Assembly: GCA_003252385.1 (NCBI GenBank)
Contig: QKEH01000114.1
Span: forward strand, 1 to 64,000
DNA length: 64,000 nt
Direction of reading: 5' to 3'
Origin: Bacteroidota bacterium
Lineage (GTDB): Bacteria; Bacteroidota; Bacteroidia; Bacteroidales; UBA10428
How positions within the stretch are numbered: the stretch's first letter is position 1; each line of letters begins with the position of its first letter. The translations under genes and the position numbers were made by a program. The notes beneath the pieces were generated by a model. It did not search any database, had not been told where the DNA came from, and saw only the letters and a program-made list of their open reading frames with translations. This document shows positions 1 through 64,000 of this stretch, piece after piece.

Positions 1-1
1 G

Positions 2-922
2 ACCCGTTCCCAATACTACATCCGCGAACAGCTGGAAAATGTAGGCAACATGATTGTAGATCACCAGGGCGATGGCGGATATAACGAATTCTATTTTGGC
101 ACAGCCTTCGAACTCTCCCCCTATGCATCGGTGGGTATGAATGCCGCATACCTGTTTGGCACCCTCAACCGCGACCGACTGGTCGACGATCCCGATGCCA
201 CCGTGGCCGGGACCTGGGTGAACGAAGAATTTACCGCCAGCGATTTTCATTACCGCGTAGGGGCTCAGTACTACCCAAAATTCACCTCAAAGAAGGACAT
301 CTCTCACCAAATAATACTAGGTGCCAGCTACGAAATTGGAAGCGATATTAACCTGAAATACTCCTCGATGACCAGCAGAAGGTTTCCTTCCCAATCGAGC
401 AAAGCTGCCGTAGACACCTTTAATGTCATTGAAGACTCCCTTACCTATCTCAATCTGCCTGCCAAACTAGCCTTAGGAGTGAGTTACATCTACGACGAGC
501 GCTTGTTACTCAGTCTGGAGTACAGTCGGCAGAACTTCTCAAAAGGTATTGGTTTTATATCTCTGACCGATTTGAGCGATTACAGCTCCGTGCGTTTTGG
601 AGCCGAGTTCACTCCGGTTCCGATGACTGCCAGAAAACGTGCTGATTACTGGCAACGGATCCGGTTCCGCGCCGGTGCTCATTATACCAATACGTATCTC
701 ACTTTGGCAGGAACCGATATAATTGATAAAGGAGTTAGTGTGGGTCTGGGTCTCCCCTGGCGCAATTCGCAAAAACTGTTTACGTACACGGCCTTTAACC
801 TAACCTACGAATACGGAGTACGGGGAACCACCCAGAACAATCTGGTTCAGGAAAACTATCACATGATCAGTGTGGGCATTACCCTCCACGACTTCTGGTT
901 TATGAAATCGAAATACGATTAA
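2..922 (+). CDS. Outer-membrane beta-barrel protein, 5' truncated by the window edge
   Basis: Frame is open from base 2; alternating beta-strand/aromatic pattern; ends TAA at 922. Confidence 0.7.
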   Translation, partial: TRSQYYIREQLENVGNMIVDHQGDGGYNEFYFGTAFELSPYASVGMNAAYLFGTLNRDRLVDDPDATVAGTWVNEEFTASDFHYRVGAQYYPKFTSKKDISHQIILGASYEIGSDINLKYSSMTSRRFPSQSSKAAVDTFNVIEDSLTYLNLPAKLALGVSYIYDERLLLSLEYSRQNFSKGIGFISLTDLSDYSSVRFGAEFTPVPMTARKRADYWQRIRFRAGAHYTNTYLTLAGTDIIDKGVSVGLGLPWRNSQKLFTYTAFNLTYEYGVRGTTQNNLVQENYHMISVGITLHDFWFMKSKYD

Positions 923-956
923 TTTCTGTATCTTGTTCCTTCGAAAAAGTACAACC

Positions 957-1529
957 ATGTTCCGCAGAGTATTTCTTGCCAGTTGTGTAGTTCTTGTTCT
1001 GGCGGGTGCTATTGCCTGTAAAAATGACATTGAATACATACAATCCTTATCGGCAGTAGAAGATTTACCCATACAAACCGGTAAGAATTTTGAGACCTTC
1101 TACAGCGATTCGGCCAAGCTGCAAGTGATTTTTATGGCTCCCAAGGTGGAACGCTACCTGAAGAAAGGAGACGAGGACGGTTACTATGAGTTTACCGAAG
1201 GTGTAGAGATTCGTTTTTTCGACAAGCACGAAAAACTGGAAGCCATACTCACCGCCAACTACGCAAAATACTGGGAAGAACAGGCACTGGGTATGGCCCG
1301 CGACAGCGTGGTGATGCGTAACATTATCACCGGCGAACAGCTGAATACCGAAGAATTATTTTGGGATCGCAATAAGAGCCTCATCTATTCGAAAGTGTTT
1401 ACCAAAATTACCAACAACGACGGTGTATATTACGGCGAAGGAGGTTTTGAAGCCGACCAGGATTTTAAGAACTATAAACTCATTGGTTCCAGCGGAACCG
1501 TAAAGGTGCAAGATGAAGAACTCCAATAA
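957..1529 (+). CDS. lptC: LPS export ABC transporter periplasmic protein LptC
   Basis: N-terminal signal/lipobox (VLAGAIACKND), LptC-like beta-jellyroll content; ORF track start 933 but MFRRVFL start at 957 more likely. Confidence 0.75.
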   Translation: MFRRVFLASCVVLVLAGAIACKNDIEYIQSLSAVEDLPIQTGKNFETFYSDSAKLQVIFMAPKVERYLKKGDEDGYYEFTEGVEIRFFDKHEKLEAILTANYAKYWEEQALGMARDSVVMRNIITGEQLNTEELFWDRNKSLIYSKVFTKITNNDGVYYGEGGFEADQDFKNYKLIGSSGTVKVQDEELQ

Positions 1530-1710
1530 CCTAAACCATGTACTGGAAGTTTTCTGGCTTATTATTGCCGTCTTCACATTGTTGCTAGGGCTGTTCCTGT
1601 TGGTTCGCGATGGTTTCAGGGAATCGTATATGTTTTTCATCATGAGCGGGTTGTCGTTTCTTCTTTTTTACGCCCGTCGCAGTTTACGTCGCAAAAACGA
1701 TAAAGACTAA
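1513..1710 (+). CDS. Small two-TM membrane protein
   Basis: 65 aa, two hydrophobic segments, overlaps lptC end and lies 2 nt before the next CDS. Confidence 0.6.
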   Translation: MKNSNNLNHVLEVFWLIIAVFTLLLGLFLLVRDGFRESYMFFIMSGLSFLLFYARRSLRRKNDKD

Positions 1711-1712
1711 TT

Positions 1713-2975
1713 ATGACAAACGCGGTCGTTATCCTGCTCACGCTCCTGTTAAGCGCATTCTTCTCCGGAATGGAGATTGCCTTCATCTCATCGAACCGCT
1801 TACGAATTGAACTCGATAAAAAACAGGGCGTTTTTGCAGCCCGCATTATCACCATTTTCACCAATAACCCCGGGAAATTCTTAACCACCATGCTGGTTGG
1901 CAATAACATTGCCCTAGTTATCTATGGTCTTGTAATGGCTCGCGTATTGCAACCCATTCTGGAATCCCTTTCGCAAAATGAACTGGTAGTAATGTTTTCG
2001 CAAACCTTACTGTCCACGCTTCTTATTTTGGCTACTGCCGAATTTCTGCCCAAGGTGGTTTTCCGATCCATTGCCAATACCACCCTGCGTCTCTTTAGCT
2101 TACCCGGGCTTCTGTTCTATGGGGCATTTTATCCGCTCACCTCACTTATAGTTTGGTTGTCCGAAATGATTATATCGAGCTTCAACCGAGGTGCCGATGA
2201 GCCCAATACCAAACCGGTTTTTAACAAAATTGACCTGCTGCACCTCATCGATCATGCCCAGGATGGCGACCTGGATGATACTACCACCGAAAGCAACGAT
2301 CTGAAACTGTTTCAGAATGCACTCGACTTTTCGTCGGTCAAAGTGCGCGATTGCATGGTTCCCCGAACTGAGATAGTGGCCATGGAACGCCATGAACCCA
2401 TCGAAGAACTGCATAAAAAGTTTATAGCAACCGGCTTTTCTAAAATCCTCATCTATCACGAGCACATCGATAATATTGTGGGATACATTACCTCCAAAAA
2501 TCTGTTTAAAAATATACGTTCCATCGACGATCATCTGATTGCCATATCCTTTGTTCCCGAGGCCATGTCGGCCAAGCGAATGCTGGAAAAATTTATCCAG
2601 GAGAAAAAGAGCATTGCGGTGGTGGTGGACGAATTTGGTGGCGTAAGCGGCATGCTCACCATCGAAGATATTATCGAAGAAATTTTTGGTGAAATAGAAG
2701 ATGAACACGACACGGTAGAACTCATTGAAAAAGCCATTAACGAACAGGAATACATCTTTTCCGGGCGCCTTGAAATTGATTACATCAATGAAAAATACCG
2801 TTTAAACCTTCCCGAATCGGAAGATTACGAAACCCTGGCCGGCTTCATATTTCACGGACACGAGAGCATTCCCAAACTGAACGAACTTATCCGCCTGGGT
2901 ACCTTCCATTTTAAAATCCTTAAGGTTTCAAAAACCAAAATTGAACTGGTACACCTCAGAATCGATACGCAGTAA
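1713..2975 (+). CDS. CNNM/CBS-domain HlyC/CorC-family transporter (hemolysin family)
   Basis: N-terminal DUF21 membrane domain, CBS pair (VRDCMVPRTEIVAM, GGVSGMLTIEDIIEEIFGEIEDEHD), CorC C-terminal domain. Confidence 0.92.
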   Translation: MTNAVVILLTLLLSAFFSGMEIAFISSNRLRIELDKKQGVFAARIITIFTNNPGKFLTTMLVGNNIALVIYGLVMARVLQPILESLSQNELVVMFSQTLLSTLLILATAEFLPKVVFRSIANTTLRLFSLPGLLFYGAFYPLTSLIVWLSEMIISSFNRGADEPNTKPVFNKIDLLHLIDHAQDGDLDDTTTESNDLKLFQNALDFSSVKVRDCMVPRTEIVAMERHEPIEELHKKFIATGFSKILIYHEHIDNIVGYITSKNLFKNIRSIDDHLIAISFVPEAMSAKRMLEKFIQEKKSIAVVVDEFGGVSGMLTIEDIIEEIFGEIEDEHDTVELIEKAINEQEYIFSGRLEIDYINEKYRLNLPESEDYETLAGFIFHGHESIPKLNELIRLGTFHFKILKVSKTKIELVHLRIDTQ

Positions 2976-3140
2976 CAATACAAGTCCTTCACCGGAATAG
3001 TGGCCCTCTTTTTAACTTCCATTCCGATACGCTATCGACCGCTAAATCCTGAAAAATCTAAAAAAACAGCTTAATCTGCCGAGTAATACTTTTAATTGTT
3101 ATATTCGTGCCTGATTTTTCAAACCTAAATTTCTTAGTCA

Positions 3141-5243
3141 ATGGCTATTATACAAAGAATTAGAACTCGTGCAGGAATACTATTAGCGGTAATTATCGGA
3201 TTGGCTTTGCTGGCGTTCATTCTGGGAGACCTGTTTACCTCGGGAGGATCGTTACGGAACCGGGCAAAAATGAACGTTGCCAAAATTAATGGTAGCAAAG
3301 TAGGCTATCGCGAGTATCAGGAAAACCTGGCTCAGCTGGAAAACGTTATGAAAACCCAGTACCAGAGCAACCAGCTTAACGAAGGTATGATGGAAACCAT
3401 CCGCAACCAGGCCTGGCAGGAATTGCTCCAGAAGTATCTGTTATCCAAAGAATACTCCAAAATTGGACTGGCCGTGTCTAACGCCGAATTCTCCGACCTG
3501 ATCCAGGGCAATAATCCACACCCCCTGATTTCGCAAATGTTTATGGATCCCGAAACTGGTGGACTGAACCGTTTGCAGTTGCGTGAGTTCCTGAGCCATC
3601 TCGATGAAATTACCGGTGCCCCCAAAGTCATGTGGGTATTCTATGAAGGTATTATCAGCCAGGAACGGTTGCTAACCAAATACAACAACCTGATAAGTAA
3701 AGGTTTGTATGCCAATAAACTGCAAGTGGAGCAGCAACAAGCATCCACAGCTACTTCGGTCGATTTCTCCTTCGTTAAAAAATCGTTCAACGAAATTTCG
3801 GACAGCTCTCTCCAGGTTACCGAATCGGATATCAAGAAATACTATAAAGATCACCTCAGCCGTTTTCAGCAGAAGAAAACCCGCGACCTGATGTACGTAG
3901 CCTTTAACATTGCTCCTTCGCACGAAGATGTTCTGGCTGCCGAAAACTGGATTAATGAAGCCAAGGATGAATTTACCAAGGTAGAAGATGTAGAACAATA
4001 CATCAACTTCAACTCACCCCCCTACAACCCCACCAACTATAAAAAAGGAGAACTCTCCGAAGCTTTGGATGAATTTATGTTTTCCAACGAAGTAGGTGCG
4101 GTATATGGCCCCTATTTAGAAGATAATGCCTACAAGCTGGCCAAACTGGCTAAAATACAACAACTCCCCGACTCGGTTCGCGCCAGCCACATCCTGTTGC
4201 CTGCCAACCAAAATAACGCACAACAAATGCGTGCCATGGCCGACAGCCTTAAAAAAGCTGCCGATAGTGGAATGAGCTGGGAGCGGTTGGTCAACGAAAA
4301 TTCTAAAGACCTGACCACTGCTGTTGCCGGCGGCGACCTGGGCTGGATTAAAGAAGGATTCAAGAGCCCGTATTTCAGCGACAGCTGTTTCTATGCCAGC
4401 CTGGGCGATGTAAAAGTAACTTTTAGCGAAGAAGGTTTCCATGTTGTTAAAATCACCGACCGGGCGAAACCCGTTAAAAAAGTACAGGTGGGCATTTTAT
4501 CGCGCGAAATCACTCCCGGGCCGGAAACCGATCAGTACTTTTACGGCCAGGCGGTAGAATTTGCCAATAAAGCAACCAACCCCGAGAACTTCAAAAAAGC
4601 AGCTCAGGAAAAAAACCTTCAGGTAGTACCTGTAACCGGATTACGCCCCACCGAACGCGGAGTTAACGGACTGGATAATTCCCGCGACCTGATTCATTGG
4701 GCATTTATGCAGGACGAAGCAGGTGTACTGCATAGCGAGATCAATAATTACAACGATAAATACGTAGTGGTTATGCTATCTAAAGTGAGCGAAGCCGGTA
4801 CTGCACCGTTGGCCGATGTGACATCGGAAATCAAACAGGAACTTATCAAGGAGAAAAAAGCCGAGTTACTGGCTCAGAAAATGAAAGATGCGAGCAAAGG
4901 AGCATCTTCCATTCAAGCCATAGCCAGCGCTTTGGGCACCGAAGTTTTAAATGCCGGTAATGTTAACTTTGCCTCGTACATGGTGCAGCGGGCAGGAAGC
5001 GAGCCGGCACTTATTGCCGCCGCAGTGAGCAGCAAGCAACAGACCCTTTCGGAACCCATTATTGGCGAAAACGGGGTGTACGTGCTCACCGTTGATGCTA
5101 TAAACGCGCGCGAAGCCTCATCCGACAGCCCATCCAGCAAAGCTTATCTGGAACGTGTGTATGCTTCGCGGGCCAACCGGAAAAGCATGCCTATACTGGA
5201 AGATTTAGGGAAAATTGAAGATTTCCGCTACCGGTTCTTCTAA
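3141..5243 (+). CDS. SurA N-terminal/PpiC-type peptidylprolyl isomerase (PpiD-like)
   Basis: N-terminal TM anchor, rotamase segment RASHILLPA...GGDLGWIKEG...GFHVVKITDR. Confidence 0.9.
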   Translation: MAIIQRIRTRAGILLAVIIGLALLAFILGDLFTSGGSLRNRAKMNVAKINGSKVGYREYQENLAQLENVMKTQYQSNQLNEGMMETIRNQAWQELLQKYLLSKEYSKIGLAVSNAEFSDLIQGNNPHPLISQMFMDPETGGLNRLQLREFLSHLDEITGAPKVMWVFYEGIISQERLLTKYNNLISKGLYANKLQVEQQQASTATSVDFSFVKKSFNEISDSSLQVTESDIKKYYKDHLSRFQQKKTRDLMYVAFNIAPSHEDVLAAENWINEAKDEFTKVEDVEQYINFNSPPYNPTNYKKGELSEALDEFMFSNEVGAVYGPYLEDNAYKLAKLAKIQQLPDSVRASHILLPANQNNAQQMRAMADSLKKAADSGMSWERLVNENSKDLTTAVAGGDLGWIKEGFKSPYFSDSCFYASLGDVKVTFSEEGFHVVKITDRAKPVKKVQVGILSREITPGPETDQYFYGQAVEFANKATNPENFKKAAQEKNLQVVPVTGLRPTERGVNGLDNSRDLIHWAFMQDEAGVLHSEINNYNDKYVVVMLSKVSEAGTAPLADVTSEIKQELIKEKKAELLAQKMKDASKGASSIQAIASALGTEVLNAGNVNFASYMVQRAGSEPALIAAAVSSKQQTLSEPIIGENGVYVLTVDAINAREASSDSPSSKAYLERVYASRANRKSMPILEDLGKIEDFRYRFF

Positions 5244-5262
5244 ACCCACAAACGATATAATG

Positions 5263-5297
5263 AAAAAGGCAGTCTGCATACCAGACTGCCTTTTTTT
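5263..5297 (+). terminator. Rho-independent terminator after the PpiD-like gene
   Basis: AAAAAGGCAGTCTG-CATAC-CAGACTGCCTTTTTTT. Confidence 0.9.
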
Positions 5298-5493
5298 ATG
5301 CTCTTCACTGAAGGTCGCCCTTTGACCACCCAACAGATTGCCATTCACTGTAAAATCAACCCACCGATGCTCGGCTCCCAGATAAAGCAGAGTTTGGATT
5401 CGGCAGGTGTGTGCCCCCGAACTGCAGAACCTGAAGCAACCCAAAAGAGTGAACTACCCCAATAGGATACCTGCTGTTCAGTAGGTCATTGCG

Positions 5494-5946
5494 TTACTCG
5501 CTCAGCAGTTCCTTAACGAAGGTAGCTACTACTTTGCCATCGGCCTTACCGGCCAGTTCTTTGGACGCAACGGCCATAACTTTTCCCATATCGCGCATAC
5601 CAGCAGCACCCACCTGGCTAATCACCCCTTGCAGATACTCCCTTATGGCTTCCTCACTCATCTGAACCGGAAGGAATTGCGTTAATACCTGGGCTTCTTC
5701 CAGTTCCTTATCGCACAAGTCCATACGTCCCTGCTGCTTATAAATAACGGCCGATTCCTGCCGCTGTTTTACCAGTTTCTGGATGATTCCAATTTCCTCT
5801 ACATCGTCCAGTACATCACTAGCACCCTCCCGGGTTAATGCGAGTAAAAAAGCAGCCTTGGCAGCACGTAATGCTTCCAGGGTAACTTTATCCTTTGCCT
5901 TCATAGCAACTTTTATTGCTTCTGCAATCTGATCACTTCGTTTCAT
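5494..5946 (-). CDS. GatB/YqeY domain-containing protein
   Basis: 150 aa; MKRSDQIAEAIKVAMKAKDKVTLEALRAAKAAF...GMRDMGKVMAVASKELAGKADGKVVATFVKELL. Confidence 0.93.
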   Translation of the reverse strand: MKRSDQIAEAIKVAMKAKDKVTLEALRAAKAAFLLALTREGASDVLDDVEEIGIIQKLVKQRQESAVIYKQQGRMDLCDKELEEAQVLTQFLPVQMSEEAIREYLQGVISQVGAAGMRDMGKVMAVASKELAGKADGKVVATFVKELLSE

Positions 5947-6036
5947 GGGTAGTGTATTATAATTAAGCGGCCGGATGATATCGGGTGGTATAAGTTATTC
6001 AACATCCCGCGAATGGCGGCCATATCTATTTGAATA

Positions 6037-6044
6037 CAAAGCTA
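6037..6044 (-). promoter_or_regulatory. Bacteroidota -7 element (TAGCTTTG) upstream of the GatB/YqeY gene
   Basis: Minus strand TAGCTTTG matches TAnnTTTG, about 90 nt before the start codon. Confidence 0.5.
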
Positions 6045-6156
6045 AACGATTATTCAAGAATGTTTTCAGATCGTCCGTTTTTTAGCGCTCCACTAAATCC
6101 AGGAACTACTCATACAACCAAAACAGATACGACCCATGGCACCTCACTTTAACTTG

Positions 6157-6447
6157 TCAGGCTACGACCATTTCACAGGCTATATCCCGAACCGAGTGTA
6201 AGCGAATGTGAAATGCCTGGTAAAGTGAGCGGGTTAGAATGCTATCGCCATGAGCCATACCGATGCGTAAACCCAACATCGACTTCTGCATGGAATCAGT
6301 AGCCGAATGGAATTGTTTTTCCAGTAACTCCAGGGGAATGTATTCTATCGGGTAACCACATAACCCCACCTCCTGAAACTCCCGGATAGCATCAAGTTGC
6401 GATATGGGTTGCGGACCGCCCAACTCCAGAGTAGCTTTGGATGCCAA
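6157..6447 (-). pseudogene. C-terminal remnant of an NmrA-like/NAD(P)-binding SDR-type oxidoreductase
   Basis: ASKATLELGGPQPISQLDAIREFQEV... resembles C-terminal parts of NmrA-like proteins; no N-terminal Rossmann domain and only a TTG start. Confidence 0.55.
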
Positions 6448-6637
6448 CGGTTTGACATTACTTTTCCTCCTGAGGCTACATGACGTACCCCACCGGCAAT
6501 AGGCACTTCATGACAGGGCGGAAGGAATCTGGAAGATTTTCGGCGCAGCAGTTATCGCCTGGATCATGTGAGGTTATGTGCATAATGACCCATTTCACCC
6601 GATCCTGTAGGAGTTAAACAACCTGCCGAAGCCATCC

Positions 6638-8263
<1,626 letters not shown>

Positions 8264-8360
8264 TTAAAAATATGCGGTAATAAACATTTACCCAACAACC
8301 GATAAGTAAAATGATTTGTGCATGCAATATTCTTTTGATCGCTTGTGTGGTTTGGGGCTG

Positions 8361-8368
8361 CAAAAGTA
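8361..8368 (-). promoter_or_regulatory. Bacteroidota -7 element (TACTTTTG) upstream of the ABC-F gene
   Basis: Minus strand TATACTTTTGCAG matches TAnnTTTG; implies a 5' leader of about 100 nt. Confidence 0.5.
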
Positions 8369-8705
8369 TAAAATATTGGCTTTGGTTGCGTTAAACCGTA
8401 GAAGATTTCTGCATTTCAGATGAAAGCAAAATCCCAACGATCCGGCGAATTCTGCAACCCGATCCGTTGGTTATTTATTAAGCCTTGGCGAACCGTTCCG
8501 CCAGGAATTTGACCGGAGATGCCCTGAAACTCCCCATTATCTCTGTAATAGCATACGCAAGCGCTAAGCTGTAAACGTATACAACCGGACAGTTTATAAA
8601 AGTTTAACTGGCATGCAGGGAGTTCTTTCATCAAAGTTACCCGGTGTTTAGTATGCCAAACTACGAACTTTCTGGAAAAACAGATCATGTTTATTATTAT
8701 GGTTG

Positions 8706-8713
8706 TACCTTTG
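8706..8713 (+). promoter_or_regulatory. Bacteroidota -7 element (TACCTTTG) upstream of the vWA lipoprotein
   Basis: TACCTTTG matches TAnnTTTG, about 80 nt before ATG 8795. Confidence 0.5.
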
Positions 8714-8794
8714 CAAGGCGCATCGATTCCAGATCCGGAGTCCATTAATGTATCCCGAAATACCCAATACATAATAACCATAAAAAACATTGCT

Positions 8795-9988
8795 ATGAAA
8801 AAATTTCTATTTGCTCTTATATCCTTATCGTTACTGCTCACGGCATGCGAGAAAAAAAGTTCCCGCGACCGGGACAATGACGATGATGATGACAACACCC
8901 CAACAAACACCATCCCGTCCGATGCCGCAGCAACCCCTCCACCTACTATCGACCACAATAACCTGAACATTCCCAACGCCATCTTTTATGTATCGAATGC
9001 CAGCAGTAACATTGTAAGCATTAATATGTCGGGTATTCTGGATCCCAATACCAGTGATTTTATCGATCTGAGCGGCACTGCCACCCAGGCTCAAACCATT
9101 TGGTTGCAGGTGGATGGCATCGATAAAGGTATTCTGGTTCGCAGTGCTTCTACCAAAGCTGCCGACAAATCATCCACTCCCCTACAGGCCGATGTGATAT
9201 TCCTGGTGGACAACTCCGGCAGTATGGGTGAAGAGGCGGATACCATTGCTTCCCAAATTATTGCATTCGCTTCCTACCTCAATGTAACCCTAAACCTACA
9301 AGTGGGTTGTGTGGGTTATAACGACTACGGAAACATTTCGGGAGCCAAAGGTATGGGCACCTCTGAGGACTTACGTTACTATCTTAACGATCGGGTAACC
9401 TACGGAGGCACTTCGCGCACCAAAGGTTTCGAGCAAACCATCGAAGGCGATTCGTTAGAATCCGCAGCGTATTCTTATGCCAGCCCCTTATCTGGCGAAA
9501 ACGGTATGGCGGCACTCCGTTTTGCCGATGAACATTTCATCTTCCGCCCAACCGCCAACCGTATCTATATTAATTTTACCGACGAACCGAACCAAACCGA
9601 CTATGTAGGATCGCCCTGGAGCGTGGAATCACTTAACCCGGACTCCACCTCCTTCCTGGACTGGAACGTAAACCAGGGAACCGTACATAGCGTATTTAGC
9701 GAAGATACTACTGATTGGTATTATTATAACCTGGACGACGAAAAACCCTGGCTCATGGCCGAATACACCGGTGGTACCAGCCTTTTCATTCTGAGCGATG
9801 CCACCGATTTGGATCTGACCTCACTCCCGGTTACCGGAGCCCTGGCACAGTCGTCGGAAATTCTGTTTGTGAACAATTCTACCGTAGCTAACGGACAGCA
9901 CTCTGTGACCATTCATGTCGAATCGGCCAATGGAGCCTCCGATGGGCGCAGAACCTACAATAACGTAACGTTTGGATCGGGGAATTAA
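8795..9988 (+). CDS. von Willebrand factor A domain lipoprotein, probably surface exposed
   Basis: Lipobox LSLLLTAC, MIDAS motif DNSGSMGEE, Asp-rich tract RDRDNDDDDDN after the lipid Cys; ORF track start 8687 extends upstream of the signal peptide. Confidence 0.85.
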   Translation: MKKFLFALISLSLLLTACEKKSSRDRDNDDDDDNTPTNTIPSDAAATPPPTIDHNNLNIPNAIFYVSNASSNIVSINMSGILDPNTSDFIDLSGTATQAQTIWLQVDGIDKGILVRSASTKAADKSSTPLQADVIFLVDNSGSMGEEADTIASQIIAFASYLNVTLNLQVGCVGYNDYGNISGAKGMGTSEDLRYYLNDRVTYGGTSRTKGFEQTIEGDSLESAAYSYASPLSGENGMAALRFADEHFIFRPTANRIYINFTDEPNQTDYVGSPWSVESLNPDSTSFLDWNVNQGTVHSVFSEDTTDWYYYNLDDEKPWLMAEYTGGTSLFILSDATDLDLTSLPVTGALAQSSEILFVNNSTVANGQHSVTIHVESANGASDGRRTYNNVTFGSGN

Positions 9989-10008
9989 AAAATTCAAATT
10001 CACCGTGG

Positions 10009-10039
10009 AAAGGCTTCTTTCGGGGAGCCTTTTCTTTTT
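10009..10039 (+). terminator. Rho-independent terminator after the vWA lipoprotein
   Basis: AAAGGCT-TCTTTCGGGG-AGCCTTTTCTTTTT. Confidence 0.75.
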
Positions 10040-10150
10040 ACCTGTTTATGAACGAAACCACCAACATCGCTCCCCCATAATAGACTGTGGGCATTCAGCC
10101 CTTTTGATCACCTTTAAACCTCCAGTCAGGATTAACGGGTTACCAAAGTA

Positions 10151-11650
10151 TCAATCCACATTCTCGTGCAGCCAGCGGTTGTTTTCGCTAAGCCTTACTC
10201 CGGAGCCTTTTTCGATATCGTCGGATAAGGAGAAGCGGGAAATTTTACGCTCGTGGGAAGGTTCGTTTTTATCCAGATCGATATTGCGCCTCAGGTAGGC
10301 GGGTTGGTTTTCCATTTCGTCGATATTGTGCTGTACCTGTTGGCTGTTGAGGCTCATTTCGCGGATCTTTTCGTAGCGCTTAAGGTTTTTCACGCGGTTG
10401 GCTGCCTTTTTAGCCTCGGCACTTTGTTCCAGCTTGCGAACCTCAAATTGCTCCTGACTAATAGTACGGCTTTCCATTACGGGGCTCATGTCAAACTCTA
10501 TTTCGCGCTGTGCAACCACATTGTGGTCGGGCACCGGTCGTTTGCGGGTCTTGGCTACCTCCTTCACCTCAAAGGAATCGGCCGGTTCTACGCCGGGTTC
10601 CACTTTGGGCAGCAGCAATTGGGGCGCATCCAACGACACCTTATCCATTTGCCGTTTGCGTATGTATAACTCCGGTATGCTGTTGGTACCAAAACCGGTA
10701 GCAATAACCGTTACACTGATGGCATCGCCCAACGAAGGATCGATACCGTTACCCCAAATCAGGTCGGCATCCTCACCGGCACAATCCTGAATGTAATCGG
10801 TAACTTGGCCGATTTCGTCCATGGTAATTTCTTCGCTGCCCGAAGTAATGTTGATGAGAATATTCCGGGCTCCCTGAATGTTGTTGTCGTTGAGCAGGGG
10901 CGAATTTAACGCATCGGTAACGGCCAGCATAGCCCGGTCGGAGCCGATAGCTGAGCCCGATCCCATAATAGCTACACCGGAATTGCTCATTACGGTTTCC
11001 ACATCGGCAAAGTCAACATTTATATAGCCGTGTACGGTAATAATCTCCGCTATTCCCTTTGCTGCAATGGCAAGTACATCATCGGCTTTCGAAAAGGCTT
11101 CCGACAGCTTCAGATCGCCGTACATTTCGCGAATTTTTTCGTTATTGACCACCAACAGCGAATCGACATATTTTTCGATTTCGGCAATCCCTTCCAATGC
11201 CTGGTTAACCCGGCGCTGGCCTTCGTTCCGGAAGGGTATGGTTACTATAGCCACAGTCAAAATTCCCAGTTCCTTGGCTGCCTTGGCAATTACCGGAGCA
11301 GCTCCTGTTCCGGTACCCCCTCCCATACCAGCTGTAATAAAAACCATCTTGGTATTGGCCGCCAGTATTTCGATCACTTCGTCGAGATTTTCGATAGCCG
11401 CTTCGCGGCCAATGGCAGGCTTGTTTCCGGCGCCTCTACCCTCCGTTAACGAAGAACCCAGCTGCAGCTTAACCTGTACAGGACTGCTCTCCAGAGCCTG
11501 AGCATCGGTGTTGCATACCACAAAATCGACATCCTTAATACCGTTACGGTACATGTGGTTAACCGCATTGCTACCTCCTCCGCCTACGCCGATTACTTTA
11601 ATCATTGAAGAACGGTTAACGGGTAATTCGAAATTCATCAGGTCTTCCAT
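10151..11650 (-). CDS. ftsZ: Cell division protein FtsZ
   Basis: GVGGGGSNAVNHM, tubulin signature GGGTGTGAAP; long linker and C-terminal tail. Confidence 0.98.
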   Translation of the reverse strand: MEDLMNFELPVNRSSMIKVIGVGGGGSNAVNHMYRNGIKDVDFVVCNTDAQALESSPVQVKLQLGSSLTEGRGAGNKPAIGREAAIENLDEVIEILAANTKMVFITAGMGGGTGTGAAPVIAKAAKELGILTVAIVTIPFRNEGQRRVNQALEGIAEIEKYVDSLLVVNNEKIREMYGDLKLSEAFSKADDVLAIAAKGIAEIITVHGYINVDFADVETVMSNSGVAIMGSGSAIGSDRAMLAVTDALNSPLLNDNNIQGARNILINITSGSEEITMDEIGQVTDYIQDCAGEDADLIWGNGIDPSLGDAISVTVIATGFGTNSIPELYIRKRQMDKVSLDAPQLLLPKVEPGVEPADSFEVKEVAKTRKRPVPDHNVVAQREIEFDMSPVMESRTISQEQFEVRKLEQSAEAKKAANRVKNLKRYEKIREMSLNSQQVQHNIDEMENQPAYLRRNIDLDKNEPSHERKISRFSLSDDIEKGSGVRLSENNRWLHENVD

Positions 11651-11790
11651 TGGTATTCGTTTATTGGGTTTTAAGGCAACTGGTTCTACTCACTTATTCT
11701 ATCAGGTTTTGGTATTCCATCTCACCGGCTTTCCGATGACAATTCTTTTTGGTACAACTGCAAGGCAGCGAATGGGTTCTCCTTGGAGGA

Positions 11791-13131
11791 TTATTCAAAA
11801 TCGGCTCCCTTTTCCTCAAAGATATCGGTAATGCGTCGTTTGAAGACGTCAATAATGCTGGTGCCGGAGCGGGTTTCTTTAGTTTCCACTTCGAATTCGT
11901 CTTCCTCCTCCACTTCAGGTACCACCTCCTTTACTTTGGGCTGGGGAATGGGTTTACGTTTGGTTTGTTCGCCCGAGGAAACTTCCCATCCTTTAATCAG
12001 CAGCCCCAAACTGGTAGCATACTGTGGCTTGTTAAGCTCTTCGTTACGTTCTCCGGCAATAAAATCGACCGGATATCCAATGCGGACATCCATTCCGGTA
12101 TGAAAACGAACCAGCTGGGCCACATGCTTCAGCAGGGCACCCCCACCGGTTAACACAATTCCGGCACTTAACTTATCCATGCAGCCACTGTTTTCAATTT
12201 CAAACATCACGGCATCGATAATCTCTTCCATACGAGCCTGAATGATGTAGGCCAGGTTTTTAAAGGAAATTTCCTTGGGGTCGCGTCCGTTGATTCCGGG
12301 AATGGTAACCACTTTATCTTCGGGAGCCAGATCGCCCAAAGCGGAACCAAACTGGGTTTTCAAGGCTTCGGCCTGCCGATGCAGGATTTTGCATCCTTCT
12401 TTGACATCCTGGGTGATTACGTTGCCGCCAAAAGGTATTACAGCCGTATGCCGGATGGTATCGTCGTAGAACACAGCGACATCAGTGGTTCCTCCACCAA
12501 TATCAATCAGAGCCACCCCAGCTTCCTTTTCATCGTCGGTAAGTACCGCTGCCGATGATGCCAAGGGCTCCAGAATCAGTTGGTTGACGTTCAGATGGAT
12601 ACGGTTGACGCATTTTTCGATATTACGGGCTGAGGCAATTTGCCCGATCACAATATGAAAATTGGCTTCGAGCCGCCGTCCCGACATACCCACCGGATTT
12701 TTTACCCCGGTTTCGCTATCCACAATAAAGTTCTGAGGCAGTACGTGTATAATTTCCTCGCCGAGTTCAATGGGAATTTTCTGCATATCGGCAATAAGGG
12801 CATCGATATCCTTTTGCTCAATTTCGTCGCGGTCGGATCCCAGGTTGATGTACCCCCGGTTTTTAATGCTTTTAATATGCTGCCCGGCAATGCCTACAAA
12901 CACATCCTGGAATTTGACCCCAGCCTGTCTTTCGGCTTCCTCGACCGTTTGACGGATGGCAGTAACCGTTTCTTCAATATTCAATACCACGCCCCGCTTA
13001 ACCCCCTTCGATACGGTTTTACTCATGCCCAATACTTCGAGTTTTTTACCCTCGGTCATACGCCCAATCAGCGAAACAATTTTCGTTGTTCCAATGTCGA
13101 TAGCGGCTACATACTTATTTTCCTGCCCCAT
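11791..13131 (-). CDS. ftsA: Cell division protein FtsA
   Basis: Actin-like fold: AAIDIGTTK, LIDIGGGTTDVAVF, IVLTGGGALL. Confidence 0.98.
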   Translation of the reverse strand: MGQENKYVAAIDIGTTKIVSLIGRMTEGKKLEVLGMSKTVSKGVKRGVVLNIEETVTAIRQTVEEAERQAGVKFQDVFVGIAGQHIKSIKNRGYINLGSDRDEIEQKDIDALIADMQKIPIELGEEIIHVLPQNFIVDSETGVKNPVGMSGRRLEANFHIVIGQIASARNIEKCVNRIHLNVNQLILEPLASSAAVLTDDEKEAGVALIDIGGGTTDVAVFYDDTIRHTAVIPFGGNVITQDVKEGCKILHRQAEALKTQFGSALGDLAPEDKVVTIPGINGRDPKEISFKNLAYIIQARMEEIIDAVMFEIENSGCMDKLSAGIVLTGGGALLKHVAQLVRFHTGMDVRIGYPVDFIAGERNEELNKPQYATSLGLLIKGWEVSSGEQTKRKPIPQPKVKEVVPEVEEEDEFEVETKETRSGTSIIDVFKRRITDIFEEKGADFE

Positions 13132-13140
13132 AATTCGTTT

Positions 13141-13941
13141 TTATATTTTGGTACAAACAACCTGATCTTTATATTTCAGATTTATTTTCAGATAGTGGTT
13201 CCATCCCACGGTATTCAATCCTTCCTGATAAAACACCTTCAGTTTTTTAAATTTCTGTTCGTAGCGATCCATGCTCCCAAGCAGAATTACATGCGGCCCT
13301 ACGCGGGGTATCAGCTCGTATTCGCCCGAAGCATTGCAATATACCTGCACAATTTGCGCTTTCCAGAATTCTTCGGAATCGATAAAGGTGGCCAGCTCCA
13401 ACAGATCCAGCAACCGCGTTTTCTGTTTCGATTCGGGTAACTGAAACACATTAATCGGCTGACCCACATTCAGTCCGGAACGAACGTAACCGCTAATAAC
13501 CAGCACATGGGGCGAAAACCCTGTGGTGGTATTGAGCACATTGCCCTTGCGGTCGAGGTAAAAGCTTTTTCCACTTTGTTCTATCACCCGTACCAGCGGT
13601 TCGCGTTGGGTAATGTCGATATGCAGGCAACCGTTTACGCCGGTATAGGCCTTGCAAACTTTTACCAGCTGATTTTTGGTCACTGCCTGCTCAATCTCAT
13701 CCAGGGCAATGTCATCCAGTTGCATTCCAAAGAGTTTCAGATCCTGTTTGTCCAAAAGGCGCAGCACATCGTTGTGATGAATAAAACCCATTTGGGCACT
13801 GTCTTCGACACTCACCTCAATACGATTGCACATCTGATCATCGTACCTGGAACGCACAAAGCCCAGTACCAATATCAGATACAACAGGGTACCCAACCAC
13901 AAAGCGGTTTTACGCAATATCTTCATCGGTTCTCCATCCAT
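13141..13941 (-). CDS. ftsQ: Cell division protein FtsQ
   Basis: N-terminal TM, POTRA/FtsQ-like region, position in dcw cluster. Confidence 0.9.
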   Translation of the reverse strand: MDGEPMKILRKTALWLGTLLYLILVLGFVRSRYDDQMCNRIEVSVEDSAQMGFIHHNDVLRLLDKQDLKLFGMQLDDIALDEIEQAVTKNQLVKVCKAYTGVNGCLHIDITQREPLVRVIEQSGKSFYLDRKGNVLNTTTGFSPHVLVISGYVRSGLNVGQPINVFQLPESKQKTRLLDLLELATFIDSEEFWKAQIVQVYCNASGEYELIPRVGPHVILLGSMDRYEQKFKKLKVFYQEGLNTVGWNHYLKINLKYKDQVVCTKI

Positions 13942-15299
13942 TGTTTTATAGGAGCCACCAATCGGTCAATATCACCGGCTCCAATGGTCAACAACACCTC
14001 AAATTTTTCATTTTCCAGCGCAGAAAGCAAATCAACTTTTGAACAGCGTTGCTTTTCTTCCAGAGTAACAGCCCGGTAAATAATCTCGGAGGTGATTCCC
14101 TGTATGGGTTTCTCACGTGCCGGATAGATATCGAGCAGGATCAATTTGTCGAGGGCACTAAGGCTTTCGGCAAATTCAGGCGCAAAGTCGCGCGTACGGC
14201 TAAACAGATGCGGTTGAAAGATGCCGGTTATTTTTTGCCCCGGGAACAAGCGCCGTACTGACCCTATCAGGGCATCCAACTCCCGTGGATGGTGGGCATA
14301 GTCGTCGATATACACACCGTTGGCACCTTGGTACTGCACATCGAAACGACGTTGCACACCGGCAAACTCCGAAAGTGCCGTGCGGATGGTAGTTCTATCG
14401 ACCCCGGCGAGTGTACTCAGAGCTGCGGCTGCCACCGCATTTTCAACATTGGTGAGTCCGGGGCACTGCATGGTTATTTGTTCAATTATACCTTCCGGGG
14501 TTTTAATATCGAAAGTGTACCTGCCGGCCTGGCAGGTGATATTCAGGGCAAAAAAGTCAGCCTTTTCATCGTCGAGGGCATAGTACAGCAGACTACGGCC
14601 GGCAAGATCAAAATCGAGGGCAATGCTTTTTTTCAGAATTACGGTGCCACCCTGTTTGGTTTGATCCACAAAGCGGGCAAACGTATCCTGCACATCCTTC
14701 TCATCGTGGTAAATGTCCAAATGGTCGGCATCCACCCAAGTTACCAGAGCCACTTCGGGATAAAGTTGCAGGAACGACCGGTCGAACTCGTCGGCTTCCG
14801 CCACTACCCACGGGCTTTCGGGGTGCAATATCAGGTTGCTGTTCAGGTTTTTCAGAATACCTCCCAAAAAGGCATTGCATCCCACCGGCGAGCGATGCAG
14901 AATAAAGGCGGTCATGGACGAAACCGAGGTTTTACCATGAGTTCCGGCTATGGCCAGTCCCCTTTGCTGATTAAACAACCACCCGAGCACTTCGGCCCTT
15001 TTCCGTACCTCAAAACCCTGTTCCAGAAAATACACGAGTTCAGTATGATCGGCAGGCACAGCAGGGGTGCGTACCACCAGCGTATGTTCTTTTTGCCTGA
15101 AAGCTTCCGGCACCCGCGAAATGGAATCTTCGAAATGAATGGCGATTCCCAGCGATTCGAGGTCGGCGGTCAGGGACGAAGGAGTGAGATCGTAACCGGC
15201 CACCGGAAGTCCCTTGGCGTGGAAGTACCGTGCCAGGGCACTCATTCCAATACCTCCTATTCCGAGGAAAAAAACACGTTTTACAGTTTCCAGGTTCAT
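13923..15299 (-). CDS. murC: UDP-N-acetylmuramate--L-alanine ligase
   Basis: FLGIGGIGMSALAR, AGTHGKTSVSSM; overlaps ftsQ. Confidence 0.97.
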   Translation of the reverse strand: MNLETVKRVFFLGIGGIGMSALARYFHAKGLPVAGYDLTPSSLTADLESLGIAIHFEDSISRVPEAFRQKEHTLVVRTPAVPADHTELVYFLEQGFEVRKRAEVLGWLFNQQRGLAIAGTHGKTSVSSMTAFILHRSPVGCNAFLGGILKNLNSNLILHPESPWVVAEADEFDRSFLQLYPEVALVTWVDADHLDIYHDEKDVQDTFARFVDQTKQGGTVILKKSIALDFDLAGRSLLYYALDDEKADFFALNITCQAGRYTFDIKTPEGIIEQITMQCPGLTNVENAVAAAALSTLAGVDRTTIRTALSEFAGVQRRFDVQYQGANGVYIDDYAHHPRELDALIGSVRRLFPGQKITGIFQPHLFSRTRDFAPEFAESLSALDKLILLDIYPAREKPIQGITSEIIYRAVTLEEKQRCSKVDLLSALENEKFEVLLTIGAGDIDRLVAPIKQWMENR

Positions 15300-15405
15300 G
15301 TGCTTTGCGGTGCTAAGTTTTTTATGTACTACCAGTGTTTGGCCTTACTCACGTTTTTTCAGGTATAACCCATTCTCGAAACGCTTCCGGATTTCGCTGG
15401 TTTCT

Positions 15406-16518
15406 TTATCGTTTTGAGCTCCTCTCTACTATTTTTTCGACTTCATCCACAATTTGTGCAGTGGCATCGGGCTGTGCCAGGCGGAGACTGTTTTTCCGCA
15501 AGGAGGCACATCGTTCCTTATCGGCAAGCAACTCCAGTGCGGCAGTTACCAGCTTCTCCCCGGCTTCCTTATCGCTGATGAGCACCGCTGCATTTTCTTT
15601 TACCAATGCCAGGGCATTTTTCGTCTGATGATCTTCCGCTACATTGGGCGAGGGAACCAGAATACTGGCTGTTCCCGTCAGACAGATTTCGGAAATACTG
15701 ATGGCTCCGGCCCGGCTAATCATTACATCGGCCACATTGTATGCCAAATCCATGCGGGCTATAAAGGGAAGAACATGGAGAAGGGGATGCGAGGTATCCA
15801 CCCGTACCGACATTTCATCGTAATAGTATTTTCCGGTTTGCCAAACTACCTGAATGCCTGCATCGAGAAGCAGGCTCACATGGGCAGCCATAGCATTGTT
15901 AAGAGTTCGGGCTCCCAGGCTGCCCCCCACAATAAGCACCACCGGTTTTTCGGACTGTAGGTTGAAATGGGTAAGAGCATCGGCTCGTAACTCTTCCGAA
16001 ATTTTTATGGGTCGCACCGGATTACCGGTCAGTACCAGTTTATCTTCCGGAAAGTATTTCTCCATTCCGGAATACGCCACACAGATGACACTTGCCTTGG
16101 CCGCTAACAGTTTATTGGTAACCCCGGCATAGCTGTTTTGCTCCTGCAACAAGGTAGGTATACCTTTTCGGGCTGCACTCCGCAGAACCGGCCCGCTGGC
16201 ATAACCTCCCACTCCTATGGCCAGCGAAGGTTGAAACTCCCGCACCAGTTTGCGAGCCATCAACAAACTCCGGATAAGATCTGCAACGACCTTAAAATTT
16301 TTAAGTGTAATGCGCCTCTGGATTCCCGATACCGGCAAACCCACTATTTTATATCCCGCCGCCGGAACACGTTCCATTTCCATACGGCCCCGTGCACCCA
16401 CAAAAAGGATTTCGGCTTTCGGATAACGCCGGCGGATTTCATCGGCAATGGAAAGTGCCGGAAAGATATGCCCTCCGGTTCCTCCTCCGCTAATTAGTAT
16501 CTTCAGTGGGTTCATCAT
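15406..16518 (-). CDS. murG: UDP-N-acetylglucosamine transferase MurG
   Basis: SGGGTGGHIFPALSIADEIRRR; GGSLGARTLNN. Confidence 0.98.
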   Translation of the reverse strand: MMNPLKILISGGGTGGHIFPALSIADEIRRRYPKAEILFVGARGRMEMERVPAAGYKIVGLPVSGIQRRITLKNFKVVADLIRSLLMARKLVREFQPSLAIGVGGYASGPVLRSAARKGIPTLLQEQNSYAGVTNKLLAAKASVICVAYSGMEKYFPEDKLVLTGNPVRPIKISEELRADALTHFNLQSEKPVVLIVGGSLGARTLNNAMAAHVSLLLDAGIQVVWQTGKYYYDEMSVRVDTSHPLLHVLPFIARMDLAYNVADVMISRAGAISISEICLTGTASILVPSPNVAEDHQTKNALALVKENAAVLISDKEAGEKLVTAALELLADKERCASLRKNSLRLAQPDATAQIVDEVEKIVERSSKR

Positions 16519-17665
16519 GATTCGGTGTCTCTTCTTTTTTTATTTTCTGATCGCTGGCACTTACACTTAGAATTATTCCAAAAGCTGCCGAGGTAAACAG
16601 CATCGAGGTACCTCCCATACTGATCATGGGAAGCGGCTGACCGGTTACCGGGAAAATACCCACCGCCACCGCCATATTGGCCATGGCCTGCGATACCAGG
16701 AGCAAGGCGAGCCCAAAAGCCAGAAAGGCAGCAAAAGTGCGCGAACACTTCCGAACTATCAACCCGGCGCGGAACAGTAATACCAAATAGAGCAATACCA
16801 CAAAAACGCCCCCGATAAGTCCGTATTCCTCAACAATGATGGAGAAAATAAAGTCGGAATAGGGTTGGGGCAGGAAGTTGCGTTGCATGCTGTTTCCGGG
16901 ACCCTTACCAAAAAAACCTCCGGTTACAATGGCAATTTTGGACTGCTCCGACTGGTAGTTTCCATCGCTCTCCTGCTCCATGTGATGCACAATACGGTTC
17001 CGCCAGGTACCCCATCGACCTCCCCATTCGGACTTCACCGCAATGGTAATCAGGATGGCCAGCAAAGCAATCATCAGGATGGCCAAGAGTCCAATGTAGG
17101 TAGCCCGCACGCGCCCCACAAACATCAGGGTGAGCGACACGGCAAACAGAATAACTGCTGTGGACAGGTTGGCCGGCATAATGAGTGCTGTTATCAGCAA
17201 CACCGGCCCAATAAGGGGCATAAAACCTTCCCGATACGAACGGATTACCTCCTGCTTTAAGGAGAGCAAACGGGCAATGTACATGATCAGCGCAATCTTG
17301 GCCAGGTCGGAAGTTTGAAAGGAAATTCCGGTACCGGGCAGCGTGAGCCAGCGCGAAGCATTGTTAATACTGGTTCCAAAAAAAAGGGTTACTACCAGTA
17401 AGGGTATCGACAACAAGAGTAGCAGGTGCGAAACACGGGAATAATAGGTATAGGGCACCAGATGGGTGAAGTAAGCCACAGCAAAACCGAAGAGTATAAA
17501 CACGATGTGTTTCACAACATAGTAGCCCACATGCCCCGAATGATACTGATACGCCAGGGTGAAGGTAGAACTGTATACCGCCAGCAACGAAAGCAGCGAC
17601 ATAGCAACCAACAAGCCCCAGATGACGACATCGCCTTTAAAATTCTTCTTCAACAATTCCTGCAT
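16490..17665 (-). CDS. ftsW: Peptidoglycan polymerase/division protein FtsW (SEDS)
   Basis: Multi-TM SEDS protein, QSEQSKIAIVTGGFFGKGPGNS, EEYGLIGG; start at MQELLKKN preferred over ORF-track start 17755. Confidence 0.96.
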   Translation of the reverse strand: MQELLKKNFKGDVVIWGLLVAMSLLSLLAVYSSTFTLAYQYHSGHVGYYVVKHIVFILFGFAVAYFTHLVPYTYYSRVSHLLLLLSIPLLVVTLFFGTSINNASRWLTLPGTGISFQTSDLAKIALIMYIARLLSLKQEVIRSYREGFMPLIGPVLLITALIMPANLSTAVILFAVSLTLMFVGRVRATYIGLLAILMIALLAILITIAVKSEWGGRWGTWRNRIVHHMEQESDGNYQSEQSKIAIVTGGFFGKGPGNSMQRNFLPQPYSDFIFSIIVEEYGLIGGVFVVLLYLVLLFRAGLIVRKCSRTFAAFLAFGLALLLVSQAMANMAVAVGIFPVTGQPLPMISMGGTSMLFTSAAFGIILSVSASDQKIKKEETPNHDEPTEDTN

Positions 17666-17681
17666 ACTCTGCTTCTTCGGA

Positions 17682-19019
17682 TTATAATTCGCGCACACAC
17701 TCTTTAAACTGTGCGCCCCGATCTTCGTAACTTTTAAACAGGTCGAAGCTGGCACAGCAAGGCGATAACAGAACGGTGTCGCCTTTTTCGCCCATTTTAT
17801 AGGCTTTGTTTACCGCTTCCTTCATTGAACCGGCGTCGGCGATGGTGTCTACAACGGAATCGAAGGCTTGGTGCAATTTGGTATTGTCGGTTCCTAAACA
17901 TACAATGCCCTTTACTTTCTCCTTCACCAGAGGAATCAGCGAAGAATAGTCGTTCCCTTTATCCACACCGCCAACAATCCAAACGGTTGGGCCGGTCATA
18001 CACTCCAGAGCATACCACGACGAATTGACATTGGTAGCTTTGGAATCGTTAATAAACTCAATGCCATGTACCTTGATAAAGCGTTCCAAACGGTGCTCCA
18101 CACCGCTGAAATCGCGCAGGCTTTCGCGTATAATTTCCTTTTTAATATCAAGAATGCGCCCCGCCAGGCTGGCAGCCATGGAGTTATAGGTATTGTGTTT
18201 TCCTTTGATGGCAATTTCGTCCAGCGGCACTTTCATCTCGGTGTTCTTCACTTTAATAACCATTTGTCCTTCATCCACATAAGCACCCTCCTTAACAATT
18301 TTGGTTTGGGTAATTTCCAGTTGGCGGGCACGTGTTACAATTCGCTCCAGTTCTGCTATGGTAATTTCATCGTCGGAACAGTAAATAAAATAGTCGTCCT
18401 CGGAAAGATTCTTTGATATGCTCATTTTGGAATCCACATAGTTTTGCATGTTGTAACCGTAACGATCCAGATGGTCGGGGGTGATATTCAGCAACACGGC
18501 AATGTCGGGTTTAAATTCGTACATGCCATCCAGCTGAAAACTGCTCAATTCAAGAACGTAGTAATCGTACTCCTTGGTGGCCACCTGCATGGCAAAACTT
18601 TTCCCTACGTTACCGGCCATACCACAATTGAGTCCGGCCTTACGAAGCATGTGATGCAAAAGCGACGTAGTGGTGGTTTTTCCGTTACTTCCGGTGATAC
18701 AGATTTTTTTGGCCTGGGTATAACGCCCGGCAAATTCAATCTCCGAAATAATCGGAATATTCTTGCGGAGTACTGCCTGAATAATATCCGATTTATCGGT
18801 AATACCTGGGCTCTTAATAATCTCATCGGCGTTCAGGATCAACCTCTCGGTGTGCTGTTCCTCCTCCCATTCGATCTCGTAGTTAAATAGGATTTCCTTG
18901 TAATGCGGTTTAATTTTTCCGATGTCCGAAACAAAAACATCATAGCCTTTTAATTTTGCCAAAACGGCCGATCCGGTTCCGCTTTCGCCTGCGCCAAGTA
19001 TTACAATTCTTTTCTCCAT
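17682..19019 (-). CDS. murD: UDP-N-acetylmuramoyl-L-alanine--D-glutamate ligase
   Basis: ILGAGESGTGSA, CITGSNGKTTTTSL, HRLE, NDSKATN. Confidence 0.98.
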   Translation of the reverse strand: MEKRIVILGAGESGTGSAVLAKLKGYDVFVSDIGKIKPHYKEILFNYEIEWEEEQHTERLILNADEIIKSPGITDKSDIIQAVLRKNIPIISEIEFAGRYTQAKKICITGSNGKTTTTSLLHHMLRKAGLNCGMAGNVGKSFAMQVATKEYDYYVLELSSFQLDGMYEFKPDIAVLLNITPDHLDRYGYNMQNYVDSKMSISKNLSEDDYFIYCSDDEITIAELERIVTRARQLEITQTKIVKEGAYVDEGQMVIKVKNTEMKVPLDEIAIKGKHNTYNSMAASLAGRILDIKKEIIRESLRDFSGVEHRLERFIKVHGIEFINDSKATNVNSSWYALECMTGPTVWIVGGVDKGNDYSSLIPLVKEKVKGIVCLGTDNTKLHQAFDSVVDTIADAGSMKEAVNKAYKMGEKGDTVLLSPCCASFDLFKSYEDRGAQFKECVREL

Positions 19020-19023
19020 GGTT

Positions 19024-20274
19024 TTACCTCATTTTAAGGGTTACGATTGTTATTACAGCTAGTAGTATGCCCACAATCCAGAAGCGGGTCACAATTTTAG
19101 GTTCGGGATAACCTTTTTTCTGATAGTGGTGGTGTAAGGGTGACATAAGAAATATGCGACGCCCATCGCCATATTTCTTTTTGGTGTATTTAAAATAGCT
19201 TACCTGCAGCATCACCGATAAATTTTCGACTAAAAAAATGCCGCAGAGGATGGGTATTAGAAATTCTTTTCGGATCAATATGGCGAATACCGCAATGATT
19301 CCTCCAATGGCCAAACTGCCGGTATCGCCCATAAATACCTGAGCCGGATAGGAATTGTACCACATAAACCCAACGAGGGCACCAATAAAGGCTCCTATAA
19401 ATACCACCAGCTCTCCGGTGTAGGGTATGTACATAATATTGAGGTAATCGGAAAAAATCAGGTTACCGGATACATAAGCCAGTATCCCGAGTGTGCTGCC
19501 TATAATGGCCGAACTTCCCGCCGCCAGGCCATCCAGACCGTCGGTCAGGTTGGCACCATTGGATACCGCGGTAATAATCAGGATAACCACCAGTACAAAA
19601 ACCACCCAGGTATATTTTCGAGCCCCTTCACCCAGGTAGCTGATCAGCATAAAATAATCGAACTCATTGTCCTTGACAAAGGGGATGGTAACCCGGGTCG
19701 ATTTAATGTCCTGGGTCGGCACTACAACGGACAATGGAAACTCATCAGTTTCGGCCACCACTTGTTCCTGCAGCGGCTTTGCTCCTACAGGAATACGTTC
19801 GCGAATGACCACATCATCGCTGAAATACATGGTGAATCCAACCAGTAAGCCCAGGCCCACCTGGCCGGCAATCTTAAATTTACCGCGCAATCCTTCCTTG
19901 TTCTTCCGGTACACTTTTATGTAATCGTCGAGAAAACCCACAAATCCCATCCAAACCGTAGCTGCCAGCATCAGCAACACGTACACATTTGTAAGGTCGC
20001 CCAACAGCAGTATCGGAATCAGAATCGCTGCCAGAATGATAATCCCGCCCATGGTTGGAGTACCCTTCTTCTGCATCTGGCCTTCGAGTCCCAGTTCGCG
20101 AATGGTTTCCCCAATTTGTTTGCGTTGCAGTAGATAAATTATTTTTTTGCCGAAAACCGTAGAAATAAGCAGCGACAAAATGACTGCCATACCCGTTCGG
20201 AAGGAAAGGTATTTAAACATTCCGGCACCGGGCACATCCAGCTTTTCGAGGTATTCAAACAGGTGGTACAGCAT
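19024..20274 (-). CDS. mraY: Phospho-N-acetylmuramoyl-pentapeptide transferase
   Basis: [35 protein letters not shown]. Confidence 0.98.
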
Positions 20275-20282
20275 TTTTCAGG

Positions 20283-21755
20283 CTATTGTAAGTTATTGTT
20301 GTTGTCAAAAAAGCGTCGTACTTCTTCCTTGTCATCGAAATGACTGCGCACGCCCTTTACTTCCTGGTAGGTTTCGTGCCCTTTACCGGCAATGAGTACC
20401 ACATCGCCCGGCTGAGCCATCAGACAGGCCGCACGTATGGCTTCGTGCCGGTCGCAGATCGACAGTACCCGGTTCCGGTCAGCGGGTTCCACCCCAGCCA
20501 TCATTTCGTCTATAATCGCCTGAGGTTCCTCACTGCGCGGATTGTCCGAAGTCAGTATCACGTTCTGGCTCATAGTTAAAGATATGGCGGCCATCTTGGG
20601 GCGCTTGGTACGGTCGCGGTCACCACCGGCTCCTACCACCGTAATCAATCGGGCATTTTCGCCTTTAATCTGATTGATGGTTTCCAGTACATTCTTCAGT
20701 GCATCGGGGGTGTGGGCATAATCCACTATGGCGGTAACACCATTGTTGGATCGCACATATTCGAAACGGCCGTCTACGGTCTCCAGACAGCTGATAAGGC
20801 GTAATACCTCCTGTTTATCGGCTCCAAGTAAGCAGGCAGCGCCATATACCGCCAGCATATTGGAAGCATTGAATTCGCCAATCAATTTCAGCCACAATTC
20901 CATCGAATTAAACTGCACCTGCATACCATCAAAATGGCTTTCAATAATTTTTCCTTTGAAATCGGCCATGGAACGCACGCCGAAGGTGCTCACCCGGGCA
21001 GCCGTATTCTGCACCATTACCCGGCCATTGCGGTCGTCGACATTAACCAGGGCAAAGGCCGTACCGGGCAATTCGTCGAACAACCGTTTTTTAGCCTTCA
21101 GATAGCTGTCAACGGTTTTATGGTAATCGAGGTGGTCGTGGGTGAGGTTGGTAAAAATGGCTCCGTCGAAGTCAATTCCTGCAGAGCGGGCCTGATCGAG
21201 TGCGTGCGAGCTTACTTCCATAAAAGCATAGGAACAGCCGGCATCAACCATCATTCGAAATAAACGCTGAATGGTAAGCGGATCGGGGGTGGTATGGGTG
21301 GCTGTGATTTCTACATCGTTCACCAGGTAGCGTACCGTGGAGAGCAAGCCCACCTTATAACCCAGCCGGGTGAAAAGCCGGTAAAGCAAGGTGGCAATGG
21401 AAGTTTTACCATTGGTACCGGTAACGCCAACCACTTTCATTTCGCGACTGGGGTTACCGTAATAATTGGATGCAGCTACCCCAAGAGCCCAGGCGGCACT
21501 ACCCACCTGATAAAAGGTAACTCCCGGAGTCAGTTCTTCGGGCAGACGTTCGCAAAGAATGGCTGCTGCCCCCTGGGCAATGGCTTTGGAAATGAAGTTG
21601 TGCCCATCGGCTACCGTTCCGGGAACGGCAACAAACAAGTCGCCTTGCTGCACCTTGCGCGAATCAAACTCCATTTTCGCAATGCGAATGCGATCGTCTC
21701 CTACCCATTTTCCGGGAATACCCTGTAAAATTTGTTTCAGTTCTATAGTCATCAT
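20283..21755 (-). CDS. murE: UDP-N-acetylmuramoyl-tripeptide synthetase MurE
   Basis: VTGTNGKTSIATLL, DNPRSEEPQAIIDEM (DNPR motif suggests meso-DAP specificity). Confidence 0.97.
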   Translation of the reverse strand: MMTIELKQILQGIPGKWVGDDRIRIAKMEFDSRKVQQGDLFVAVPGTVADGHNFISKAIAQGAAAILCERLPEELTPGVTFYQVGSAAWALGVAASNYYGNPSREMKVVGVTGTNGKTSIATLLYRLFTRLGYKVGLLSTVRYLVNDVEITATHTTPDPLTIQRLFRMMVDAGCSYAFMEVSSHALDQARSAGIDFDGAIFTNLTHDHLDYHKTVDSYLKAKKRLFDELPGTAFALVNVDDRNGRVMVQNTAARVSTFGVRSMADFKGKIIESHFDGMQVQFNSMELWLKLIGEFNASNMLAVYGAACLLGADKQEVLRLISCLETVDGRFEYVRSNNGVTAIVDYAHTPDALKNVLETINQIKGENARLITVVGAGGDRDRTKRPKMAAISLTMSQNVILTSDNPRSEEPQAIIDEMMAGVEPADRNRVLSICDRHEAIRAACLMAQPGDVVLIAGKGHETYQEVKGVRSHFDDKEEVRRFFDNNNNLQ

Positions 21756-23875
21756 CCTTCAGTAAAACTCATTTCCAGTTTAATTACATCGCCCCTTCGC
21801 ACCCGCGAGCCGGCAGGTATCGATTGTTTGCGAACACTACCCCGCCCTTGAACCTGTACATGCAGTCCCAAATTTTCGAGCAGGTATACGGCATCCTTCA
21901 ACCCCATCGACACCACATTAGGAACCAAATTGGGAATCACCCGGCTGGTAACCAGTGCCACGCGGTCTTCTTCCTTTTTGGGAATCACCCATTCGCTGTG
22001 CTTATTATCGGAACGCACATCCAGGTTTAACTCATCCAACACTTCGGCTATTTCCGGCTGGTAGCCTTTTTTCGAGAACGGAATTTCCAGATGCTCCGGT
22101 TTCTGTTCGTTCACAGGGGCTAACATCTTTATATCGGTAGCATACACTTGTTCGGCAATCTCGGCAAATACGGGAGCCGCCACTTCGGCACCATGATACA
22201 ACTGATTTTGCGGGTTGTAAACCACCACAATACAGGAATACCGGGGTTTGTCGGCTGGAAAGTAGCCCACAAATGAGGCTTGGTAGGATCGGGTGCTATA
22301 GCCGGTTTTTCGATTGTACATCTGGGTGGTTCCCGTTTTTCCGGCAATGGTAACCGGGCAGGATTTCAGCTCCCGGGCTGTTCCTTCCTGCACCACACCT
22401 TCGAGCATACCTCGTACCATGCGCAAGGTGGAACGCGAGCAAATGGAGTGGTTAATCTCTTCGGTAACAAAGGTGCGTTCCACTTTTCCGTGGTTGCGTA
22501 CCTCACGCACAAAACGCGGACGCACCATCCGGCCGTCGTTGGCAACGGCATTGTAGAATGCCAGCAGTTGCAGCGGTGTTATGCGCACCGTGTATCCATA
22601 CGACATGGACGCCAGGGTAACCCCCGACCAGAGTTTGTCGCCCGGATACAGGATTTTGGGAATCCCTTCGCCCCGGATCGAAATCCCCAAGGGTTCGTTG
22701 AGGTTCATGCTATACAGTCGGTCAATAAAACGATGGGGACGTTGCTCATACGCTCCGGTAACAATTTTGGCCATGGCCACATTCGATGATACCTCCAAGG
22801 CACGCTGTACGGTAATGGTACCGTTGCCCCCGCGGGTGTAATTATCGTCGCGTACCACCAGGTCGTAATATTCAAAAACCCCTTTACCGGTAGCAATGGA
22901 ATCGGTTGCGGTAACATATCCATCTTCCAGTACTGCCACCATTACCGGCAGCTTAAAGGTGGAACCGGGTTCGGAGCTGAGCCCCACTGCATAGTTATAG
23001 TATTCGCGATATGCCCCAAAGGTGTCTGTCAGGTTCACTATGGCTTTCACTTCGCCGGTTTTTACTTCCATGAGCACTGCCGTACCGGCATGTGCCTGGT
23101 TTTTAACCAATTGTTTAAGTAGCGCCCGCTCAGCCACGTCCTGCAAATTCACATCGATAGTAGTTACCACGCTACTTCCGTCGCGGGGTTCAATTTCATC
23201 GGCGCCATCCAACGGCATCCAAATATTGCCCGCCAGCTTCTGCATCTTTTGAATACCCTCCACGCCTCCGAGATATTCGTCGAATGCCCCTTCGATACCC
23301 ACCACATTTCCCGAAACGCTCTGGGTGGTATATCCGATGGTTCGCGAAGCCAGATTCTGATGGGGTTTTTTACGAACACTTTCCTGGCTTACAATAAGCC
23401 CTCCCTTGTACTGCCCCAACCGGAGCAGGGGGAAGGTCTTTACTTTCTTAAGCTGCACGTAGTTTACCCGGCGCTGAAGGAGGCAATAACGATTACCCTC
23501 GCGGCGTCCCTGGATTAATAATTGCTTGTAGGCTCCCTTGCTCTTATCGCGAAACAGTTGCGACAGACACATCGCCAACGAATCGACCTTGCTGTTAAAC
23601 AGGGCATCGGTCAGCGCGGGAGTTTTCAAATCCATGCGTATATCGTAATACGGCACCGAGCTGGCCAGCAAACGCATATCGGAAGCATAAATATCGCCCC
23701 GTTGTGGCGGTATGCGAATGTTTTTGATGCGCGTTTCAGCAGCTGCCTGTTTCCAGCGATCGTCGTCGACAAATTGCAGGTAGATGATCTTAAAAACGAT
23801 CAACAGCGCAAAGAGCAACACCCCCAGATACACCAGGCCCACTTTCAGTAGTATGTCCTTCTTAGTTGACGCCAT
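21752..23875 (-). CDS. ftsI: Penicillin-binding protein FtsI/PBP3 with C-terminal PASTA domain
   Basis: Transpeptidase motifs SSEPGSTFKLP, SSN, KTGTT; PASTA-like VPNVVSMGLKDAVYLLENLGL. Confidence 0.96.
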   Translation of the reverse strand: MASTKKDILLKVGLVYLGVLLFALLIVFKIIYLQFVDDDRWKQAAAETRIKNIRIPPQRGDIYASDMRLLASSVPYYDIRMDLKTPALTDALFNSKVDSLAMCLSQLFRDKSKGAYKQLLIQGRREGNRYCLLQRRVNYVQLKKVKTFPLLRLGQYKGGLIVSQESVRKKPHQNLASRTIGYTTQSVSGNVVGIEGAFDEYLGGVEGIQKMQKLAGNIWMPLDGADEIEPRDGSSVVTTIDVNLQDVAERALLKQLVKNQAHAGTAVLMEVKTGEVKAIVNLTDTFGAYREYYNYAVGLSSEPGSTFKLPVMVAVLEDGYVTATDSIATGKGVFEYYDLVVRDDNYTRGGNGTITVQRALEVSSNVAMAKIVTGAYEQRPHRFIDRLYSMNLNEPLGISIRGEGIPKILYPGDKLWSGVTLASMSYGYTVRITPLQLLAFYNAVANDGRMVRPRFVREVRNHGKVERTFVTEEINHSICSRSTLRMVRGMLEGVVQEGTARELKSCPVTIAGKTGTTQMYNRKTGYSTRSYQASFVGYFPADKPRYSCIVVVYNPQNQLYHGAEVAAPVFAEIAEQVYATDIKMLAPVNEQKPEHLEIPFSKKGYQPEIAEVLDELNLDVRSDNKHSEWVIPKKEEDRVALVTSRVIPNLVPNVVSMGLKDAVYLLENLGLHVQVQGRGSVRKQSIPAGSRVRRGDVIKLEMSFTEG

Positions 23876-23886
23876 ACATCGCGCAG

Positions 23887-24255
23887 TTATTGTTCAATTT
23901 TATAGGGTGGCTCCTTGGAGAAACCCAATCCCAGATTATGTTCACGAACCAAAGCCTCCACTCGCGAAGGACGGTTCAGATTCATCAGTTCCGAAGCCGT
24001 GGTGATTTCTTCGGCACGCAAATCCCTTACCTGGCTCTTAAGCCCTTCAATCTCGCGCACCACTTTTTCGGCATTGTAGCGGTTGGCGATATACACCAGC
24101 GCCAACAACACCAGGAACAGAATGAAAGGAATCTGCCGAACAAAGGCATGCACCGTGAGCACGCTGCCGTCCAGCACGCTCTTGAGCGAAAAGCCCGTAA
24201 GCTCAGCCCGCTCCTGCTTGGCATCTACAAATTCTACATTATCCTGCTCTGTCAT
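23887..24255 (-). CDS. ftsL: FtsL-like division protein
   Basis: Small bitopic protein between rsmH and ftsI; start MTEQDNVEF at 24255 favoured (ORF track 24297). Confidence 0.8.
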   Translation of the reverse strand: MTEQDNVEFVDAKQERAELTGFSLKSVLDGSVLTVHAFVRQIPFILFLVLLALVYIANRYNAEKVVREIEGLKSQVRDLRAEEITTASELMNLNRPSRVEALVREHNLGLGFSKEPPYKIEQ

Positions 24256-25168
24256 ACTCCCCATGTTCCTGTTTTTCAGCAATCCGTAGCCGGGCACTTC
24301 GCGCCCGGTTATTCAATTCAAGTTCTTTCTGATCCGGCACTATCACCTTATTGTTCACCGGAGTGAGAGGTCGCAAAATATTTCCGAACAAATCGGTTTC
24401 GGTACTTCCCGTATCGAAACTTCCGGTTCGGAAGAAGTTCTTCACCACACGGTCTTCCAACGAGTGGTAACTAATTATGGATAAGCGTCCACCGGGAGCC
24501 AAAATTTCTGTTGCCTGGGTCAACATACTTCTGAGGTAGTCTATTTCGTGATTCACCTCAATACGCAGCGCCTGAAAAACCTGCGCATAAAACTGATGGT
24601 CGCCCCACCGGGGAGTTACTTTTCTGAGAGCCTCCTGCAAGTCGCCTACGGTCTGCAAGGATGCCTTTGTCCGGTGTTCCACAAGCAGATGAGCCACTTT
24701 CGCGGCATTTTTTAATTCGCCATAGACTCTGAAAATCCGGGTGAGTTCGTCGGCAGTATAACAGTTAACCAAATGAGCCGCCGTAATTTCGGAATGACGG
24801 TTCATGCGCATGTCCAACTGGGCATCGAACCGGAAGGAAAACCCCCGGTGAGGGCTGTCAAAATGATGCGATGACACGCCCAGATCGGCTAACAGACCAT
24901 CAATTTGTTCAATGCCATGATACTTGAGGAAATTCTTTAAGAACCTGAAATTGTGCCTAACAAATACAAACCGTTCGTCGTTGGGAACGTTTGCCATAGC
25001 CTCCTCATCCTGATCAAATCCCACCAATTTTCCACCTTCTAATCGTTTTAAAATCTCACGCGAATGTCCACCGCCCCCGAAAGTAACGTCGACATAAATT
25101 CCGTTGGGCTTAATGTTGAGCCCGTCAACGCTTTCTTTCAATAGTACTGGCAGGTGGTATTCCATCAT
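24239..25168 (-). CDS. rsmH: 16S rRNA (cytosine(1402)-N(4))-methyltransferase RsmH (MraW)
   Basis: MMEYHLPVLLKESVDGLNIKPNGIYVDVTFGGGGHSREIL, DLGVSSHHFD. Confidence 0.98.
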   Translation of the reverse strand: MMEYHLPVLLKESVDGLNIKPNGIYVDVTFGGGGHSREILKRLEGGKLVGFDQDEEAMANVPNDERFVFVRHNFRFLKNFLKYHGIEQIDGLLADLGVSSHHFDSPHRGFSFRFDAQLDMRMNRHSEITAAHLVNCYTADELTRIFRVYGELKNAAKVAHLLVEHRTKASLQTVGDLQEALRKVTPRWGDHQFYAQVFQALRIEVNHEIDYLRSMLTQATEILAPGGRLSIISYHSLEDRVVKNFFRTGSFDTGSTETDLFGNILRPLTPVNNKVIVPDQKELELNNRARSARLRIAEKQEHGEYDRAG

Positions 25169-25632
25169 TCATCCGTTTCATCAACTAATCCTTCCATAAT
25201 ATTTTCCGCCATTCCGGCAAAATCGTCATCGTCCACTTCAATTTGTTCGTAGAGCGTTTTCGACCAGATTTCAATTTTGCCGTATTGCCCGGCCAGCACC
25301 ACATCTTTATCCACCTCCACTTCGTCGAGCAAACGCTTGGGAATGAGCAGCCGGCTGTTGGTGTCGAGCATGAGCTCGGCCATACCTTTAAAAAACCGGC
25401 GCAGAAACACGTTATGTTCCTTCTTATAGGGATTAATTTTCTTCCGTATAATTTTTACCTGCCGTTCCCACTCTTCATCCGGATACAACACCAGGCACTT
25501 CTCGAAAATATCCTTCTTAATGACGAAACGATCCGGATTACTCCCCGTCAGCTGCTTCTTGAAAGCCGCCGGCAGTATCAGGCGCCCCTTGGCGTCGAGC
25601 TTGCAGGTATGTTCGCCGATGAAGGTGATCAT
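25165..25632 (-). CDS. mraZ: Division/cell wall cluster transcriptional repressor MraZ
   Basis: MITFIGEHTCKLDAKGRLILPAAFKKQL; DTNSRLLIPKRLLDEV. Confidence 0.98.
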   Translation of the reverse strand: MITFIGEHTCKLDAKGRLILPAAFKKQLTGSNPDRFVIKKDIFEKCLVLYPDEEWERQVKIIRKKINPYKKEHNVFLRRFFKGMAELMLDTNSRLLIPKRLLDEVEVDKDVVLAGQYGKIEIWSKTLYEQIEVDDDDFAGMAENIMEGLVDETDE

Positions 25633-25653
25633 TCGAAATGGTATAAATCGGCA

Positions 25654-25661
25654 TAAAAGTA
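25654..25661 (-). promoter_or_regulatory. Probable mraZ/dcw -7 element
   Basis: Minus strand TACTTTTA, close to TAnnTTTG, about 22 nt upstream of mraZ. Confidence 0.4.
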
Positions 25662-25670
25662 AGGATTTTT

Positions 25671-25710
25671 ACCCCACTTTCAACCATTTAACCCCACTTT
25701 CCTCCACAAT
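25671..25710 (-). promoter_or_regulatory. Four tandem 10-bp repeats, candidate MraZ operator
   Basis: Minus strand: ATTGTGGAGG AAAGTGGGGT TAAATGGTTG AAAGTGGGGT; TGG in identical register every 10 bp. Confidence 0.8.
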
Positions 25711-26045
25711 GTTGATAACTTTTACACCGTTCATCCGCGTTTTTATTACTGAAGCAAAAGCATACCCTGCCCTGCACCCTTAGACAGTATTGATCTGCAA
25801 GGCGATTCCCCAACTTCAATATCGCAGCTGCTCCACCCTGTAAGCGAGAAAGGCACCGCACCTTTCTAACTCCACAGCAGGCAAGAAACACTATGCAAGA
25901 CGTTGATACTATGAACAAAGCACGCCAATAGCCCTGGAACGCCCAAATTGAGTTCCGACCTGCATTGCTTTAAAAATTAACCATTGACGCTTATTGCCCG
26001 GGCATTTTATTCTAATTTTAGAGCTTCTGAAAAACGGCAGCCCGT

Positions 26046-26900
26046 ATGAATGCACAATACCCCCCATCCTCCACTCAGCACCGCATAGATATCGAACAGG
26101 TATTCCGCTCAAAAAGTCCCAAAACTACACGTTGGATTCCGGGCTTTGTGTACCGCTATCTCAAACGCATTATTCACGAAGATTTCGTGAACGATTTCCT
26201 GAAACTGCATGGCGGGAAAAAGAACATTGATTTTATCAACGCCAGCATCCACGATTTCAACGTAACCATTGAGGTTATTGGCGAAGAGAATATTCCGGCG
26301 GAAGGACGCTTTGTATTTGTCTCGAACCATCCTCTGGGAGGCTTCGACGGCCTGGTGCTTATGCAAATTATCGATCGTCATTTTAAGGACTACCGTTTTC
26401 TGGTGAACGACATACTCATGAACCTGACCCATATCCGGGAGTTGTTCATACCCATTAACAAACACGGAAGACAAGCGTTGGAAGCCGCCCGGCAGATCGA
26501 AAACAGCTATGCCTCGGACATGCAGCTGCTCACCTTCCCGGCCGGTTTGGTTTCGCGAAAAATCAAGGGTCAGATCATGGATCTTCCCTGGCAAAAAAGC
26601 TTTATCGTAAAAGCCCGGAAACACAAGCGCGATATCATTCCCATACATTTTAGCGGAAGCAATTCCGCATTCTTTTATCGCCTGTCCAAACTCCGAAAGT
26701 TTTTAGGCATTAAGGCCAACCTCGAAATGCTATACCTGGCTGACGAAACCTATCAACATCGAAATAAACACTTTACCATTACCATTGGGAAACCCATTCC
26801 GTATACCACCTTCGATACCGGCAAGGATCCTATGCAGTGGGCCAAATGGGTTAAGCAACAAACCTACCTGCTTGCCGGAGTTACCGAAGTACCTTTATAG
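26046..26900 (+). CDS. PlsC-like O-acyltransferase (GlsA-like)
   Basis: VSNHPLGGFDG (HX4D motif), FPAGLVSRK; followed by GNAT-type acyltransferase. Confidence 0.85.
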   Translation: MNAQYPPSSTQHRIDIEQVFRSKSPKTTRWIPGFVYRYLKRIIHEDFVNDFLKLHGGKKNIDFINASIHDFNVTIEVIGEENIPAEGRFVFVSNHPLGGFDGLVLMQIIDRHFKDYRFLVNDILMNLTHIRELFIPINKHGRQALEAARQIENSYASDMQLLTFPAGLVSRKIKGQIMDLPWQKSFIVKARKHKRDIIPIHFSGSNSAFFYRLSKLRKFLGIKANLEMLYLADETYQHRNKHFTITIGKPIPYTTFDTGKDPMQWAKWVKQQTYLLAGVTEVPL

Positions 26901-26934
26901 CAGCGGGCAGGCGTGTACTTTACAAAAATAATGC

Positions 26935-26942
26935 TACCTTTG
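26935..26942 (+). promoter_or_regulatory. Bacteroidota -7 element (TACCTTTG) upstream of the GlsB-like gene
   Basis: TACCTTTG, 20 nt before ATG 26963. Confidence 0.5.
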
Positions 26943-26962
26943 TTTTCCTTAAAAAATTCGGT

Positions 26963-27910
26963 ATGAAAGAGGTAATTCCTCCGGTCGACAGCGAACTGAT
27001 TGAACAAGAACTGACTGAAGAACGATTTCTTCGCTACACCAATAACGCCAGCAACGAATTGTATGTAATTACGCATCACAATGCCCCCCATACCATGCGG
27101 GAAATTGGCCGGCTGCGCGAAATTACTTTTCGTTTGGCAGGTGGCGGTACCGGTAAAGAAGTGGATATCGACAAGTACGACCTGGCTGAAGTGCCCTACA
27201 AGCAACTCCTGGTTTGGGATCCCCAAAAGAAGGACATTCTGGGCGGTTACCGTTTTATACTGGGCAACGAGGTTCAAGTCGATTGCGAAGGAAAGATTAA
27301 CCTGGCCACCAGTCCATTATTTCATTTCTCCGACGATTTTATCCAAAACTATGTTCCATACATGATTGAGCTGGGCAGGTCTTTTGTTCAACCTGCCTAC
27401 CAATCGTCGAACCGGAACAAGAAGAGTCTTTTTGCACTGGACAACCTATGGGACGGTTTAGGTGCAATCTGGCAGGACAACCCCGAAGTGAAGTACTTTT
27501 TCGGAAAGGTGACCATGTATACCGACTATCAGCGTGAAGCCCGCGACCTGATTCTGTCTTTCATGAAAAAGCATTTTATGGGCGATGAAAAACTTCTGCA
27601 TCCGTTTAAGCCACTGCTTCCCGAAACGGATCCTGCTATTATCGGATCCATTCTGAACGCCGATTCCATTCAGGAAGATATGAAATTGCTATCGCAGGCC
27701 GTTAGAGCACGGGGCGAAGTGATCCCTCCGCTGATTAACGCGTACATTAATCTGTCGCCTACCCTGAAATGTTTTGGCACGGTACTCAATGATCACTTTG
27801 GCGATGTGGAAGAAACGGCCATTATGGTTACCGCAGCCGATATGTACCCCGCTAAAGTGGAGCGGCATGTAAACACTTACGCTGCTCAAAAAACCCGAAA
27901 AGCACACTAA
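26963..27910 (+). CDS. GNAT-family N-acyltransferase (OlsB/GlsB-like)
   Basis: EIGRLREITFRLAGGGTGKEVDIDKYD, GGYRFILG, ELGRSFVQPAYQ typical of OlsB/hemolysin-like N-acyltransferases. Confidence 0.85.
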   Translation: MKEVIPPVDSELIEQELTEERFLRYTNNASNELYVITHHNAPHTMREIGRLREITFRLAGGGTGKEVDIDKYDLAEVPYKQLLVWDPQKKDILGGYRFILGNEVQVDCEGKINLATSPLFHFSDDFIQNYVPYMIELGRSFVQPAYQSSNRNKKSLFALDNLWDGLGAIWQDNPEVKYFFGKVTMYTDYQREARDLILSFMKKHFMGDEKLLHPFKPLLPETDPAIIGSILNADSIQEDMKLLSQAVRARGEVIPPLINAYINLSPTLKCFGTVLNDHFGDVEETAIMVTAADMYPAKVERHVNTYAAQKTRKAH

Positions 27911-27944
27911 GGATCATCTCAACACTTATTTCTGTTCCGTGTAG

Positions 27945-28127
27945 AAGTTTGAAGGTTTAATCCCCGGAAAGTCCGATCGACGAATCCTTGTGAATCCGTA
28001 TCCTGAAGTTCTTTTGGATAGGGACAAAATGCGTGTTGTATACCACTTTGAAGCAGGCAAAGAATATCCGGCGCTGCCGAAGTGGGTCGTGTTCAACATT
28101 TTTCTGAGCAGTAATCTTTCCCAATAG
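27945..28127 (+). pseudogene. Short start-less reading frame, possible gene remnant
   Basis: 61 codons in frame: KFEGLIPGKSDRRILVNPYPEVLLDRDKMRVVYHFEAGKEYPALPKWVVFNIFLSSNLSQ*; protein-like composition but no plausible 5' part. Confidence 0.25.
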
Positions 28128-28189
28128 CCTTAACCATCAGTCATGGAGCAATACTCTGCTACCATTCAATGCCAAAGTATTTCAGATAA

Positions 28190-30091
28190 CTAATACGCCC
28201 GGGTATTTTTTCCTTCAATAAAGTTGATGAACGACTGATTTACTACCTTATTGCCACCGGCAGTCGGATAGTCTCCGGTAAAATACCAATCGCCCTTATG
28301 ATCGGGACAGGCCTCGTGCAAGCCTTCAATCGACTGGTACACAATTTTTACTTCGGCCCTAATTTCAGAAGTACGCAGCATTTTTGCTATTTTATCCGAA
28401 ATCTGTTCGGCGGTAAAAGGCTGGTAAATTTCTTTTACGTAATTCACGATTTGCTCTTTGGGCATGCCTTCCTGAGCTTTCGACCTTTTGTAGACATCGT
28501 TAATGACATGATCGTTCCCGGTTTCTTTAAGCAGTTCAATAGCTGCCCGGAAGGCAATGAAGTCGCCCAGCTTGGTCATGTCAATCCCGTAACAGTCGGG
28601 GTAACGTATTTGTGGCGAAGAAGACACAATAACAATACGTTTGGGCCCCAGCCGGTCAAGAATCCGAATAATGCTGTATTTCAGGGTGGTTCCACGCACA
28701 ATGGAGTCGTCAATAATCACCAGGTTATCCTGATCGCGGTTAACGGTTTGGTAGGTAATGTCGTACACGTGGCCCACCAGGTCATCGCGGGCATCGTCCT
28801 GGGTAATAAAAGTTCGAAGTTTAATATCTTTGAGTGCCACCTTTTCGATACGGGGTTTGAGTGCCAGAATACAATCCAATTCCTCCACCGATATCTCTTT
28901 GCCGGCTTCAATAATCCGGTTCTTCGCATGCTGCTGCATGTATTTCTCAATACCGTTAACCATACCATAAAAGGCGGTTTCGGCGGTATTGGGGATAAAT
29001 GAAAACACCGTATTGGCCACTTCGCCCTGAACCGCCTTAACAATGGCAGGGGTCAGCAGTTCGCCCAGTTTCTTGCGCTCGCGATAGATATCGCTGTCGC
29101 TGCCTCGTGAAAAATAGATGCGCTCGAAGGAGCAGGAACGTCGCTCATAAGGCCCGCGAACATTTTCCAGGTGAACGGATCCGTTACGTTTCATAATAAG
29201 GGCACTACCCGGGGGAACTTCTTTAACATTGTCTGCCCGCACGTTCATTACCGTTTGAATTACCGGCCGTTCCGAAGCAGCTACCACCACCTCGTCGTCC
29301 TCGTAATAAAAAGCAGGGCGTATTCCCCAGGGATCGCGGTAAACAAACGCATCACCGTGTCCGATAAAACCTACCATGGCATAGCCTCCGTCCCATTTCT
29401 TACTCGACTCGCGCAGCAAACTGCCAATATCCAAATTATTGGCAATGGCCTCGGAAATTTCAATATTCGGGAGCCGTTCCTGCTTGTACTTATTAAATAA
29501 TTTCTGGTTTTGGGTATCCAAAAAGTGGCCCACATTCTCCAGCATGGTCACCGTATCAATTTTACCGCGCGGATGCTGTCCAAGTTCCACCAGATGATTG
29601 AACATTTCGTCCACATTGGTCAGATTAAAGTTGCCCGCCAATACCAGGGTACGCGATTTCCAATTGTTCTGGCGCACCACCGGATGGGCGTTTTCCACCT
29701 TGTTCTTACCGTAGGTTCCGTAGCGAAGATGCCCCATCAGCACTTCACCGGCAAAGGGCAGATTTTCAATCGCCCAGCTAATATCCTTTATTATTCCGGG
29801 CGACTTTTCTTCCGCCTCATCAAAATTTTTTCGAATGGCCTGAAACAGATCATTAATGGCCGATGGATTAACCGATCGCAAACGGTTAAGGTACTCGAAA
29901 CCCGGAGGGATGTCGAGCTTAATACAGGCAATCCCCGCACCATCCTGACCCCGGTTGTGCTGTTTTTCCATAAGCAGGTACAGCTTATTGAGCCCCCAGC
30001 GCCAGGTACCGTATTTGAGCTGATAGTATTCCAGGGGTTTGCGAAGTCGTATCAGTGCAATCCCGCATTCGTGCTTAATTCCGTCTGTCAT
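28190..30091 (-). CDS. Amidophosphoribosyltransferase / class II glutamine amidotransferase (long PurF-like paralogue)
   Basis: N-terminal Ntn Cys (HECGIALIRL), HNRGQDGAGIACI, PRPP motif LVIIDDSIVRGTTLK. Confidence 0.9.
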   Translation of the reverse strand: MTDGIKHECGIALIRLRKPLEYYQLKYGTWRWGLNKLYLLMEKQHNRGQDGAGIACIKLDIPPGFEYLNRLRSVNPSAINDLFQAIRKNFDEAEEKSPGIIKDISWAIENLPFAGEVLMGHLRYGTYGKNKVENAHPVVRQNNWKSRTLVLAGNFNLTNVDEMFNHLVELGQHPRGKIDTVTMLENVGHFLDTQNQKLFNKYKQERLPNIEISEAIANNLDIGSLLRESSKKWDGGYAMVGFIGHGDAFVYRDPWGIRPAFYYEDDEVVVAASERPVIQTVMNVRADNVKEVPPGSALIMKRNGSVHLENVRGPYERRSCSFERIYFSRGSDSDIYRERKKLGELLTPAIVKAVQGEVANTVFSFIPNTAETAFYGMVNGIEKYMQQHAKNRIIEAGKEISVEELDCILALKPRIEKVALKDIKLRTFITQDDARDDLVGHVYDITYQTVNRDQDNLVIIDDSIVRGTTLKYSIIRILDRLGPKRIVIVSSSPQIRYPDCYGIDMTKLGDFIAFRAAIELLKETGNDHVINDVYKRSKAQEGMPKEQIVNYVKEIYQPFTAEQISDKIAKMLRTSEIRAEVKIVYQSIEGLHEACPDHKGDWYFTGDYPTAGGNKVVNQSFINFIEGKNTRAY

Positions 30092-30106
30092 GCCTCAATC
30101 CAGTAA

Positions 30107-30577
30107 TTATAAAGAAGGATAATTTATTTTACTCCGAACAATAAAAGCATCCGGGTAGAAAGGTTCAATTTGTTTGAGAAATTTCATGGCTTCGCTGTGG
30201 GTTCGGAAATCGCCAACATAGAGTAGGTAAAAGGGGGAGTCGAATAGAAAATAGGTATTCATCTTGCCGTAACGGCTAATAAAATTGGCCTTCATTAGCT
30301 CGCCTTCTTTCCGTGCCTTATTGCCCGAATCGGAAAACAGACGAATACGGTACCCAACAATACCGTTTTTTTTACTTTCCTCGTACAGATGCCTGTCAAT
30401 CAATTGCAAAATAGCATCGTCCTGAACGAGAGTAACTTTTCCTTTGGAACCGGGGGATTGAATTTGACGCGCCAGATTGGTACCCGCAAGCTGGGCATTG
30501 CAAAAACTTGCGAAAGCAAACAGAAGGATGAAAACCAAAGGTGCTCTTTTCAATGTATCGGCGCTTTTACTCCGCAA
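30107..30577 (-). CDS. Exported SPOR-like domain protein
   Basis: Signal peptide; GYRIRLFSDSGNKARKEGELMKANF...SPFYLLYVGDFRTHSEAMKFLKQIEPFYPDAFIV. Confidence 0.7.
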   Translation of the reverse strand: MRSKSADTLKRAPLVFILLFAFASFCNAQLAGTNLARQIQSPGSKGKVTLVQDDAILQLIDRHLYEESKKNGIVGYRIRLFSDSGNKARKEGELMKANFISRYGKMNTYFLFDSPFYLLYVGDFRTHSEAMKFLKQIEPFYPDAFIVRSKINYPSL

Positions 30578-30641
30578 AAATAGAGTTTTTTTTCCTTGTT
30601 ACCACCAAAAAACTTTTGCAGGCAAAGAATGTAAATCGGCA

Positions 30642-31094
30642 TCAGATAACAATCTGTCTGGATTCGTTTACGGCAATGGTCTTTTTCATCATCCAGGTTT
30701 TGGCCGTAACGGTTCCTTCCAGCCTAATTTGCACCTGTTGTCCGGTTTTTAACGCCATTAGCTGCATGGCGGTGCCTATGAAATTGGCCAGACGAATGCG
30801 CAAATCTATGGGGTAACTCTCGTTCGATCGGGGTTTCAACACCACAGGAGTGTCGGTGGCAATCTTTCCGATATACCCCCCATTCAGAAACAACCGGGTG
30901 TCCATATCCGAAATTTTTATTCTATGCAGCGATGGGTTATCAATATCCAATTTTAACGACACCTGAAGGGCATTGTCATCAAATCCTTTGATCTGAATGT
31001 CGCTTACACGGACTATTTCTATCTCGTTGTACTTTCCGCAGGAAGTTAACAATCCAATGCAAAGCAGTAAAAAAATCAGACGAAATGGTTTCAT
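30642..31094 (-). CDS. LEA type 2 family lipoprotein
   Basis: Lipobox LCIGLLTSC; LQVSLKLDIDNPSLHRIKISDMDTRLFLNGGYIG. Confidence 0.75.
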   Translation of the reverse strand: MKPFRLIFLLLCIGLLTSCGKYNEIEIVRVSDIQIKGFDDNALQVSLKLDIDNPSLHRIKISDMDTRLFLNGGYIGKIATDTPVVLKPRSNESYPIDLRIRLANFIGTAMQLMALKTGQQVQIRLEGTVTAKTWMMKKTIAVNESRQIVI

Positions 31095-31167
31095 AGAAAA
31101 ACGTAACTTGGCATGAAAAACGTGGTAAAGCTAGTATTTATTTTAACCTGTCCTGAATAACACCATT

Positions 31168-31626
31168 ATGAGTAAAATTCGAAAAGAGCAGATTGACTGC
31201 TTTCTGGCGCCCAGAAAACTGGCCATAGCGGGAGCCTCAAGAAATCCGCAAAAATTTGGACACCAAATTGTTAATCACCTCCTGGCAAACGGGTATGCCG
31301 TAACTCCCATTAATCCGAATGCCGATGAAATACTGGGGCTTCCCTGCCTGAAAAAGGTGCATGAACTCCCTGGCGATATCGACAGCCTGCTCATTGTAAC
31401 ACCCCAAAGCGAGACTGACCAGATACTCCGTGAGGCAATTCAAAGAGGCATTAAGAACATCTGGGTACAACAATCGGCCGAAACAGCCGACACCCTGCGC
31501 ATTGCCGAAGAGTATCAAAGGGAAATAATTACCCGGAAGTGCATCTTTATGTTTGCCGAACCGGTAAGCAGCATCCACAAGTTCCACCGTGGTTTGGTGC
31601 GGCTTTTGGGAAGTTTACCGAAATAA
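31168..31626 (+). CDS. CoA-binding domain protein (YccU-like)
   Basis: KLAIAGASRNPQKFGHQIVNHLLANGYAVTPINPNADEILGLPC. Confidence 0.88.
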   Translation: MSKIRKEQIDCFLAPRKLAIAGASRNPQKFGHQIVNHLLANGYAVTPINPNADEILGLPCLKKVHELPGDIDSLLIVTPQSETDQILREAIQRGIKNIWVQQSAETADTLRIAEEYQREIITRKCIFMFAEPVSSIHKFHRGLVRLLGSLPK

Positions 31627-31655
31627 AAAATGCCCTGTATGGGCATTTTTTATTT
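31621..31655 (+). terminator. Bidirectional terminator between the CoA-binding gene and leuB
   Basis: Perfect AAATAAAAAATGCCC-TGTAT-GGGCATTTTTTATTT between convergent genes. Confidence 0.9.
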
Positions 31656-31665
31656 CGGGTATTTC

Positions 31666-32727
31666 TTAGTTTTTCTTGATCCAGTCGGCCAGCCAGTCGC
31701 CCACTTCCGATGTTTTATAGGCTTTTTCCTTCGAAATATCCTCAGTTACCACTCCGGCAGCCAAAGAGGCATCTACCGCATCGCGAACTTTTTTCGCTTC
31801 ATCCATCAGGTTCAACGACTCCAGCAACATAGCTGCAGAGAGTACAGTAGCCACGGGGTTCGCAATGTTTTTGCCTGCTGCCTGTGGATACGAACCGTGA
31901 ATCGGCTCAAATACCGAGGTATGTATTCCCACCGATGCGGAGGGTAACAGTCCCAACGAACCGGTAATTACACTGGCTTCATCCGATAGAATATCGCCAA
32001 ACATGTTTTCCGTTACCATCACATCAAATTTCTTGGGCCACTGGATCAACTGCATGGCTGCATTGTCCACAAACATGTAATCGGTGGTAATATCCTTATA
32101 ATCGGCTTCCATTTTTTGAGCAGTTTCGCGCCATAAACGCGAAGTAGCCAACACGTTGGCCTTATCCACAATGGTTAAACGTTTGTTGCGCTTGGCGGCA
32201 TACTCGTACGCCAGTTTAATAATCCGCTCAATTTCCTCGGTGGTGTAGGTACAGGTATCGAAAGCTTTTTTCTGATCTTCCGAACGGCCCTTTTCGCCAA
32301 AGTAAATACCCCCGGTAAGTTCCCGAACCACAACCAAATCGGCGCCTTCGACAATGTCCTTGCGCAAGGGGCTTTTATCCAGCAGCGAAGCAAAGGTGGT
32401 AACCGGACGTATATTGGCGTACAAACCCAATGCTTTACGCATGGCCAGGAGCCCTTGTTCGGGACGCACCTTGGCTTTGGGGTCGTTATCGTATTTTGGG
32501 TCGCCGATGGCGCCAAACAGCACAGCATCGGAATTCATACAAATTTCGTGGGTTTCTTTTGGGTAAGGATTGCCCACCTTATCGATGGCGGTTGCCCCAA
32601 CCAAACCAAACTCGTAGTTGAACTGATGCTGGTACTTGGCTGCTATGGCATCCATCACTTTTACGGCCTGATCTACGATCTCTGGCCCAATACCGTCTCC
32701 GGGTAATTTTGCAATTTTAAAAACCAT
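31666..32727 (-). CDS. leuB: 3-isopropylmalate dehydrogenase
   Basis: [55 protein letters not shown]. Confidence 0.97.
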
Positions 32728-32798
32728 TTATGTAATTTTTATTTTGAATTAATCGTTTGTAAATCAGCTATCCGTCTTAAAATTTCACTTTTGAGCGG

Positions 32799-32806
32799 CA
32801 AAGATA
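32799..32806 (-). promoter_or_regulatory. Bacteroidota -7 element (TATCTTTG) upstream of leuB
   Basis: Minus strand TATATCTTTG, about 70 nt before leuB. Confidence 0.5.
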
Positions 32807-32842
32807 TAAAAACCAGTCCTATATGATTCTCTGTACCGGAAA

Positions 32843-34366
32843 CTAAACATGATGCGTCCCCTCAACAATATTCAGCATCTTCATGGTAGCAATAATTGCC
32901 GCAACGGTCTGATCCGAATCCAGCCCACGTGTACGGACTTCCTTTTTCCCAATCTGCCAAGTAATAACGGCTTGCACCAGAGCATCGGTTTTACCTCCGG
33001 GAGGAATGCTGACGTGGTAATCCAATAATCGGGGCAAATCGCGTTTAAAGCCTTTATAAATTTTCTTTAGTGCCCGCATAAAGGCATCGTATTGCCCGTC
33101 GCCTACGGAGGTTTCCTCAAACTCTTTGCCGTCAATCATAATACGTAGCGTGGCTACCGGCCGTAATCCTTTGGCAGTGGATAAAGAATAATTGAGTATC
33201 TGAATTTTTTCTTCAATGGCGTTGCTGCGGAGCACATCGGAAATGATGTACGGCAAATCTTCCTGGGTAACCATTTCTTTTTTATCGCCCAGTTCAATTA
33301 TTTTTTTAGTCACCTTCTGCATCGACTCGGCATCGAGTTCAATGCCCAGATCTTCGAGATTTTTGGCAATATTGGCCTTCCCCGATGTTTTGCCCAGGGC
33401 ATAGCTGCGTTTGCGCCCAAAACGCTCGGGCAATAAATCGTTAAAATAGAGATTCTTTTTATTATCGCCATCGGCGTGTATACCACTGGTTTGGGTAAAT
33501 ACATTTTCGCCAATCAGCGGTTTATTCGGGGGAATACGTATTCCGGAGAAACTTTCCACCATTTTACTTACCAGGTTCACCTTCGATTCATCTACTGACA
33601 TTTTGAAACCAAAGTGATCCTTCACCACGGCAATAACACTGGATAGCGGCACATTGCCTGCTCTCTCGCCCAAGCCGTTAACGGTGGTATGCAAACAGCT
33701 AATCCCCGCCTTCAGTGCGGCATACACATTGGCGGTTGCCAGGTCGTAATCGTTATGGGCATGAAAATCAAACATCAGGTCGGGGTAGGTATCCCGCATT
33801 TGTTTGCAAAAGGCATAGGTTTCGTCCGGATTTAAAATTCCCAGGGTATCGGGAAGCATGAACCGGCCAATGGGTTTTTCCTGCAATTTATCGATCATGG
33901 AAAAAACATATTCGGGCGAATTGCGCATACCATTCGACCAGTCTTCGAGATAGACATTCACCTTCACGTCCAGGGACACAGCGTAATCGATCACCTCAAA
34001 AATATCGTCCAGATGCTGTTCGGGCGTTTTGCGCAGCTGGTGGGTAACATGCTGTAAGGATCCCTTGGTAAGCAGGTTAAGCACTTTGCAACCTGCGCCC
34101 AGAATCCAGTCTACCGAAGTCTTCCCGTCCACAAAACCCAATACTTCCACCTTATCGATAAACCCGTGGTCTTTGGCATAGGATGCAATTCGTTTCACGG
34201 CCTGCAACTCGCCCTCCGAAACCCGTGCCGAAGCTACCTCGAGGTAATCCACCTTCAGGTCTTCCAACAGCAATTTGGCCATACTTAACTTTTCGTCGTA
34301 TGTAAAGTTGACCCCCGATGTTTGTTCACCATCGCGTAGCGTGGTATCCATTATAGTGATTTTCAT
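32843..34366 (-). CDS. Second alpha-isopropylmalate/citramalate synthase-type (HMGL + LeuA regulatory domain) protein
   Basis: [53 protein letters not shown]-terminal LeuA-dimer-like domain. Confidence 0.85.
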   Translation of the reverse strand: MKITIMDTTLRDGEQTSGVNFTYDEKLSMAKLLLEDLKVDYLEVASARVSEGELQAVKRIASYAKDHGFIDKVEVLGFVDGKTSVDWILGAGCKVLNLLTKGSLQHVTHQLRKTPEQHLDDIFEVIDYAVSLDVKVNVYLEDWSNGMRNSPEYVFSMIDKLQEKPIGRFMLPDTLGILNPDETYAFCKQMRDTYPDLMFDFHAHNDYDLATANVYAALKAGISCLHTTVNGLGERAGNVPLSSVIAVVKDHFGFKMSVDESKVNLVSKMVESFSGIRIPPNKPLIGENVFTQTSGIHADGDNKKNLYFNDLLPERFGRKRSYALGKTSGKANIAKNLEDLGIELDAESMQKVTKKIIELGDKKEMVTQEDLPYIISDVLRSNAIEEKIQILNYSLSTAKGLRPVATLRIMIDGKEFEETSVGDGQYDAFMRALKKIYKGFKRDLPRLLDYHVSIPPGGKTDALVQAVITWQIGKKEVRTRGLDSDQTVAAIIATMKMLNIVEGTHHV

Positions 34367-34454
34367 AGCTGTACTGTTTAGTTCCTAACGATGTAAATGT
34401 AAGATGTAAAGAATTGGTAACCTGTAAAAAACGGGATACCCTTGCTTTAAGCAA

Positions 34455-34488
34455 AGAAGACAGCTTTGGCAAACCAAAACTGTCTTCT
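34455..34488 (-). other. Intercistronic hairpin between leuD and the second HMGL synthase gene
   Basis: AGAAGACAG-C-TTTGG-CAAA-CCAAA-A-CTGTCTTCT. Confidence 0.6.
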
Positions 34489-34500
34489 AAAGTTAGTGAA

Positions 34501-35097
34501 TTAGTTTACCCGATTGGCTTCAAAAGCCTCAATCTTGTCGCGTATACTCAGCAGGTAATCAATATCGTCGTATCCATTCAGCAAACACTCCTTTTTGTAC
34601 GGATTGATTTCAAAACTCTCCGACTCGTTGCTTGACACCAGCGTAATTTGCTGTTTTTCCAGATTCACTTCCAGTTCGGTTTTGGGATCGACCTGAACGG
34701 CTTTAAAAATTTTTTCCAGAAATGCGGCCGAAACCTGAACCGGAAGAATACCATTGTTCAAAGCATTGTTTTTAAAAATGTCGGCAAAAAAGCTGGACAC
34801 CACCACTTTAAATCCATAGCCATGGATAGCCCATGCAGCATGTTCCCGGCTCGATCCGCTTCCGAAATTTTTACCCCCTACCAGAATGGATCCGGAGTAG
34901 GTTGGGTCGTTTAGAACAAAGCCTTGGATAGGCTGGTTTTGTTTGTTGTAACGCCAGTCGCGAAAAAGATTGTCGCCGAAGCCCTCCTTGCTGGTAGCTT
35001 TCAGAAAGCGGGCGGGGATAATCTGGTCGGTATCCACATTCTCTATAGGCATAGGAATGCAGCTGGAACGCAATGTGGTAAATTTATCTATTGGCAT
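34501..35097 (-). CDS. leuD: 3-isopropylmalate dehydratase small subunit
   Basis: [48 protein letters not shown]. Confidence 0.97.
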
Positions 35098-35127
35098 GTT
35101 TACTCGTTTTTATCGTTACACTTAAGC

Positions 35128-36552
35128 TTATAAGAAATCGCGCGGATCGGTTACTTTTCCGGTTAATGCAGCAGCAGCAGCGGTAAGCGGACTGGCCAGC
35201 AAGGTACGCGACCCGGGGCCCTGACGGCCTTCGAAGTTCCGGTTGGTGGTCGATACCGCATATAAACCTTCGGGCACCTTATCATCGTTCATAGCCAAAC
35301 ACGAGGAGCATCCGGGCTGACGTAATTCAAAACCGGCTTCTTCCAGGATTTTATCCAGACCTTCCTGTTTTGCCTGCTTCTCAACCTGCCCCGATCCGGG
35401 TACAATCCAAACCACCACGTCGTCGGCCTTTTTCTTGCCTTTTACGAAATTGGTAAACGCACGTAAGTCTTCAATACGGCCATTAGTACACGAGCCCAGG
35501 AATACGTAATCCACTTTTTTACCAATCATGGGTGTACCGGCTTCAAAGCCCATATAGGCCAACGATTTAATATAGCTTCCGCGGGCACTCTCTTCGATAG
35601 TTTCCACAGCGGGAATGCTTTGGGTAATGCCCGTGCCCATGCCTGGATTGGTACCATAAGTAATCATGGGCTCAATATCGGCTGCACGGTATTTCAGTTC
35701 CTTGTCAAATACGGCATCGCTGTCGGTTTTTAAGGTTTTCCAATAGGCCAGTTTTTTATCCCATGCATCGCCCTTGGGAGCAAACTCACGTCCTTTGATG
35801 TAGTTAAAAGTCACTTCATCGGGAGCAATATGTCCTCCGCGGGCACCCATTTCAATACTCATGTTGCAAACGGTCATGCGACCTTCCATGGTCAGTCCGG
35901 TAATGGCAGATCCGGCAAATTCCACAAAATATCCGGTAGCTCCGCCTGTGGAAATTTTAGCGATTATATACAGGATAATATCTTTGGCTTCCACTCCCTT
36001 ACCCAAAGTTCCGTCGATGGTAATGCGCATGCGTTTCGGCTTGGGCTGCATGATGCATTGTGAGGCTAAAACCATTTCCACCTCGCTGGTACCGATACCA
36101 AAAGCAACAGCACCAAAAGCACCGTGCGTGGACGTATGCGAATCGCCACAAACAATGGTCATTCCGGGTTGAGTTAAACCCAACTCAGGCCCTACCACAT
36201 GCACCACGCCCTGGTTCGGGTGTCCCAGTCCGTAATGACGGATTCCGTGTTTTGCAGTATTTTCGGCCAGTTTGTTCACCTGCATTCGCGACAATTCGTC
36301 CTTAATTGGCAGGTGCTGGTTTACAGTAGGTACGTTATGATCGGGGGTGGCCACCGAATTTTCAGGGCGGAATGCCTTAATACCTCGTTCGTCCAATCCG
36401 GCAAATGCCTGCGGGCTGGTCACCTCATGAATCAGATGACGATCGATATATACTACACTGGGACCTCCCTCAATTTGTGTAACCACATGAGAGTCCCACA
36501 CCTTATCAAATAATGTCTTTCCCAATTTTCTAAATTTTATACTGTTAAACAA
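35128..36552 (-). CDS. leuC: 3-isopropylmalate dehydratase large subunit
   Basis: [49 protein letters not shown]. Confidence 0.98.
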
Positions 36553-38041
36553 TTTTATTTATGGCATCAATAAAAGCTTCGACCGATGCGGTAATAATAT
36601 CGGTATTTCCGGAGAACCCGTAGTAAAGTTTGCCCCGGTTTTCGATTTGTATGTGCACTTTACCCAAATCATCGGTACCCCGGGTAATGGCTTGTACCAG
36701 AAATTCCTCCAGTCGTACTTTATGCCGAACCAGTTTTTTTACCGCTTTAAAGGCTGCATCGACCGGGCCGTTACCGTCTTCGGTGGCTGTGAATTCTTCA
36801 CCGCCAATATTCAGGGTTACCGTGGCCATGGGTATGGTCGATTTCCCCGAAAGTACCTGAAGGTGTTTCAGTTGAATTTTACCTTGCTCATTGGTTTTAT
36901 TACTGCCCACCAAAAGCTGCAGGTCTTCATCGTTTACGTCCTTCTTCTTATCGGCTACTTCAAGGAACTTTTCGTATACCGCGTTCAGTTCTTCTCCCTC
37001 CAGGCTGTAGCCCAGCAGGCTTAACCGGTGTTTCAGAGCGGCGCGCCCGCTGCGTGCGGTCAGCGAAATGCTCGATTCATTTACACCCACTTCCACCGGA
37101 TCAATGATCTCGTAATTTTCACGATTCTTCAACACTCCGTCCTGATGAATCCCTGATGAATGGGCGAAGGCATTACGCCCTACAATGGCCTTGTTGGGCT
37201 GCACCGGCATGCTCATCAGCGACGATACCAGACGGCTGGTTTTAAAGATCTTCCTGGTGTTGATCCCGGTTTCAATCGGGATATCCTTATGGCTTTTCAG
37301 GGTCATTACTACCTCTTCAAGCGAGGTATTTCCGGCTCTTTCGCCAATTCCGTTTATGGTCACCTCGGCCTGGCGGGCTCCGTTCAGGATTCCTGAAATA
37401 GAATTGGCAGTAGCCATACCCAAGTCGTTATGACAGTGAGTGGAAAGTATTGCCTTATCCACGTTTTTTACGTTATCAATCAAGTACTTAATCTTCTCGC
37501 CAAACTGATGAGGCAGACAGTACCCGGTGGTATCGGGGATATTAACTACGGTTGCACCGGCAGCAATCACGGCTTCCACCACCCGAGCCAGGTATTCGTT
37601 CCCGGTGCGTCCGGCATCTTCGGCATAAAATTCAACGTCTTCCACAAAACGCTTAGCATACTTCACGGCACGCACCGCACGCTCGATAATTTCATCCTCG
37701 TTGGAATTTAACTTATGATGAATGTGGTAATACGAGGTACCTATTCCGGTGTGAATTCGTTTGAATTTGGCATGTTTCAAAGCATCGGCAGCCACCTCAA
37801 TATCCTTTTCCACCGCACGGGTAAGGGCACAAATGGTAGGTTTGCTTACCGCTTTTGAAATCTCCACTACGGAATTAAAATCTCCCGGGCTGGAAATGGG
37901 AAAACCGGCTTCAATAATATCTACGCCGAGTTCCTCGAGCGCCTTGGCCACCTCAATTTTTTCGACTGTGTTCAACTGGCATCCCGGTACCTGCTCGCCA
38001 TCGCGCAGCGTGGTATCGAATATGTATAATTTATCGCTCAT
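36545..38041 (-). CDS. leuA: 2-isopropylmalate synthase
   Basis: [57 protein letters not shown]. Confidence 0.97.
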
Positions 38042-38332
38042 AGTGTTAGATTATTAATTCAGAACTTTACTTTTTAAACTCGTGGTACGTCAACCAACTC
38101 TTTTTATCCCCCCCACGGGGGTAGCAAAGTATCGTGAATTTTGTTCAGTATTTTAGGATATTGTTTCATCAGTCTGTTTTCCTTTTACATTAATGAAGTA
38201 AGTCCAGCTCGTTGTGTTAAACTTATTTCACAAGAATGCTTCCTGGTTCACTATTCACTTGCCCGGGGATTCTGCTGCGAAGCTGTTGGAGGCCTTGCCG
38301 GCAAACAACCCCTTCCCGGCCATCCGGGGGTC

Positions 38333-38373
38333 TAAAAAGAAACGAGGGCTATTCTCGTGAGAACAGCCCTCGT
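38333..38373 (-). terminator. Attenuator terminator upstream of leuA
   Basis: Minus strand ACGAGGGCTGTTCTCACGAGAATAGCCCTCGTTTCTTTTT: 9-bp outer stem, inner TTCTC/GAGAA, U-rich tail. Confidence 0.85.
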
Positions 38374-38394
38374 ATATAATTTATACACACACCA

Positions 38395-38401
38395 TTCTCA
38401 C
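38395..38401 (-). promoter_or_regulatory. Candidate antiterminator segment overlapping leader stop codon
   Basis: Minus GTGAGAA is complementary to TTCTCAC in the 5' arm/loop of the terminator (38357-38363). Confidence 0.65.
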
Positions 38402-38460
38402 CTGTGTATTCGAAGAATACCAAGAAGAATAATGCTGAGTAGTAGACTTTGATAATTCAT
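38398..38460 (-). CDS. Leu/Ile-rich attenuator leader peptide
   Basis: ATG AAT TAT CAA AGT CTA CTA CTC AGC ATT ATT CTT CTT GGT ATT CTT CGA ATA CAC AGG TGA = MNYQSLLLSIILLGILRIHR; 6 Leu + 4 Ile of 20. Confidence 0.8.
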   Translation of the reverse strand: MNYQSLLLSIILLGILRIHR

Positions 38461-38477
38461 AGTTGATTATTGAATCA

Positions 38478-38485
38478 CAAAGATA
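38478..38485 (-). promoter_or_regulatory. Bacteroidota -7 element (TATCTTTG) for the leu leader transcript
   Basis: Minus strand TATATCTTTG, 17 nt upstream of leader ATG. Confidence 0.6.
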
Positions 38486-38576
38486 TAGATTATTATTTTC
38501 TTTTAAAAACATCCTTATAAAAAATTCCTCCCTCGTGGTCTTTTTGTCCGACCACTCCGGTTAGGCACAGGTAAAG

Positions 38577-39320
38577 TTAGTTTTCAAGGGCGGCCATTAC
38601 CTCCTCGGTAAGCTCCAGGTTGTGGTATACATTCTGCACATCATCCAGGTCTTCAAACTCCTCAACCAAATTTAATATCTTCTTCGACTCTTCCACAGTC
38701 AATGCCTTAGTATCGTTCGGAATACGCTGTAGTTGAGCACTCTCCACTTCAACTCCCAATTCTTCCAGTCGCTTTTGTACGCTTCCGAAATCTTCCAGTG
38801 CCGTGGTAATCACAAACATATCGCCTTCTACCTCAAATTCTTCCACTCCGGCATCAATTACCTCGAGCTGAAACTCATCCGGATCGGCACTTCCGGCTTT
38901 GACATTAAAAACTCCCTTACGCTCAAAGAGAAAACTTAATGATCCGTTGGTTCCTAAGCTTCCATTACGCTTGGTGAATACGGAACGAACCTGGCTAACG
39001 GTACGTTGATTGTTATCGGTTAAACATTCGATAAAAATGGCTATCCCATTAGGGCCATATCCCTCAAAAGTAACCTCTTGCAGGTTGTCTCCTTCTTTAT
39101 CGGCCTTATTAATTGCCCGATCCACATTTTCCTTGGGCATGTTAGCGCCCTTCGCATTGTTCATGGCCATGCGCAGGCGCGGATTGGCATCGGGATCGGA
39201 GCCGCCCTCCTTCACCGCAATGGAAATTTCTTTAACAATCCGGGAAAATATTTTACCCCTTTTGGCATCCAATGCCCCTTTCTTCCTCTTAATCGTTGAC
39301 CATTTACTATGTCCTGACAT
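38577..39320 (-). CDS. YebC/PmpR family DNA-binding regulator
   Basis: MSGHSKWSTIKRKKGALDAKRGKIFSRIVKEISIAVKEGG. Confidence 0.96.
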   Translation of the reverse strand: MSGHSKWSTIKRKKGALDAKRGKIFSRIVKEISIAVKEGGSDPDANPRLRMAMNNAKGANMPKENVDRAINKADKEGDNLQEVTFEGYGPNGIAIFIECLTDNNQRTVSQVRSVFTKRNGSLGTNGSLSFLFERKGVFNVKAGSADPDEFQLEVIDAGVEEFEVEGDMFVITTALEDFGSVQKRLEELGVEVESAQLQRIPNDTKALTVEESKKILNLVEEFEDLDDVQNVYHNLELTEEVMAALEN

Positions 39321-39356
39321 ATAGCTTAATTTACAGTTACTCGATTATTTGCGTGG

Positions 39357-39364
39357 CAAAAATA
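39357..39364 (-). promoter_or_regulatory. Bacteroidota -7 element (TATTTTTG) upstream of yebC-like gene
   Basis: Matches TAnnTTTG about 37 nt before ATG. Confidence 0.45.
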
Positions 39365-39450
39365 TAAAATAAAACAAACCCTGAAAACAGAGAAATTAAT
39401 ATCGTGACAGAGAGCCGGGATTTTCCGCTTTATGGCACCACATTTCTCCC

Positions 39451-39801
39451 TTAATTACTAGCCCAAAGTTCTGAATAGGCTGGTAATTCACCGGCATCCT
39501 GAATACAGTGGGCAATTTCCACCACCGAATGTCGAATTTGGCGGATCAGTTCTTCATCCAAATTTATGAACGAAAGTGTTATCCCCAGAGAAGCAACCAT
39601 GCCTGAAATCAGCTTTAACATTTCGTAGGCACTGCAGTCGATGGCCCTTACACCGGCAAGGTTAACCAGTACCGTATTACAGTCCTGCTTCATAGCCTGA
39701 ATTATTAACTTTTTTAGGCTTTCCTGATACCGAAAATTAATACGGCGGATAGTGTAGGCAGAAATAATGACGGTTTGATTAAAAGATTCAAGAGAAAACA
39801 T
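39451..39801 (-). CDS. STAS-domain protein (anti-sigma factor antagonist-like)
   Basis: TVLVNLAGVRAIDCSAYEMLKLISGMVASLGITLSFINLDEEL; start at 39801 fits the upstream promoter better than the ORF-track start 39870. Confidence 0.7.
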   Translation of the reverse strand: MFSLESFNQTVIISAYTIRRINFRYQESLKKLIIQAMKQDCNTVLVNLAGVRAIDCSAYEMLKLISGMVASLGITLSFINLDEELIRQIRHSVVEIAHCIQDAGELPAYSELWASN

Positions 39802-39827
39802 ACTATGACCGTTTGCTATTCGAGCTG

Positions 39828-39835
39828 CAAAAGTA
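39828..39835 (-). promoter_or_regulatory. Bacteroidota -7 element (TACTTTTG) upstream of STAS gene
   Basis: Minus TATACTTTTGCAG; lies inside the longer ORF, so supports start at 39801. Confidence 0.5.
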
Positions 39836-39917
39836 TATTTTTTCAGCATGCTGCAAGCAGGTTTCTGCAAACAATTTACTAATTGTCAACCTTTTCCAGC
39901 GCTATCCAATGATCCGA

Positions 39918-40601
39918 TCAGCCAAGTAGTTTAAAGCCTTTGCCATGAATATTGATTATTTCGACCGTAGGATCGTCCTTCAGGTATTTGCGTAACTTGG
40001 CGATATATACATCCATGCTTCGGGCGTTAAAGTAGTTGTCATCCACCCAAATGGTTTTTAGAGCAAAATTCCGTTCCAGTACCGAGTTCTTATTCAAACA
40101 CAACAACTTGAGCAGTTCGGTTTCCTTGGTGGTTAACTTCTGGATCCGATCTTTGAGAGTCAGAATCTGTTTTTCGGTATCGAAACGATAGCGCCCTATG
40201 GCAAATTCGTTCTGACTGCTCCCTCCAAATTTACCCGTCCGGCGCAGTATGGCTTCGATACGGTATACCAACTCTTCCATAGAAAAAGGTTTGGTAATAT
40301 AATCATCGCATCCGGCTTTAAAACCATCCAGAATATCTTCCTTTTGCGACTTGGCCGTTAAAAAAAGTATAGGAATGTCGGTATTGGTCATCCGAATTTC
40401 CTTGGCCAGGGTGTAGCCATCCTTAATGGGCATCATAATATCCAGGATGCACAAATCGTAATGCTGTTTGATAAAAGCCTTATAGGCCAATTCCCCGTTC
40501 GGAAATAAATCAGTGCTGTACTTTTTTGCAATCAGGTACTCCCTCAGGAGGCTTCCCAGATTCTCGTCGTCTTCGGCCAACAATACTTTTAATTCGTTCA
40601 T
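39918..40601 (-). CDS. rprY: OmpR-family response regulator, RprY-like
   Basis: VLLAEDDENLGSLLREYL, LDIMMPIKDGYTLA, TAKSQKEDILDGFKAGCDDYITKPFSMEELVYRIEAILRR; Trans_reg_C domain. Confidence 0.85.
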   Translation of the reverse strand: MNELKVLLAEDDENLGSLLREYLIAKKYSTDLFPNGELAYKAFIKQHYDLCILDIMMPIKDGYTLAKEIRMTNTDIPILFLTAKSQKEDILDGFKAGCDDYITKPFSMEELVYRIEAILRRTGKFGGSSQNEFAIGRYRFDTEKQILTLKDRIQKLTTKETELLKLLCLNKNSVLERNFALKTIWVDDNYFNARSMDVYIAKLRKYLKDDPTVEIINIHGKGFKLLG

Positions 40602-42100
40602 AGCTGTTTTATTAATGGCAATTTAATGAAGAAAGAGGTTCCTTCTCCCAATTCCGATTCCAGGGTTATATGCCCTTTATGCTCTTCCACAACCTTCTTC
40701 ACATAGCTCAATCCCAGTCCAAAACCTTTCACGTTATGGATATTACCGGTGGATACCCTGAAGAACTTATCGAAAATACGCCGTTGGTTTGCCCGGCTGA
40801 TTCCTATTCCATTGTCGCGAACGATGATCAGCATATCACTTTGAACGTTACGGGTCTCAATATAGATCTCCGGAGCTACAGTGGTGTATTTAACGGCATT
40901 GTCGAGCAGGTTGGAAAGAATGTTGGTTATGTGTACCGGGTCGCCCTCAATTTGATCGTTATCGGCGTGCAAGGACGGAATGAGCATGCCTTTGCGTGAG
41001 TCGACCTGCAGGGTAAAATTGGCAATGACCGATTCAATAATCTCATGAACCGAAAGAATTTCAAAGGTCAGCTTCATATCGCCCTGATCGAACTTGGCCA
41101 TCTGAAGTACCCGTTCAACCTGATAGCCTAACCGGGCACTCTCATCGGAAATAATACCGGAAATACGGCTGTAATTTTTCTGCTCGGGCGAAATACTTTT
41201 ATCGTTGAGCATTTGGGAGGCTAACGAGATGGTGGATATCGGGGTTTTCAGTTCGTGGGTCATGTTGTTCACAAAGTCGCTCTTCATTTCCGACAAGCGC
41301 TTCTGACGAATAATTACGTAGAGTGTAAAAGCAAATGTAACCAGCAGAAAAAGTGTCAGAACGGATGAAGAAACTACGATAAAACCCATGGAACTGATGA
41401 TCATACCCCGCATATTAGGGAAATACACGGTGAGGTAACTGGGTTCATCAAAGAAGTCGTCGGGAAACAGTTCGATCTGATAGTACTTCTGATGGTCTTC
41501 TTTACGAAAATTTTTCGATTTAAAAATCACCTTCTCGTTCCAGTTGGTAACCGCAAATTCGCATTCCACTTCCAAACCGTGTTCAGCAAGTGCCATTTGT
41601 AAAAAGCGATCCACCAGGTCGGGAGTAACGCGTTTTTCGATACTGCTTGAAAAATTAAACATTTTAGAAACCACGCGATCAATAAATTCCCGCCGGTTCA
41701 ATATTCGTTTTAGCATGGACACATTCTTCGATGGATGTTGCCCGAAGGGATGTCCGATACGCGAACCAAAGAAGATGTTGGTTTGAAGTTCGTATGCGGC
41801 ATCGGAAGAATAAAGCAGCGTATCCCGCTGAAATTTTGTGAGGCTGTCCGCAGCTAATTTAGCCCTCAGATATTGCGTACTATCCCACGAAGCGCCGTTC
41901 ATTTCATCAAAAATATAACTCATGGTTTCATTGCGCTGCATATTAAAGACGGCATCGGTTAAAGCTCTGCGGGCAAACTGATCGAAATGCCGTTCGCTCA
42001 CCTGGTAGGCATTGCGCATCCAGAAGAACTGCAACATAATGAGCCCTAACAGGGCAATACTCATGAATACGGTAACTAGGATGATTAACCTCTTGCTCAT
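40598..42100 (-). CDS. rprX: Sensor histidine kinase, RprX-like
   Basis: Two TM segments, H-box NNMTHELKTPISTISLAS, N/G boxes DNAVKYT, VRDNGIGIS; start MSKRLII at 42100 preferred over 42148. Confidence 0.85.
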   Translation of the reverse strand: MSKRLIILVTVFMSIALLGLIMLQFFWMRNAYQVSERHFDQFARRALTDAVFNMQRNETMSYIFDEMNGASWDSTQYLRAKLAADSLTKFQRDTLLYSSDAAYELQTNIFFGSRIGHPFGQHPSKNVSMLKRILNRREFIDRVVSKMFNFSSSIEKRVTPDLVDRFLQMALAEHGLEVECEFAVTNWNEKVIFKSKNFRKEDHQKYYQIELFPDDFFDEPSYLTVYFPNMRGMIISSMGFIVVSSSVLTLFLLVTFAFTLYVIIRQKRLSEMKSDFVNNMTHELKTPISTISLASQMLNDKSISPEQKNYSRISGIISDESARLGYQVERVLQMAKFDQGDMKLTFEILSVHEIIESVIANFTLQVDSRKGMLIPSLHADNDQIEGDPVHITNILSNLLDNAVKYTTVAPEIYIETRNVQSDMLIIVRDNGIGISRANQRRIFDKFFRVSTGNIHNVKGFGLGLSYVKKVVEEHKGHITLESELGEGTSFFIKLPLIKQL

Positions 42101-42140
42101 GGAAACAAAGATACCTATTGGAACCTTTTGATCTGTAAAC

Positions 42141-42180
42141 CTTAACAATCTTTAACAAAGCTTGAAAAAACTTAACAGAT
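42141..42180 (+). repeat. Four direct 10-bp repeats, candidate response-regulator binding array
   Basis: CTTAACAATC TTTAACAAAG CTTGAAAAAA CTTAACAGAT in exact 10-bp register. Confidence 0.7.
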
Positions 42181-42188
42181 GAATGCAC

Positions 42189-42196
42189 TACATTTG
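42189..42196 (+). promoter_or_regulatory. Bacteroidota -7 element (TACATTTG) divergent from rprX
   Basis: Matches TAnnTTTG; 8 bp spacer after the repeat array. Confidence 0.6.
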
Positions 42197-42202
42197 TTTC
42201 AT

Positions 42203-42352
42203 ACAAAACAAGCAAGGTTCAGAGACATAAAAAAATAGGAAAATTTCTTTTTCATGGTGATTAGTTAGTAAAGTTAGATTACTGATTCTTTTCATAGTTA
42301 AAAATGGGTTAGGGTTTGTGAAGGAGGTCGAAAGGCCTCTTTCTTTTTTTTA
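42203..42352 (+). ncRNA. Candidate small RNA of about 150 nt divergent from rprXY
   Basis: Promoter at 42189, no meaningful ORF, internal hairpin AGTTAGTAA-AGTTAGA-TTACTGATT (42263-42287), strong terminator at end; start coordinate approximate. Confidence 0.5.
42323..42352 (+). terminator. Rho-independent terminator of the candidate sRNA
   Basis: GAGGTC-GAAA-GGCCTC followed by TTTCTTTTTTTT. Confidence 0.8.
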
Positions 42353-42504
42353 TAAAAACCCGAGCAACGACGGGTAGCTGCTCATTGAATTGACCGTGGC
42401 AAGCCATTCTGCCAAAACGAAGTTACACTCCATCTAACATACAGACACAATGAGAGACACCCGTTGCAAAGGTTTATCGAAAAATGGATTCACCCCCATT
42501 CAGG

Positions 42505-44583
42505 CTAAAAGGAATTTACCAGCCTCATGTCAGGCTGGGGAACTTTGGACAAACTCACACGGATCGCCTCAAAAAGCTTCTCCTGAGTTAGGGGTTTGGT
42601 CACATACGCCGAACAACCGGCCTTCCGGCACTTTTGTTCATCGCCATCCAGGGCATTTGCAGTTTGGGCAATAATCGGCAAATGGGGCCACTGTGCAGAA
42701 ATATAACGGGATGCCTGATAGCCATCCAGCATCGGCATTTTAATGTCCATCAACACCAAATCTATCTCGTCATGGCTTTCCACCCGCTCAATGGCCTCAA
42801 CTCCATTGCACGCCCGGATAAGTTGTACCCCGGTTGGCTTTAATACCTCACTCAGATAGATATAGTTGCACTGATCATCTTCAGCAATGAGCAGTGTATA
42901 TCCTCGTAGGTCGGGTGTTACTGCGGATGACAGGGACGCTCCTCTCGATTCGCTGCATTGCGGCTCCGGCAAGGGGTGCAAAGGCAACACAACATTAAAA
43001 CAAGTCCCCTCACCGGGAGCCGATTCCACCCGAATGGTTCCATGCAACAATTCTACAATACTTTTGCTAATAGCCAATCCTAAACCGGCACCTGACCAAT
43101 ATCCCGGAAGATTGTTCTCAATCTGAAAATGGCTTTCGAAAATGGCGTCCTTGAACTCAGCAGGCATACCAATACCCGAATCACGTACCGTAAAAATAAC
43201 TTTTGCATCATCCAATACTTTATATCCGTATTGAATGGTGCCCCGCTCTGTGAACTTTGCCGAATTGGTTAACAGATTGAGGATAACCTGCTTCAACCGG
43301 TCTGCGTCGGTATACAATTGCAGAGTACGGAGGGAAGTGTCCACATCCACTATCAGATCTACATCCTGCATGTGGTTGTATTTTCGTAACGTTTGTTCAA
43401 TTACCGCTTTAAGATCCAATAATAGACTATAGGGATTGCAAACCCGGTATTTAACTTTCAACTTTTTACTCTCGAGCTTGGAGAAATCAATAATATCGTC
43501 AATAATATGAAGTAAATCGGCGCTGCTATTTCGAATGAGGTGGAGAAAATGATTTCGATCGTTTGTAGAGAAATTCCTCTCCAGCAACAAATCCGTAAAC
43601 CCAAGTATGGCATTCATGGGGGTACGAATCTCATGCGACATATTCGCTAAAAAGGAAGTTTTTTGTCGATCCAGGTTTTCGGCTCTTTCTTTGGCTGTTC
43701 TCAGCCGTGCCTGTACTGTATGATGTTCTGTCCAGTCTAGCACCGTAGCCAGAATACCTTCCTCCTCCAAGGTCGCTAACTCGTACCTTTGGAGGGTGGT
43801 GCGGTACTTTTTTTCTTCGGTCTTCTGCTTTAACGCGATCGTGAAACCAAGTTCTTTAGATGCGGAATGAAAGAAACCTTTAGCCCTCATTGAAATGTGA
43901 TCTATAAAAGATCCCTGATCTTCTGCTGCCCCGACCTGACTGAACGATTCGATCAAACTCATCGCTGCTGGGTTAGCATAGAGCAATTGCCCTTGTTGGG
44001 TAAAAATAAAGACAGGTAGAAGCAAGCCGGCAAACGAATCAAATTCCAAGGAAGCGGATTTGGGACAAATCGCCTCAGGTGGATGGAGGATCATTGCCTG
44101 AAACTGAATGGCCAATTCCAGATTTTCGAATTGACTATCAATAAAGGCACACACCGCATCGAATGTCGTTGAATATTGCAGGTGCAGCCTGGTAAATCGC
44201 AATACCTCTTTTTTCAGAAGTTTCAACCTGTACAAATAACCGAACAGGTTGCGCTGATTCTGCTTGAACCGATCGCTATTCTGCAGAGCGAAAGAATGAT
44301 ACGGATTTTTTATTCCAAATTCAAGGGTACTTTCGGAAACCACAAAGCTTTGGGAACGAAGCTCTTCGGCCAGGATGTTTACGATTTGAAGAACATCATC
44401 GTCGGGCAACTCCTGTATTGAAGGCCTTTCGCTGTTTTGCAATCTTTCGTCGAACCGGCAATCATTCAATTGCCGTGCAAGATTCACACTGCCAGCTGCC
44501 AGTGTACTGGCAAATTTCTCCACGCAGTCACTAATTTTCATCAGATGTAAGTTAGTTGTCCATCCTTCTTTTAGGCTGATCAA
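42505..44583 (-). CDS. Soluble hybrid histidine kinase (PAS-like region, HisKA, HATPase, REC)
   Basis: FLANMSHEIRTPMNAILGFTDLL, VRDSGIGMP, GAGLGLAISKSIVELLHG, REC LVLMDIKMPMLDGYQAS; no clear TM segment. Confidence 0.92.
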   Translation of the reverse strand: MISLKEGWTTNLHLMKISDCVEKFASTLAAGSVNLARQLNDCRFDERLQNSERPSIQELPDDDVLQIVNILAEELRSQSFVVSESTLEFGIKNPYHSFALQNSDRFKQNQRNLFGYLYRLKLLKKEVLRFTRLHLQYSTTFDAVCAFIDSQFENLELAIQFQAMILHPPEAICPKSASLEFDSFAGLLLPVFIFTQQGQLLYANPAAMSLIESFSQVGAAEDQGSFIDHISMRAKGFFHSASKELGFTIALKQKTEEKKYRTTLQRYELATLEEEGILATVLDWTEHHTVQARLRTAKERAENLDRQKTSFLANMSHEIRTPMNAILGFTDLLLERNFSTNDRNHFLHLIRNSSADLLHIIDDIIDFSKLESKKLKVKYRVCNPYSLLLDLKAVIEQTLRKYNHMQDVDLIVDVDTSLRTLQLYTDADRLKQVILNLLTNSAKFTERGTIQYGYKVLDDAKVIFTVRDSGIGMPAEFKDAIFESHFQIENNLPGYWSGAGLGLAISKSIVELLHGTIRVESAPGEGTCFNVVLPLHPLPEPQCSESRGASLSSAVTPDLRGYTLLIAEDDQCNYIYLSEVLKPTGVQLIRACNGVEAIERVESHDEIDLVLMDIKMPMLDGYQASRYISAQWPHLPIIAQTANALDGDEQKCRKAGCSAYVTKPLTQEKLFEAIRVSLSKVPQPDMRLVNSF

Positions 44584-44800
44584 AATTAGTGGAACAAACG
44601 CCTGACACCGGATTAATTAAAATGACATATTGTATCGGAACCCTATGATAAAAATCATCCCAAGCAACGTTTTTAAACAGACTCTCCGATTTTGGACAGG
44701 GTCATTTCGATACGATCCTGCAGCAGCTCATAAAGCAGGTCGGCATGTAAGAATTACTGGCTAAGGAAGTAACTAATGTTATTGTATTTTGCGCGAAACC

Positions 44801-45223
44801 TCAGGCCAGCCACTTCCTGAGCGATTTGATGGAATCCGGATCCAGCTCGGTGAGCATAGCAATTCCTTTATGCCCCTTCAGATTTTGAATGGCTTCCTTC
44901 ATGGCAAATAAAGAACCCTCTGTACGAATAATCAGAAGATAATCCACCTGCTTCAGTTCGGGGATAAAATAGTGGTTGCCCGAGCGATTTACGACCAAGG
45001 TCAGTTTTTCAATCTCCTCATGCGATAAATCGGCATACTGACGGAAATGTAATACCTCCTTCTTCTGTTCAACCACAGCATCTTCAGCCATAGCCAGTTG
45101 AATTCCCAGCTGATCATTGAGCAGCATACACAGTTTTAGTTCCGGTTCCGATGAGGCGATGGCGTATATCGCGATTTCTTCATCGGCAGGGGTATCGGAG
45201 TACTTCAGTATTGCTTTCTTCAC
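44801..45223 (-). CDS. IPExxxVDY family protein
   Basis: Contains YFIPELKQVDYLLI; adjacent to rnc. Confidence 0.88.
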   Translation of the reverse strand: MKKAILKYSDTPADEEIAIYAIASSEPELKLCMLLNDQLGIQLAMAEDAVVEQKKEVLHFRQYADLSHEEIEKLTLVVNRSGNHYFIPELKQVDYLLIIRTEGSLFAMKEAIQNLKGHKGIAMLTELDPDSIKSLRKWLA

Positions 45224-45234
45224 CTGAATAAATT

Positions 45235-46014
45235 TTAAAGCCCAAGCATTTGAATAGCTTGCTTGGATGCATTTTGTTCGGCTTCCTTTTTCGATTTACC
45301 CATGCCCATCCCCACAATTTCATCAAAAACAAGCAAGTGCGAAACAAATACGGGTTTTTTTGTTCGCGCGGAAACCTGTTCCTGACTGGTGAAATTAATG
45401 TCTTTCCGGTTTTTTTGACCCCATTCGATGATACGACTTTTAAAGTCGGTCTCCGTTTCGATGAGTTTATTCAGATTAATATGTTTCTGAAGCAATTTTT
45501 GGGTAATGAAACGTTTTACCTTACCGTATCCTTTATCCAGATAAATGGCGCCTATTAATGCCTCTAACGCGTCTCCGTACAAGCCAATGTGAGTGTCGCT
45601 GGTCAGATTGGAGACAATTAATTTATCCAGCCCCATGGTAAGCGCAACATTCCGCAGGGTCTCCCGGTTAACAATCTTGGAACGCATTTGGGTCAGAAAA
45701 CCCTCGTCGCGACCGGGATAGCTTTCATAAAGATGTTCGGCAATCACACTATCCAGAATGGCATCGCCCAAAAACTCAAGACGTTCGTTATGAATATCGT
45801 TTTGTTTGGAAAAACGCGATGCAGCTGACTTATGAATCAGCGCCAATTGGTATACGGCATACCTCTTGGGTTTAAAGCCCAGAATTTCCTTGATCTGACG
45901 CTTAAAATGTTTATCGAGTGGGTAAAAATTCCTCTTCCTTTCAGAAATCGATCGAAGCAATGGTTTACTCAAACCTTTTGAAAATTGCAGAAGTATTGTG
46001 CCCTCCAAAACCAA
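45235..46014 (-). CDS. rnc: Ribonuclease III
   Basis: NERLEFLGDAILDSVIAEHLY; GDALEALIGAIYLDKG; C-terminal dsRBD. Confidence 0.97.
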   Translation of the reverse strand: MVLEGTILLQFSKGLSKPLLRSISERKRNFYPLDKHFKRQIKEILGFKPKRYAVYQLALIHKSAASRFSKQNDIHNERLEFLGDAILDSVIAEHLYESYPGRDEGFLTQMRSKIVNRETLRNVALTMGLDKLIVSNLTSDTHIGLYGDALEALIGAIYLDKGYGKVKRFITQKLLQKHINLNKLIETETDFKSRIIEWGQKNRKDINFTSQEQVSARTKKPVFVSHLLVFDEIVGMGMGKSKKEAEQNASKQAIQMLGL

Positions 46015-47215
46015 ATGTATTGCTTAAGGCCACATTCACTTTACGCTCCTGAGCCACATTAGCAGTTAAATTTAGTTTGGAATCAATCTGTGGATCCAAC
46101 TCATTGAGGTTGATAGTTGGGGGAACCAGATTATGAACAATCGACTTGATTGCGGCAATGGCCTCAATGGCTCCGGCAGCACCCAGCAAGTGCCCGGTCA
46201 TCGATTTGGTTGAACTGATGTTCAACTTGTAAGCATGATCGCCAAAAACCTTTTTTATTGCTTTAGTTTCGGCAATATCTCCTAGTGGAGTGGAGGTTCC
46301 GTGAACATTAACATAGTCCATCTCTTCCGGGTTCAGCCCAGCATCTTCTAACGCGAACTTCATCACGTTCGCAGCGCCAATCCCTTCGGGATGAGGAGCC
46401 GTAAGATGATAGGCATCGGCAGTAAGACCTCCTCCAACCAGTTCGCAAATGATATGTGCACCACGTTTTTTAGCATGTTCCAGCTCCTCCAAAACGAGTA
46501 CTCCGGCACCTTCGCCCATCACAAAACCATCGCGGGTTACATCAAAAGGACGAGAAGCAGTCCGGAACTCATCGTTGTTGGTTGAAAGTGCCTGTAAGGC
46601 ATTAAATCCGCCAATTCCCGGAGGGGTTATGGAAGCTTCAGAACCACCCGAGATGAATACATCGGCCTTGCCCAGTCGGATGTAATTGTATGCATCGATA
46701 ATGGCGTTGGTAGATGTGGCACAGGCCGACACCGTGGCATAGTTTGGCCCACGGAAACCATATTTCATCGATATTTGTCCCGCTGCAATATCCAAAATCA
46801 TCTTGGGAATAAAGAACGGGTTAAAACGCGGAACTTCATTATTCTGAAGGAAGCCCTTCATTTCTTCGTAGAAGGTGTTAAAACCACCTATACCCGAGCC
46901 AAAGATCACCCCGGCCTTATCGAGGTTTAGTTTCTCCAGATCCAATCCGGCTTGCTTCATTGCCTCATCAGCAGCCACCAGGGCATACTGACAATACAAA
47001 TCCAGCTTACGTGCCTCTTTTCGGTCGAAGTGATCTTGGGGGTCAAATCCTTTAATCTCGCATGCAAACTTAGTCTTAAAGTTTGTGGGATCGAAATGAG
47101 TAATCATTTCGGAACCACTGGTCCCTTTAATCAGGTTCGTCCAGTATTCCTCAACATTGTTGCCAATAGGAGTTAAAGCTCCTATACCTGTAACAGCTAC
47201 TCTCTTCAATTCCAT
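45965..47215 (-). CDS. fabF: Beta-ketoacyl-ACP synthase II
   Basis: VSACATSTNAIIDAYNYIRLG, VNVHGTSTPLGD, SNTFGFGGHN. Confidence 0.97.
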   Translation of the reverse strand: MELKRVAVTGIGALTPIGNNVEEYWTNLIKGTSGSEMITHFDPTNFKTKFACEIKGFDPQDHFDRKEARKLDLYCQYALVAADEAMKQAGLDLEKLNLDKAGVIFGSGIGGFNTFYEEMKGFLQNNEVPRFNPFFIPKMILDIAAGQISMKYGFRGPNYATVSACATSTNAIIDAYNYIRLGKADVFISGGSEASITPPGIGGFNALQALSTNNDEFRTASRPFDVTRDGFVMGEGAGVLVLEELEHAKKRGAHIICELVGGGLTADAYHLTAPHPEGIGAANVMKFALEDAGLNPEEMDYVNVHGTSTPLGDIAETKAIKKVFGDHAYKLNISSTKSMTGHLLGAAGAIEAIAAIKSIVHNLVPPTINLNELDPQIDSKLNLTANVAQERKVNVALSNTFGFGGHNTSAIFKRFE

Positions 47216-47244
47216 AAATACAAGATTAGTCTACGTAAGAAAAA

Positions 47245-47481
47245 TTACTTTGCGTTCTCTTCGATGTAAGCAATAGCATCCTTAACAGTACCAATTTTTT
47301 CAGCTTGGTCGTCGGGAATACCAATGTTGAATTCTTTCTCGAATTCCATAATTAGCTCCACTGTATCCAGTGAGTCTGCACCTAAATCGTTGGTGAAGCT
47401 GGCTTCGGAAGTAACTTCACTTTCATCAACACCGAGTTTGTCAACGATAATAGCTTTTACTCTAGATGCAATATCAGACAT
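47245..47481 (-). CDS. acpP: Acyl carrier protein
   Basis: [32 protein letters not shown]. Confidence 0.98.
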
Positions 47482-47646
47482 AGTTCAAAATTTAAATTAT
47501 ACTTAGGATTAAAAATTAACGGTGCAAAGAAATGCAATAATTGAAAAAAAACAAACAAAAACATTGAATTATTGCCGTAAAAATAGCTTTTTTTGCCCAA
47601 AATTTCGGTGATTTATTTCTTACTGATAAACACTACGCATTTGATT

Positions 47647-48228
47647 ATGAAACAAATAGCCATATTTGCCTCGGGATCGGGCTCGAATGCCCAAGCCATT
47701 GTTGAGTACTTTCAAAACCATAACCAGATCCGGGTCGCCTGCATTCTCTCGAACCGTCCTGATGCCTACGTTCTGGAGCGGGCAAAACAACTGAATGTTC
47801 CGGCTTACACCTTTACCCGACAAGAGTACCAGGAGGGGGCAACCATTCGCCAGATTCTGCAAAACCATCAGATCGATTTCATCGTTCTGGCTGGTTTCCT
47901 TTGGCTCATTCCCGGGTATCTGCTGGAGGCCTTTCCAAAGGCAATGATCAACATACACCCGGCCTTATTGCCAAAATTTGGAGGAAAAGGCATGTTTGGC
48001 ATGCATGTTCACAATGCCGTGGTGGCACAGGGCGAAAAAGAATCGGGAATCAGCATACACTACGTCAACGAGCACTACGATGAAGGAGATATTATTTACC
48101 AGGCAACCTGCCCGATAACCGTCTCGGACACCCCGCAACACGTAGCCCAAAAGGTCCACCAGTTAGAATACCTCCATTTCCCAAGAATCATTGAACAAGT
48201 GGTGCTTCAGCTACCGGAACGTCATTAA
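47647..48228 (+). CDS. purN: Phosphoribosylglycinamide formyltransferase
   Basis: IAIFASGSGSNAQAIVEYF; MINIHPALLPKFGGKGMFGMHVHNAVVAQGEKESGISIHYVNEHYDEGDII; start at 47647 preferred over 47593. Confidence 0.95.
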   Translation: MKQIAIFASGSGSNAQAIVEYFQNHNQIRVACILSNRPDAYVLERAKQLNVPAYTFTRQEYQEGATIRQILQNHQIDFIVLAGFLWLIPGYLLEAFPKAMINIHPALLPKFGGKGMFGMHVHNAVVAQGEKESGISIHYVNEHYDEGDIIYQATCPITVSDTPQHVAQKVHQLEYLHFPRIIEQVVLQLPERH

Positions 48229-49478
48229 TTGACGGTCTGAAGCAATTGGATTACCCGGGTTTTTACGGAGTCGAAGGCAGCCCGGTTTGCTTCGTGAACC
48301 GGTTCCACCGGAGGTGCTTCCACTTTAAGCGGATCAATGGGCTTGCCATTCATGTAGAAGCGGAAGTCCAAATGAGCGCCTGTAGCCAAACCGGTTGCAC
48401 CCACATAGCCAATTACATCGCCTTGTTTAACATGGGCTCCGGTTTGAATTCCTTTAGCAAAGCCCTTAAGATGCAGGTAAGCCGTAGAATACACTCCATT
48501 GTGTTTGATCTTGACAAAGTTACCTCCCCCACGGTTGTAGCCATGACTGGCTTCAATCACTTTTCCATCGCCAATGGACTGAACCGGTGTACCGGCGGGG
48601 GCCGCATAGTCGACCCCGTGATGGGGGCGGCGGATTTTCAGTACCGGATGCATCCGAGAGTTCGAAAAATGAGAACTTACGCGGGAAAAACGCAAGGGCG
48701 CCTTCAAAAAGGCCTTACGCAGGCTTTGCCCTTCCAGGTCATAAAAACTCACTATACTGTCCTGTTCGAAGGGTATGGCATAATACTCGGTACCTCCGTT
48801 GCGGAAGTAAGCCCCGTAAATTTGCCCCAAACCCACAGCCAAGGTATCCACATATTGTTCATCATACACTACACAAAAGCTATCGGCCGGTTGCAGACCA
48901 AAAAAGTCGATCGTCCAGGCATAAATCTCGGAGAGCTCATTGGCCATAACCGGGTTGGCACCTCCTTCTACCATGGCATTCCACAGCGAAGACCGGATAC
49001 TTCCCGTTGCTCTTCGCTGAATGGTAGTAACCTCCTTCTGCCCCATGCGTATGGGCATAGAATCCGCCATAGCAAACAGGACATAATCAATAGGGGTATG
49101 CTCGTAAACCAGGTACCGCAGGGTATGTAACGAATCGTTATTGAAGAAAAGCGCGTATTTGTTACCCGCCCGTATTTTTCGCAAATCGAATGCAGGATTG
49201 CCGCTCCCCACCAGTCTGGCTATGGCGCCTTCGGGCAGGTTGTATTCGCTGAGTATGGACAGCAACATCTGGTTCGGTCTCACCTCATCAAACTGAATAT
49301 CGAACGAATCTACCGGTAACCCGTAAAGTTGAATCACTTCCCGGGGGACTTGTATAGAATCTGCCACCATGGCCCCACGCCCTCTGGGTATGAAATGGTA
49401 GGTATAAAAACAGCTTCCGGCTATGGTTAAAATGAGAACCGATACCACGGTTATAATCTTCCAATGTTTACGAATCAT
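48225..49478 (-). CDS. M23 family metallopeptidase
   Basis: HPVLKIRRPHHGVDYAAPAGTPVQSIGDGKV; YLHLKGFAKGI; N-terminal TM. Confidence 0.94.
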   Translation of the reverse strand: MIRKHWKIITVVSVLILTIAGSCFYTYHFIPRGRGAMVADSIQVPREVIQLYGLPVDSFDIQFDEVRPNQMLLSILSEYNLPEGAIARLVGSGNPAFDLRKIRAGNKYALFFNNDSLHTLRYLVYEHTPIDYVLFAMADSMPIRMGQKEVTTIQRRATGSIRSSLWNAMVEGGANPVMANELSEIYAWTIDFFGLQPADSFCVVYDEQYVDTLAVGLGQIYGAYFRNGGTEYYAIPFEQDSIVSFYDLEGQSLRKAFLKAPLRFSRVSSHFSNSRMHPVLKIRRPHHGVDYAAPAGTPVQSIGDGKVIEASHGYNRGGGNFVKIKHNGVYSTAYLHLKGFAKGIQTGAHVKQGDVIGYVGATGLATGAHLDFRFYMNGKPIDPLKVEAPPVEPVHEANRAAFDSVKTRVIQLLQTVN

Positions 49479-49481
49479 CTC

Positions 49482-52145
49482 TTAAGCAACTACAATATTT
49501 ACAATCTTATTGGGCACTACAATTATTTTACGTACCTCATGCCCTTCGATCCATTTCAGAGCTTTCTCGTGGGTTAAGGCGGCCTTTTCTACCTCTTCCT
49601 TAGTGGCAGCAATAGGCATTGGCAGCTTAAAACGCATTTTACCGTTGAAGGAAACCGGATACTCAAAACTGTCTTCCTGCAGGTATTGCTCGTCTACTTC
49701 GGGCCAGGGCTCGTATGCTATGGTAGTGCCGGCACCATACAATTGCCATAGCTCTTCGGCCAAATGCGGGGCAAAGGGCGACAACAGTTTAGTGAATACC
49801 TGAGCTGTTTCCTTTTGAACTTTCCCTTTTTTCATGGCCAGATTGGTAACAATCATCAGCTGGGAAATGGCGGTATTAAATTTCAGTCCTTCAATATCGG
49901 AACCTATTTTCCGAATACTCTGATGCAGCAACTTCATCATTTCGGCATCATCGGGCTCCGAACCAATATTCTGCGGATCGGCAAAGAAACGGTACACCCG
50001 GCAAAGAAAGTTGTAAACCCCCTTAACTCCGGTATCGACCCAGGGTTTAGTGGCATCCAACGGCCCCATAAACATCTCGTACAGTCGAAGACTATCGGCA
50101 CCATAATTGGTGGTAACATCGTCGGGGTTTACCACATTTTTAAGCGATTTCGACATTTTAGCCACAATCTGGTTCAGTTCCGCCCCCGTGTTCGTATGGA
50201 AAAACTTACCGTCCTTCTCCTCTACCTCATCGGAAGGTACTTTAGATCCGGTTTCGGTTTCGTAAGCAAAAGCGAGGATCATGCCCTGGTTAAACAGTTT
50301 TTTGTAAGGCTCGTCGGTGGAAACAATACCCAAGTCGTAAAGTACCTTATGCCAGAAGCGGCTGTATAGTAAATGAAGAACAGCATGCTCGGCACCTCCT
50401 ATATAAAGGTCAACGGGCATCCAGTAATTCTCTTTGGCTTTATCAAAAGGAGCTTCCGGATTTCTAGGATCGATATACCGGAGATAGTACCAGCACGATC
50501 CCGCCCATTGGGGCATGGTGTTGGTTTCGCGGCGGAATTTCCCTTTATCATCGGTGCCATACAACCAATCGGAGGCATTGGCCAGTGGCGACTCACCGTC
50601 GTCGCCGGGCTTGAACGCTTCCAGCTCGGGAAGGGTAACCGGCAATTCGTGGTCGGGCACTACGGCAATGGAACCATCTTCGTAATGTTTTACCGGAAAA
50701 GGCTCTCCCCAGTAACGTTGACGGCTAAAGAGCCAGTCGCGCAGTTTGTAATTGACAGCCGCTTTTCCCAGTCCCTTGCCTACCAGCCATTGGGTGGTAG
50801 TTTTTATCCCCTGCTCCTTATTCAATCCGTTAATATCCAAACCTTCACTACCGTCCGAGTTGATATAGGCTCCATCCTCCGTCCAGCAGGCAGTTCCGTT
50901 CAATACGTGCTGCTTAATTTCCGGATCGGCGGTTTTGGGTTCAAGTATACAGATAACGGGCAGATTAAACTGGCGGGCAAACTCAAAATCGCGGGTATCG
51001 TGGGCAGGCACGGCCATAATGGCTCCGGTTCCATAACCCATCAGCACGTAGTCGGCCACCCAAATCGGGATGCGTTTTGCGTTAACCGGGTTGATGGCAT
51101 AACGACCGGTAAAAACCCCTGTTTTTTCCTTGGCCAGTTCGGTACGGTCTAAATCCGATTTCATAGCAGCCGCTTTCACATAAGCATCTACGTGGCTCTT
51201 TTGCTCTCCGGTAACGATATCCCCCAACATGGCATGCTCCGGGGCAATAACCATATAGGTTGCCCCAAACAGGGTATCGGGGCGGGTGGTATACACCCGG
51301 AGTTTTTCCGTCAGCCCATCTACTTCAAAATCCACTTCGGCACCCGTTGATTTGCCAATCCAGTTGCGTTGCATGTCCTTCACACTCTCCGGCCATTCGG
51401 AAAGGGTATCCAGACCGGTAAGCAAGCGTTCGGCATACAAAGGTATCCGCAGCATCCACTGCTTCAGGTTTTTTCGTTCTACTTCCCTGGTGCCACATTT
51501 CTCGTGCGAACCATCGTTGAGCACTTCCTCGTTGGCACAAACAATCTTACAATGCTTACACCACCAAACCTGGGCATTATCGTAATAGGCCAACCGTTTG
51601 GCATCGGTATATTCGCGTACCGCATGGCTTCCCCTGGCTTTTATCTCATCCGGTATGGGAAGCTCATCAATAGGACGTCCTTTTTCCTGTTCCTTATCGA
51701 ACCAGGTATGGTACAAACGAATAAATATCCATTGGGTCCATTGGTAATAATCGGTATCGGTGGTATTGATTTCACGATCCCAGTCGTAGCTCAATCCCAA
51801 CGATTTGATCTGACGCCGGAAAGTGTCGCAGTTTTTTAGTGTGGTAATTGAAGGATGGGTTCCGGTTTGAATGGCATATTGCTCGGCCGGAAGCCCAAAG
51901 GCATCCCAGCCCATGGGATGCAGCACATTGTATCCGTTCATTCGTTTATACCGGCTTACAATATCGGAAGCAGTATAACCTTCGGGGTGCCCCACGTGCA
52001 GTCCGCTACCCGAAGGATAGGGAAACATGTCGAGTGCATAAAATTTCTTCGGATTGGAAATATCGTCGCGGGTTTTAAAGGTTTTATTCTCCTCCCAATA
52101 GGCCTGCCATTTCTTCTCGATATCGGTAAAATTATATTCCATCAA
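49482..52145 (-). CDS. leuS: Leucine--tRNA ligase
   Basis: [21 protein letters not shown] (HIGH), KMSKS. Confidence 0.98.
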
Positions 52146-52247
52146 TATGCGGTTTTGATAATCGGTGAGTGCACTTCCTTAAAATAGTGGTGATTTCAAG
52201 TGCACAAAAGTAACAAAAGTTGAATTATTTGAAAGTATAGCAGTTTT

Positions 52248-53147
52248 TTATAGCCGCTTTGTACCCGAACGTGAATATGTACTATTAATCAGATACACAC
52301 CCAGTAAAATAGTAAGCATGCACCCCAGGTGCAGGTAGGTCAGCCTTTCGCCATACAGCAGCCCCCAGCCCATAGCAAAAACAGGTATAATATAGGTAAC
52401 GGTGGAAGCAAAAATGGCCGTTGCGTAACGGATAAGACTGTTCATTAATACCATTGCCAAAGCGGTTCCAACCACCCCCAGGAATAATACAGCCGACAGA
52501 TCGATCATCCAGGTTTTTGAAACCGTAATATGATGAACATCGGTGGTTAGGAAATATACCAGTGCTACCGGGGTAATAAAGAAAAACGACAACGAAGTGA
52601 TTTCAACCCCTTTCAGATGCGTGAGCCTGGCCTTCACCAAATTTACATTAGCCGCATAACTTGCGGTAGCCATCACAATGAGCACTGCATAAAAGTCGAC
52701 ATTTTTTAGCGACATGGTACTACCTGCAGCCATTAGTCCTAAAGCGCCAGCCATTCCAAGAAACAGTCCAACGCCTTGCCACCAGGTTGCCCGCATCTTA
52801 AAACAAAGAAAGCCGATGATAAAGGTAAAAACCGGAGTCATGGTATTCAACATTCCGGCCAGAGCACTTTCAATATGGGTTTGTCCCCGGGCGTATAAAA
52901 GGGCAGGAATTAAACCTCCCAAAAAGCCCGACATGGCCAAATGGAACAGATCCTTTAGTGATTTATGTTTAAAATGCCTTATTGCCAGGGGAAGCAACAC
53001 CAAACCGGCCGCCATCATACGTACAGTTGCCACCTGCCCGCCGGACAAGCTGCGCAACGCCAGTTTGGTAAGAATGAAAGAACCTCCCCAAATAAAAGCC
53101 AGCAAGAATAAAATCATACCCTGAAACCACCTCTTCTGCCAATTCAT
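52248..53147 (-). CDS. EamA/DMT-family transporter
   Basis: Ten hydrophobic segments, two EamA-like repeats. Confidence 0.9.
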   Translation of the reverse strand: MNWQKRWFQGMILFLLAFIWGGSFILTKLALRSLSGGQVATVRMMAAGLVLLPLAIRHFKHKSLKDLFHLAMSGFLGGLIPALLYARGQTHIESALAGMLNTMTPVFTFIIGFLCFKMRATWWQGVGLFLGMAGALGLMAAGSTMSLKNVDFYAVLIVMATASYAANVNLVKARLTHLKGVEITSLSFFFITPVALVYFLTTDVHHITVSKTWMIDLSAVLFLGVVGTALAMVLMNSLIRYATAIFASTVTYIIPVFAMGWGLLYGERLTYLHLGCMLTILLGVYLINSTYSRSGTKRL

Positions 53148-53251
53148 ACCTTATTTTTGGGTGAAGCTAAATCTATTTTACGGGAAGCGCAACAAAGGGA
53201 ATAAATTCGGTATTTTTCTGGAAACAATTTTCTGACCTTCCTAAAAAGTAC

Positions 53252-53259
53252 TACATTTG
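53252..53259 (+). promoter_or_regulatory. Bacteroidota -7 element (TACATTTG) of tRNA-Arg
   Basis: TACATTTGC, 10 nt before mature tRNA 5' end. Confidence 0.6.
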
Positions 53260-53269
53260 CGCCCGAAAC

Positions 53270-53346
53270 GGTCCCGTAGTTCAGTTGAATAGAACGTCAG
53301 ATTCCGGTTCTGAAGGTCGGGGGTTTGAATCCCTCCGGGATCACCA
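53270..53346 (+). tRNA. tRNA-Arg (anticodon CCG), CCA encoded
   Basis: GGTCCCG acceptor, GTTC/GAAC D-stem, TCAGA-TTCCGGT-TCTGA anticodon arm, ends CGGGATCACCA. Confidence 0.95.
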
Positions 53347-53355
53347 ATAATCATG

Positions 53356-53399
53356 GAGTGTAAGTTCCGAACAGGAGTTGGAATTTGCACTCTTTTTTT
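53356..53399 (+). terminator. Terminator of the tRNA-Arg transcript
   Basis: GAGTGTAAGTTCC ... GGAATTTGCACTC (13 bp with wobbles) then TTTTTTT. Confidence 0.8.
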
Positions 53400-53584
53400 G
53401 TTTGGTATCAGCGGGCAAATTGTAATTCGCTAGTTCCAGAGCATCCCCCAATTATTTACAGAAAGCACTTTTTGAATTTCGCACTACAGCACAAACAGCA
53501 CCTCTCAGAAGTCAGTTAGTTATGTGTTCCGGCATCCCCTTACAGCACCTGTCCATCCGTCCATCACGCTGTGGCTATGCAGAA

Positions 53585-53620
53585 AATAAAAAAGGAGAGC
53601 CTCAGCTCTCCTTTTTTATT
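53585..53620 (-). terminator. Terminator downstream of the exbD pair (symmetrical)
   Basis: AATAAAAAAGGAGAGC-CTCA-GCTCTCCTTTTTTATT. Confidence 0.88.
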
Positions 53621-53638
53621 CGTTCTATTTCTGCTCCA

Positions 53639-54124
53639 CTATCGTCCGGCTTTTAATGCCTCAATGGCATCGCCTTCGAAAGTAGAATAGTTAATCTTCA
53701 GTGCACTGGCTTTCCGAAGTTCCTGTTTAACATCGGTAACAATACCCATTTCGGTGTTGCCATCAATTTTAAGGGACACGGTCATTTTACTACGTTTGTT
53801 TTCGTCAGTAGCTTCCCGTTTTGCAGCCACAAAGTCCCGTATTTGTTCGGGTTCAGCAAACGAATCGTTTAACTGAATGCGGGGAACGGTACCAAAAACT
53901 TTTTTATTCGTAGGCTTTCCAATGTAGATGTAGCTCACCAAAGCTTTGTCTTCCAACTTTTTTACCTCACTGGCTGTAGGAGCAGCAATGTCGACCCGAA
54001 GTTCCACTTCACGCATAACCGTGGTTACCATGAAAAAGAACAAGAGCATAAACACGATATCGGGCAGGGAAGCAGTAGAGATCGCTGCCATCGATTTTTT
54101 TCCGCCTTTTCTAAATTTCGACAT
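53639..54124 (-). CDS. ExbD/TolR biopolymer transport protein
   Basis: STASLPDIVFMLLFFFMVTTVMREVELRV TM segment plus periplasmic domain. Confidence 0.92.
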   Translation of the reverse strand: MSKFRKGGKKSMAAISTASLPDIVFMLLFFFMVTTVMREVELRVDIAAPTASEVKKLEDKALVSYIYIGKPTNKKVFGTVPRIQLNDSFAEPEQIRDFVAAKREATDENKRSKMTVSLKIDGNTEMGIVTDVKQELRKASALKINYSTFEGDAIEALKAGR

Positions 54125-54125
54125 A

Positions 54126-54710
54126 TTACTTTCCTCCTATGTTTCGGGGTTCAGCTTCGGATACCTTGCGCGGAACAACTGTTTCTACGGCAGCTATTTT
54201 ATCTTGATCTTCCAGATCGTCGTAACGAACTCCGAATTTCCTTAAACTAAATTCATCGCGAAGATCATTGATTGCCGCATTTAACTCGTTTTGCACTGCG
54301 ATATACATTTTATACGAGGTACCCCTGTCGTTCTGCAGGGATATCACGTGCTTGGTGGTAAGTTCCATAGGCCCGAAGAACGGCACATCCACAATCTCCT
54401 TAACCGGCAAGTCGGGCTCATCGTAAGGGTTGAGAATGAAATTCTTGGTGGCCTGTCGAAGATCCTTAATATCCATTTGCTCTCCTTCCACCAACAGCTT
54501 ATCATCGCGGTTTACCAGTACCACAAAGATATTTCGTTCCTTAACATCTACCTTTTCATCTTGCTGTTTCTCCTCAGGCATGGGAGGCAGCTTGGTGATG
54601 ATACCCATATCGGTATCCATGGTGGTAGAAACCAGGAAGAAGATAAGCAACAGGAAGGCAATATCGGCCATAGACCCTGCATTGATCTCCTGAATCTCTC
54701 TTTTTGCCAT
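54126..54710 (-). CDS. ExbD/TolR biopolymer transport protein (second copy)
   Basis: INAGSMADIAFLLLIFFLVSTTMDTDMGI. Confidence 0.92.
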   Translation of the reverse strand: MAKREIQEINAGSMADIAFLLLIFFLVSTTMDTDMGIITKLPPMPEEKQQDEKVDVKERNIFVVLVNRDDKLLVEGEQMDIKDLRQATKNFILNPYDEPDLPVKEIVDVPFFGPMELTTKHVISLQNDRGTSYKMYIAVQNELNAAINDLRDEFSLRKFGVRYDDLEDQDKIAAVETVVPRKVSEAEPRNIGGK

Positions 54711-54746
54711 AATTACTTCTTTTATTAAGCAACCGGAGTTGCGTTT

Positions 54747-55202
54747 TTACTTTATTGCACGGTATACTTCGGTGGCAATAATGCCCACGAAAGCCACTAC
54801 AGCTAAAATGTAGGTAGCATTCAGCCCGGTACCCACCCACTTAAGAGTTGCCTCCGAAGGAGTTGGTATCTGGGGGTTCAAAATTGACAGTGGCTCGCTG
54901 GATGCAGTGAAATAGGATACAACGAACAACACCCCTCCAAGAACCAGAGCAATAAGCGCCCCTTTCAAAACTTTTGGACTGGATAAAATATTAGCGAAAG
55001 AAAACACCAATGTTGCCAGGGTAGCAATGGCGAAAAGAATTCCTGACCAAACGAGTACCAGCGAAGTATAGGTTTTTGCTTCAAATGGTGTTCCTACTGT
55101 CTCGGGCACACTGCCTCCCAGGTAGTAAAACCCGGCAAAGACAATGGATAGTCCTGTTATAATGGTGAGTACAACAGAAGATATTTTTTGAATACCTGTC
55201 AT
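54747..55202 (-). CDS. Four-TM membrane protein between exbB and exbD
   Basis: 151 aa with four hydrophobic segments, in operon arrangement. Confidence 0.75.
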   Translation of the reverse strand: MTGIQKISSVVLTIITGLSIVFAGFYYLGGSVPETVGTPFEAKTYTSLVLVWSGILFAIATLATLVFSFANILSSPKVLKGALIALVLGGVLFVVSYFTASSEPLSILNPQIPTPSEATLKWVGTGLNATYILAVVAFVGIIATEVYRAIK

Positions 55203-55213
55203 GATACGTTTCC

Positions 55214-56017
55214 TTATTTTTTATTGTACTTAATCAGAATATCAACCAGTGAGATAGAAGAATCTTCCATACGGTTTACCATGCTGTCGATTTTAGACAG
55301 GATAAAGTTGTAGAACACTTGCAGAACCATGGCCACAATAAGACCGAATAATGTAGTAAGAAGAGCCACTCCAATACCACCCGCTACAATTTGAGGAGAA
55401 ACGTTACCGGCTGCACGGATCATATCGAATGCCTGGATCATACCAATTACTGTTCCCATGAATCCGAGCATAGGAGCCAGTGCGATGAAAAGAGAAATCC
55501 AGCTCAGGTTTTTCTCCAGAAGACCCATTTGAACACTACCGTAAGAGATGATTGATTTTTCTACCATTTCCAGACCTTCATCAGAACGGTCAAGTCCCTG
55601 GTAAAAAATACTGGCCACAGGACCACGAGTGTTACGGCAAACTTCTTTTGCTGCTTCAACACCACCCTGGTTAAGAGCTTCTTCGATTTTGCTCAGTAAT
55701 TTATCGGTATTGGTAGTCGCCATACCCAGATAAATAATACGTTCGATAGCCAGCGCCAATCCAATGATAAGACAAAGCAGTACAACGCCCATAAAGGCAG
55801 CACCACCTTCAATAAATTTAGCTTTTACGGTTGTATGCAACGGCACCTCAGCAGGAACTTCATCAGTGGTTGCTGCAGCAGCGGGTGCAACAGCAGCAGT
55901 GTCCACGGCAACAGTATCTGCTGCTTCGGCAACTGCCTCGTCCTGTGCGCTAACTATAGATGATACTCCAAAACTTAGTATCCCAATTACTGCTATAAAT
56001 GCAAATAATTTTTTCAT
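55214..56017 (-). CDS. MotA/TolQ/ExbB proton channel family protein
   Basis: Signal peptide; LAPMLGFMGTVIGMIQAFDMIRAAGNVSPQIVAGGIGVALLTTLFGLIVAM. Confidence 0.95.
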   Translation of the reverse strand: MKKLFAFIAVIGILSFGVSSIVSAQDEAVAEAADTVAVDTAAVAPAAAATTDEVPAEVPLHTTVKAKFIEGGAAFMGVVLLCLIIGLALAIERIIYLGMATTNTDKLLSKIEEALNQGGVEAAKEVCRNTRGPVASIFYQGLDRSDEGLEMVEKSIISYGSVQMGLLEKNLSWISLFIALAPMLGFMGTVIGMIQAFDMIRAAGNVSPQIVAGGIGVALLTTLFGLIVAMVLQVFYNFILSKIDSMVNRMEDSSISLVDILIKYNKK

Positions 56018-56322
56018 GATTTACTTAAAGTTTAATTATTAATTGTTTCCTATTTTATTAAGATATTAAAATCATTTCCTTTTGCACTCTTCACAAAATG
56101 TACCCAAATACAAAAAAGAAATCTTGTTATTTCAAAATGACGGCATGCTCTCATCTGCCAAATTGTCCTTCGCTTTATCTTCTGCCCTACTGCTACCGGG
56201 CAAACATCCCTCCTGCGGAACCGAAAAGGAAGAACTGCAATAGTATTTTGGCAGTACCCCGATTGCCTCTTCCGTAAAATTATTCTCTAAAAATACTTCA
56301 AAGAAACTGCATTCGCAACATG

Positions 56323-56412
56323 CGGAGAGAGAGGGATTCGAACCCTCGATACCGGTTCACGCGGTATACACACTTTCCAGGCGTGCGCCTTCGACCACTC
56401 GGCCACCTCTCC
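56323..56412 (-). tRNA. tRNA-Ser (anticodon GGA)
   Basis: GGAGAGGTGGCCGAGTGGTCGAAGGCG, anticodon arm CACGC-CTGGAAA-GTGTG, long variable arm, GGTTCGAATCCC; CCA not encoded. Confidence 0.95.
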
Positions 56413-56578
56413 AAAATCTTCCGTTTGACCCGGCTTTTTTTCGCGACGAAAATTACTAAAAAAAATTTAATTGCAAACGATGAAGTGCTTATTTATCGGC
56501 GCTTTTGCCTATTTATATCCTTTATAGATCACGGTATTCAACCTGCTTTTTGTGCACAACGAAAGCGGTTGAACGTCC

Positions 56579-57355
56579 TTAAATTGTCTGCAGTTTAAAT
56601 ACTTCTTTGGCATTTGAGGTTGTAACCTTTGCCACCTGCACAATCGAAAGTTTCTTAATTCCAGCTACATGCTCGGCAATAATGCGTATGTAGGCGCTTT
56701 CGTTCCGTTTACCCCGGTGGGGCACCGGTGCCAGATAGGGCGCGTCGGTTTCGAGTACCAGGTGCTTCAGATCCACTTGCCGGACCACCTCGGAAAGTTG
56801 AGAATTTTTAAAAGTTACCACCCCGCCTATGCCCAGAAAAAAGCCAAGCGAAACAATTTTCTCAGCCTGTGGAAGCGTACCGGTAAATGCATGAAATACG
56901 CCTGTAAGCCGGCTGTATTTGGTTTGGCTGACGATTTCAAAAATTTCATCAAATGACTCGCGGGCATGAATGACCACCGGAAGATTGTGATCCAATGCCA
57001 TTCCCAGTTGCATTTCGAACACGTTTTGCTGCTCCTTAAAATAGGTTTTATCCCAGTAGAGATCGATACCGATTTCACCCACTCCCATATAGCGTTGGCT
57101 GGCCAGGGCATCGGACACCGCCTGCACTTCCTCTTCGTAATCGGTGGTAACGTGTGTGGGATGCAATCCGGGCAGCGGAATACACAAATCGGGGTGGCGC
57201 TCCGTAAGGGCAAGAAGTGCCGGCATGGACGCTTTATCAATATTGGGCAGAATTATCCGGGACACCCCCTCGCCCTTTGCCCGGGCGAGTACCTCGTCCA
57301 CATCGTTGGCAAACTGCTCTAAATATAAGTGTGCGTGTGTATCAATAAACTCCAT
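56579..57355 (-). CDS. TatD family hydrolase
   Basis: MEFIDTHAHLYLEQF, GEIGIDLYWD, HARESFDE, LETDAPYLAPVPHRGKRNE; start at 57355 preferred over 57418. Confidence 0.95.
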   Translation of the reverse strand: MEFIDTHAHLYLEQFANDVDEVLARAKGEGVSRIILPNIDKASMPALLALTERHPDLCIPLPGLHPTHVTTDYEEEVQAVSDALASQRYMGVGEIGIDLYWDKTYFKEQQNVFEMQLGMALDHNLPVVIHARESFDEIFEIVSQTKYSRLTGVFHAFTGTLPQAEKIVSLGFFLGIGGVVTFKNSQLSEVVRQVDLKHLVLETDAPYLAPVPHRGKRNESAYIRIIAEHVAGIKKLSIVQVAKVTTSNAKEVFKLQTI

Positions 57356-57543
57356 AAACAAGGTGCTTTCTGAAATAAACAGGGATAGAAACTGGAAGCG
57401 ACCGGCGAAAATAGTCAATTACATTCGCTGTACAAAAATAACTTTCCATTCATGCGAAAGATAGCTGATAATAGTGTCGGCCAGGTGATCCGTATCGTCC
57501 ACGCCTTCCATCCCAAATGGAGCAGGCTTTGCAGTAATACCAT

Positions 57544-58641
57544 CTATATTTTACGGTACACTTTTCCGGGAAGGGATTTTACCAGCCCCTTAAACTCCAG
57601 CTGCAGCAACTGAGCCGAGAGGGTGGCCACCGGCAGGTCGAGAAACCGGCTGATCAAATCGAGAGGGGAGTCGCCCTGCTCCATCAGATAGTTAAGGATT
57701 CTGTTTTCCGCATCGGTCAGATCGAATACGATTTGTTTTTGAACGGCAGCAGCCTGAGCCATCCAGCCCAAAGCCGCTTCCACATCGGCACTGCATTCGA
57801 CCAGGGCTGCCTTATTCCGTTTAATCAGGTCGTTGCACCCCTTGGAATGAAGATCGGTAGCACGCCCCGGCACGGCCAACACGTCGCGATTGTAGGAATT
57901 GGCCATGTCGGCGGTAAGCAGGGCTCCACCTTGAGGCGCCGATTCTACTACCAGTGTGGCATCGGCCAATCCGGCAATGATCCGGTTTCTGCTGATAAAA
58001 TTCCCGGGATCGGGTTTTCGTTTGCCGCGAAACTCGGTTAATAACGCCCCCTGCTCTCGGATTTCGCGGGCTATTTGGGCATGTGCCGAAGGGTATAAAA
58101 ACTCCAGGCCATGCCCCAGTACCGCCACCGTTTGAAGTTTATTCTTCAATGCTGTGCGGTGGGCGCAAATATCTATTCCGTATGCCAGTCCGCTTATTAT
58201 CAGCGTCTTAGGAAATGACCGAGCCAGGCCGGCAATAATTTCCTCCGTTATGGCCTTACCATATTCGGTTGCACTTCGGGTTCCCACAACAGACAATACC
58301 CGGTCGGTATTGTAATCGGTATCACCTCTGGCATAAAGAATAACCGGGGCATCCTCGCACTCGGCGAGTCGTTTCGGATAATTCGCGTCGAGATAGAAAT
58401 AGGTTTGAATGCCGTGTTTTTGGATGTATTCCATTTCCTTCCCGGCCTCCGACAGTATTTCGGATGTGTGCAGATCGGCCAGTATTTGCGGCCCAATGCC
58501 AGGGATTTTTTGCAGTACACTTTTCTTTTCGGTGAAAACCGCTTCGGCACTGCCGGTATAGGCCACCAGCCTGCGAGCCAGTAGTGGCCCGATATGCGGG
58601 ATTAAATTGAGCGCTATTTTGTATTGAAGCTGAACCGGCAT
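57544..58641 (-). CDS. dprA: DNA-processing protein DprA
   Basis: VVGTRSATEYGKAI, ISGLAYGIDICAHRTAL, SRNRIIAGLADATLVVESAPQGGALLTA; C-terminal winged helix. Confidence 0.96.
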   Translation of the reverse strand: MPVQLQYKIALNLIPHIGPLLARRLVAYTGSAEAVFTEKKSVLQKIPGIGPQILADLHTSEILSEAGKEMEYIQKHGIQTYFYLDANYPKRLAECEDAPVILYARGDTDYNTDRVLSVVGTRSATEYGKAITEEIIAGLARSFPKTLIISGLAYGIDICAHRTALKNKLQTVAVLGHGLEFLYPSAHAQIAREIREQGALLTEFRGKRKPDPGNFISRNRIIAGLADATLVVESAPQGGALLTADMANSYNRDVLAVPGRATDLHSKGCNDLIKRNKAALVECSADVEAALGWMAQAAAVQKQIVFDLTDAENRILNYLMEQGDSPLDLISRFLDLPVATLSAQLLQLEFKGLVKSLPGKVYRKI

Positions 58642-58653
58642 TCCTGTAAAAAG

Positions 58654-59127
58654 CTACTTCAAGCTGTCCAGAGTATGCAGTAATTGGCCCAATTCGCGTT
58701 TGTTCAGGCCGGAAAGACTCACCGGGTGGTATTTGGCCACTTTATCTTTGATCTGTTCGAAGAGGACCAGCTTTTTCTTTCTCCCCCAGAACGACTCCTG
58801 GATTTCATACCCCCGAAAAGCATCGGCTGCAATTTCGATAGAATTTTTTTGCTTATTGAAGATACTCATGGAGAAATAGCGTAAGACAATAGAACGTGCA
58901 TCGCTGCGAAAGTAAATGTAGTTGAGTTCGAGGCGGCTTTCAATAATGCTGCTTACCAGGTACAGCACCACCATAACCACCACGATTTGAACGCGCCCCA
59001 AGCCCAGTATCTTCATCCGGGTGGGCATAAAATAGATGATTAAACAAGCGGCAATAATCAACCCAAACAGGGTAAGCATCCGGCGAACCTGGGTTCGCAA
59101 TACGGTTCTTTTAGTATCGATCAGCAT
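58654..59127 (-). CDS. Conserved membrane protein of unknown function
   Basis: 157 aa, two TM segments, abuts dprA. Confidence 0.65.
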   Translation of the reverse strand: MLIDTKRTVLRTQVRRMLTLFGLIIAACLIIYFMPTRMKILGLGRVQIVVVMVVLYLVSSIIESRLELNYIYFRSDARSIVLRYFSMSIFNKQKNSIEIAADAFRGYEIQESFWGRKKKLVLFEQIKDKVAKYHPVSLSGLNKRELGQLLHTLDSLK

Positions 59128-59182
59128 AGTGTGCCTGGCTTAGAGGTTCATTGGATAGAACGTAAAAATAGGGTATTTTGTA

Positions 59183-59629
59183 TTACCGTTTTCTTCTAAA
59201 GAAATCCTTGAGCAAATTTTCCGATTCTCCTTCCAGCACCCCCCGGGTTACCTGGGTACGTGGATGCAAAAGGGTGGTTCCGGTAAGACTGTACCCCCGC
59301 TTGGGGTCGGAAGCCCCGTAGACCAAGCGGCCGAGTTGTGCCCAAAACAAAGCACCAGCACACATTACACAGGGTTCCAGCGTAACATACAGGGTACATT
59401 CATTTAAATATTTACTTCCCAAGTAGTTGGCAGCAGCGGTAATCCCCTGCATCTCGGCATGGGCAGTTACATCGTTGAGTTTTTCGGTCAGGTTGTGAGC
59501 CCGGGCAATGACCAGTTGGTTAACCACCACTACCACGCCCACCGGCACCTCATCGGCTGCAAACGACTTTTTCGCCTCCGCCAGTGCCTGCCTCATAAAA
59601 TATTCATCATTAAGGTATTGCTGTTCCAT
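59183..59629 (-). CDS. tadA: Nucleoside deaminase (TadA-like tRNA adenosine deaminase)
   Basis: HAEMQGITAAANYLG, TLEPCVMCAGALFWAQLGRLVYGA. Confidence 0.93.
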   Translation of the reverse strand: MEQQYLNDEYFMRQALAEAKKSFAADEVPVGVVVVVNQLVIARAHNLTEKLNDVTAHAEMQGITAAANYLGSKYLNECTLYVTLEPCVMCAGALFWAQLGRLVYGASDPKRGYSLTGTTLLHPRTQVTRGVLEGESENLLKDFFRRKR

Positions 59630-59742
59630 TCCGAAAATAAACTATCCAAACAACAGGTTCCGTTTCAGGGCTGATTTTTTGCTATCTTCACCTTCTGAAA
59701 AATGCTACTTTTTTAGAAATAACGCAGTAAAAATAGAATAAA

Positions 59743-61500
59743 ATGTACAGGACTCATACTTGTGGAGAACTAAATATCAGCAAGGTTGGTGAAATAGTAA
59801 CCCTAAGTGGCTGGCTGCAACGGTCGCGCGATCTGGGCGGAATGACCTTTATTGATTTACGCGACCGCTATGGAATCACGCAGCTGGTATTCAACATGGA
59901 TACCAATGCCGAATTGTGCCGGAAAGCCCGAAAACTGGGACGCGAATACGTACTTCAGGTGATAGGCACCGTGGCAGAACGCAGCAATAAGAATCAAAAA
60001 ATTCCTACGGGCGAAATTGAAATCATTGCCGAAAAACTGGAAATCCTGAACAGCTCGGAAGTTCCGCCGTTTACCATCGAAGACGATACCGATGGTGGCG
60101 ATGAACTGCGCATGAAATACCGTTACCTGGACTTGCGGCGCAATGCAGTACGGAAAAACCTGGAACTTCGCCACCACATGGCGCAGGAAATCCGCAACTA
60201 CCTAAGTGCGAAGAAATTCCTGGAAATTGAAACTCCGGTACTCATCAAATCCACTCCGGAAGGCGCCCGCGATTTTGTAGTGCCCTCGCGTATGAATCCC
60301 GGACAATTTTATGCCCTGCCCCAGTCGCCCCAAACGTTCAAACAACTACTTATGGTGGGAGGATACGACCGCTACTTCCAGATTGTGAAGTGTTTCCGCG
60401 ATGAAGACCTGCGCGCCGACCGCCAACCGGAGTTCACCCAGATAGACTGCGAAATGGCCTTTGTGGAGCAGGATGATATTCTGAATGTATTCGAGGGCCT
60501 CACCAAAAACCTGCTGTTAAAAGTTAAGAATATTGAATTCGATGGCCCTTTTCCCCGCATGCCCTATTCCGAAGCCATGGAAAAATACGGCAACGACAAG
60601 CCCGACATTCGTTTTGGCATGACGCTGCATGAATTGACCCCGCAGGTGAAAGGCAGTGGCTTTGTGGTGTTCGATTCGGCAGAATACGTGGGAGCCATTA
60701 ATGCTGAGGGCTGTGCCGAATACACACGCAAGCAGCTTGATGAGTTAACCGATTTCGTAAAGAAACCCCAGATAGGAGCCAAGGGTCTGGTATATGTTAA
60801 ATATCTCGCCGACGGCACCCTGAAATCATCGGCAGACAAATTTTTCGACCAACAAGCCTTAATAGGCTGGGCAGAAACCTTACATGCCCAACCCGGCGAC
60901 CTGCTGCTGGTGCTTGCGGGCGACCGCGCCACCACCCTCAACGCTTTAAGCGAGCTGCGTCTGGAAATGGGACGCTCGCTGGGGCTTATGAATAAAGAAA
61001 TGTTTGCCCCCCTGTGGGTCGTTGATTTTCCGTTGTTGGAATGGAACGAGGACAGCCAGCGTTTCTATGCCATGCATCACCCCTTTACCTCGCCATGCAA
61101 AGAGGACATTGCCCTTATTGACAGCGACCCGGGTGCCATCCGCGCCAACGCTTACGACCTGGTTATTAATGGAGTGGAAATTGGAGGGGGATCGATACGG
61201 ATCCATAATGCCACGCTGCAACAAAAAATGTTTACCGCACTGGGGTTCAGCGATGAGCAAGCCCGCGAACAGTTTGGCTTCCTGATGAATGCCTTTAAAT
61301 ACGGAGCTCCGCCCCATGGTGGTATTGCCTTTGGTTTCGACCGCTTGGTGGCCCTGTTCTCCGGCCTGGATTCGATCCGCGATGTAATTGCCTTCCCAAA
61401 AAATAACTCGGGTCGCGATGTAATGATCGATTCCCCTTCGACCATAGAAGAACAATTGCTCAAAGATTTGTCGCTGGAAATAAACCTAAAGGCCGAATAA
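59743..61500 (+). CDS. aspS: Aspartate--tRNA ligase
   Basis: [48 protein letters not shown]. Confidence 0.98.
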
Positions 61501-61525
61501 ACTGTTCTCCAATAAACACGGTTTT

Positions 61526-62113
61526 ATGGAGAAGATAGCATTGGGAGCCCACCCCTACCTTTACCCGTTACCTACGGTTATTGTTGGGACCCGGACAGAA
61601 GACAAACCGAATTTTATTACCGTATCCTTTGTGGGGATTGTGCAACAGCACTCTCCCCCAATGATTTCGGTAACGCTGCATAATAATCATCATACCAGCA
61701 AAGGAATCCGGGATACTAAAGCCTTCAGCATCAATATTCCCAATACCCGATTGCTGGCTAAGACGGATTATGTAGGTATGACCTCGGGACTTACGGTTGA
61801 CAAATCGGAGGTATTCGAATTTTTTGAAGGCCACATAACCGGCTGCCCCATAATCAGGGAAACGCCTCTGAACCTTGAATGCCGACTGATAAAGGAAATT
61901 GAATTGGGAGGAGAAAGTGTGCTTTTTATCGGCGAAATCGTAGAAAGCTATTCGGCACGGAAGTATCTGAAACGCGGCATTCCTTACGTACCCAAACTTC
62001 GACCCATACTTTTTTCGATTAATACCAACAGCTATTACCGTGTAGGCCGAAAACTGGGAAAGGCCTGGCATGAAGGCCTAAGGATAAAAGAAAAAGTGAG
62101 AAAGTTATCCTGA
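61526..62113 (+). CDS. Flavin reductase family protein
   Basis: VIVGTRTEDKPNFITVSFVGIVQQHSPPMISVTLHNNHHTSKGI. Confidence 0.9.
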   Translation: MEKIALGAHPYLYPLPTVIVGTRTEDKPNFITVSFVGIVQQHSPPMISVTLHNNHHTSKGIRDTKAFSINIPNTRLLAKTDYVGMTSGLTVDKSEVFEFFEGHITGCPIIRETPLNLECRLIKEIELGGESVLFIGEIVESYSARKYLKRGIPYVPKLRPILFSINTNSYYRVGRKLGKAWHEGLRIKEKVRKLS

Positions 62114-62148
62114 GTCACTTCCAGTAATCCAGGTTGTATTAGTCAGGG

Positions 62149-63936
62149 TTAATCCAGTTTCAGTACTGCAAGGAAGGCAGACTGGGGCACCTCCACATTG
62201 CCTACCTGGCGCATACGCTTTTTACCCTTCTTCTGCTTTTCCAAAAGTTTCCGTTTCCGGGTAATATCGCCCCCGTAACATTTGGCAGTAACATCTTTCC
62301 GAACCGCCTTAACGGTTTCGCGCGATATAATTTTGGCTCCAATGGCGGCTTGTATGGCTATATCAAACTGTTGACGGGGAATGAGCTCCTTCAGTTTTTC
62401 GCAAATACGTTTTCCAAAGGAATAGGCATGATCCTTATGGATCAGCGCTGACAGGGCATCGACCATTTCGCCATTGAGCAGGATGTCGAGCCGCACCAGG
62501 TTGGCGCGCTGATACCCGATCTGATGGTAATCGAACGAAGCATACCCTTTGGAAATGGATTTCAGCTTGTCGTAAAAATCAAACACAATTTCCGACAGAG
62601 GCATTTCGAAGGTGATCTCCACGCGATCGCTGCTCAGGTAGACCTGGTTCTTCATCACCCCGCGTTTGTCGATGCAGAGGTTCATAATGGGCCCAACATA
62701 ATCGTTTTTGGTAATAATCTGTGCCAGTATGTATGGCTCTTCAATGTAGTCGAGCAAGGTAGGTGCCGGCATACCCGACGGGTTATGTACATCGATTACT
62801 TCGCCTTTGGTGGTATAGGCTTTAAACGATACGTTAGGAACCGTTGTGATTACGTCCATATCGAATTCGCGATCGAGCCGTTCCTGAATGATTTCCATGT
62901 GGAGCAAACCCAGAAAGCCGCAACGGAATCCAAAACCCAACGCAGCCGATGATTCCAGCTCAAACACCAGCGAGGCATCGTTAAGCTGGAGCTTCTCCAT
63001 GGAGTTGCGCAGTTCTTCGTAATCGTCGGCATCGACCGGATAGATACCGGCAAACACCATGGGCTTTACCTCTTCAAAACCTTCGATAGCACTGGTACAG
63101 GGGCGCGCTACATGGGTTATGGTATCGCCCACCTTCACCTCACGCGAGCTTTTGATCCCGGAAATGATGTACCCCACATTACCGGCCCGGAGTTCCTTCC
63201 GAGGCTCGGTTCCCAGCTTGAGTACTCCAATTTCATCGGCATGGTATTCTTTTCCGGTAGCCACAAACTTCACGTGATCGCCCGGCCGGATGGTTCCATT
63301 CATAATTTTGAAGTACGAAAAAATGCCCCGGAACGAATTGAACACCGAATCGAAAATCAATGCCTGCAGAGGGGCTTCCGGATCGCCAACGGGATGAGGA
63401 ATGCGTTCCACAATAGCTTCCAGAATGGCATCAACTCCCATGCCTGTTTTACCGCTGGCCTCAATAATGGTGTGCCGTTCGCAGCCAATGAGTTCGACTA
63501 TTTGATCTTTAACATCTTCGGGCATGGCACTGGGCATGTCCATTTTATTGAGTACCGGAATAATTTCCAGGTCGTGTTCAATGGCAAGATAGAGGTTGGA
63601 TATGGTTTGCGCCTGTATGCCCTGGGTGGCGTCCACGATGAGCAAAGCCCCTTCACAGGCAGCTATGGAACGGGAAACTTCGTAAGAAAAATCGACGTGC
63701 CCCGGAGTATCGATCAGGTTCAGGAAATACTTACCATCGGGGCGGTCGTATTCCATTTGAATGGCATGGCTTTTAATGGTAATCCCTCTTTCGCGCTCCA
63801 AATCCATATTATCCAGCACCTGATCCTGGAATTCCCGCTCACTCACGGTTTGGGTGGCCATAAGAAGCCGATCGGCCAGGGTACTTTTACCGTGGTCGAT
63901 GTGAGCGATGATGCAAAAATTCCGAATGTTCTTCAT
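62149..63936 (-). CDS. lepA: Translation elongation factor 4 (LepA)
   Basis: [41 protein letters not shown]-terminal [19 protein letters not shown]. Confidence 0.98.
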
Positions 63937-64000
63937 GCGATACCCTTCTAAAGTTAGCCGACAAAGATATCTATTTCGCCTTAATTGCGAAAACCGTGAA

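Follow-up and report, generated by a model that had tools for sequence, protein, structure and literature searches.

A predicted MraZ operator and an adjoining DnaA-box-like site at the mraZ promoter of a Bacteroidota bacterium

Results

An MraZ Gene Heads the dcw Cluster

The window, by which we mean the whole 64,000-nucleotide stretch of DNA that was analyzed, contains the sole MraZ gene of its genome (25165–25632, minus strand; 155 amino acids; Pfam MraZ PF02381, E = 1.7e-25). The encoded protein shares 34% sequence identity with E. coli MraZ in an alignment and has two conserved DxxxR motifs (D13-R17 and D90-R94); its sequence matches in Pfam and the PDB are sufficient to identify it as MraZ. 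Downstream of mraZ and on the same strand lies a dcw cluster (10151–25168), the presumed target of the mraZ promoter, whose open reading frames follow the order rsmH, an ftsL-like ORF, ftsI, murE, mraY, murD, ftsW, murG, murC, ftsQ, ftsA, and ftsZ. We located rsmH by a PF01795 search and recognized the remaining genes by their sequence and order. A divergent acyltransferase gene (26046–26900, plus strand; PF19576, E = 8e-72) shares with mraZ the 413-bp intergenic region at 25633–26045, and a similar divergent ORF is found beside mraZ in loci L003, L004, and L012.

Four direct 10-bp units occupy positions 25671–25710 of the minus strand, in exactly the sequence given by an initial annotation of this DNA. 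Box 1 (25710–25701) reads ATTGTGGAGG, box 2 (25700–25691) and box 4 (25680–25671) both read AAAGTGGGGT, and box 3 (25690–25681) reads TAAATGGTTG, with TGG starting at 25706, 25696, 25686, and 25676. The array is located 39–78 bp upstream of the mraZ start (25632). The pattern TGG-N7-TGG-N7-TGG-N7-TGG occurs once in the window (0.01 occurrences are expected from dinucleotide shuffles) and twice in the 3.93-Mb genome, the second copy having no box-like flanks. As an MraZ operator we would accept at least three direct GTGG/TGGG boxes with a 10-bp period, placed directly upstream of mraZ as the first dcw gene, conserved together with mraZ in relatives, and accompanied by a cognate MraZ with both DxxxR motifs. 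The array at 25671–25710 has this composition, one of its four boxes being ATGG, and this position, and both motifs are present in the window's MraZ.

Promoters of the Bacteroidota type carry TTTG at −33 and TAnnTTTG at −7. A probable −7 element, TACTTTTA, is found at 25654–25661 (minus strand); its assignment in the initial annotation fits the relatives, in which TAnnTTT mostly follows the last TGG of the array by 13 or 15 nt. Judged by the Bacteroidota promoter type, GTTG within MraZ box 3 (25681–25684, minus strand) is a possible −33 element, with 19 nt separating it from the −7 candidate downstream.

The Array Is Conserved Upstream of mraZ

We drew on 57 loci in named genome records that had been retrieved by MraZ protein similarity rather than by DNA, so that the upstream sequence played no part in their selection. 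The resulting set of mraZ upstream regions comprises 55 relatives and the window (n = 56). TGGs in consecutive 10-bp slots number four in 35/56 regions and three in 19/56. The phylogenetic footprinting that the initial annotation had proposed thus finds at least three in-register TGGs in 54/56 regions, compared with 0.12 in shuffles of the same sequences, and in 26 of 28 clusters when one region is kept per group of MraZ proteins more than 80% identical. Two or three boxes with the same period are usual in the remaining families of the class, and also in distant members of the phylum whose promoters are of the TTGACA type. The four copies had been singled out as notable; four turns out to be the usual number among close relatives.

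The E. coli mraZ operator likewise consists of direct TGGG/GTGG boxes with a 10-bp period just upstream of mraZ. In E. coli K-12 these boxes read TGGGAAATTGTGGGGCAAAGTGGG and include AAAGTGGG; because period and unit are both present there, they are a common property of such operators. The repeats had also been described as a blend of two published types, which is not borne out, as the E. coli boxes share the period and the repeat unit is that of MraZ boxes in general. The arrangements differ in that the three boxes of E. coli follow a promoter of the TTGACA type, whereas the window has four, upstream of the −7 element and over the presumed −33 region. In Mollicutes the MraZ site is made of direct repeats, AAAGTG[T/G] (Fisunov 2016, cited in PMC8475190), and these AAAGTG-type repeats are located at the mraZ promoter, as in the window. 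The site occurs once in the M. genitalium chromosome. The passages of PMC8475190 consulted describe no adjoining DnaA-like box, whereas the window has such a site (see below).

The footprinting and the comparison with E. coli strongly support a predicted MraZ operator that overlaps the mraZ promoter, and the four repeats are very likely a genuine and conserved MraZ binding site. Taken alone, the array is an ordinary MraZ operator, with four boxes as the local norm in this clade. In a broader sampling of the phylum, MraZ went undetected in family f24 (eight of eight genomes) and in four other genomes, and nearly all other samples were positive.

A Second Conserved Element Adjoins MraZ Box 1

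Footprinting anchored on the array places the limit of the conserved element beyond position 25710, where it had first been drawn. A distinct 13-bp site, AAAGTTATCAACA (25710–25722, minus strand), adjoins MraZ box 1, and its core, TTATCAACA (25718–25710, minus strand), starts 12 nt before the first TGG. The motif TTWTNAACA is present in 50/56 mraZ upstream regions, as against a mean of 2.7 and a maximum of 9 in shuffles. Among the 54 array-bearing regions it starts at −12 relative to the first TGG in 42 and at −13 in 7; in the cases with 13-nt spacing the entire array moves together. The array-anchored 9-mers (TTATTAACA, TTATCAACA, TTTTCAACA, TTTTTAACA, and TTATGAACA) vary only at position 3 (A/T) and position 5 (C/T/G). 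Column counts anchored on the 9-mer fix its invariance by construction; the repeat count is anchored solely on the TGG array. In the array-anchored alignment, conservation ends a few bases ahead of the 9-mer, and 8 nt upstream of it the columns carry almost no information.

Five array-bearing regions lack TTWTNAACA and have nothing similar at that position; four of them belong to one rumen-type group (L052–L055). A search with the exact composite pattern returned 30 of 149 genomes of the order and a reversed control pattern returned 6. The figure of 30 is a lower bound, as the strict pattern fixes both spacing and bases. Nearly all strict matches that we inspected precede an MraZ-like ORF. No box was found at mraZ in family f9, in two of three f6 genomes, in f10, or in phylum members outside the class, and in family f2 a TTWTNAACA-type site is present at mraZ in reverse orientation. 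Elsewhere in the genome, at least one copy of the 13-mer AAAGTTWTYAACA is probably intragenic and others lie upstream of unrelated genes, and thus this 13-mer alone defines no regulon.

Similar Sites Mark Replication Genes

The canonical DnaA box, TTWTNCACA, agrees with the window site at eight of nine positions and is degenerate at the same two (W3 and N5). At position 6 it has C. The window site has A there, as do all in-register sites in the close set. We class the window site as DnaA-box-like and outside the canonical DnaA box. A DnaA site should further be expected ahead of replication genes, in many cases as part of a pair or cluster, in a genome that encodes a DnaA with its DNA-binding domain. 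Such a DnaA is encoded (PF08299, E = 1.1e-28), and boxes precede dnaB, the HU gene, gyrA, parAB, and dnaA in this genome or in its relatives. The sites at dnaB were reached through a search for paired boxes; dnaB, DnaA, and MraZ were found by family models, and the other genes were named from the starts of their proteins.

In the window's genome, GTTATCCACAAGTTATTAACA is located ∼140 bp before dnaB (L189; G000 C20:45397–45416) and consists of the canonical TTATCCACA and the variant TTATTAACA side by side. In three genomes of family f5, dnaB is preceded by boxes at 80 and at 100 bp, giving a spacing of 20 bp, and one of the three pairs TTATCCACA with TTATTAACA there. The homologous dnaB site of G103 has TTATCCACA in place of TTATNAACA, and the boxes at dnaB read TTATGCACA in f3 genomes and TTATCCACA in f2 genomes. 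Judged by context, five f5 genomes have a similar pair ahead of the HU gene, the HU ORF itself being identified in four. The closest relative has another pair ahead of parAB, and in G312 the interval from gyrA to a clp gene holds several boxes; dnaA and gyrA of the window's genome are likewise preceded by boxes. From these occurrences, we consider the TTWTNAACA site at mraZ quite probably a DnaA site.

Several further box arrangements were seen. In four f5 loci (L171, L174, L176, and L177) paired TTATNAACA boxes, 20 bp apart, lie ∼110–130 bp upstream of HU, a gene located in f5 between fmt and a yqgE/algH-like gene. In four f3 loci (L072, L089, L095, and L088), canonical DnaA boxes such as TTATCCACA precede mraZ by ∼90 to 190 bp, and the MraZ boxes are near or overlap the likely −7 element. 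On contig C42 of the window's genome (G000 C42:7600–8160; L100 2600–3160), two copies of TTATTAACA, one of TTATCAACA, and one of TTATTCACA sit in ∼1 kb of non-coding DNA near an rpsP/rimM pair, where the GC skew changes locally; this region is a possible candidate for the replication origin.

Other Readings of the 13-bp Element

The array could be an MraZ operator next to which some other regulator binds AAAGTTATCAACA by reading the partial palindrome GTTNNNAAC. In the box-anchored set, G stands just before the 9-mer in 92% and A at the three preceding bases in 96–98%, and GTT/AAC forms a partial inverted repeat. The G is, however, lost in several f5 and f4 mraZ sites (ACTTATCAACA and AATTATTAACA) in which TTWTNAACA holds, C6 and A6 forms replace each other at homologous sites (dnaB, and mraZ in f2), and the site marks replication genes. 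The strict palindrome GTTNNNAAC was rejected, and another regulator is improbable.

It is far less probable that the 13-bp element is a part of the promoter, such as an UP-like element or a sigma contact with no dedicated regulator. Its distance to the −7 element is near-fixed in relatives and it starts A-rich, as this would have it, but UP-like elements and sigma contacts do not take the form of exact 9-mers, the distance between this 9-mer and the dnaB, HU, gyrA, and dnaA starts varies (about 80–350 bp), and in family f2 the element at mraZ is reversed. A fifth, degenerate MraZ box (AAAGTT for AAAGTG), suggested by the AAAGT with which both the site and the MraZ boxes begin, was rejected as highly unlikely, because the site is two to three bases off the 10-bp register and has no TGG, the part that is kept is TTWTNAACA, and the 9-mer is found at dnaB, HU, and gyrA without MraZ boxes.

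DnaA Residue 435 and Position 6 of the Box

In the E. coli structure, Thr435 of DnaA touches bases of the DnaA box. The E. coli recognition helix contains Asp433-His434-Thr435; the DnaA of the window's genome keeps the Asp and the His and has Ala at the position of Thr435. We compared this residue with the boxes in 58 genomes. The order genomes among them had been picked by the A6 pattern and lend no independent support to the mraZ column, so that families f2–f10 alone form the unbiased rows. In family f3 (Thr435) C6 boxes are present in 7/7 mraZ upstream regions, one of which also has an A6 box. In family f5 (Ala435) A6 boxes are present in 6/7 and C6 boxes in none, and the single f7 genome tested (Ala435) has an A6 box. 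Families with Ser435 are mixed: at the same reversed mraZ site, two f2 genomes have TTTTCCACA and a third has TTTTCAACA, and f4 has A6 at mraZ and C6 elsewhere. Nearly all order genomes combine Ala435 with A6; G290 and G255, of the same order, combine Ser435 with A6. As the Ser435 lineages are mixed, residue 435 alone does not set the specificity. The association between residue 435 and box position 6 is suggestive, the lineages compared being few and related.

Discussion

The initial annotation was right to place an operator at the mraZ promoter and missed the conserved DnaA-box-like site that adjoins it. Together the two sites form a composite, which is the larger finding, and the DnaA-box-like site is its more surprising part. 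We propose that the composite is probably a site of MraZ/DnaA control over the dcw cluster, with an A6 box that would be read by an Ala435 DnaA, and that the mraZ promoter may be the place where this group ties cell division to DNA replication.

In our model, MraZ would occupy the four direct repeats on one face of the helix and cover the presumed −33 region, the array stopping 9 bp short of the −7 element. By extrapolation from the MraZ proteins of E. coli and Mollicutes, MraZ bound there would obstruct RNA polymerase and so repress its own operon. DnaA, with Ala at the Thr435 equivalent, would bind TTWTNAACA as a lineage-specific box with A6, and its occupancy may adjust MraZ-controlled dcw transcription to the state of replication initiation. 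The near-fixed spacing of the two sites suggests that DnaA and MraZ touch or compete. The DnaA-like site is centered ∼64 bp ahead of the position at which we estimate transcription to start; given this distance and the predicted cover of the core promoter by MraZ, we lean toward DnaA opposing MraZ repression, a sign that is a tentative guess. A wider proposal would have DnaA read TTWTNAACA as an altered box in much of the class, in connection with changes at Thr435, and would make the dcw promoter a fused DnaA/MraZ switch in locked register. DnaA and MraZ would touch or compete at this one site, and the initiation of replication would thereby directly set the expression of division genes; we regard this proposal as evenly balanced.

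Sites of MraZ and DnaA also meet in E. coli, at the mioC promoter next to oriC. MraZ has been reported to bind there to a site that overlaps a DnaA box and to lower mioC transcription upon overproduction (PMC4446571). The mioC DnaA box reads TTTTCCACA. This site controls mioC and has no ordered four-box array, whereas the window site precedes the dcw cluster. In the E. coli mraZ region itself, the nearest DnaA-type 9-mer is ∼235 bp upstream, whereas that of the window adjoins the array. Our literature search, made in an open library without most subscription papers, returned no Bacteroidota MraZ operator, no changed Bacteroidota DnaA box, and no report on the MraZ structures 9qlr, 9qlg, and 9sx6.

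A DnaA-like site locked beside the MraZ operator in many Bacteroidota offers one promoter at which to test both the purpose of MraZ and the way in which bacteria couple the expression of division genes to replication. If the DnaA box of Bacteroidota is indeed changed, predictions of origins and DnaA regulons that rely on the E. coli consensus might overlook sites in this phylum. The composite site may also affect the divergent acyltransferase gene, with which mraZ has its intergenic region in common.

Follow-up and report, generated by a model that had tools for sequence, protein, structure and literature searches.

The window (the whole stretch of Bacteroidota DNA analysed here, 64,000 nucleotides long) carries a leucine biosynthesis operon on its minus strand, in the order leuA-leuC-leuD-gene 4-leuB, with a cimA-like gene in fourth place. 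The first structural gene, leuA (36545..38041), encodes 2-isopropylmalate synthase and scored over the cut-off of TIGR00973 (684 bits); leuC (35128..36552), leuD (34501..35097) and leuB (31666..32727) likewise scored over the cut-offs of TIGR00170, TIGR00171 and TIGR00169, respectively. Gene 4 (32843..34366) encodes a probable (R)-citramalate synthase, which would belong to the isoleucine route. Its best NCBIfam model was the CimA model NF042433, with 664 bits versus 358 for the best LeuA model, a score that does not reach the equivalog cut-off of 950 for this model, which is named for Leptospira. The nearest solved structure was also a citramalate synthase, that of Leptospira (3ble; 394 bits, versus 166 for the best isopropylmalate synthase). 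A search of the 97.6% complete genome with the single threonine deaminase (IlvA) model TIGR01127 found no such enzyme, its three weak matches being ruled out as CysK and two TrpB. Two trpB genes were seen in the genome (G000:C127:16045-16653 and C23:22351-22953; L291 and L292). Because gene 4 is CimA-like and no threonine deaminase was found, the operon probably makes leucine and, from pyruvate, isoleucine.

Leader, antiterminator and terminator upstream of leuA

Before leuA, the minus strand presents a Bacteroidota-type promoter, a leader ORF, an antiterminator segment and an intrinsic terminator, in that order. The -7 element of the promoter, TATCTTTG (38478..38485), is of the Bacteroidota TAnnTTTG type and lies 17 nt from the leader ATG. 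Related leaders have TAnnTTTG within 60 nt 5' of their ATG in 70 of 99 cases (4.8 expected by shuffling), usually at a distance of about 20 nt. In five relatives of the genus (L005, L034, L035, L036 and L286), a palindrome-like element, TGATnnnTATCA, sits just 5' of TAnnTTTG and is a possible operator or promoter part; it was not seen in the window. Further upstream, on the same strand as leuA, lies yebC (38577-39320), and between yebC and the promoter we noted by eye a stem followed by a T-run, given no terminator score in the scan, that could end yebC.

The leader ORF, MNYQSLLLSIILLGILRIHR (38398..38460), runs for 20 codons from an ATG at 38460 to a TGA at 38398. Half of its codons specify leucine or isoleucine, comprising six Leu codons (CTA CTA CTC CTT CTT CTT) and four Ile codons (ATT ATT ATT ATA), and none specifies valine. 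Leu/Ile-rich leaders occupy the same place in relatives, so that a short ORF enriched in codons for the end products, as in known attenuators, is conserved here. The likely reason for a leader with Leu and Ile but no Val codons is that the operon probably makes both amino acids. The CimA-like gene would thus likely account for the Ile codons, a point that the first-pass annotation of this DNA had left unexplained.

Overlapping the leader stop codon is the 5' segment of the antiterminator (segment 2), GTGAGAATGGT (38391..38401), which can pair with segment 3, GCTGTTCTCAC (38357..38367), over 11 bp, G-U included; shuffles of the intervening segment equalled this pairing in about 1% of cases (p ~0.01). 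Segment 3 is common to the antiterminator and to the 5' arm of the intrinsic terminator, a 14-bp hairpin of -23.2 kcal/mol (38342..38373; z -7.2 when folded alone) with a T-rich tail at 38334..38341. The two structures, both using 38357-38367, are mutually exclusive, and the terminator lies between the leader ORF and the first structural gene, as in attenuators. It is the sole terminator-like site that the terminator scan found from 36400 to 38800. The leader fold as a whole has a predicted energy of -47.9 kcal/mol (z -6.5). Folding in the window also yields a possible protector (1:2) hairpin at approximately 38384..38440, which would sequester the antiterminator segment in an untranslated leader.

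Most of this layout had been proposed in the first-pass annotation and was borne out in place: the minus-strand promoter element claimed at 38478-38485 is TATCTTTG at exactly 38485-38478, and the 20-codon leader ORF with six Leu and four Ile codons lies at 38398-38460. The GTGAGAA claimed over the stop codon (38395-38401) reads 38401-38395 on the minus strand, and its complement TTCTCAC is present in the terminator 5' arm at 38363-38357, with a pairing that extends further than first noted. The strong hairpin and U-rich tail assigned to 38333-38373 resolve into a hairpin at 38373-38342 and a tail reaching 38334.

The spacer from the terminator to leuA is 300 nt long in the window and contains a second small ORF, MKQYPKILNKIHDTLLPPWGG (38104-38169, minus strand), that closes with a CCCC/GGGG stem. 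Seven species of the genus (L005, L034, L035, L036, L286, L288 and the window) share an in-frame ORF of the DTLLPxxG type at this position. Its DNA motif occurs once per genome in seven of nine genomes of the genus, and one genome from a sister genus has a single copy. The ORF, which may be coding, has a pS/pN of only approximately 1.1-1.8. That the CCCC/GGGG element is a genome repeat was rejected, as it has one exact copy.

Conservation in Bacteroidales and related leaders across the phylum

LeuA relatives were taken from Bacteroidales and from a genome collection, and 450 nt upstream of each leuA were scanned for the layout, which was called wherever a short Leu/Ile/Val-rich ORF preceded a terminator scoring >4. 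It was present in 57 of 108 Bacteroidales leuA upstream regions (a few of the 108 being copies of one another), compared with 2 of 216 dinucleotide shuffles. The leader, its Leu/Ile codons and the hairpin are hence conserved in relatives, as the attenuator proposed at first pass would have it. In most relatives, leuA starts no more than about 150 nt past the terminator. Many loci are without the layout directly before leuA, and a good number of these have ilvC immediately upstream, in which case the control point may lie further up. Many Marinilabiliales-like genomes (L010, L039-L043, L047, L050-L054 and others) have ilvC directly before leuA; their leu genes are part of an ilv-leu cluster, with no attenuator directly before leuA.

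The 31 leaders of the closest type were aligned (alignment A1), with a leader stop region that typically reads TGAGAATGG and a terminator 5' arm that typically reads GCCATTCTC. Within this alignment, 94% of terminator cells were paired (41-60% in slid controls) and four pairs were changed on both sides. For the antiterminator, 99.3% of cells were paired (36-55% in slid controls), and all changes were of the G-U type. The covariation that the first-pass annotation had suggested looking for therefore holds for the terminator and not for the antiterminator, for which the 31 leaders show no two-sided covariation because segment 3, CCATTCTC in relatives, is nearly invariant, as expected of a strand that has two partners. 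The antiterminator was better than shuffles of the intervening segment (p<0.05) in 29 of the 31 closest-type leaders, and in only 5 of 26 more distant ones.

These 31 leuA leaders, and no others, served to train a covariance model (R1). Searched against its own genome, it returned this leuA leader as the best match (78.6 bits), followed by a match of 52.3 bits just upstream of ilvD and a third of 25.8 bits. The second match is a putative ilvD attenuator (G000:C33:11833-11939, minus strand; locus L115 1501-1607) that lies directly before the gene and has a Val-rich leader, MNRLSVIVVVLTLSVVKAQG. Its antiterminator, AAGAATGG/CCATTCTT, differs from the GAGAATGG/CCATTCTC pairing of leuA leaders by one base pair in which both partners have changed. 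Among 398 genomes of the phylum, the stronger matches of R1 precede ilvD (L126-L128, L131, L136, L138), the branched-chain aminotransferase gene ilvE (L122-L125, L132, L139), aspartokinase genes (L130, L133) and the prephenate dehydratase gene pheA (L134), these neighbours being named by sequence reading with no family search. The ilvE leaders are rich in Ile and Val, those of aspartokinase in Thr and Ile (MTINNTTIITIITTGINFGGR) and that of pheA in Phe and Tyr (MTRLISWNAFYYFYFYSRDRIGNAI). Weak phylum matches, below approximately 40 bits, often resemble plain terminators without a fitting leader. Given the matching leaders before ilvD, ilvE, aspartokinase and pheA, the composition of the predicted peptides fits the operon product, though R1 was trained on leuA leaders alone.

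Ribosome position, proposed mechanism and alternatives

To relate ribosome position to structure, we folded the RNA that a ribosome would leave free, assuming a downstream footprint of 14 nt. With the A-site at codons 1-4 of the window leader, the protector hairpin folds; at codons 5-17, the antiterminator is the minimum-energy fold; from codon 18 through the stop it no longer is, and a simulated ribosome at the stop masks it. Folding both conformers, a check suggested at first pass, thus came out as attenuation predicts. Every one of the six Leu codons falls within codons 5-17, as do three of the four Ile codons (10, 11 and 15). Across relatives, 312 of 331 Leu/Ile codons fall inside the antitermination window versus 220 of the 316 remaining codons (Fisher's test, 4e-17), and the final three or four leader codons are nearly devoid of Leu/Ile. 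Control codons are therefore placed such that a stall would free the antiterminator and arrival at the stop would mask it, as in attenuators and given the assumed 14-nt footprint. The protector hairpin was not conserved, being unseen in most relatives when their leaders were folded.

The sequence elements and their conservation, the covariation of the terminator, the geometry of the leader and its specificity across operons make it very likely that the region is a ribosome-mediated (leader-peptide) transcription attenuator of leuA-leuC-leuD-cimA-leuB that senses how much charged Leu-tRNA and Ile-tRNA is available. The first-pass proposal of Leu/Ile ribosome-mediated attenuation is thereby supported on comparative grounds, by conserved elements, stall-competent codons and the leaders of ilvD, aspartokinase and pheA. 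In the mechanism that we infer, with both Leu-tRNA and Ile-tRNA plentiful, the ribosome would get to the UGA stop and cover GUGAGAAUGGU, the terminator hairpin would form, and RNA polymerase would halt near 38334. If either charged tRNA were scarce, the ribosome would stall at the Leu/Ile codons among codons 6-16 and leave GUGAGAAUGGU free to pair with GCUGUUCUCAC before the 3' arm of the terminator is made, resulting in readthrough into leuA. Sensing of both amino acids is probable because the operon would make both: leucine via LeuABCD, and isoleucine from pyruvate via the presumed activity of the CimA-like enzyme together with LeuCD and LeuB.

The 300-nt distance between terminator and leuA in the window, with a second small ORF therein, would also suit a leader that acts on translation, through uORF stalling or coupling, or on transcript stability, and not on transcription termination. 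We consider this improbable, since the strong terminator with its T-run belongs to the conserved layout and the leuA of most relatives starts within about 150 nt of it. With yebC (38577-39320) located upstream in the same orientation, the hairpin might do no more than end yebC transcripts as an intrinsic terminator, or be an ordinary intergenic terminator, and the Leu/Ile-rich ORF might be a chance frame. Against this, the promoter element sits between yebC and the hairpin, as does the separate stem with T-run (seen by eye and unscored by the terminator scan). Furthermore, leader, antiterminator and terminator recur together before leuA in many relatives, and the same model R1 finds the leaders of ilvD, ilvE, aspartokinase and pheA, leaving very little room for a terminator of that kind.

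It is highly unlikely that the region is instead an RNA that senses a metabolite or tRNA (a riboswitch or T-box), or an attenuator that depends on a protein and not on the ribosome: T-boxes and riboswitches also place competing hairpins before amino acid genes, but Rfam 15 (including T-box, Bacteroid-trp and the curated amino acid leaders) gave no family at gathering score in the window and nothing relevant at a relaxed threshold, where matches were at chance level and included no T-box or riboswitch, and the conserved part is a reading frame with stall-competent Leu/Ile codons and not an aptamer-like core.

Leader isoleucine content, known attenuators and significance

Returning to ribosome-mediated attenuation, the Ile codons of leuA leaders were compared with the pathway wiring of relatives. 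In a first set of non-redundant operons, at least two leader Ile codons were present in all 57 of the operons with cimA and in 5 of 12 without it; among these five, three genomes have cimA elsewhere. We then defined a unit as wired for isoleucine if it contains cimA, or if cimA lies elsewhere and leuC/leuD are in the unit, a class refined after the first results were seen. In a larger set, at least three leader Ile codons were found in 78 of 82 units so wired versus 4 of 14 others. Fisher's test of Ile content against cimA gave a p of 7e-8 when phylogeny was ignored; an independent-pairs test of Ile content against wiring on the LeuA tree was not significant because of too few independent changes (5-6, of which on average 2.3 agree with the expected direction and 0 disagree). 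Counter-examples comprise leaders that keep Ile without an Ile-wired unit (L068, L073, L279, L282), leaders that lack it despite such a unit (L225, L258), and two more (L193, L247), some of them having weak leader calls. On balance, we lean slightly towards the view that Bacteroidales leuA leaders track wiring, with Leu and Ile codons where the unit makes leucine and citramalate-derived isoleucine, and Leu codons only where it makes leucine alone. If so, leader codons would be a readable record of a bacterium's isoleucine route, and such leaders would belong to a large Bacteroidota attenuator family, the members tested being without an Rfam entry.

Leader-peptide attenuators govern the leu, ilv and thr operons of enterobacteria, and multivalent leaders are known (Thr and Ile for thr). 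The leuA leader resembles these in being rich in the regulated amino acids, in its alternative 2:3 and 3:4 hairpins, and in a terminator that precedes the first structural gene. However, it differs from them in phylum, promoter type and sequence, in a protector hairpin that is not conserved, and in coding for Leu and Ile without Val, which matches a leu operon that includes a citramalate synthase-like gene. Vitreschak et al. 2004 reportedly list some attenuators in Bacteroidetes/Chlorobi.

Also within Bacteroidota, leader-peptide attenuators have been noted for amino acid operons of Flavobacterium psychrophilum (PMC9723704), in an account whose section on them gives no leuA case, shared motif or Leu/Ile logic, and sORFs reminiscent of leader peptides have been described in B. 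thetaiotaomicron (PMC7366714). RF01692 (Bacteroid-trp), a curated Bacteroidota cis-regulatory candidate tied to tryptophan genes by its name (PMC2864571), was absent from the window and from the whole genome in a covariance-model search. In S. aureus, as its title has it, a leucine-rich attenuator peptide represses branched-chain amino acid synthesis (PMC5794164); this attenuator, from Firmicutes and described as working together with CodY, is likened here by description. Our literature search, which had subscription papers outside its reach, returned no description of leuA leaders or of a link between Leu/Ile coding and citramalate. On sequence evidence, we thus regard the leuA leader as a real, conserved candidate ribosome-mediated attenuator of a kind already known. 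What is new is this attenuator itself and the motif it has in common with the ilvD leader and its cousins across the phylum, together with the suggestion that Leu and Ile coding follows operon wiring.

Attenuation of amino acid operons was worked out in proteobacteria. Bacteroidota are prominent in the gut, and their translation starts largely without Shine-Dalgarno sequences. In the literature found, attenuation in this phylum is merely mentioned, and the leuA and ilvD leaders and their cousins, Bacteroides included, provide concrete targets that bear on the question of whether the coupling of ribosome and RNA polymerase is close enough for attenuation in Bacteroidota. The Leu and Ile leader may in addition serve as a hint, readable from DNA alone, at a citramalate route to isoleucine.

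Follow-up and report, generated by a model that had tools for sequence, protein, structure and literature searches.

The window (the whole stretch of DNA analysed, 64,000 nucleotides) carries on its minus strand the genes of a two-component system and, diverging from them on the plus strand, a predicted small RNA (sRNA). The features are as follows:

39918..40601 (-): RprY-like OmpR-family response regulator gene (NCBIfam NF051850, E 2e-109, 364.5 bits)
40598..42100 (-): RprX-like sensor histidine kinase gene (HisKA and HATPase_c; ATG at 42100 chosen from homologues)
42106..42113 (-): rprX -7 element TATCTTTG, separated from the rprX ATG by 5 nt, at a conserved spacing from the first TTAAC
42141..42180 (+): four 10-bp direct repeat units, predicted from sequence and conservation to be the RprY operator (no binding data)
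42189..42196 (+): TACATTTG, sRNA promoter -7 element, at a conserved 47-nt spacing from the first TTAAC
42201..42352 (+): predicted small RNA of ~150 nt, from promoter and terminator positions, absence of an ORF and conservation
42246..42283 (+): predicted genome-specific stretch antisense to the leader and start codon of a susC gene (G000:C109:5755), -42.6 kcal/mol
42282..42316 (+): conserved core CTGATTCTTTTCATAGTTAAAAATGGGTTAGGGTT; in relatives, predicted to pair in antisense with susC start codons
42320..42352 (+): GAAA-capped intrinsic terminator, stem-loop GAAGGAGGTC-GAAA-GGCCTCTTTC followed by a T-tract

Both minus-strand genes were identified by family profiles, in agreement with the original prediction that the sRNA locus diverges from an RprX/RprY-like operon. 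The regulator is full-length and just missed the NF051850 equivalog cutoff (364.5 vs 370 bits), yet it scored far ahead of the next family (164.7 bits), and we therefore refer to it as RprY-like. Homologues of RprX were present in 60 of 60 relatives. Since the -7 element of rprX ends ∼5 nt before the start codon (42100-42113; 5-9 nt in relatives), the rprX mRNA may, judging from these positions, be leaderless or nearly so. On the far side of the sRNA, the minus-strand terminator of a hybrid histidine kinase gene (42505-44583) occupies 42361-42384 and converges on it.

The repeat array consists of the units CTTAACAATC TTTAACAAAG CTTGAAAAAA CTTAACAGAT, of which the first, second and fourth contain TTAACA, while the third is degenerate and TTG-like in relatives too. 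Thus, the four-copy repeat that had been predicted is there, with one imperfect copy, and the same holds for the promoter element claimed to follow it: TACATTTG starts 8 bp after the end of the array, and no -33 TTTG was found at the correct position of the window's sRNA promoter. A 10-bp-spaced TTAAC pair lies upstream of at least 24 of 48 rprX homologues, as opposed to at most 1% of shuffles; this count is a lower bound, as some loci that it missed do carry the pair. The loci span the family of the window and several other families. From the first TTAAC, the distance to the rprX -7 element was 35-37 nt in the 22 loci examined, and the distance to the divergent TAnnTTTG was 47 nt in each of the 11 loci with such an element downstream. 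It is this constancy of spacing in both directions, maintained across genera and families, that provides the best evidence for an operator shared by the two divergent promoters. There was no sign of a large regulon, which we had considered on the basis of the repeat pattern and rejected: the pattern (TTAACAnnnnTTAACA) as such was not enriched in the genome of the window, and among 20 TTAACAnnnnTTAACA loci fetched from that genome, only the present one has a TAnnTTTG at +47.

The likeliest alternative accepts the RNA as real and directed against susC, and assigns the repeats to rprX autoregulation alone, with the sRNA being controlled in some other way. Porphyromonas gingivalis RprY was found to bind its own promoter region, in a paper from which no binding motif could be taken (PMC3646045), and the position of the array suits rprX just as well. 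However, the 47-nt spacing on the sRNA side varies no more than the spacing on the rprX side, and the lack of a proper -33 box is what one would expect of an activated promoter. We thus regard this explanation as unlikely. A stand-alone sRNA governed by the adjoining OmpR-family regulator remains the best reading and is supported by these data, with transcription as well as RprY binding and control being inferred. A literature search retrieved no paper that joins RprX, RprY and an sRNA, with subscription papers mostly outside its reach.

As for the RNA itself, its 5' end (42201) was inferred from the -7 element. No meaningful plus-strand ORF was found in the region, which bears out the predicted ∼150 nt of noncoding sequence between promoter and terminator. 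The terminator, foreseen as GNRA-capped and followed by a T-tract, was found with its GAAA loop, and the region holds four terminator-like sites compared with 0.6 in shuffles. The combination of array, promoter and terminator is found again on the divergent side of rprX, both in the genus and in further families of Bacteroidales; relatives keep the terminator hairpin and T-tract, with stem sequences that differ and pairing that is maintained. The same cannot be said of the 9-bp hairpin at 42263-42287 that was part of the original prediction. It can form, overlapping a predicted seed, but is absent in relatives, and was therefore dropped as a conserved element. The whole sRNA is not unusually stable (z -1.1).

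Conservation within the genus concerns the 3' core (CTGATTCTTTTCATAGGT..GGGTTAGGGTT), which is nearly invariant, and not the upstream part of the sRNA. Seven genus members have a near-invariant CTGATTCTTTTCATAG..GGTTAGGGT followed by the terminator. The core lies ∼80 nt from the inferred start of the RNA and occurs once in the genome of the window; its pattern matched six records in the named-genome collection, all of them uncultured Bacteroidales metagenome-assembled genomes. An RNAalifold structure of the core was discarded because terminators had been aligned out of register, and a sequence-only model was used instead. The rprX upstream regions of Bacteroidaceae did not yield an RNA of the window's type. 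In one relative (G006), an Acido-Lenti-1 RNA (RF01687) scored above the gathering score slightly beyond the sRNA (L013:716-762).

A start codon has its complement in the core. Sequences close to the complement of the core turn up repeatedly in the form CTATGAAAAGAATTAC, and each of the eight such loci read was the start of a SusC-type TonB-dependent receptor gene, mostly with a common leader; the sequence model of the core likewise finds susC starts of relatives, on their antisense strand. When cores were paired with leaders of their own genomes, none of 362 background starts was as good as the cognate duplexes in G001 (-39.2 and -33.3 kcal/mol), G002 (-35.0 kcal/mol), G008 (-35.4 kcal/mol) and G009 (-29.0 kcal/mol), and one of 362 was as good in G010. 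The duplexes of relatives stood at z -5.5 to -7.6 against shuffled leaders, with uninterrupted pairing (including G-U) over the start codon of 17-21 nt in G001, G002 and G008. For the cores of G012 and G014, duplexes with the leaders tested were not significant, and with complete RNAs the cognate targets ranked near the top, though not always first. In the block immediately preceding the ATG, sRNA and leader co-vary: the A-rich GGUAAUAAU of the G002 sRNA faces a U-rich leader (UUUUUAUC), the U-rich GGUUUUUAAU of the G005 and G008 sRNAs an A-rich one (AAAAAUC), and in G009 a diverged sRNA is matched by a jointly diverged leader. That the start codons of mRNAs for SusC-type TonB-dependent receptors are the antisense target of the core is a new proposal of this analysis and relies on complementarity and co-variation only. 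As a separate observation, susC 5' leaders are unusually conserved in the family of the window, with the form TTAACCTATTATAAACCTAAAATTT..CTATGAAAAGR (L111-L116, L156, L217-L222).

The window's own genome has a main target other than that of the relatives, whose susC orthologue is absent there, and no complement of the core with up to two mismatches lies at a gene start elsewhere in that genome. Instead, the full RNA paired best, among five SusC-like genes, with the start of G000:C109:5755, a TonB-dependent receptor gene (-42.6 kcal/mol; none of 133 background starts as good; z ∼-5 against either shuffled leader or shuffled RNA), mainly through positions 42246-42283. A second SusC gene (on contig C156) gave -22.6 kcal/mol with the 3' core, a value reached by one of 133 background starts. 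Target assignment in this genome is weaker than in the relatives because the pairing comes in segments and because the background gene starts were a sample rather than the whole genome.

One could also imagine that RprY controls an sRNA directed mainly at mRNAs other than susC, and that the complementarity arises because Bacteroidales leaders resemble one another in general (TTAACCTAA..ATGAAAA). The TTAACCTAAA motif is indeed common among susC leaders of the window's family, and the FopS sRNA of Bacteroides has the same motif complement. Yet the pairing reaches 17-21 nt and is better than that of all background starts, and sRNA and leader co-vary in the genus; these results speak against this notion, which we consider improbable. 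Least credible is that the region serves a gene downstream as its attenuator or leader, or that the intergenic signal is spurious: the RNA does end in an intrinsic terminator, but no plus-strand gene follows (the next gene, on the minus strand, has its own terminator), and conservation excludes a spurious signal.

We therefore favour, as the probable interpretation, a conserved trans-acting sRNA divergent from rprXY that is activated by RprY and blocks susC translation. RprY, probably in its phosphorylated form, would bind the 10-bp repeats and thereby activate the sRNA promoter, and perhaps that of rprX as well. On SusC-type receptor mRNAs, the sRNA would then pair with leader and start codon and block translation, in the way demonstrated for FopS, so that triggering of the sensor would end the synthesis of selected large importers as an outer-membrane branch of the RprXY response. 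The computational analysis establishes the anatomy, spacing, conserved core, antisense complementarity and co-variation, while transcription, the role of RprY as activator and translational repression are inferred. SusC importers are major outer-membrane proteins of Bacteroidota. If true, the model provides a concrete output for the poorly understood RprXY system, ties a two-component sensor to post-transcriptional control of these importers, and extends start-codon-antisense sRNAs beyond Bacteroidaceae, with specific RNA-mRNA pairs named.

In G022, G029 and G036, what follows the position of the sRNA promoter is a gene for a small secreted protein; the three proteins are mutually similar and matched no Pfam family above cutoff. 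Such small acidic proteins, encoded behind this promoter position divergently from rprX (L021, L029, L031), belong to three genera or families other than that of the window. Two susC starts are matched in antisense by the G036 3'UTR (-22.9 kcal/mol, a value reached by 0 of 133 background starts, and -19.7 kcal/mol, reached by 1 of 133), while RNAs of G022, G028, G029 and G055 (3'UTRs in G022 and G029) gave nothing significant with the few susC leaders used. In genus g4, five loci (L020, L024, L025, L028, L030) have a different kind of rprX-divergent RNA, whose conserved TTTTCTTCCCCGAAAA hairpin carries a C-rich loop; pairing of these RNAs with susC was rejected, being not significant with the leaders tested. 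FopS-like sequences also exist at other loci in the family of the window, three of them after coding genes. A second conserved FopS-like RNA locus of g4, not adjoining rprX, reads ..TTTAGGTTTAATGGTTAGGGTTAAAA plus terminator (L265, L280, L268, L271; G013:C62, G016:C105, G017:C245, G021:C121). At L276, L277 and L284, a FopS-like core (GGTTAGGGTTAG plus terminator) directly follows the stop codon of a coding gene, and is thus probably 3'UTR-derived; the end of the gene product resembles a secretion C-terminal domain.

The secreted-protein mRNA of G036 with its anti-susC 3'UTR recalls cpxP-CpxQ of Enterobacteria, where a transcript beside a two-component envelope regulator yields an sRNA (PMC4817254), yet there is no RNA evidence for it and a relation of the secreted proteins to CpxP has not been shown. 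The window RNA, in contrast, stands alone without a coding part and, lacking an ORF, does not qualify as an sRNA in the 3'UTR of a secreted-protein mRNA, an arrangement seen only in other genera and families. That it derives from such a 3'UTR is a hypothesis. More tentatively than the favoured model, RprXY might be an envelope-response system that commands a coding and a noncoding arm from one divergent promoter: some families would have a small secreted protein whose 3'UTR is directed against susC, reduced elsewhere to a stand-alone anti-susC sRNA; we hold this to be possible rather than probable. If true, it would be an independent Bacteroidota counterpart of cpxP-CpxQ.

The closest known relatives in kind are the FopS/GibS sRNAs of Bacteroides (RF04319; PMC11697453, PMC7366714), which share with the window RNA a UUUUCAU seed antisense to the start codon, a GGUUA stretch and a single-stranded region followed by the terminator. 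FopS represses susC translation by pairing beside the start codon, which the RRM protein RbpB counteracts (PMC11697453), in a phylum that offers no Shine-Dalgarno or Hfq basis (PMC7366714, PMC11697453). The target type is thus common to both, shown for FopS and predicted here, where pairing with the susC start-codon region rests on complementarity and co-variation only. FopS was also the best Rfam match of the window RNA, yet at 24.1 bits it stayed below the 56-bit gathering threshold (best relative, L011, 31.8 bits), and a search of the window's genome with RF04319 returned no match. Besides, FopS is multicopy (12-15 in Bacteroides), whereas the window's genome has one match with model R2; the FopS R1 seed sits at the 5' end directly behind TAnnTTTG, whereas the window seed lies near the terminator; and FopS genes lack a repeat array such as the one behind which the window RNA diverges from rprX. 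The likeness may reflect homology or convergence on similar susC leaders.

In Enterobacteria, outer-membrane proteins are subject to repression of the OmpR/MicF and sigma-E/RybB type. While regulator lineage, targets and pairing are different there, the window RNA would follow the same logic, leading from an envelope regulator through an sRNA to an outer-membrane protein.

Follow-up and report, generated by a model that had tools for sequence, protein, structure and literature searches.

The intergenic region upstream of rprX in the window (the whole stretch of DNA analysed, 64 kb in length) carries an array of four 10-bp repeats, whose standing as a real feature is confirmed at the sequence level, conservation being decisive, because the array is kept column by column at the rprX promoters of the family. 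We consider it likely that this array is the operator of the response regulator RprY, serving two divergent promoters, that of the rprXY operon and that of a candidate small RNA (sRNA) of ~150 nt, which in turn would probably block translation of envelope or secreted proteins. The features of the locus are as follows.

39918–40601, minus strand: rprY, OmpR-family response regulator (NCBIfam RprY; Response_reg and Trans_reg_C).
40598–42100, minus strand: rprX, sensor histidine kinase of 500 aa, ATG at 42098–42100 (profile matches; N-terminus MS(K/R)(R/K) conserved in relatives).
42106–42113, minus strand: -7 promoter box of rprX, TATCTTTG, of the Bacteroidetes TAnnTTTG type (sequence; the family has CAAAnATA at this offset).
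42141–42180, plus strand: proposed RprY operator, four 10-bp half-sites, CTTAACAATC, TTTAACAAAG, CTTGAAAAAA and CTTAACAGAT (sequence, family alignment and box-model search).
42189–42196, plus strand: -7 promoter box of the candidate sRNA, TACATTTG, 8 bp downstream of unit 4 (sequence; conserved in the family alignment).
42204–42352, plus strand: candidate sRNA, ~150 nt, its 5' end placed from the promoter and its 3' end from the terminator.
42247–42264, plus strand: seed 1, CTTTTTCATGGTGATTAG, including the FopS R1 core TTTTTCATGGT (sequence compared with the Rfam consensus GUGUUUUUCAUgGUAUUAGAU).
42282–42317, plus strand: seed 2, ACTGATTCTTTTCATAGTTAAAAATGGGTTAGGGTT, where the candidate sRNA is most conserved in congeners.
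42320–42351, plus strand: strong intrinsic terminator with a 10-bp stem, a GAAA loop and T8 (terminator search and folding).
42505–44583, minus strand: hybrid histidine kinase/response regulator, convergent with the candidate sRNA, bounding the transcript and lying outside the operator.

The four 10-mers are found exactly where the initial annotation had placed them, between the start of rprX, for which the same ATG was recovered, and a divergent promoter. Of the consensus given there, the period of 10 bp is real, but the unit is better written as YTTAACA-NNN (TGTTAAR-NNN on the rprX strand) than as CTTAACAAAN. Unit 3 (CTTGAAAAAA) is degenerate both here and in relatives, where it reads YTTG at best. 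A register starting at 42137/42138 scores slightly above the one starting at 42141 (43/60 versus 39 pairwise identities).

OmpR sites are built of 10-bp half-sites, and the PhoB pho box of 11-bp ones. The array resembles such operators in its head-to-tail half-sites spaced by one helical turn, in its position beside or in place of a -35/-33 element, and in having an OmpR-family regulator encoded next to it; it differs from them in the YTTAACA-NNN sequence, in the Bacteroidetes TAnnTTTG promoters and in serving two divergent promoters. From this geometry, RprY would be expected to bind 10-bp half-sites head-to-tail, its phosphorylated form occupying the array as two head-to-tail dimers, and one array would serve both Bacteroidetes-type promoters. 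On the rprX side, counting from TTTG in the -7 box, the half-sites fall at -36, -46, (-56) and -66, with the array immediately upstream of the -33 region, an arrangement that would suit autoactivation. On the sRNA side, they fall at -21, (-31), -41 and -51, and the array overlaps the position expected for the -33 element, which it may replace, and stops 8 bp short of the -7 box, a layout like that of PhoB-type activation. The rprX -7 box sits 5 nt before the ATG, as in many relatives, and the rprX mRNA would therefore be near-leaderless. A search of the locus for simple consensus sigma-70 promoters returned none, as expected for Bacteroidota.

As to conservation, rprX upstream regions were gathered from the genus and the family of the window, along with 80 named genome loci. 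Nearly every genome of the family has the array ahead of rprX at an unchanged spacing, two genomes (G014 and G018) having just two units left. In an alignment of 19 family loci, the TTAACA columns are invariant at offsets 0 and 10, a conservation that is partly selected, as the alignment was anchored on units 1 and 2. Units 3 and 4 and the promoter boxes are free of this effect: unit 3 retains only YTTG, unit 4 retains (C/G)TTAAC, the rprX -7 box (CAAAnATA, minus strand) is fixed at -35 to -28, and the divergent -7 box (TAnnTTTG) is fixed at +48 to +55, with the T at column 48 and the G at column 55 each present in 17/19. Head-to-tail 10-bp half-sites thus occupy a conserved position relative to the promoter, as in operators of the OmpR type. 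With a sequence-only box model, the rprX site is the top match in most family genomes, usually by >10 bits; in G000, the genome of the window, where no other site is of comparable strength, it scores 33.0 bits (E 2.4e-7) and the runner-up 12.6 bits, this gap being the informative part, since most family sequences were in the model. Beyond the family, a two-unit form, GTTAAnnnnnGTTAA, is found ~55 bp before the rprX ATG in ~30 further Bacteroidales lineages. Of 80 rprX promoters, 33 have a pair of TTAA at 10 bp within their proximal 120 bp, nearly always 53–57 bp before the ATG, versus 2–15 for other spacings. Marinilabiliaceae, for example, have GTTAATTAATGTTAAAC, and Prolixibacteraceae GTTAAATAATGTTAAGG.

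The genome-wide repeat scan, from which the initial annotation had expected a regulon, revealed none, the full array being essentially unique to the rprX locus in family genomes, and a large regulon carrying the four-unit array is rejected, with essentially one array per genome. Separate occurrences of related repeats were noted as well. One is a full four-unit array of 33.7 bits, with a TAnnTTTG box, before a gene for a secreted-looking protein (MQTKSRLILL...), on a short contig without rprX (L186, G007:C794:34-73). Another is a second, distal four-unit 10-bp TTAA array in Puteibacter (L080), ~174–194 bp before the rprX ATG and near a divergent transcript. Among rprX upstream regions of gut Bacteroidales (among L087–L145 and L251–L268), 42/80 have two TTAA at a 19-bp spacing, mostly distal and around a promoter-like box, TTAAATTTGC.

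The adjacent regulator is assigned to RprY by a receiver and a Trans_reg_C domain and by the NCBIfam equivalog model, by far its best match at 364.5 bits, just under the curated cut-off of 370. The region predicted as its recognition helix, NARSMDVYI(A/T)KLRK, hardly varies among 76 orthologues across Bacteroidales, in keeping with a single motif across the order, as judged from these sequences. The orthologous regulator of Porphyromonas gingivalis, which occurs there without RprX, is reported to bind its own promoter by EMSA (PMC3646045); no RprY binding motif is given in PMC3646045 or PMC6032018. The prediction that the array is an OmpR-type operator for the neighbouring RprY, with autoregulation of rprXY, is thus well supported comparatively, by domains, helix and the fixed place of the repeat across lineages, and the array is probably a deeply conserved operator of this stress-response regulator.

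The array could alternatively be read by another OmpR-family regulator or a global factor, with rprX merely one of its targets. The genome is indeed rich in RprY-like regulators (68 matches, receiver-only ones included). However, the site is found at rprX across a large divergence, from the family of the window to Marinilabiliaceae- and Prolixibacteraceae-type genomes, and a widely acting factor fits poorly with an array that is essentially unique in each family genome, with a nearly invariant RprY recognition helix and with the self-binding of the P. gingivalis protein. We thus consider this alternative unlikely for the array at rprX. A further point in its favour comes from the promoters of the FopS sRNAs, the family that the candidate sRNA resembles.

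In Bacteroides thetaiotaomicron, FopS sRNAs repress translation of a SusC-type porin and bind RbpB, and they are induced by bile salts, possibly through a regulator described as unknown (PMC11697453). A search for FopS covered 198 Bacteroidales genomes, and the upstream regions gathered gave 69 unique promoters. Pairs of TTAA occur at period 10 in 22 of these, at period 9 in 0 and at period 11 in 1, while shuffles give a mean of 2.4 such promoters and a maximum of 9. Information peaks lie at -67 to -63 and -57 to -54 relative to the TTTG of the -7 box, on about the same helical face as the rprX half-sites at -66, -56, -46 and -36. The pair is at the expected place in 20/69 FopS promoters of gut Bacteroidales versus 0/97 other TAnnTTTG sites of the same loci (Fisher p 3.7e-9), a count that includes paralogues within a genome and is not fully independent; the repeat is thus commoner at FopS promoters than at other promoters, and its distance is fixed at 62–63 nt. 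A strict motif, TTAAANNNNGTTAA, occurs 65 times in six genomes, six of these occurrences preceding a FopS copy of the same strand by 62–63 nt, and it was found not to be over-represented genome-wide in the six, the reversed-pattern control being commoner. As a separate observation, the -33 region of many FopS promoters (L218–L247) is covered by a palindrome, ATGTTTTATAACAT, which may be the site of a second regulator.

These patterns suggest RprY as an activator of FopS, a hypothesis that is weakened because most FopS-rich genomes examined lack the repeat at rprX. Among the FopS-carrying genomes compared, the repeat is present at the rprX promoter in G185 and G080 and absent in G186, G154, G126, G041 and G081; likewise, no 10-bp pair is seen in G052 at the rprX start assumed for it. 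For this reason, another regulator could read the FopS sites, and the binder in several FopS-rich genomes may not be RprY. Suggestive only is the lineage of G108 and G209, whose FopS promoters are without the repeat and whose rprY, present in both, is diverged (57–58% identity); rprX was not detected in G108. Searches of the literature found neither a published link between RprY and FopS nor a regulator of FopS sRNAs. A wider scenario, which we put forward only tentatively and regard as somewhat doubtful, is that RprXY is an order-wide Bacteroidales envelope-stress system whose best-conserved ancestral output would be a FopS-like sRNA, multiplied in gut Bacteroides into the FopS family with retention of the RprY half-sites, so that RprY would induce FopS under bile stress, restraining SusC-type glycan porins.

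Turning to the other side of the proposed RprY operator, the divergent promoter of the initial annotation is indeed present, though it leads to a FopS-like candidate sRNA with a terminator and to no protein gene: the ORF list of the window holds no substantial or plausible ORF downstream of TACATTTG. Four terminator-like sites were found in the region, versus 0.6 expected. The seed CTGATTCTTTTCATAGGT is conserved in the window and six congeners, which also share, almost unchanged, the stretch CTGATTCTTTTCATAG(G/T)T...GGTTAGGGT ahead of the terminator, while the sequence between the divergent promoter and the conserved seed stretch diverges among congeners. The terminator stems differ in sequence among relatives and retain their pairing, and similar terminated RNAs divergent to rprX are found in Perlabentimonas, Puteibacter, Sunxiuqinia and one unclassified MAG. 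When folded in full, the candidate showed no excess stability (z -1.2), and RNAalifold run on an sRNA alignment made with MAFFT found no structure, the terminators having been misaligned. The divergent unit is on this evidence a candidate for a previously unrecognised small regulatory RNA. In G016, G020 and L092, the sRNA is replaced by a gene for a secreted protein. These secreted proteins, divergent across the same box (L057 in G016, L192 in G020, and L092), are of 213–284 aa, a Pfam search with one of them gave no match, and the arrangement is reminiscent of cpxP beside cpxRA.

The candidate is FopS-like, and it is not filed as a FopS member because its score is below the family threshold: the match to Rfam FopS (RF04319) in the window is of 24.1 bits (E 0.31), the gathering threshold being 56 bits. 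Matches at the rprX loci of relatives, of 23.6–31.8 bits, are all under the gathering score as well, and in four genomes (G005, G008, G012 and G002) the rprX-linked RNA is the best FopS match genome-wide. The sequence TTTTTCATGGTGATTAG at 42248–42264 is close to the FopS seed GTGTTTTTCATGGTATTAGAT. Shared with the FopS/GibS sRNAs of Bacteroides (RF04319; PMC11697453) are the TTTTTCATGGT seed core, the AGGTT/GGGTTA block, and a short single-stranded region that leads into an intrinsic terminator, with no ORF. The candidate differs in its length (~150 nt versus 65–70 nt), in its two seeds, the terminator following the second and not R1 directly, and in its single copy beside rprX. A protein of the RRM_1 class, to which RbpB belongs, is also encoded in the genome. 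Away from rprX, a further terminated RNA of FopS-like type carries the seed GTAGTTCTTTTCATAGATTAGGTTTTAGG (L146, G001:C53; L175, G006:C144). Other FopS-like matches in the family are rejected as RprY targets, many resembling chance matches or antisense gene starts.

It is also conceivable that no divergent sRNA is made, the terminator stopping stray transcription and the seed-like block being a decayed gene start (ATGAAAAGAATCAG on the other strand). On the minus strand, the block resembles a Bacteroidetes 5' UTR plus ATGAAAAGAATC, Bacteroidetes gene starts commonly yield antisense FopS look-alikes, several of the family matches among them, and the FopS score is sub-threshold. However, while the 18-nt seed is conserved, no ORF is conserved on the minus strand, both the way the terminator faces and the conserved TAnnTTTG promoter indicate transcription of the plus strand, and pairing with translation start regions is exactly how FopS-type sRNAs act (PMC11697453). 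We regard the decayed gene start as quite improbable and favour the sRNA, which would end at the intrinsic terminator and bear one or two seeds antisense to ...ATGAAAA... translation starts, and would probably dampen translation of ATGAAAA-type mRNAs for envelope or secreted proteins in the manner of FopS/GibS. Searches of the genome for antisense targets (exact 13-mer, extended pattern and duplex energy) gave none that was convincing or had extended complementarity, the two weak candidates starting MKRI....

The single-sequence statistical evidence for the array is moderate. It is the top four-unit period-10 match across the window, and its period-10 score is reached by 0/500 dinucleotide shuffles of the 250-bp intergenic region and, when the 800-bp region is shuffled, by 0.3%. 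The window has a single copy of the core YTTAACANNNYTTAACA, where 0.13 are expected with <=1 mismatch, and the 3.9 Mb genome has two exact copies. Apart from the array, an exact two-unit match is seen at just one place in that genome, between two protein genes (L001, G000:C51:3541-3557). Tandem Repeats Finder reported nothing on the array because its units are too diverged. That the array is chance A+T-rich repetition with no function is hardly credible, for although the sequence is of a low-complexity type, with 12% of shuffles of the intergenic region reaching the raw score when periods 7 to 14 are all permitted, its position and spacing are conserved across the family and the order.

Response regulators that control sRNAs lowering envelope protein synthesis are represented by OmpR with MicF, OmrA and OmrB, and by CiaR with the csRNAs. 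The locus is alike in having a two-component system placed to control an sRNA, and unlike in its Bacteroidota host and in an sRNA divergent to the regulator's own operon. Overall, we infer a two-component operator common to the regulator operon and a divergent sRNA; the FopS link is an interesting hypothesis. The locus supplies a concrete proposed RprY operator, YTTAACA repeated every 10 bp, and sets a conserved two-component system beside a candidate sRNA; the sensing of membrane stress may in this way be coupled to the post-transcriptional control of nutrient porins in Bacteroidales, gut Bacteroides included, a link that can be tested.
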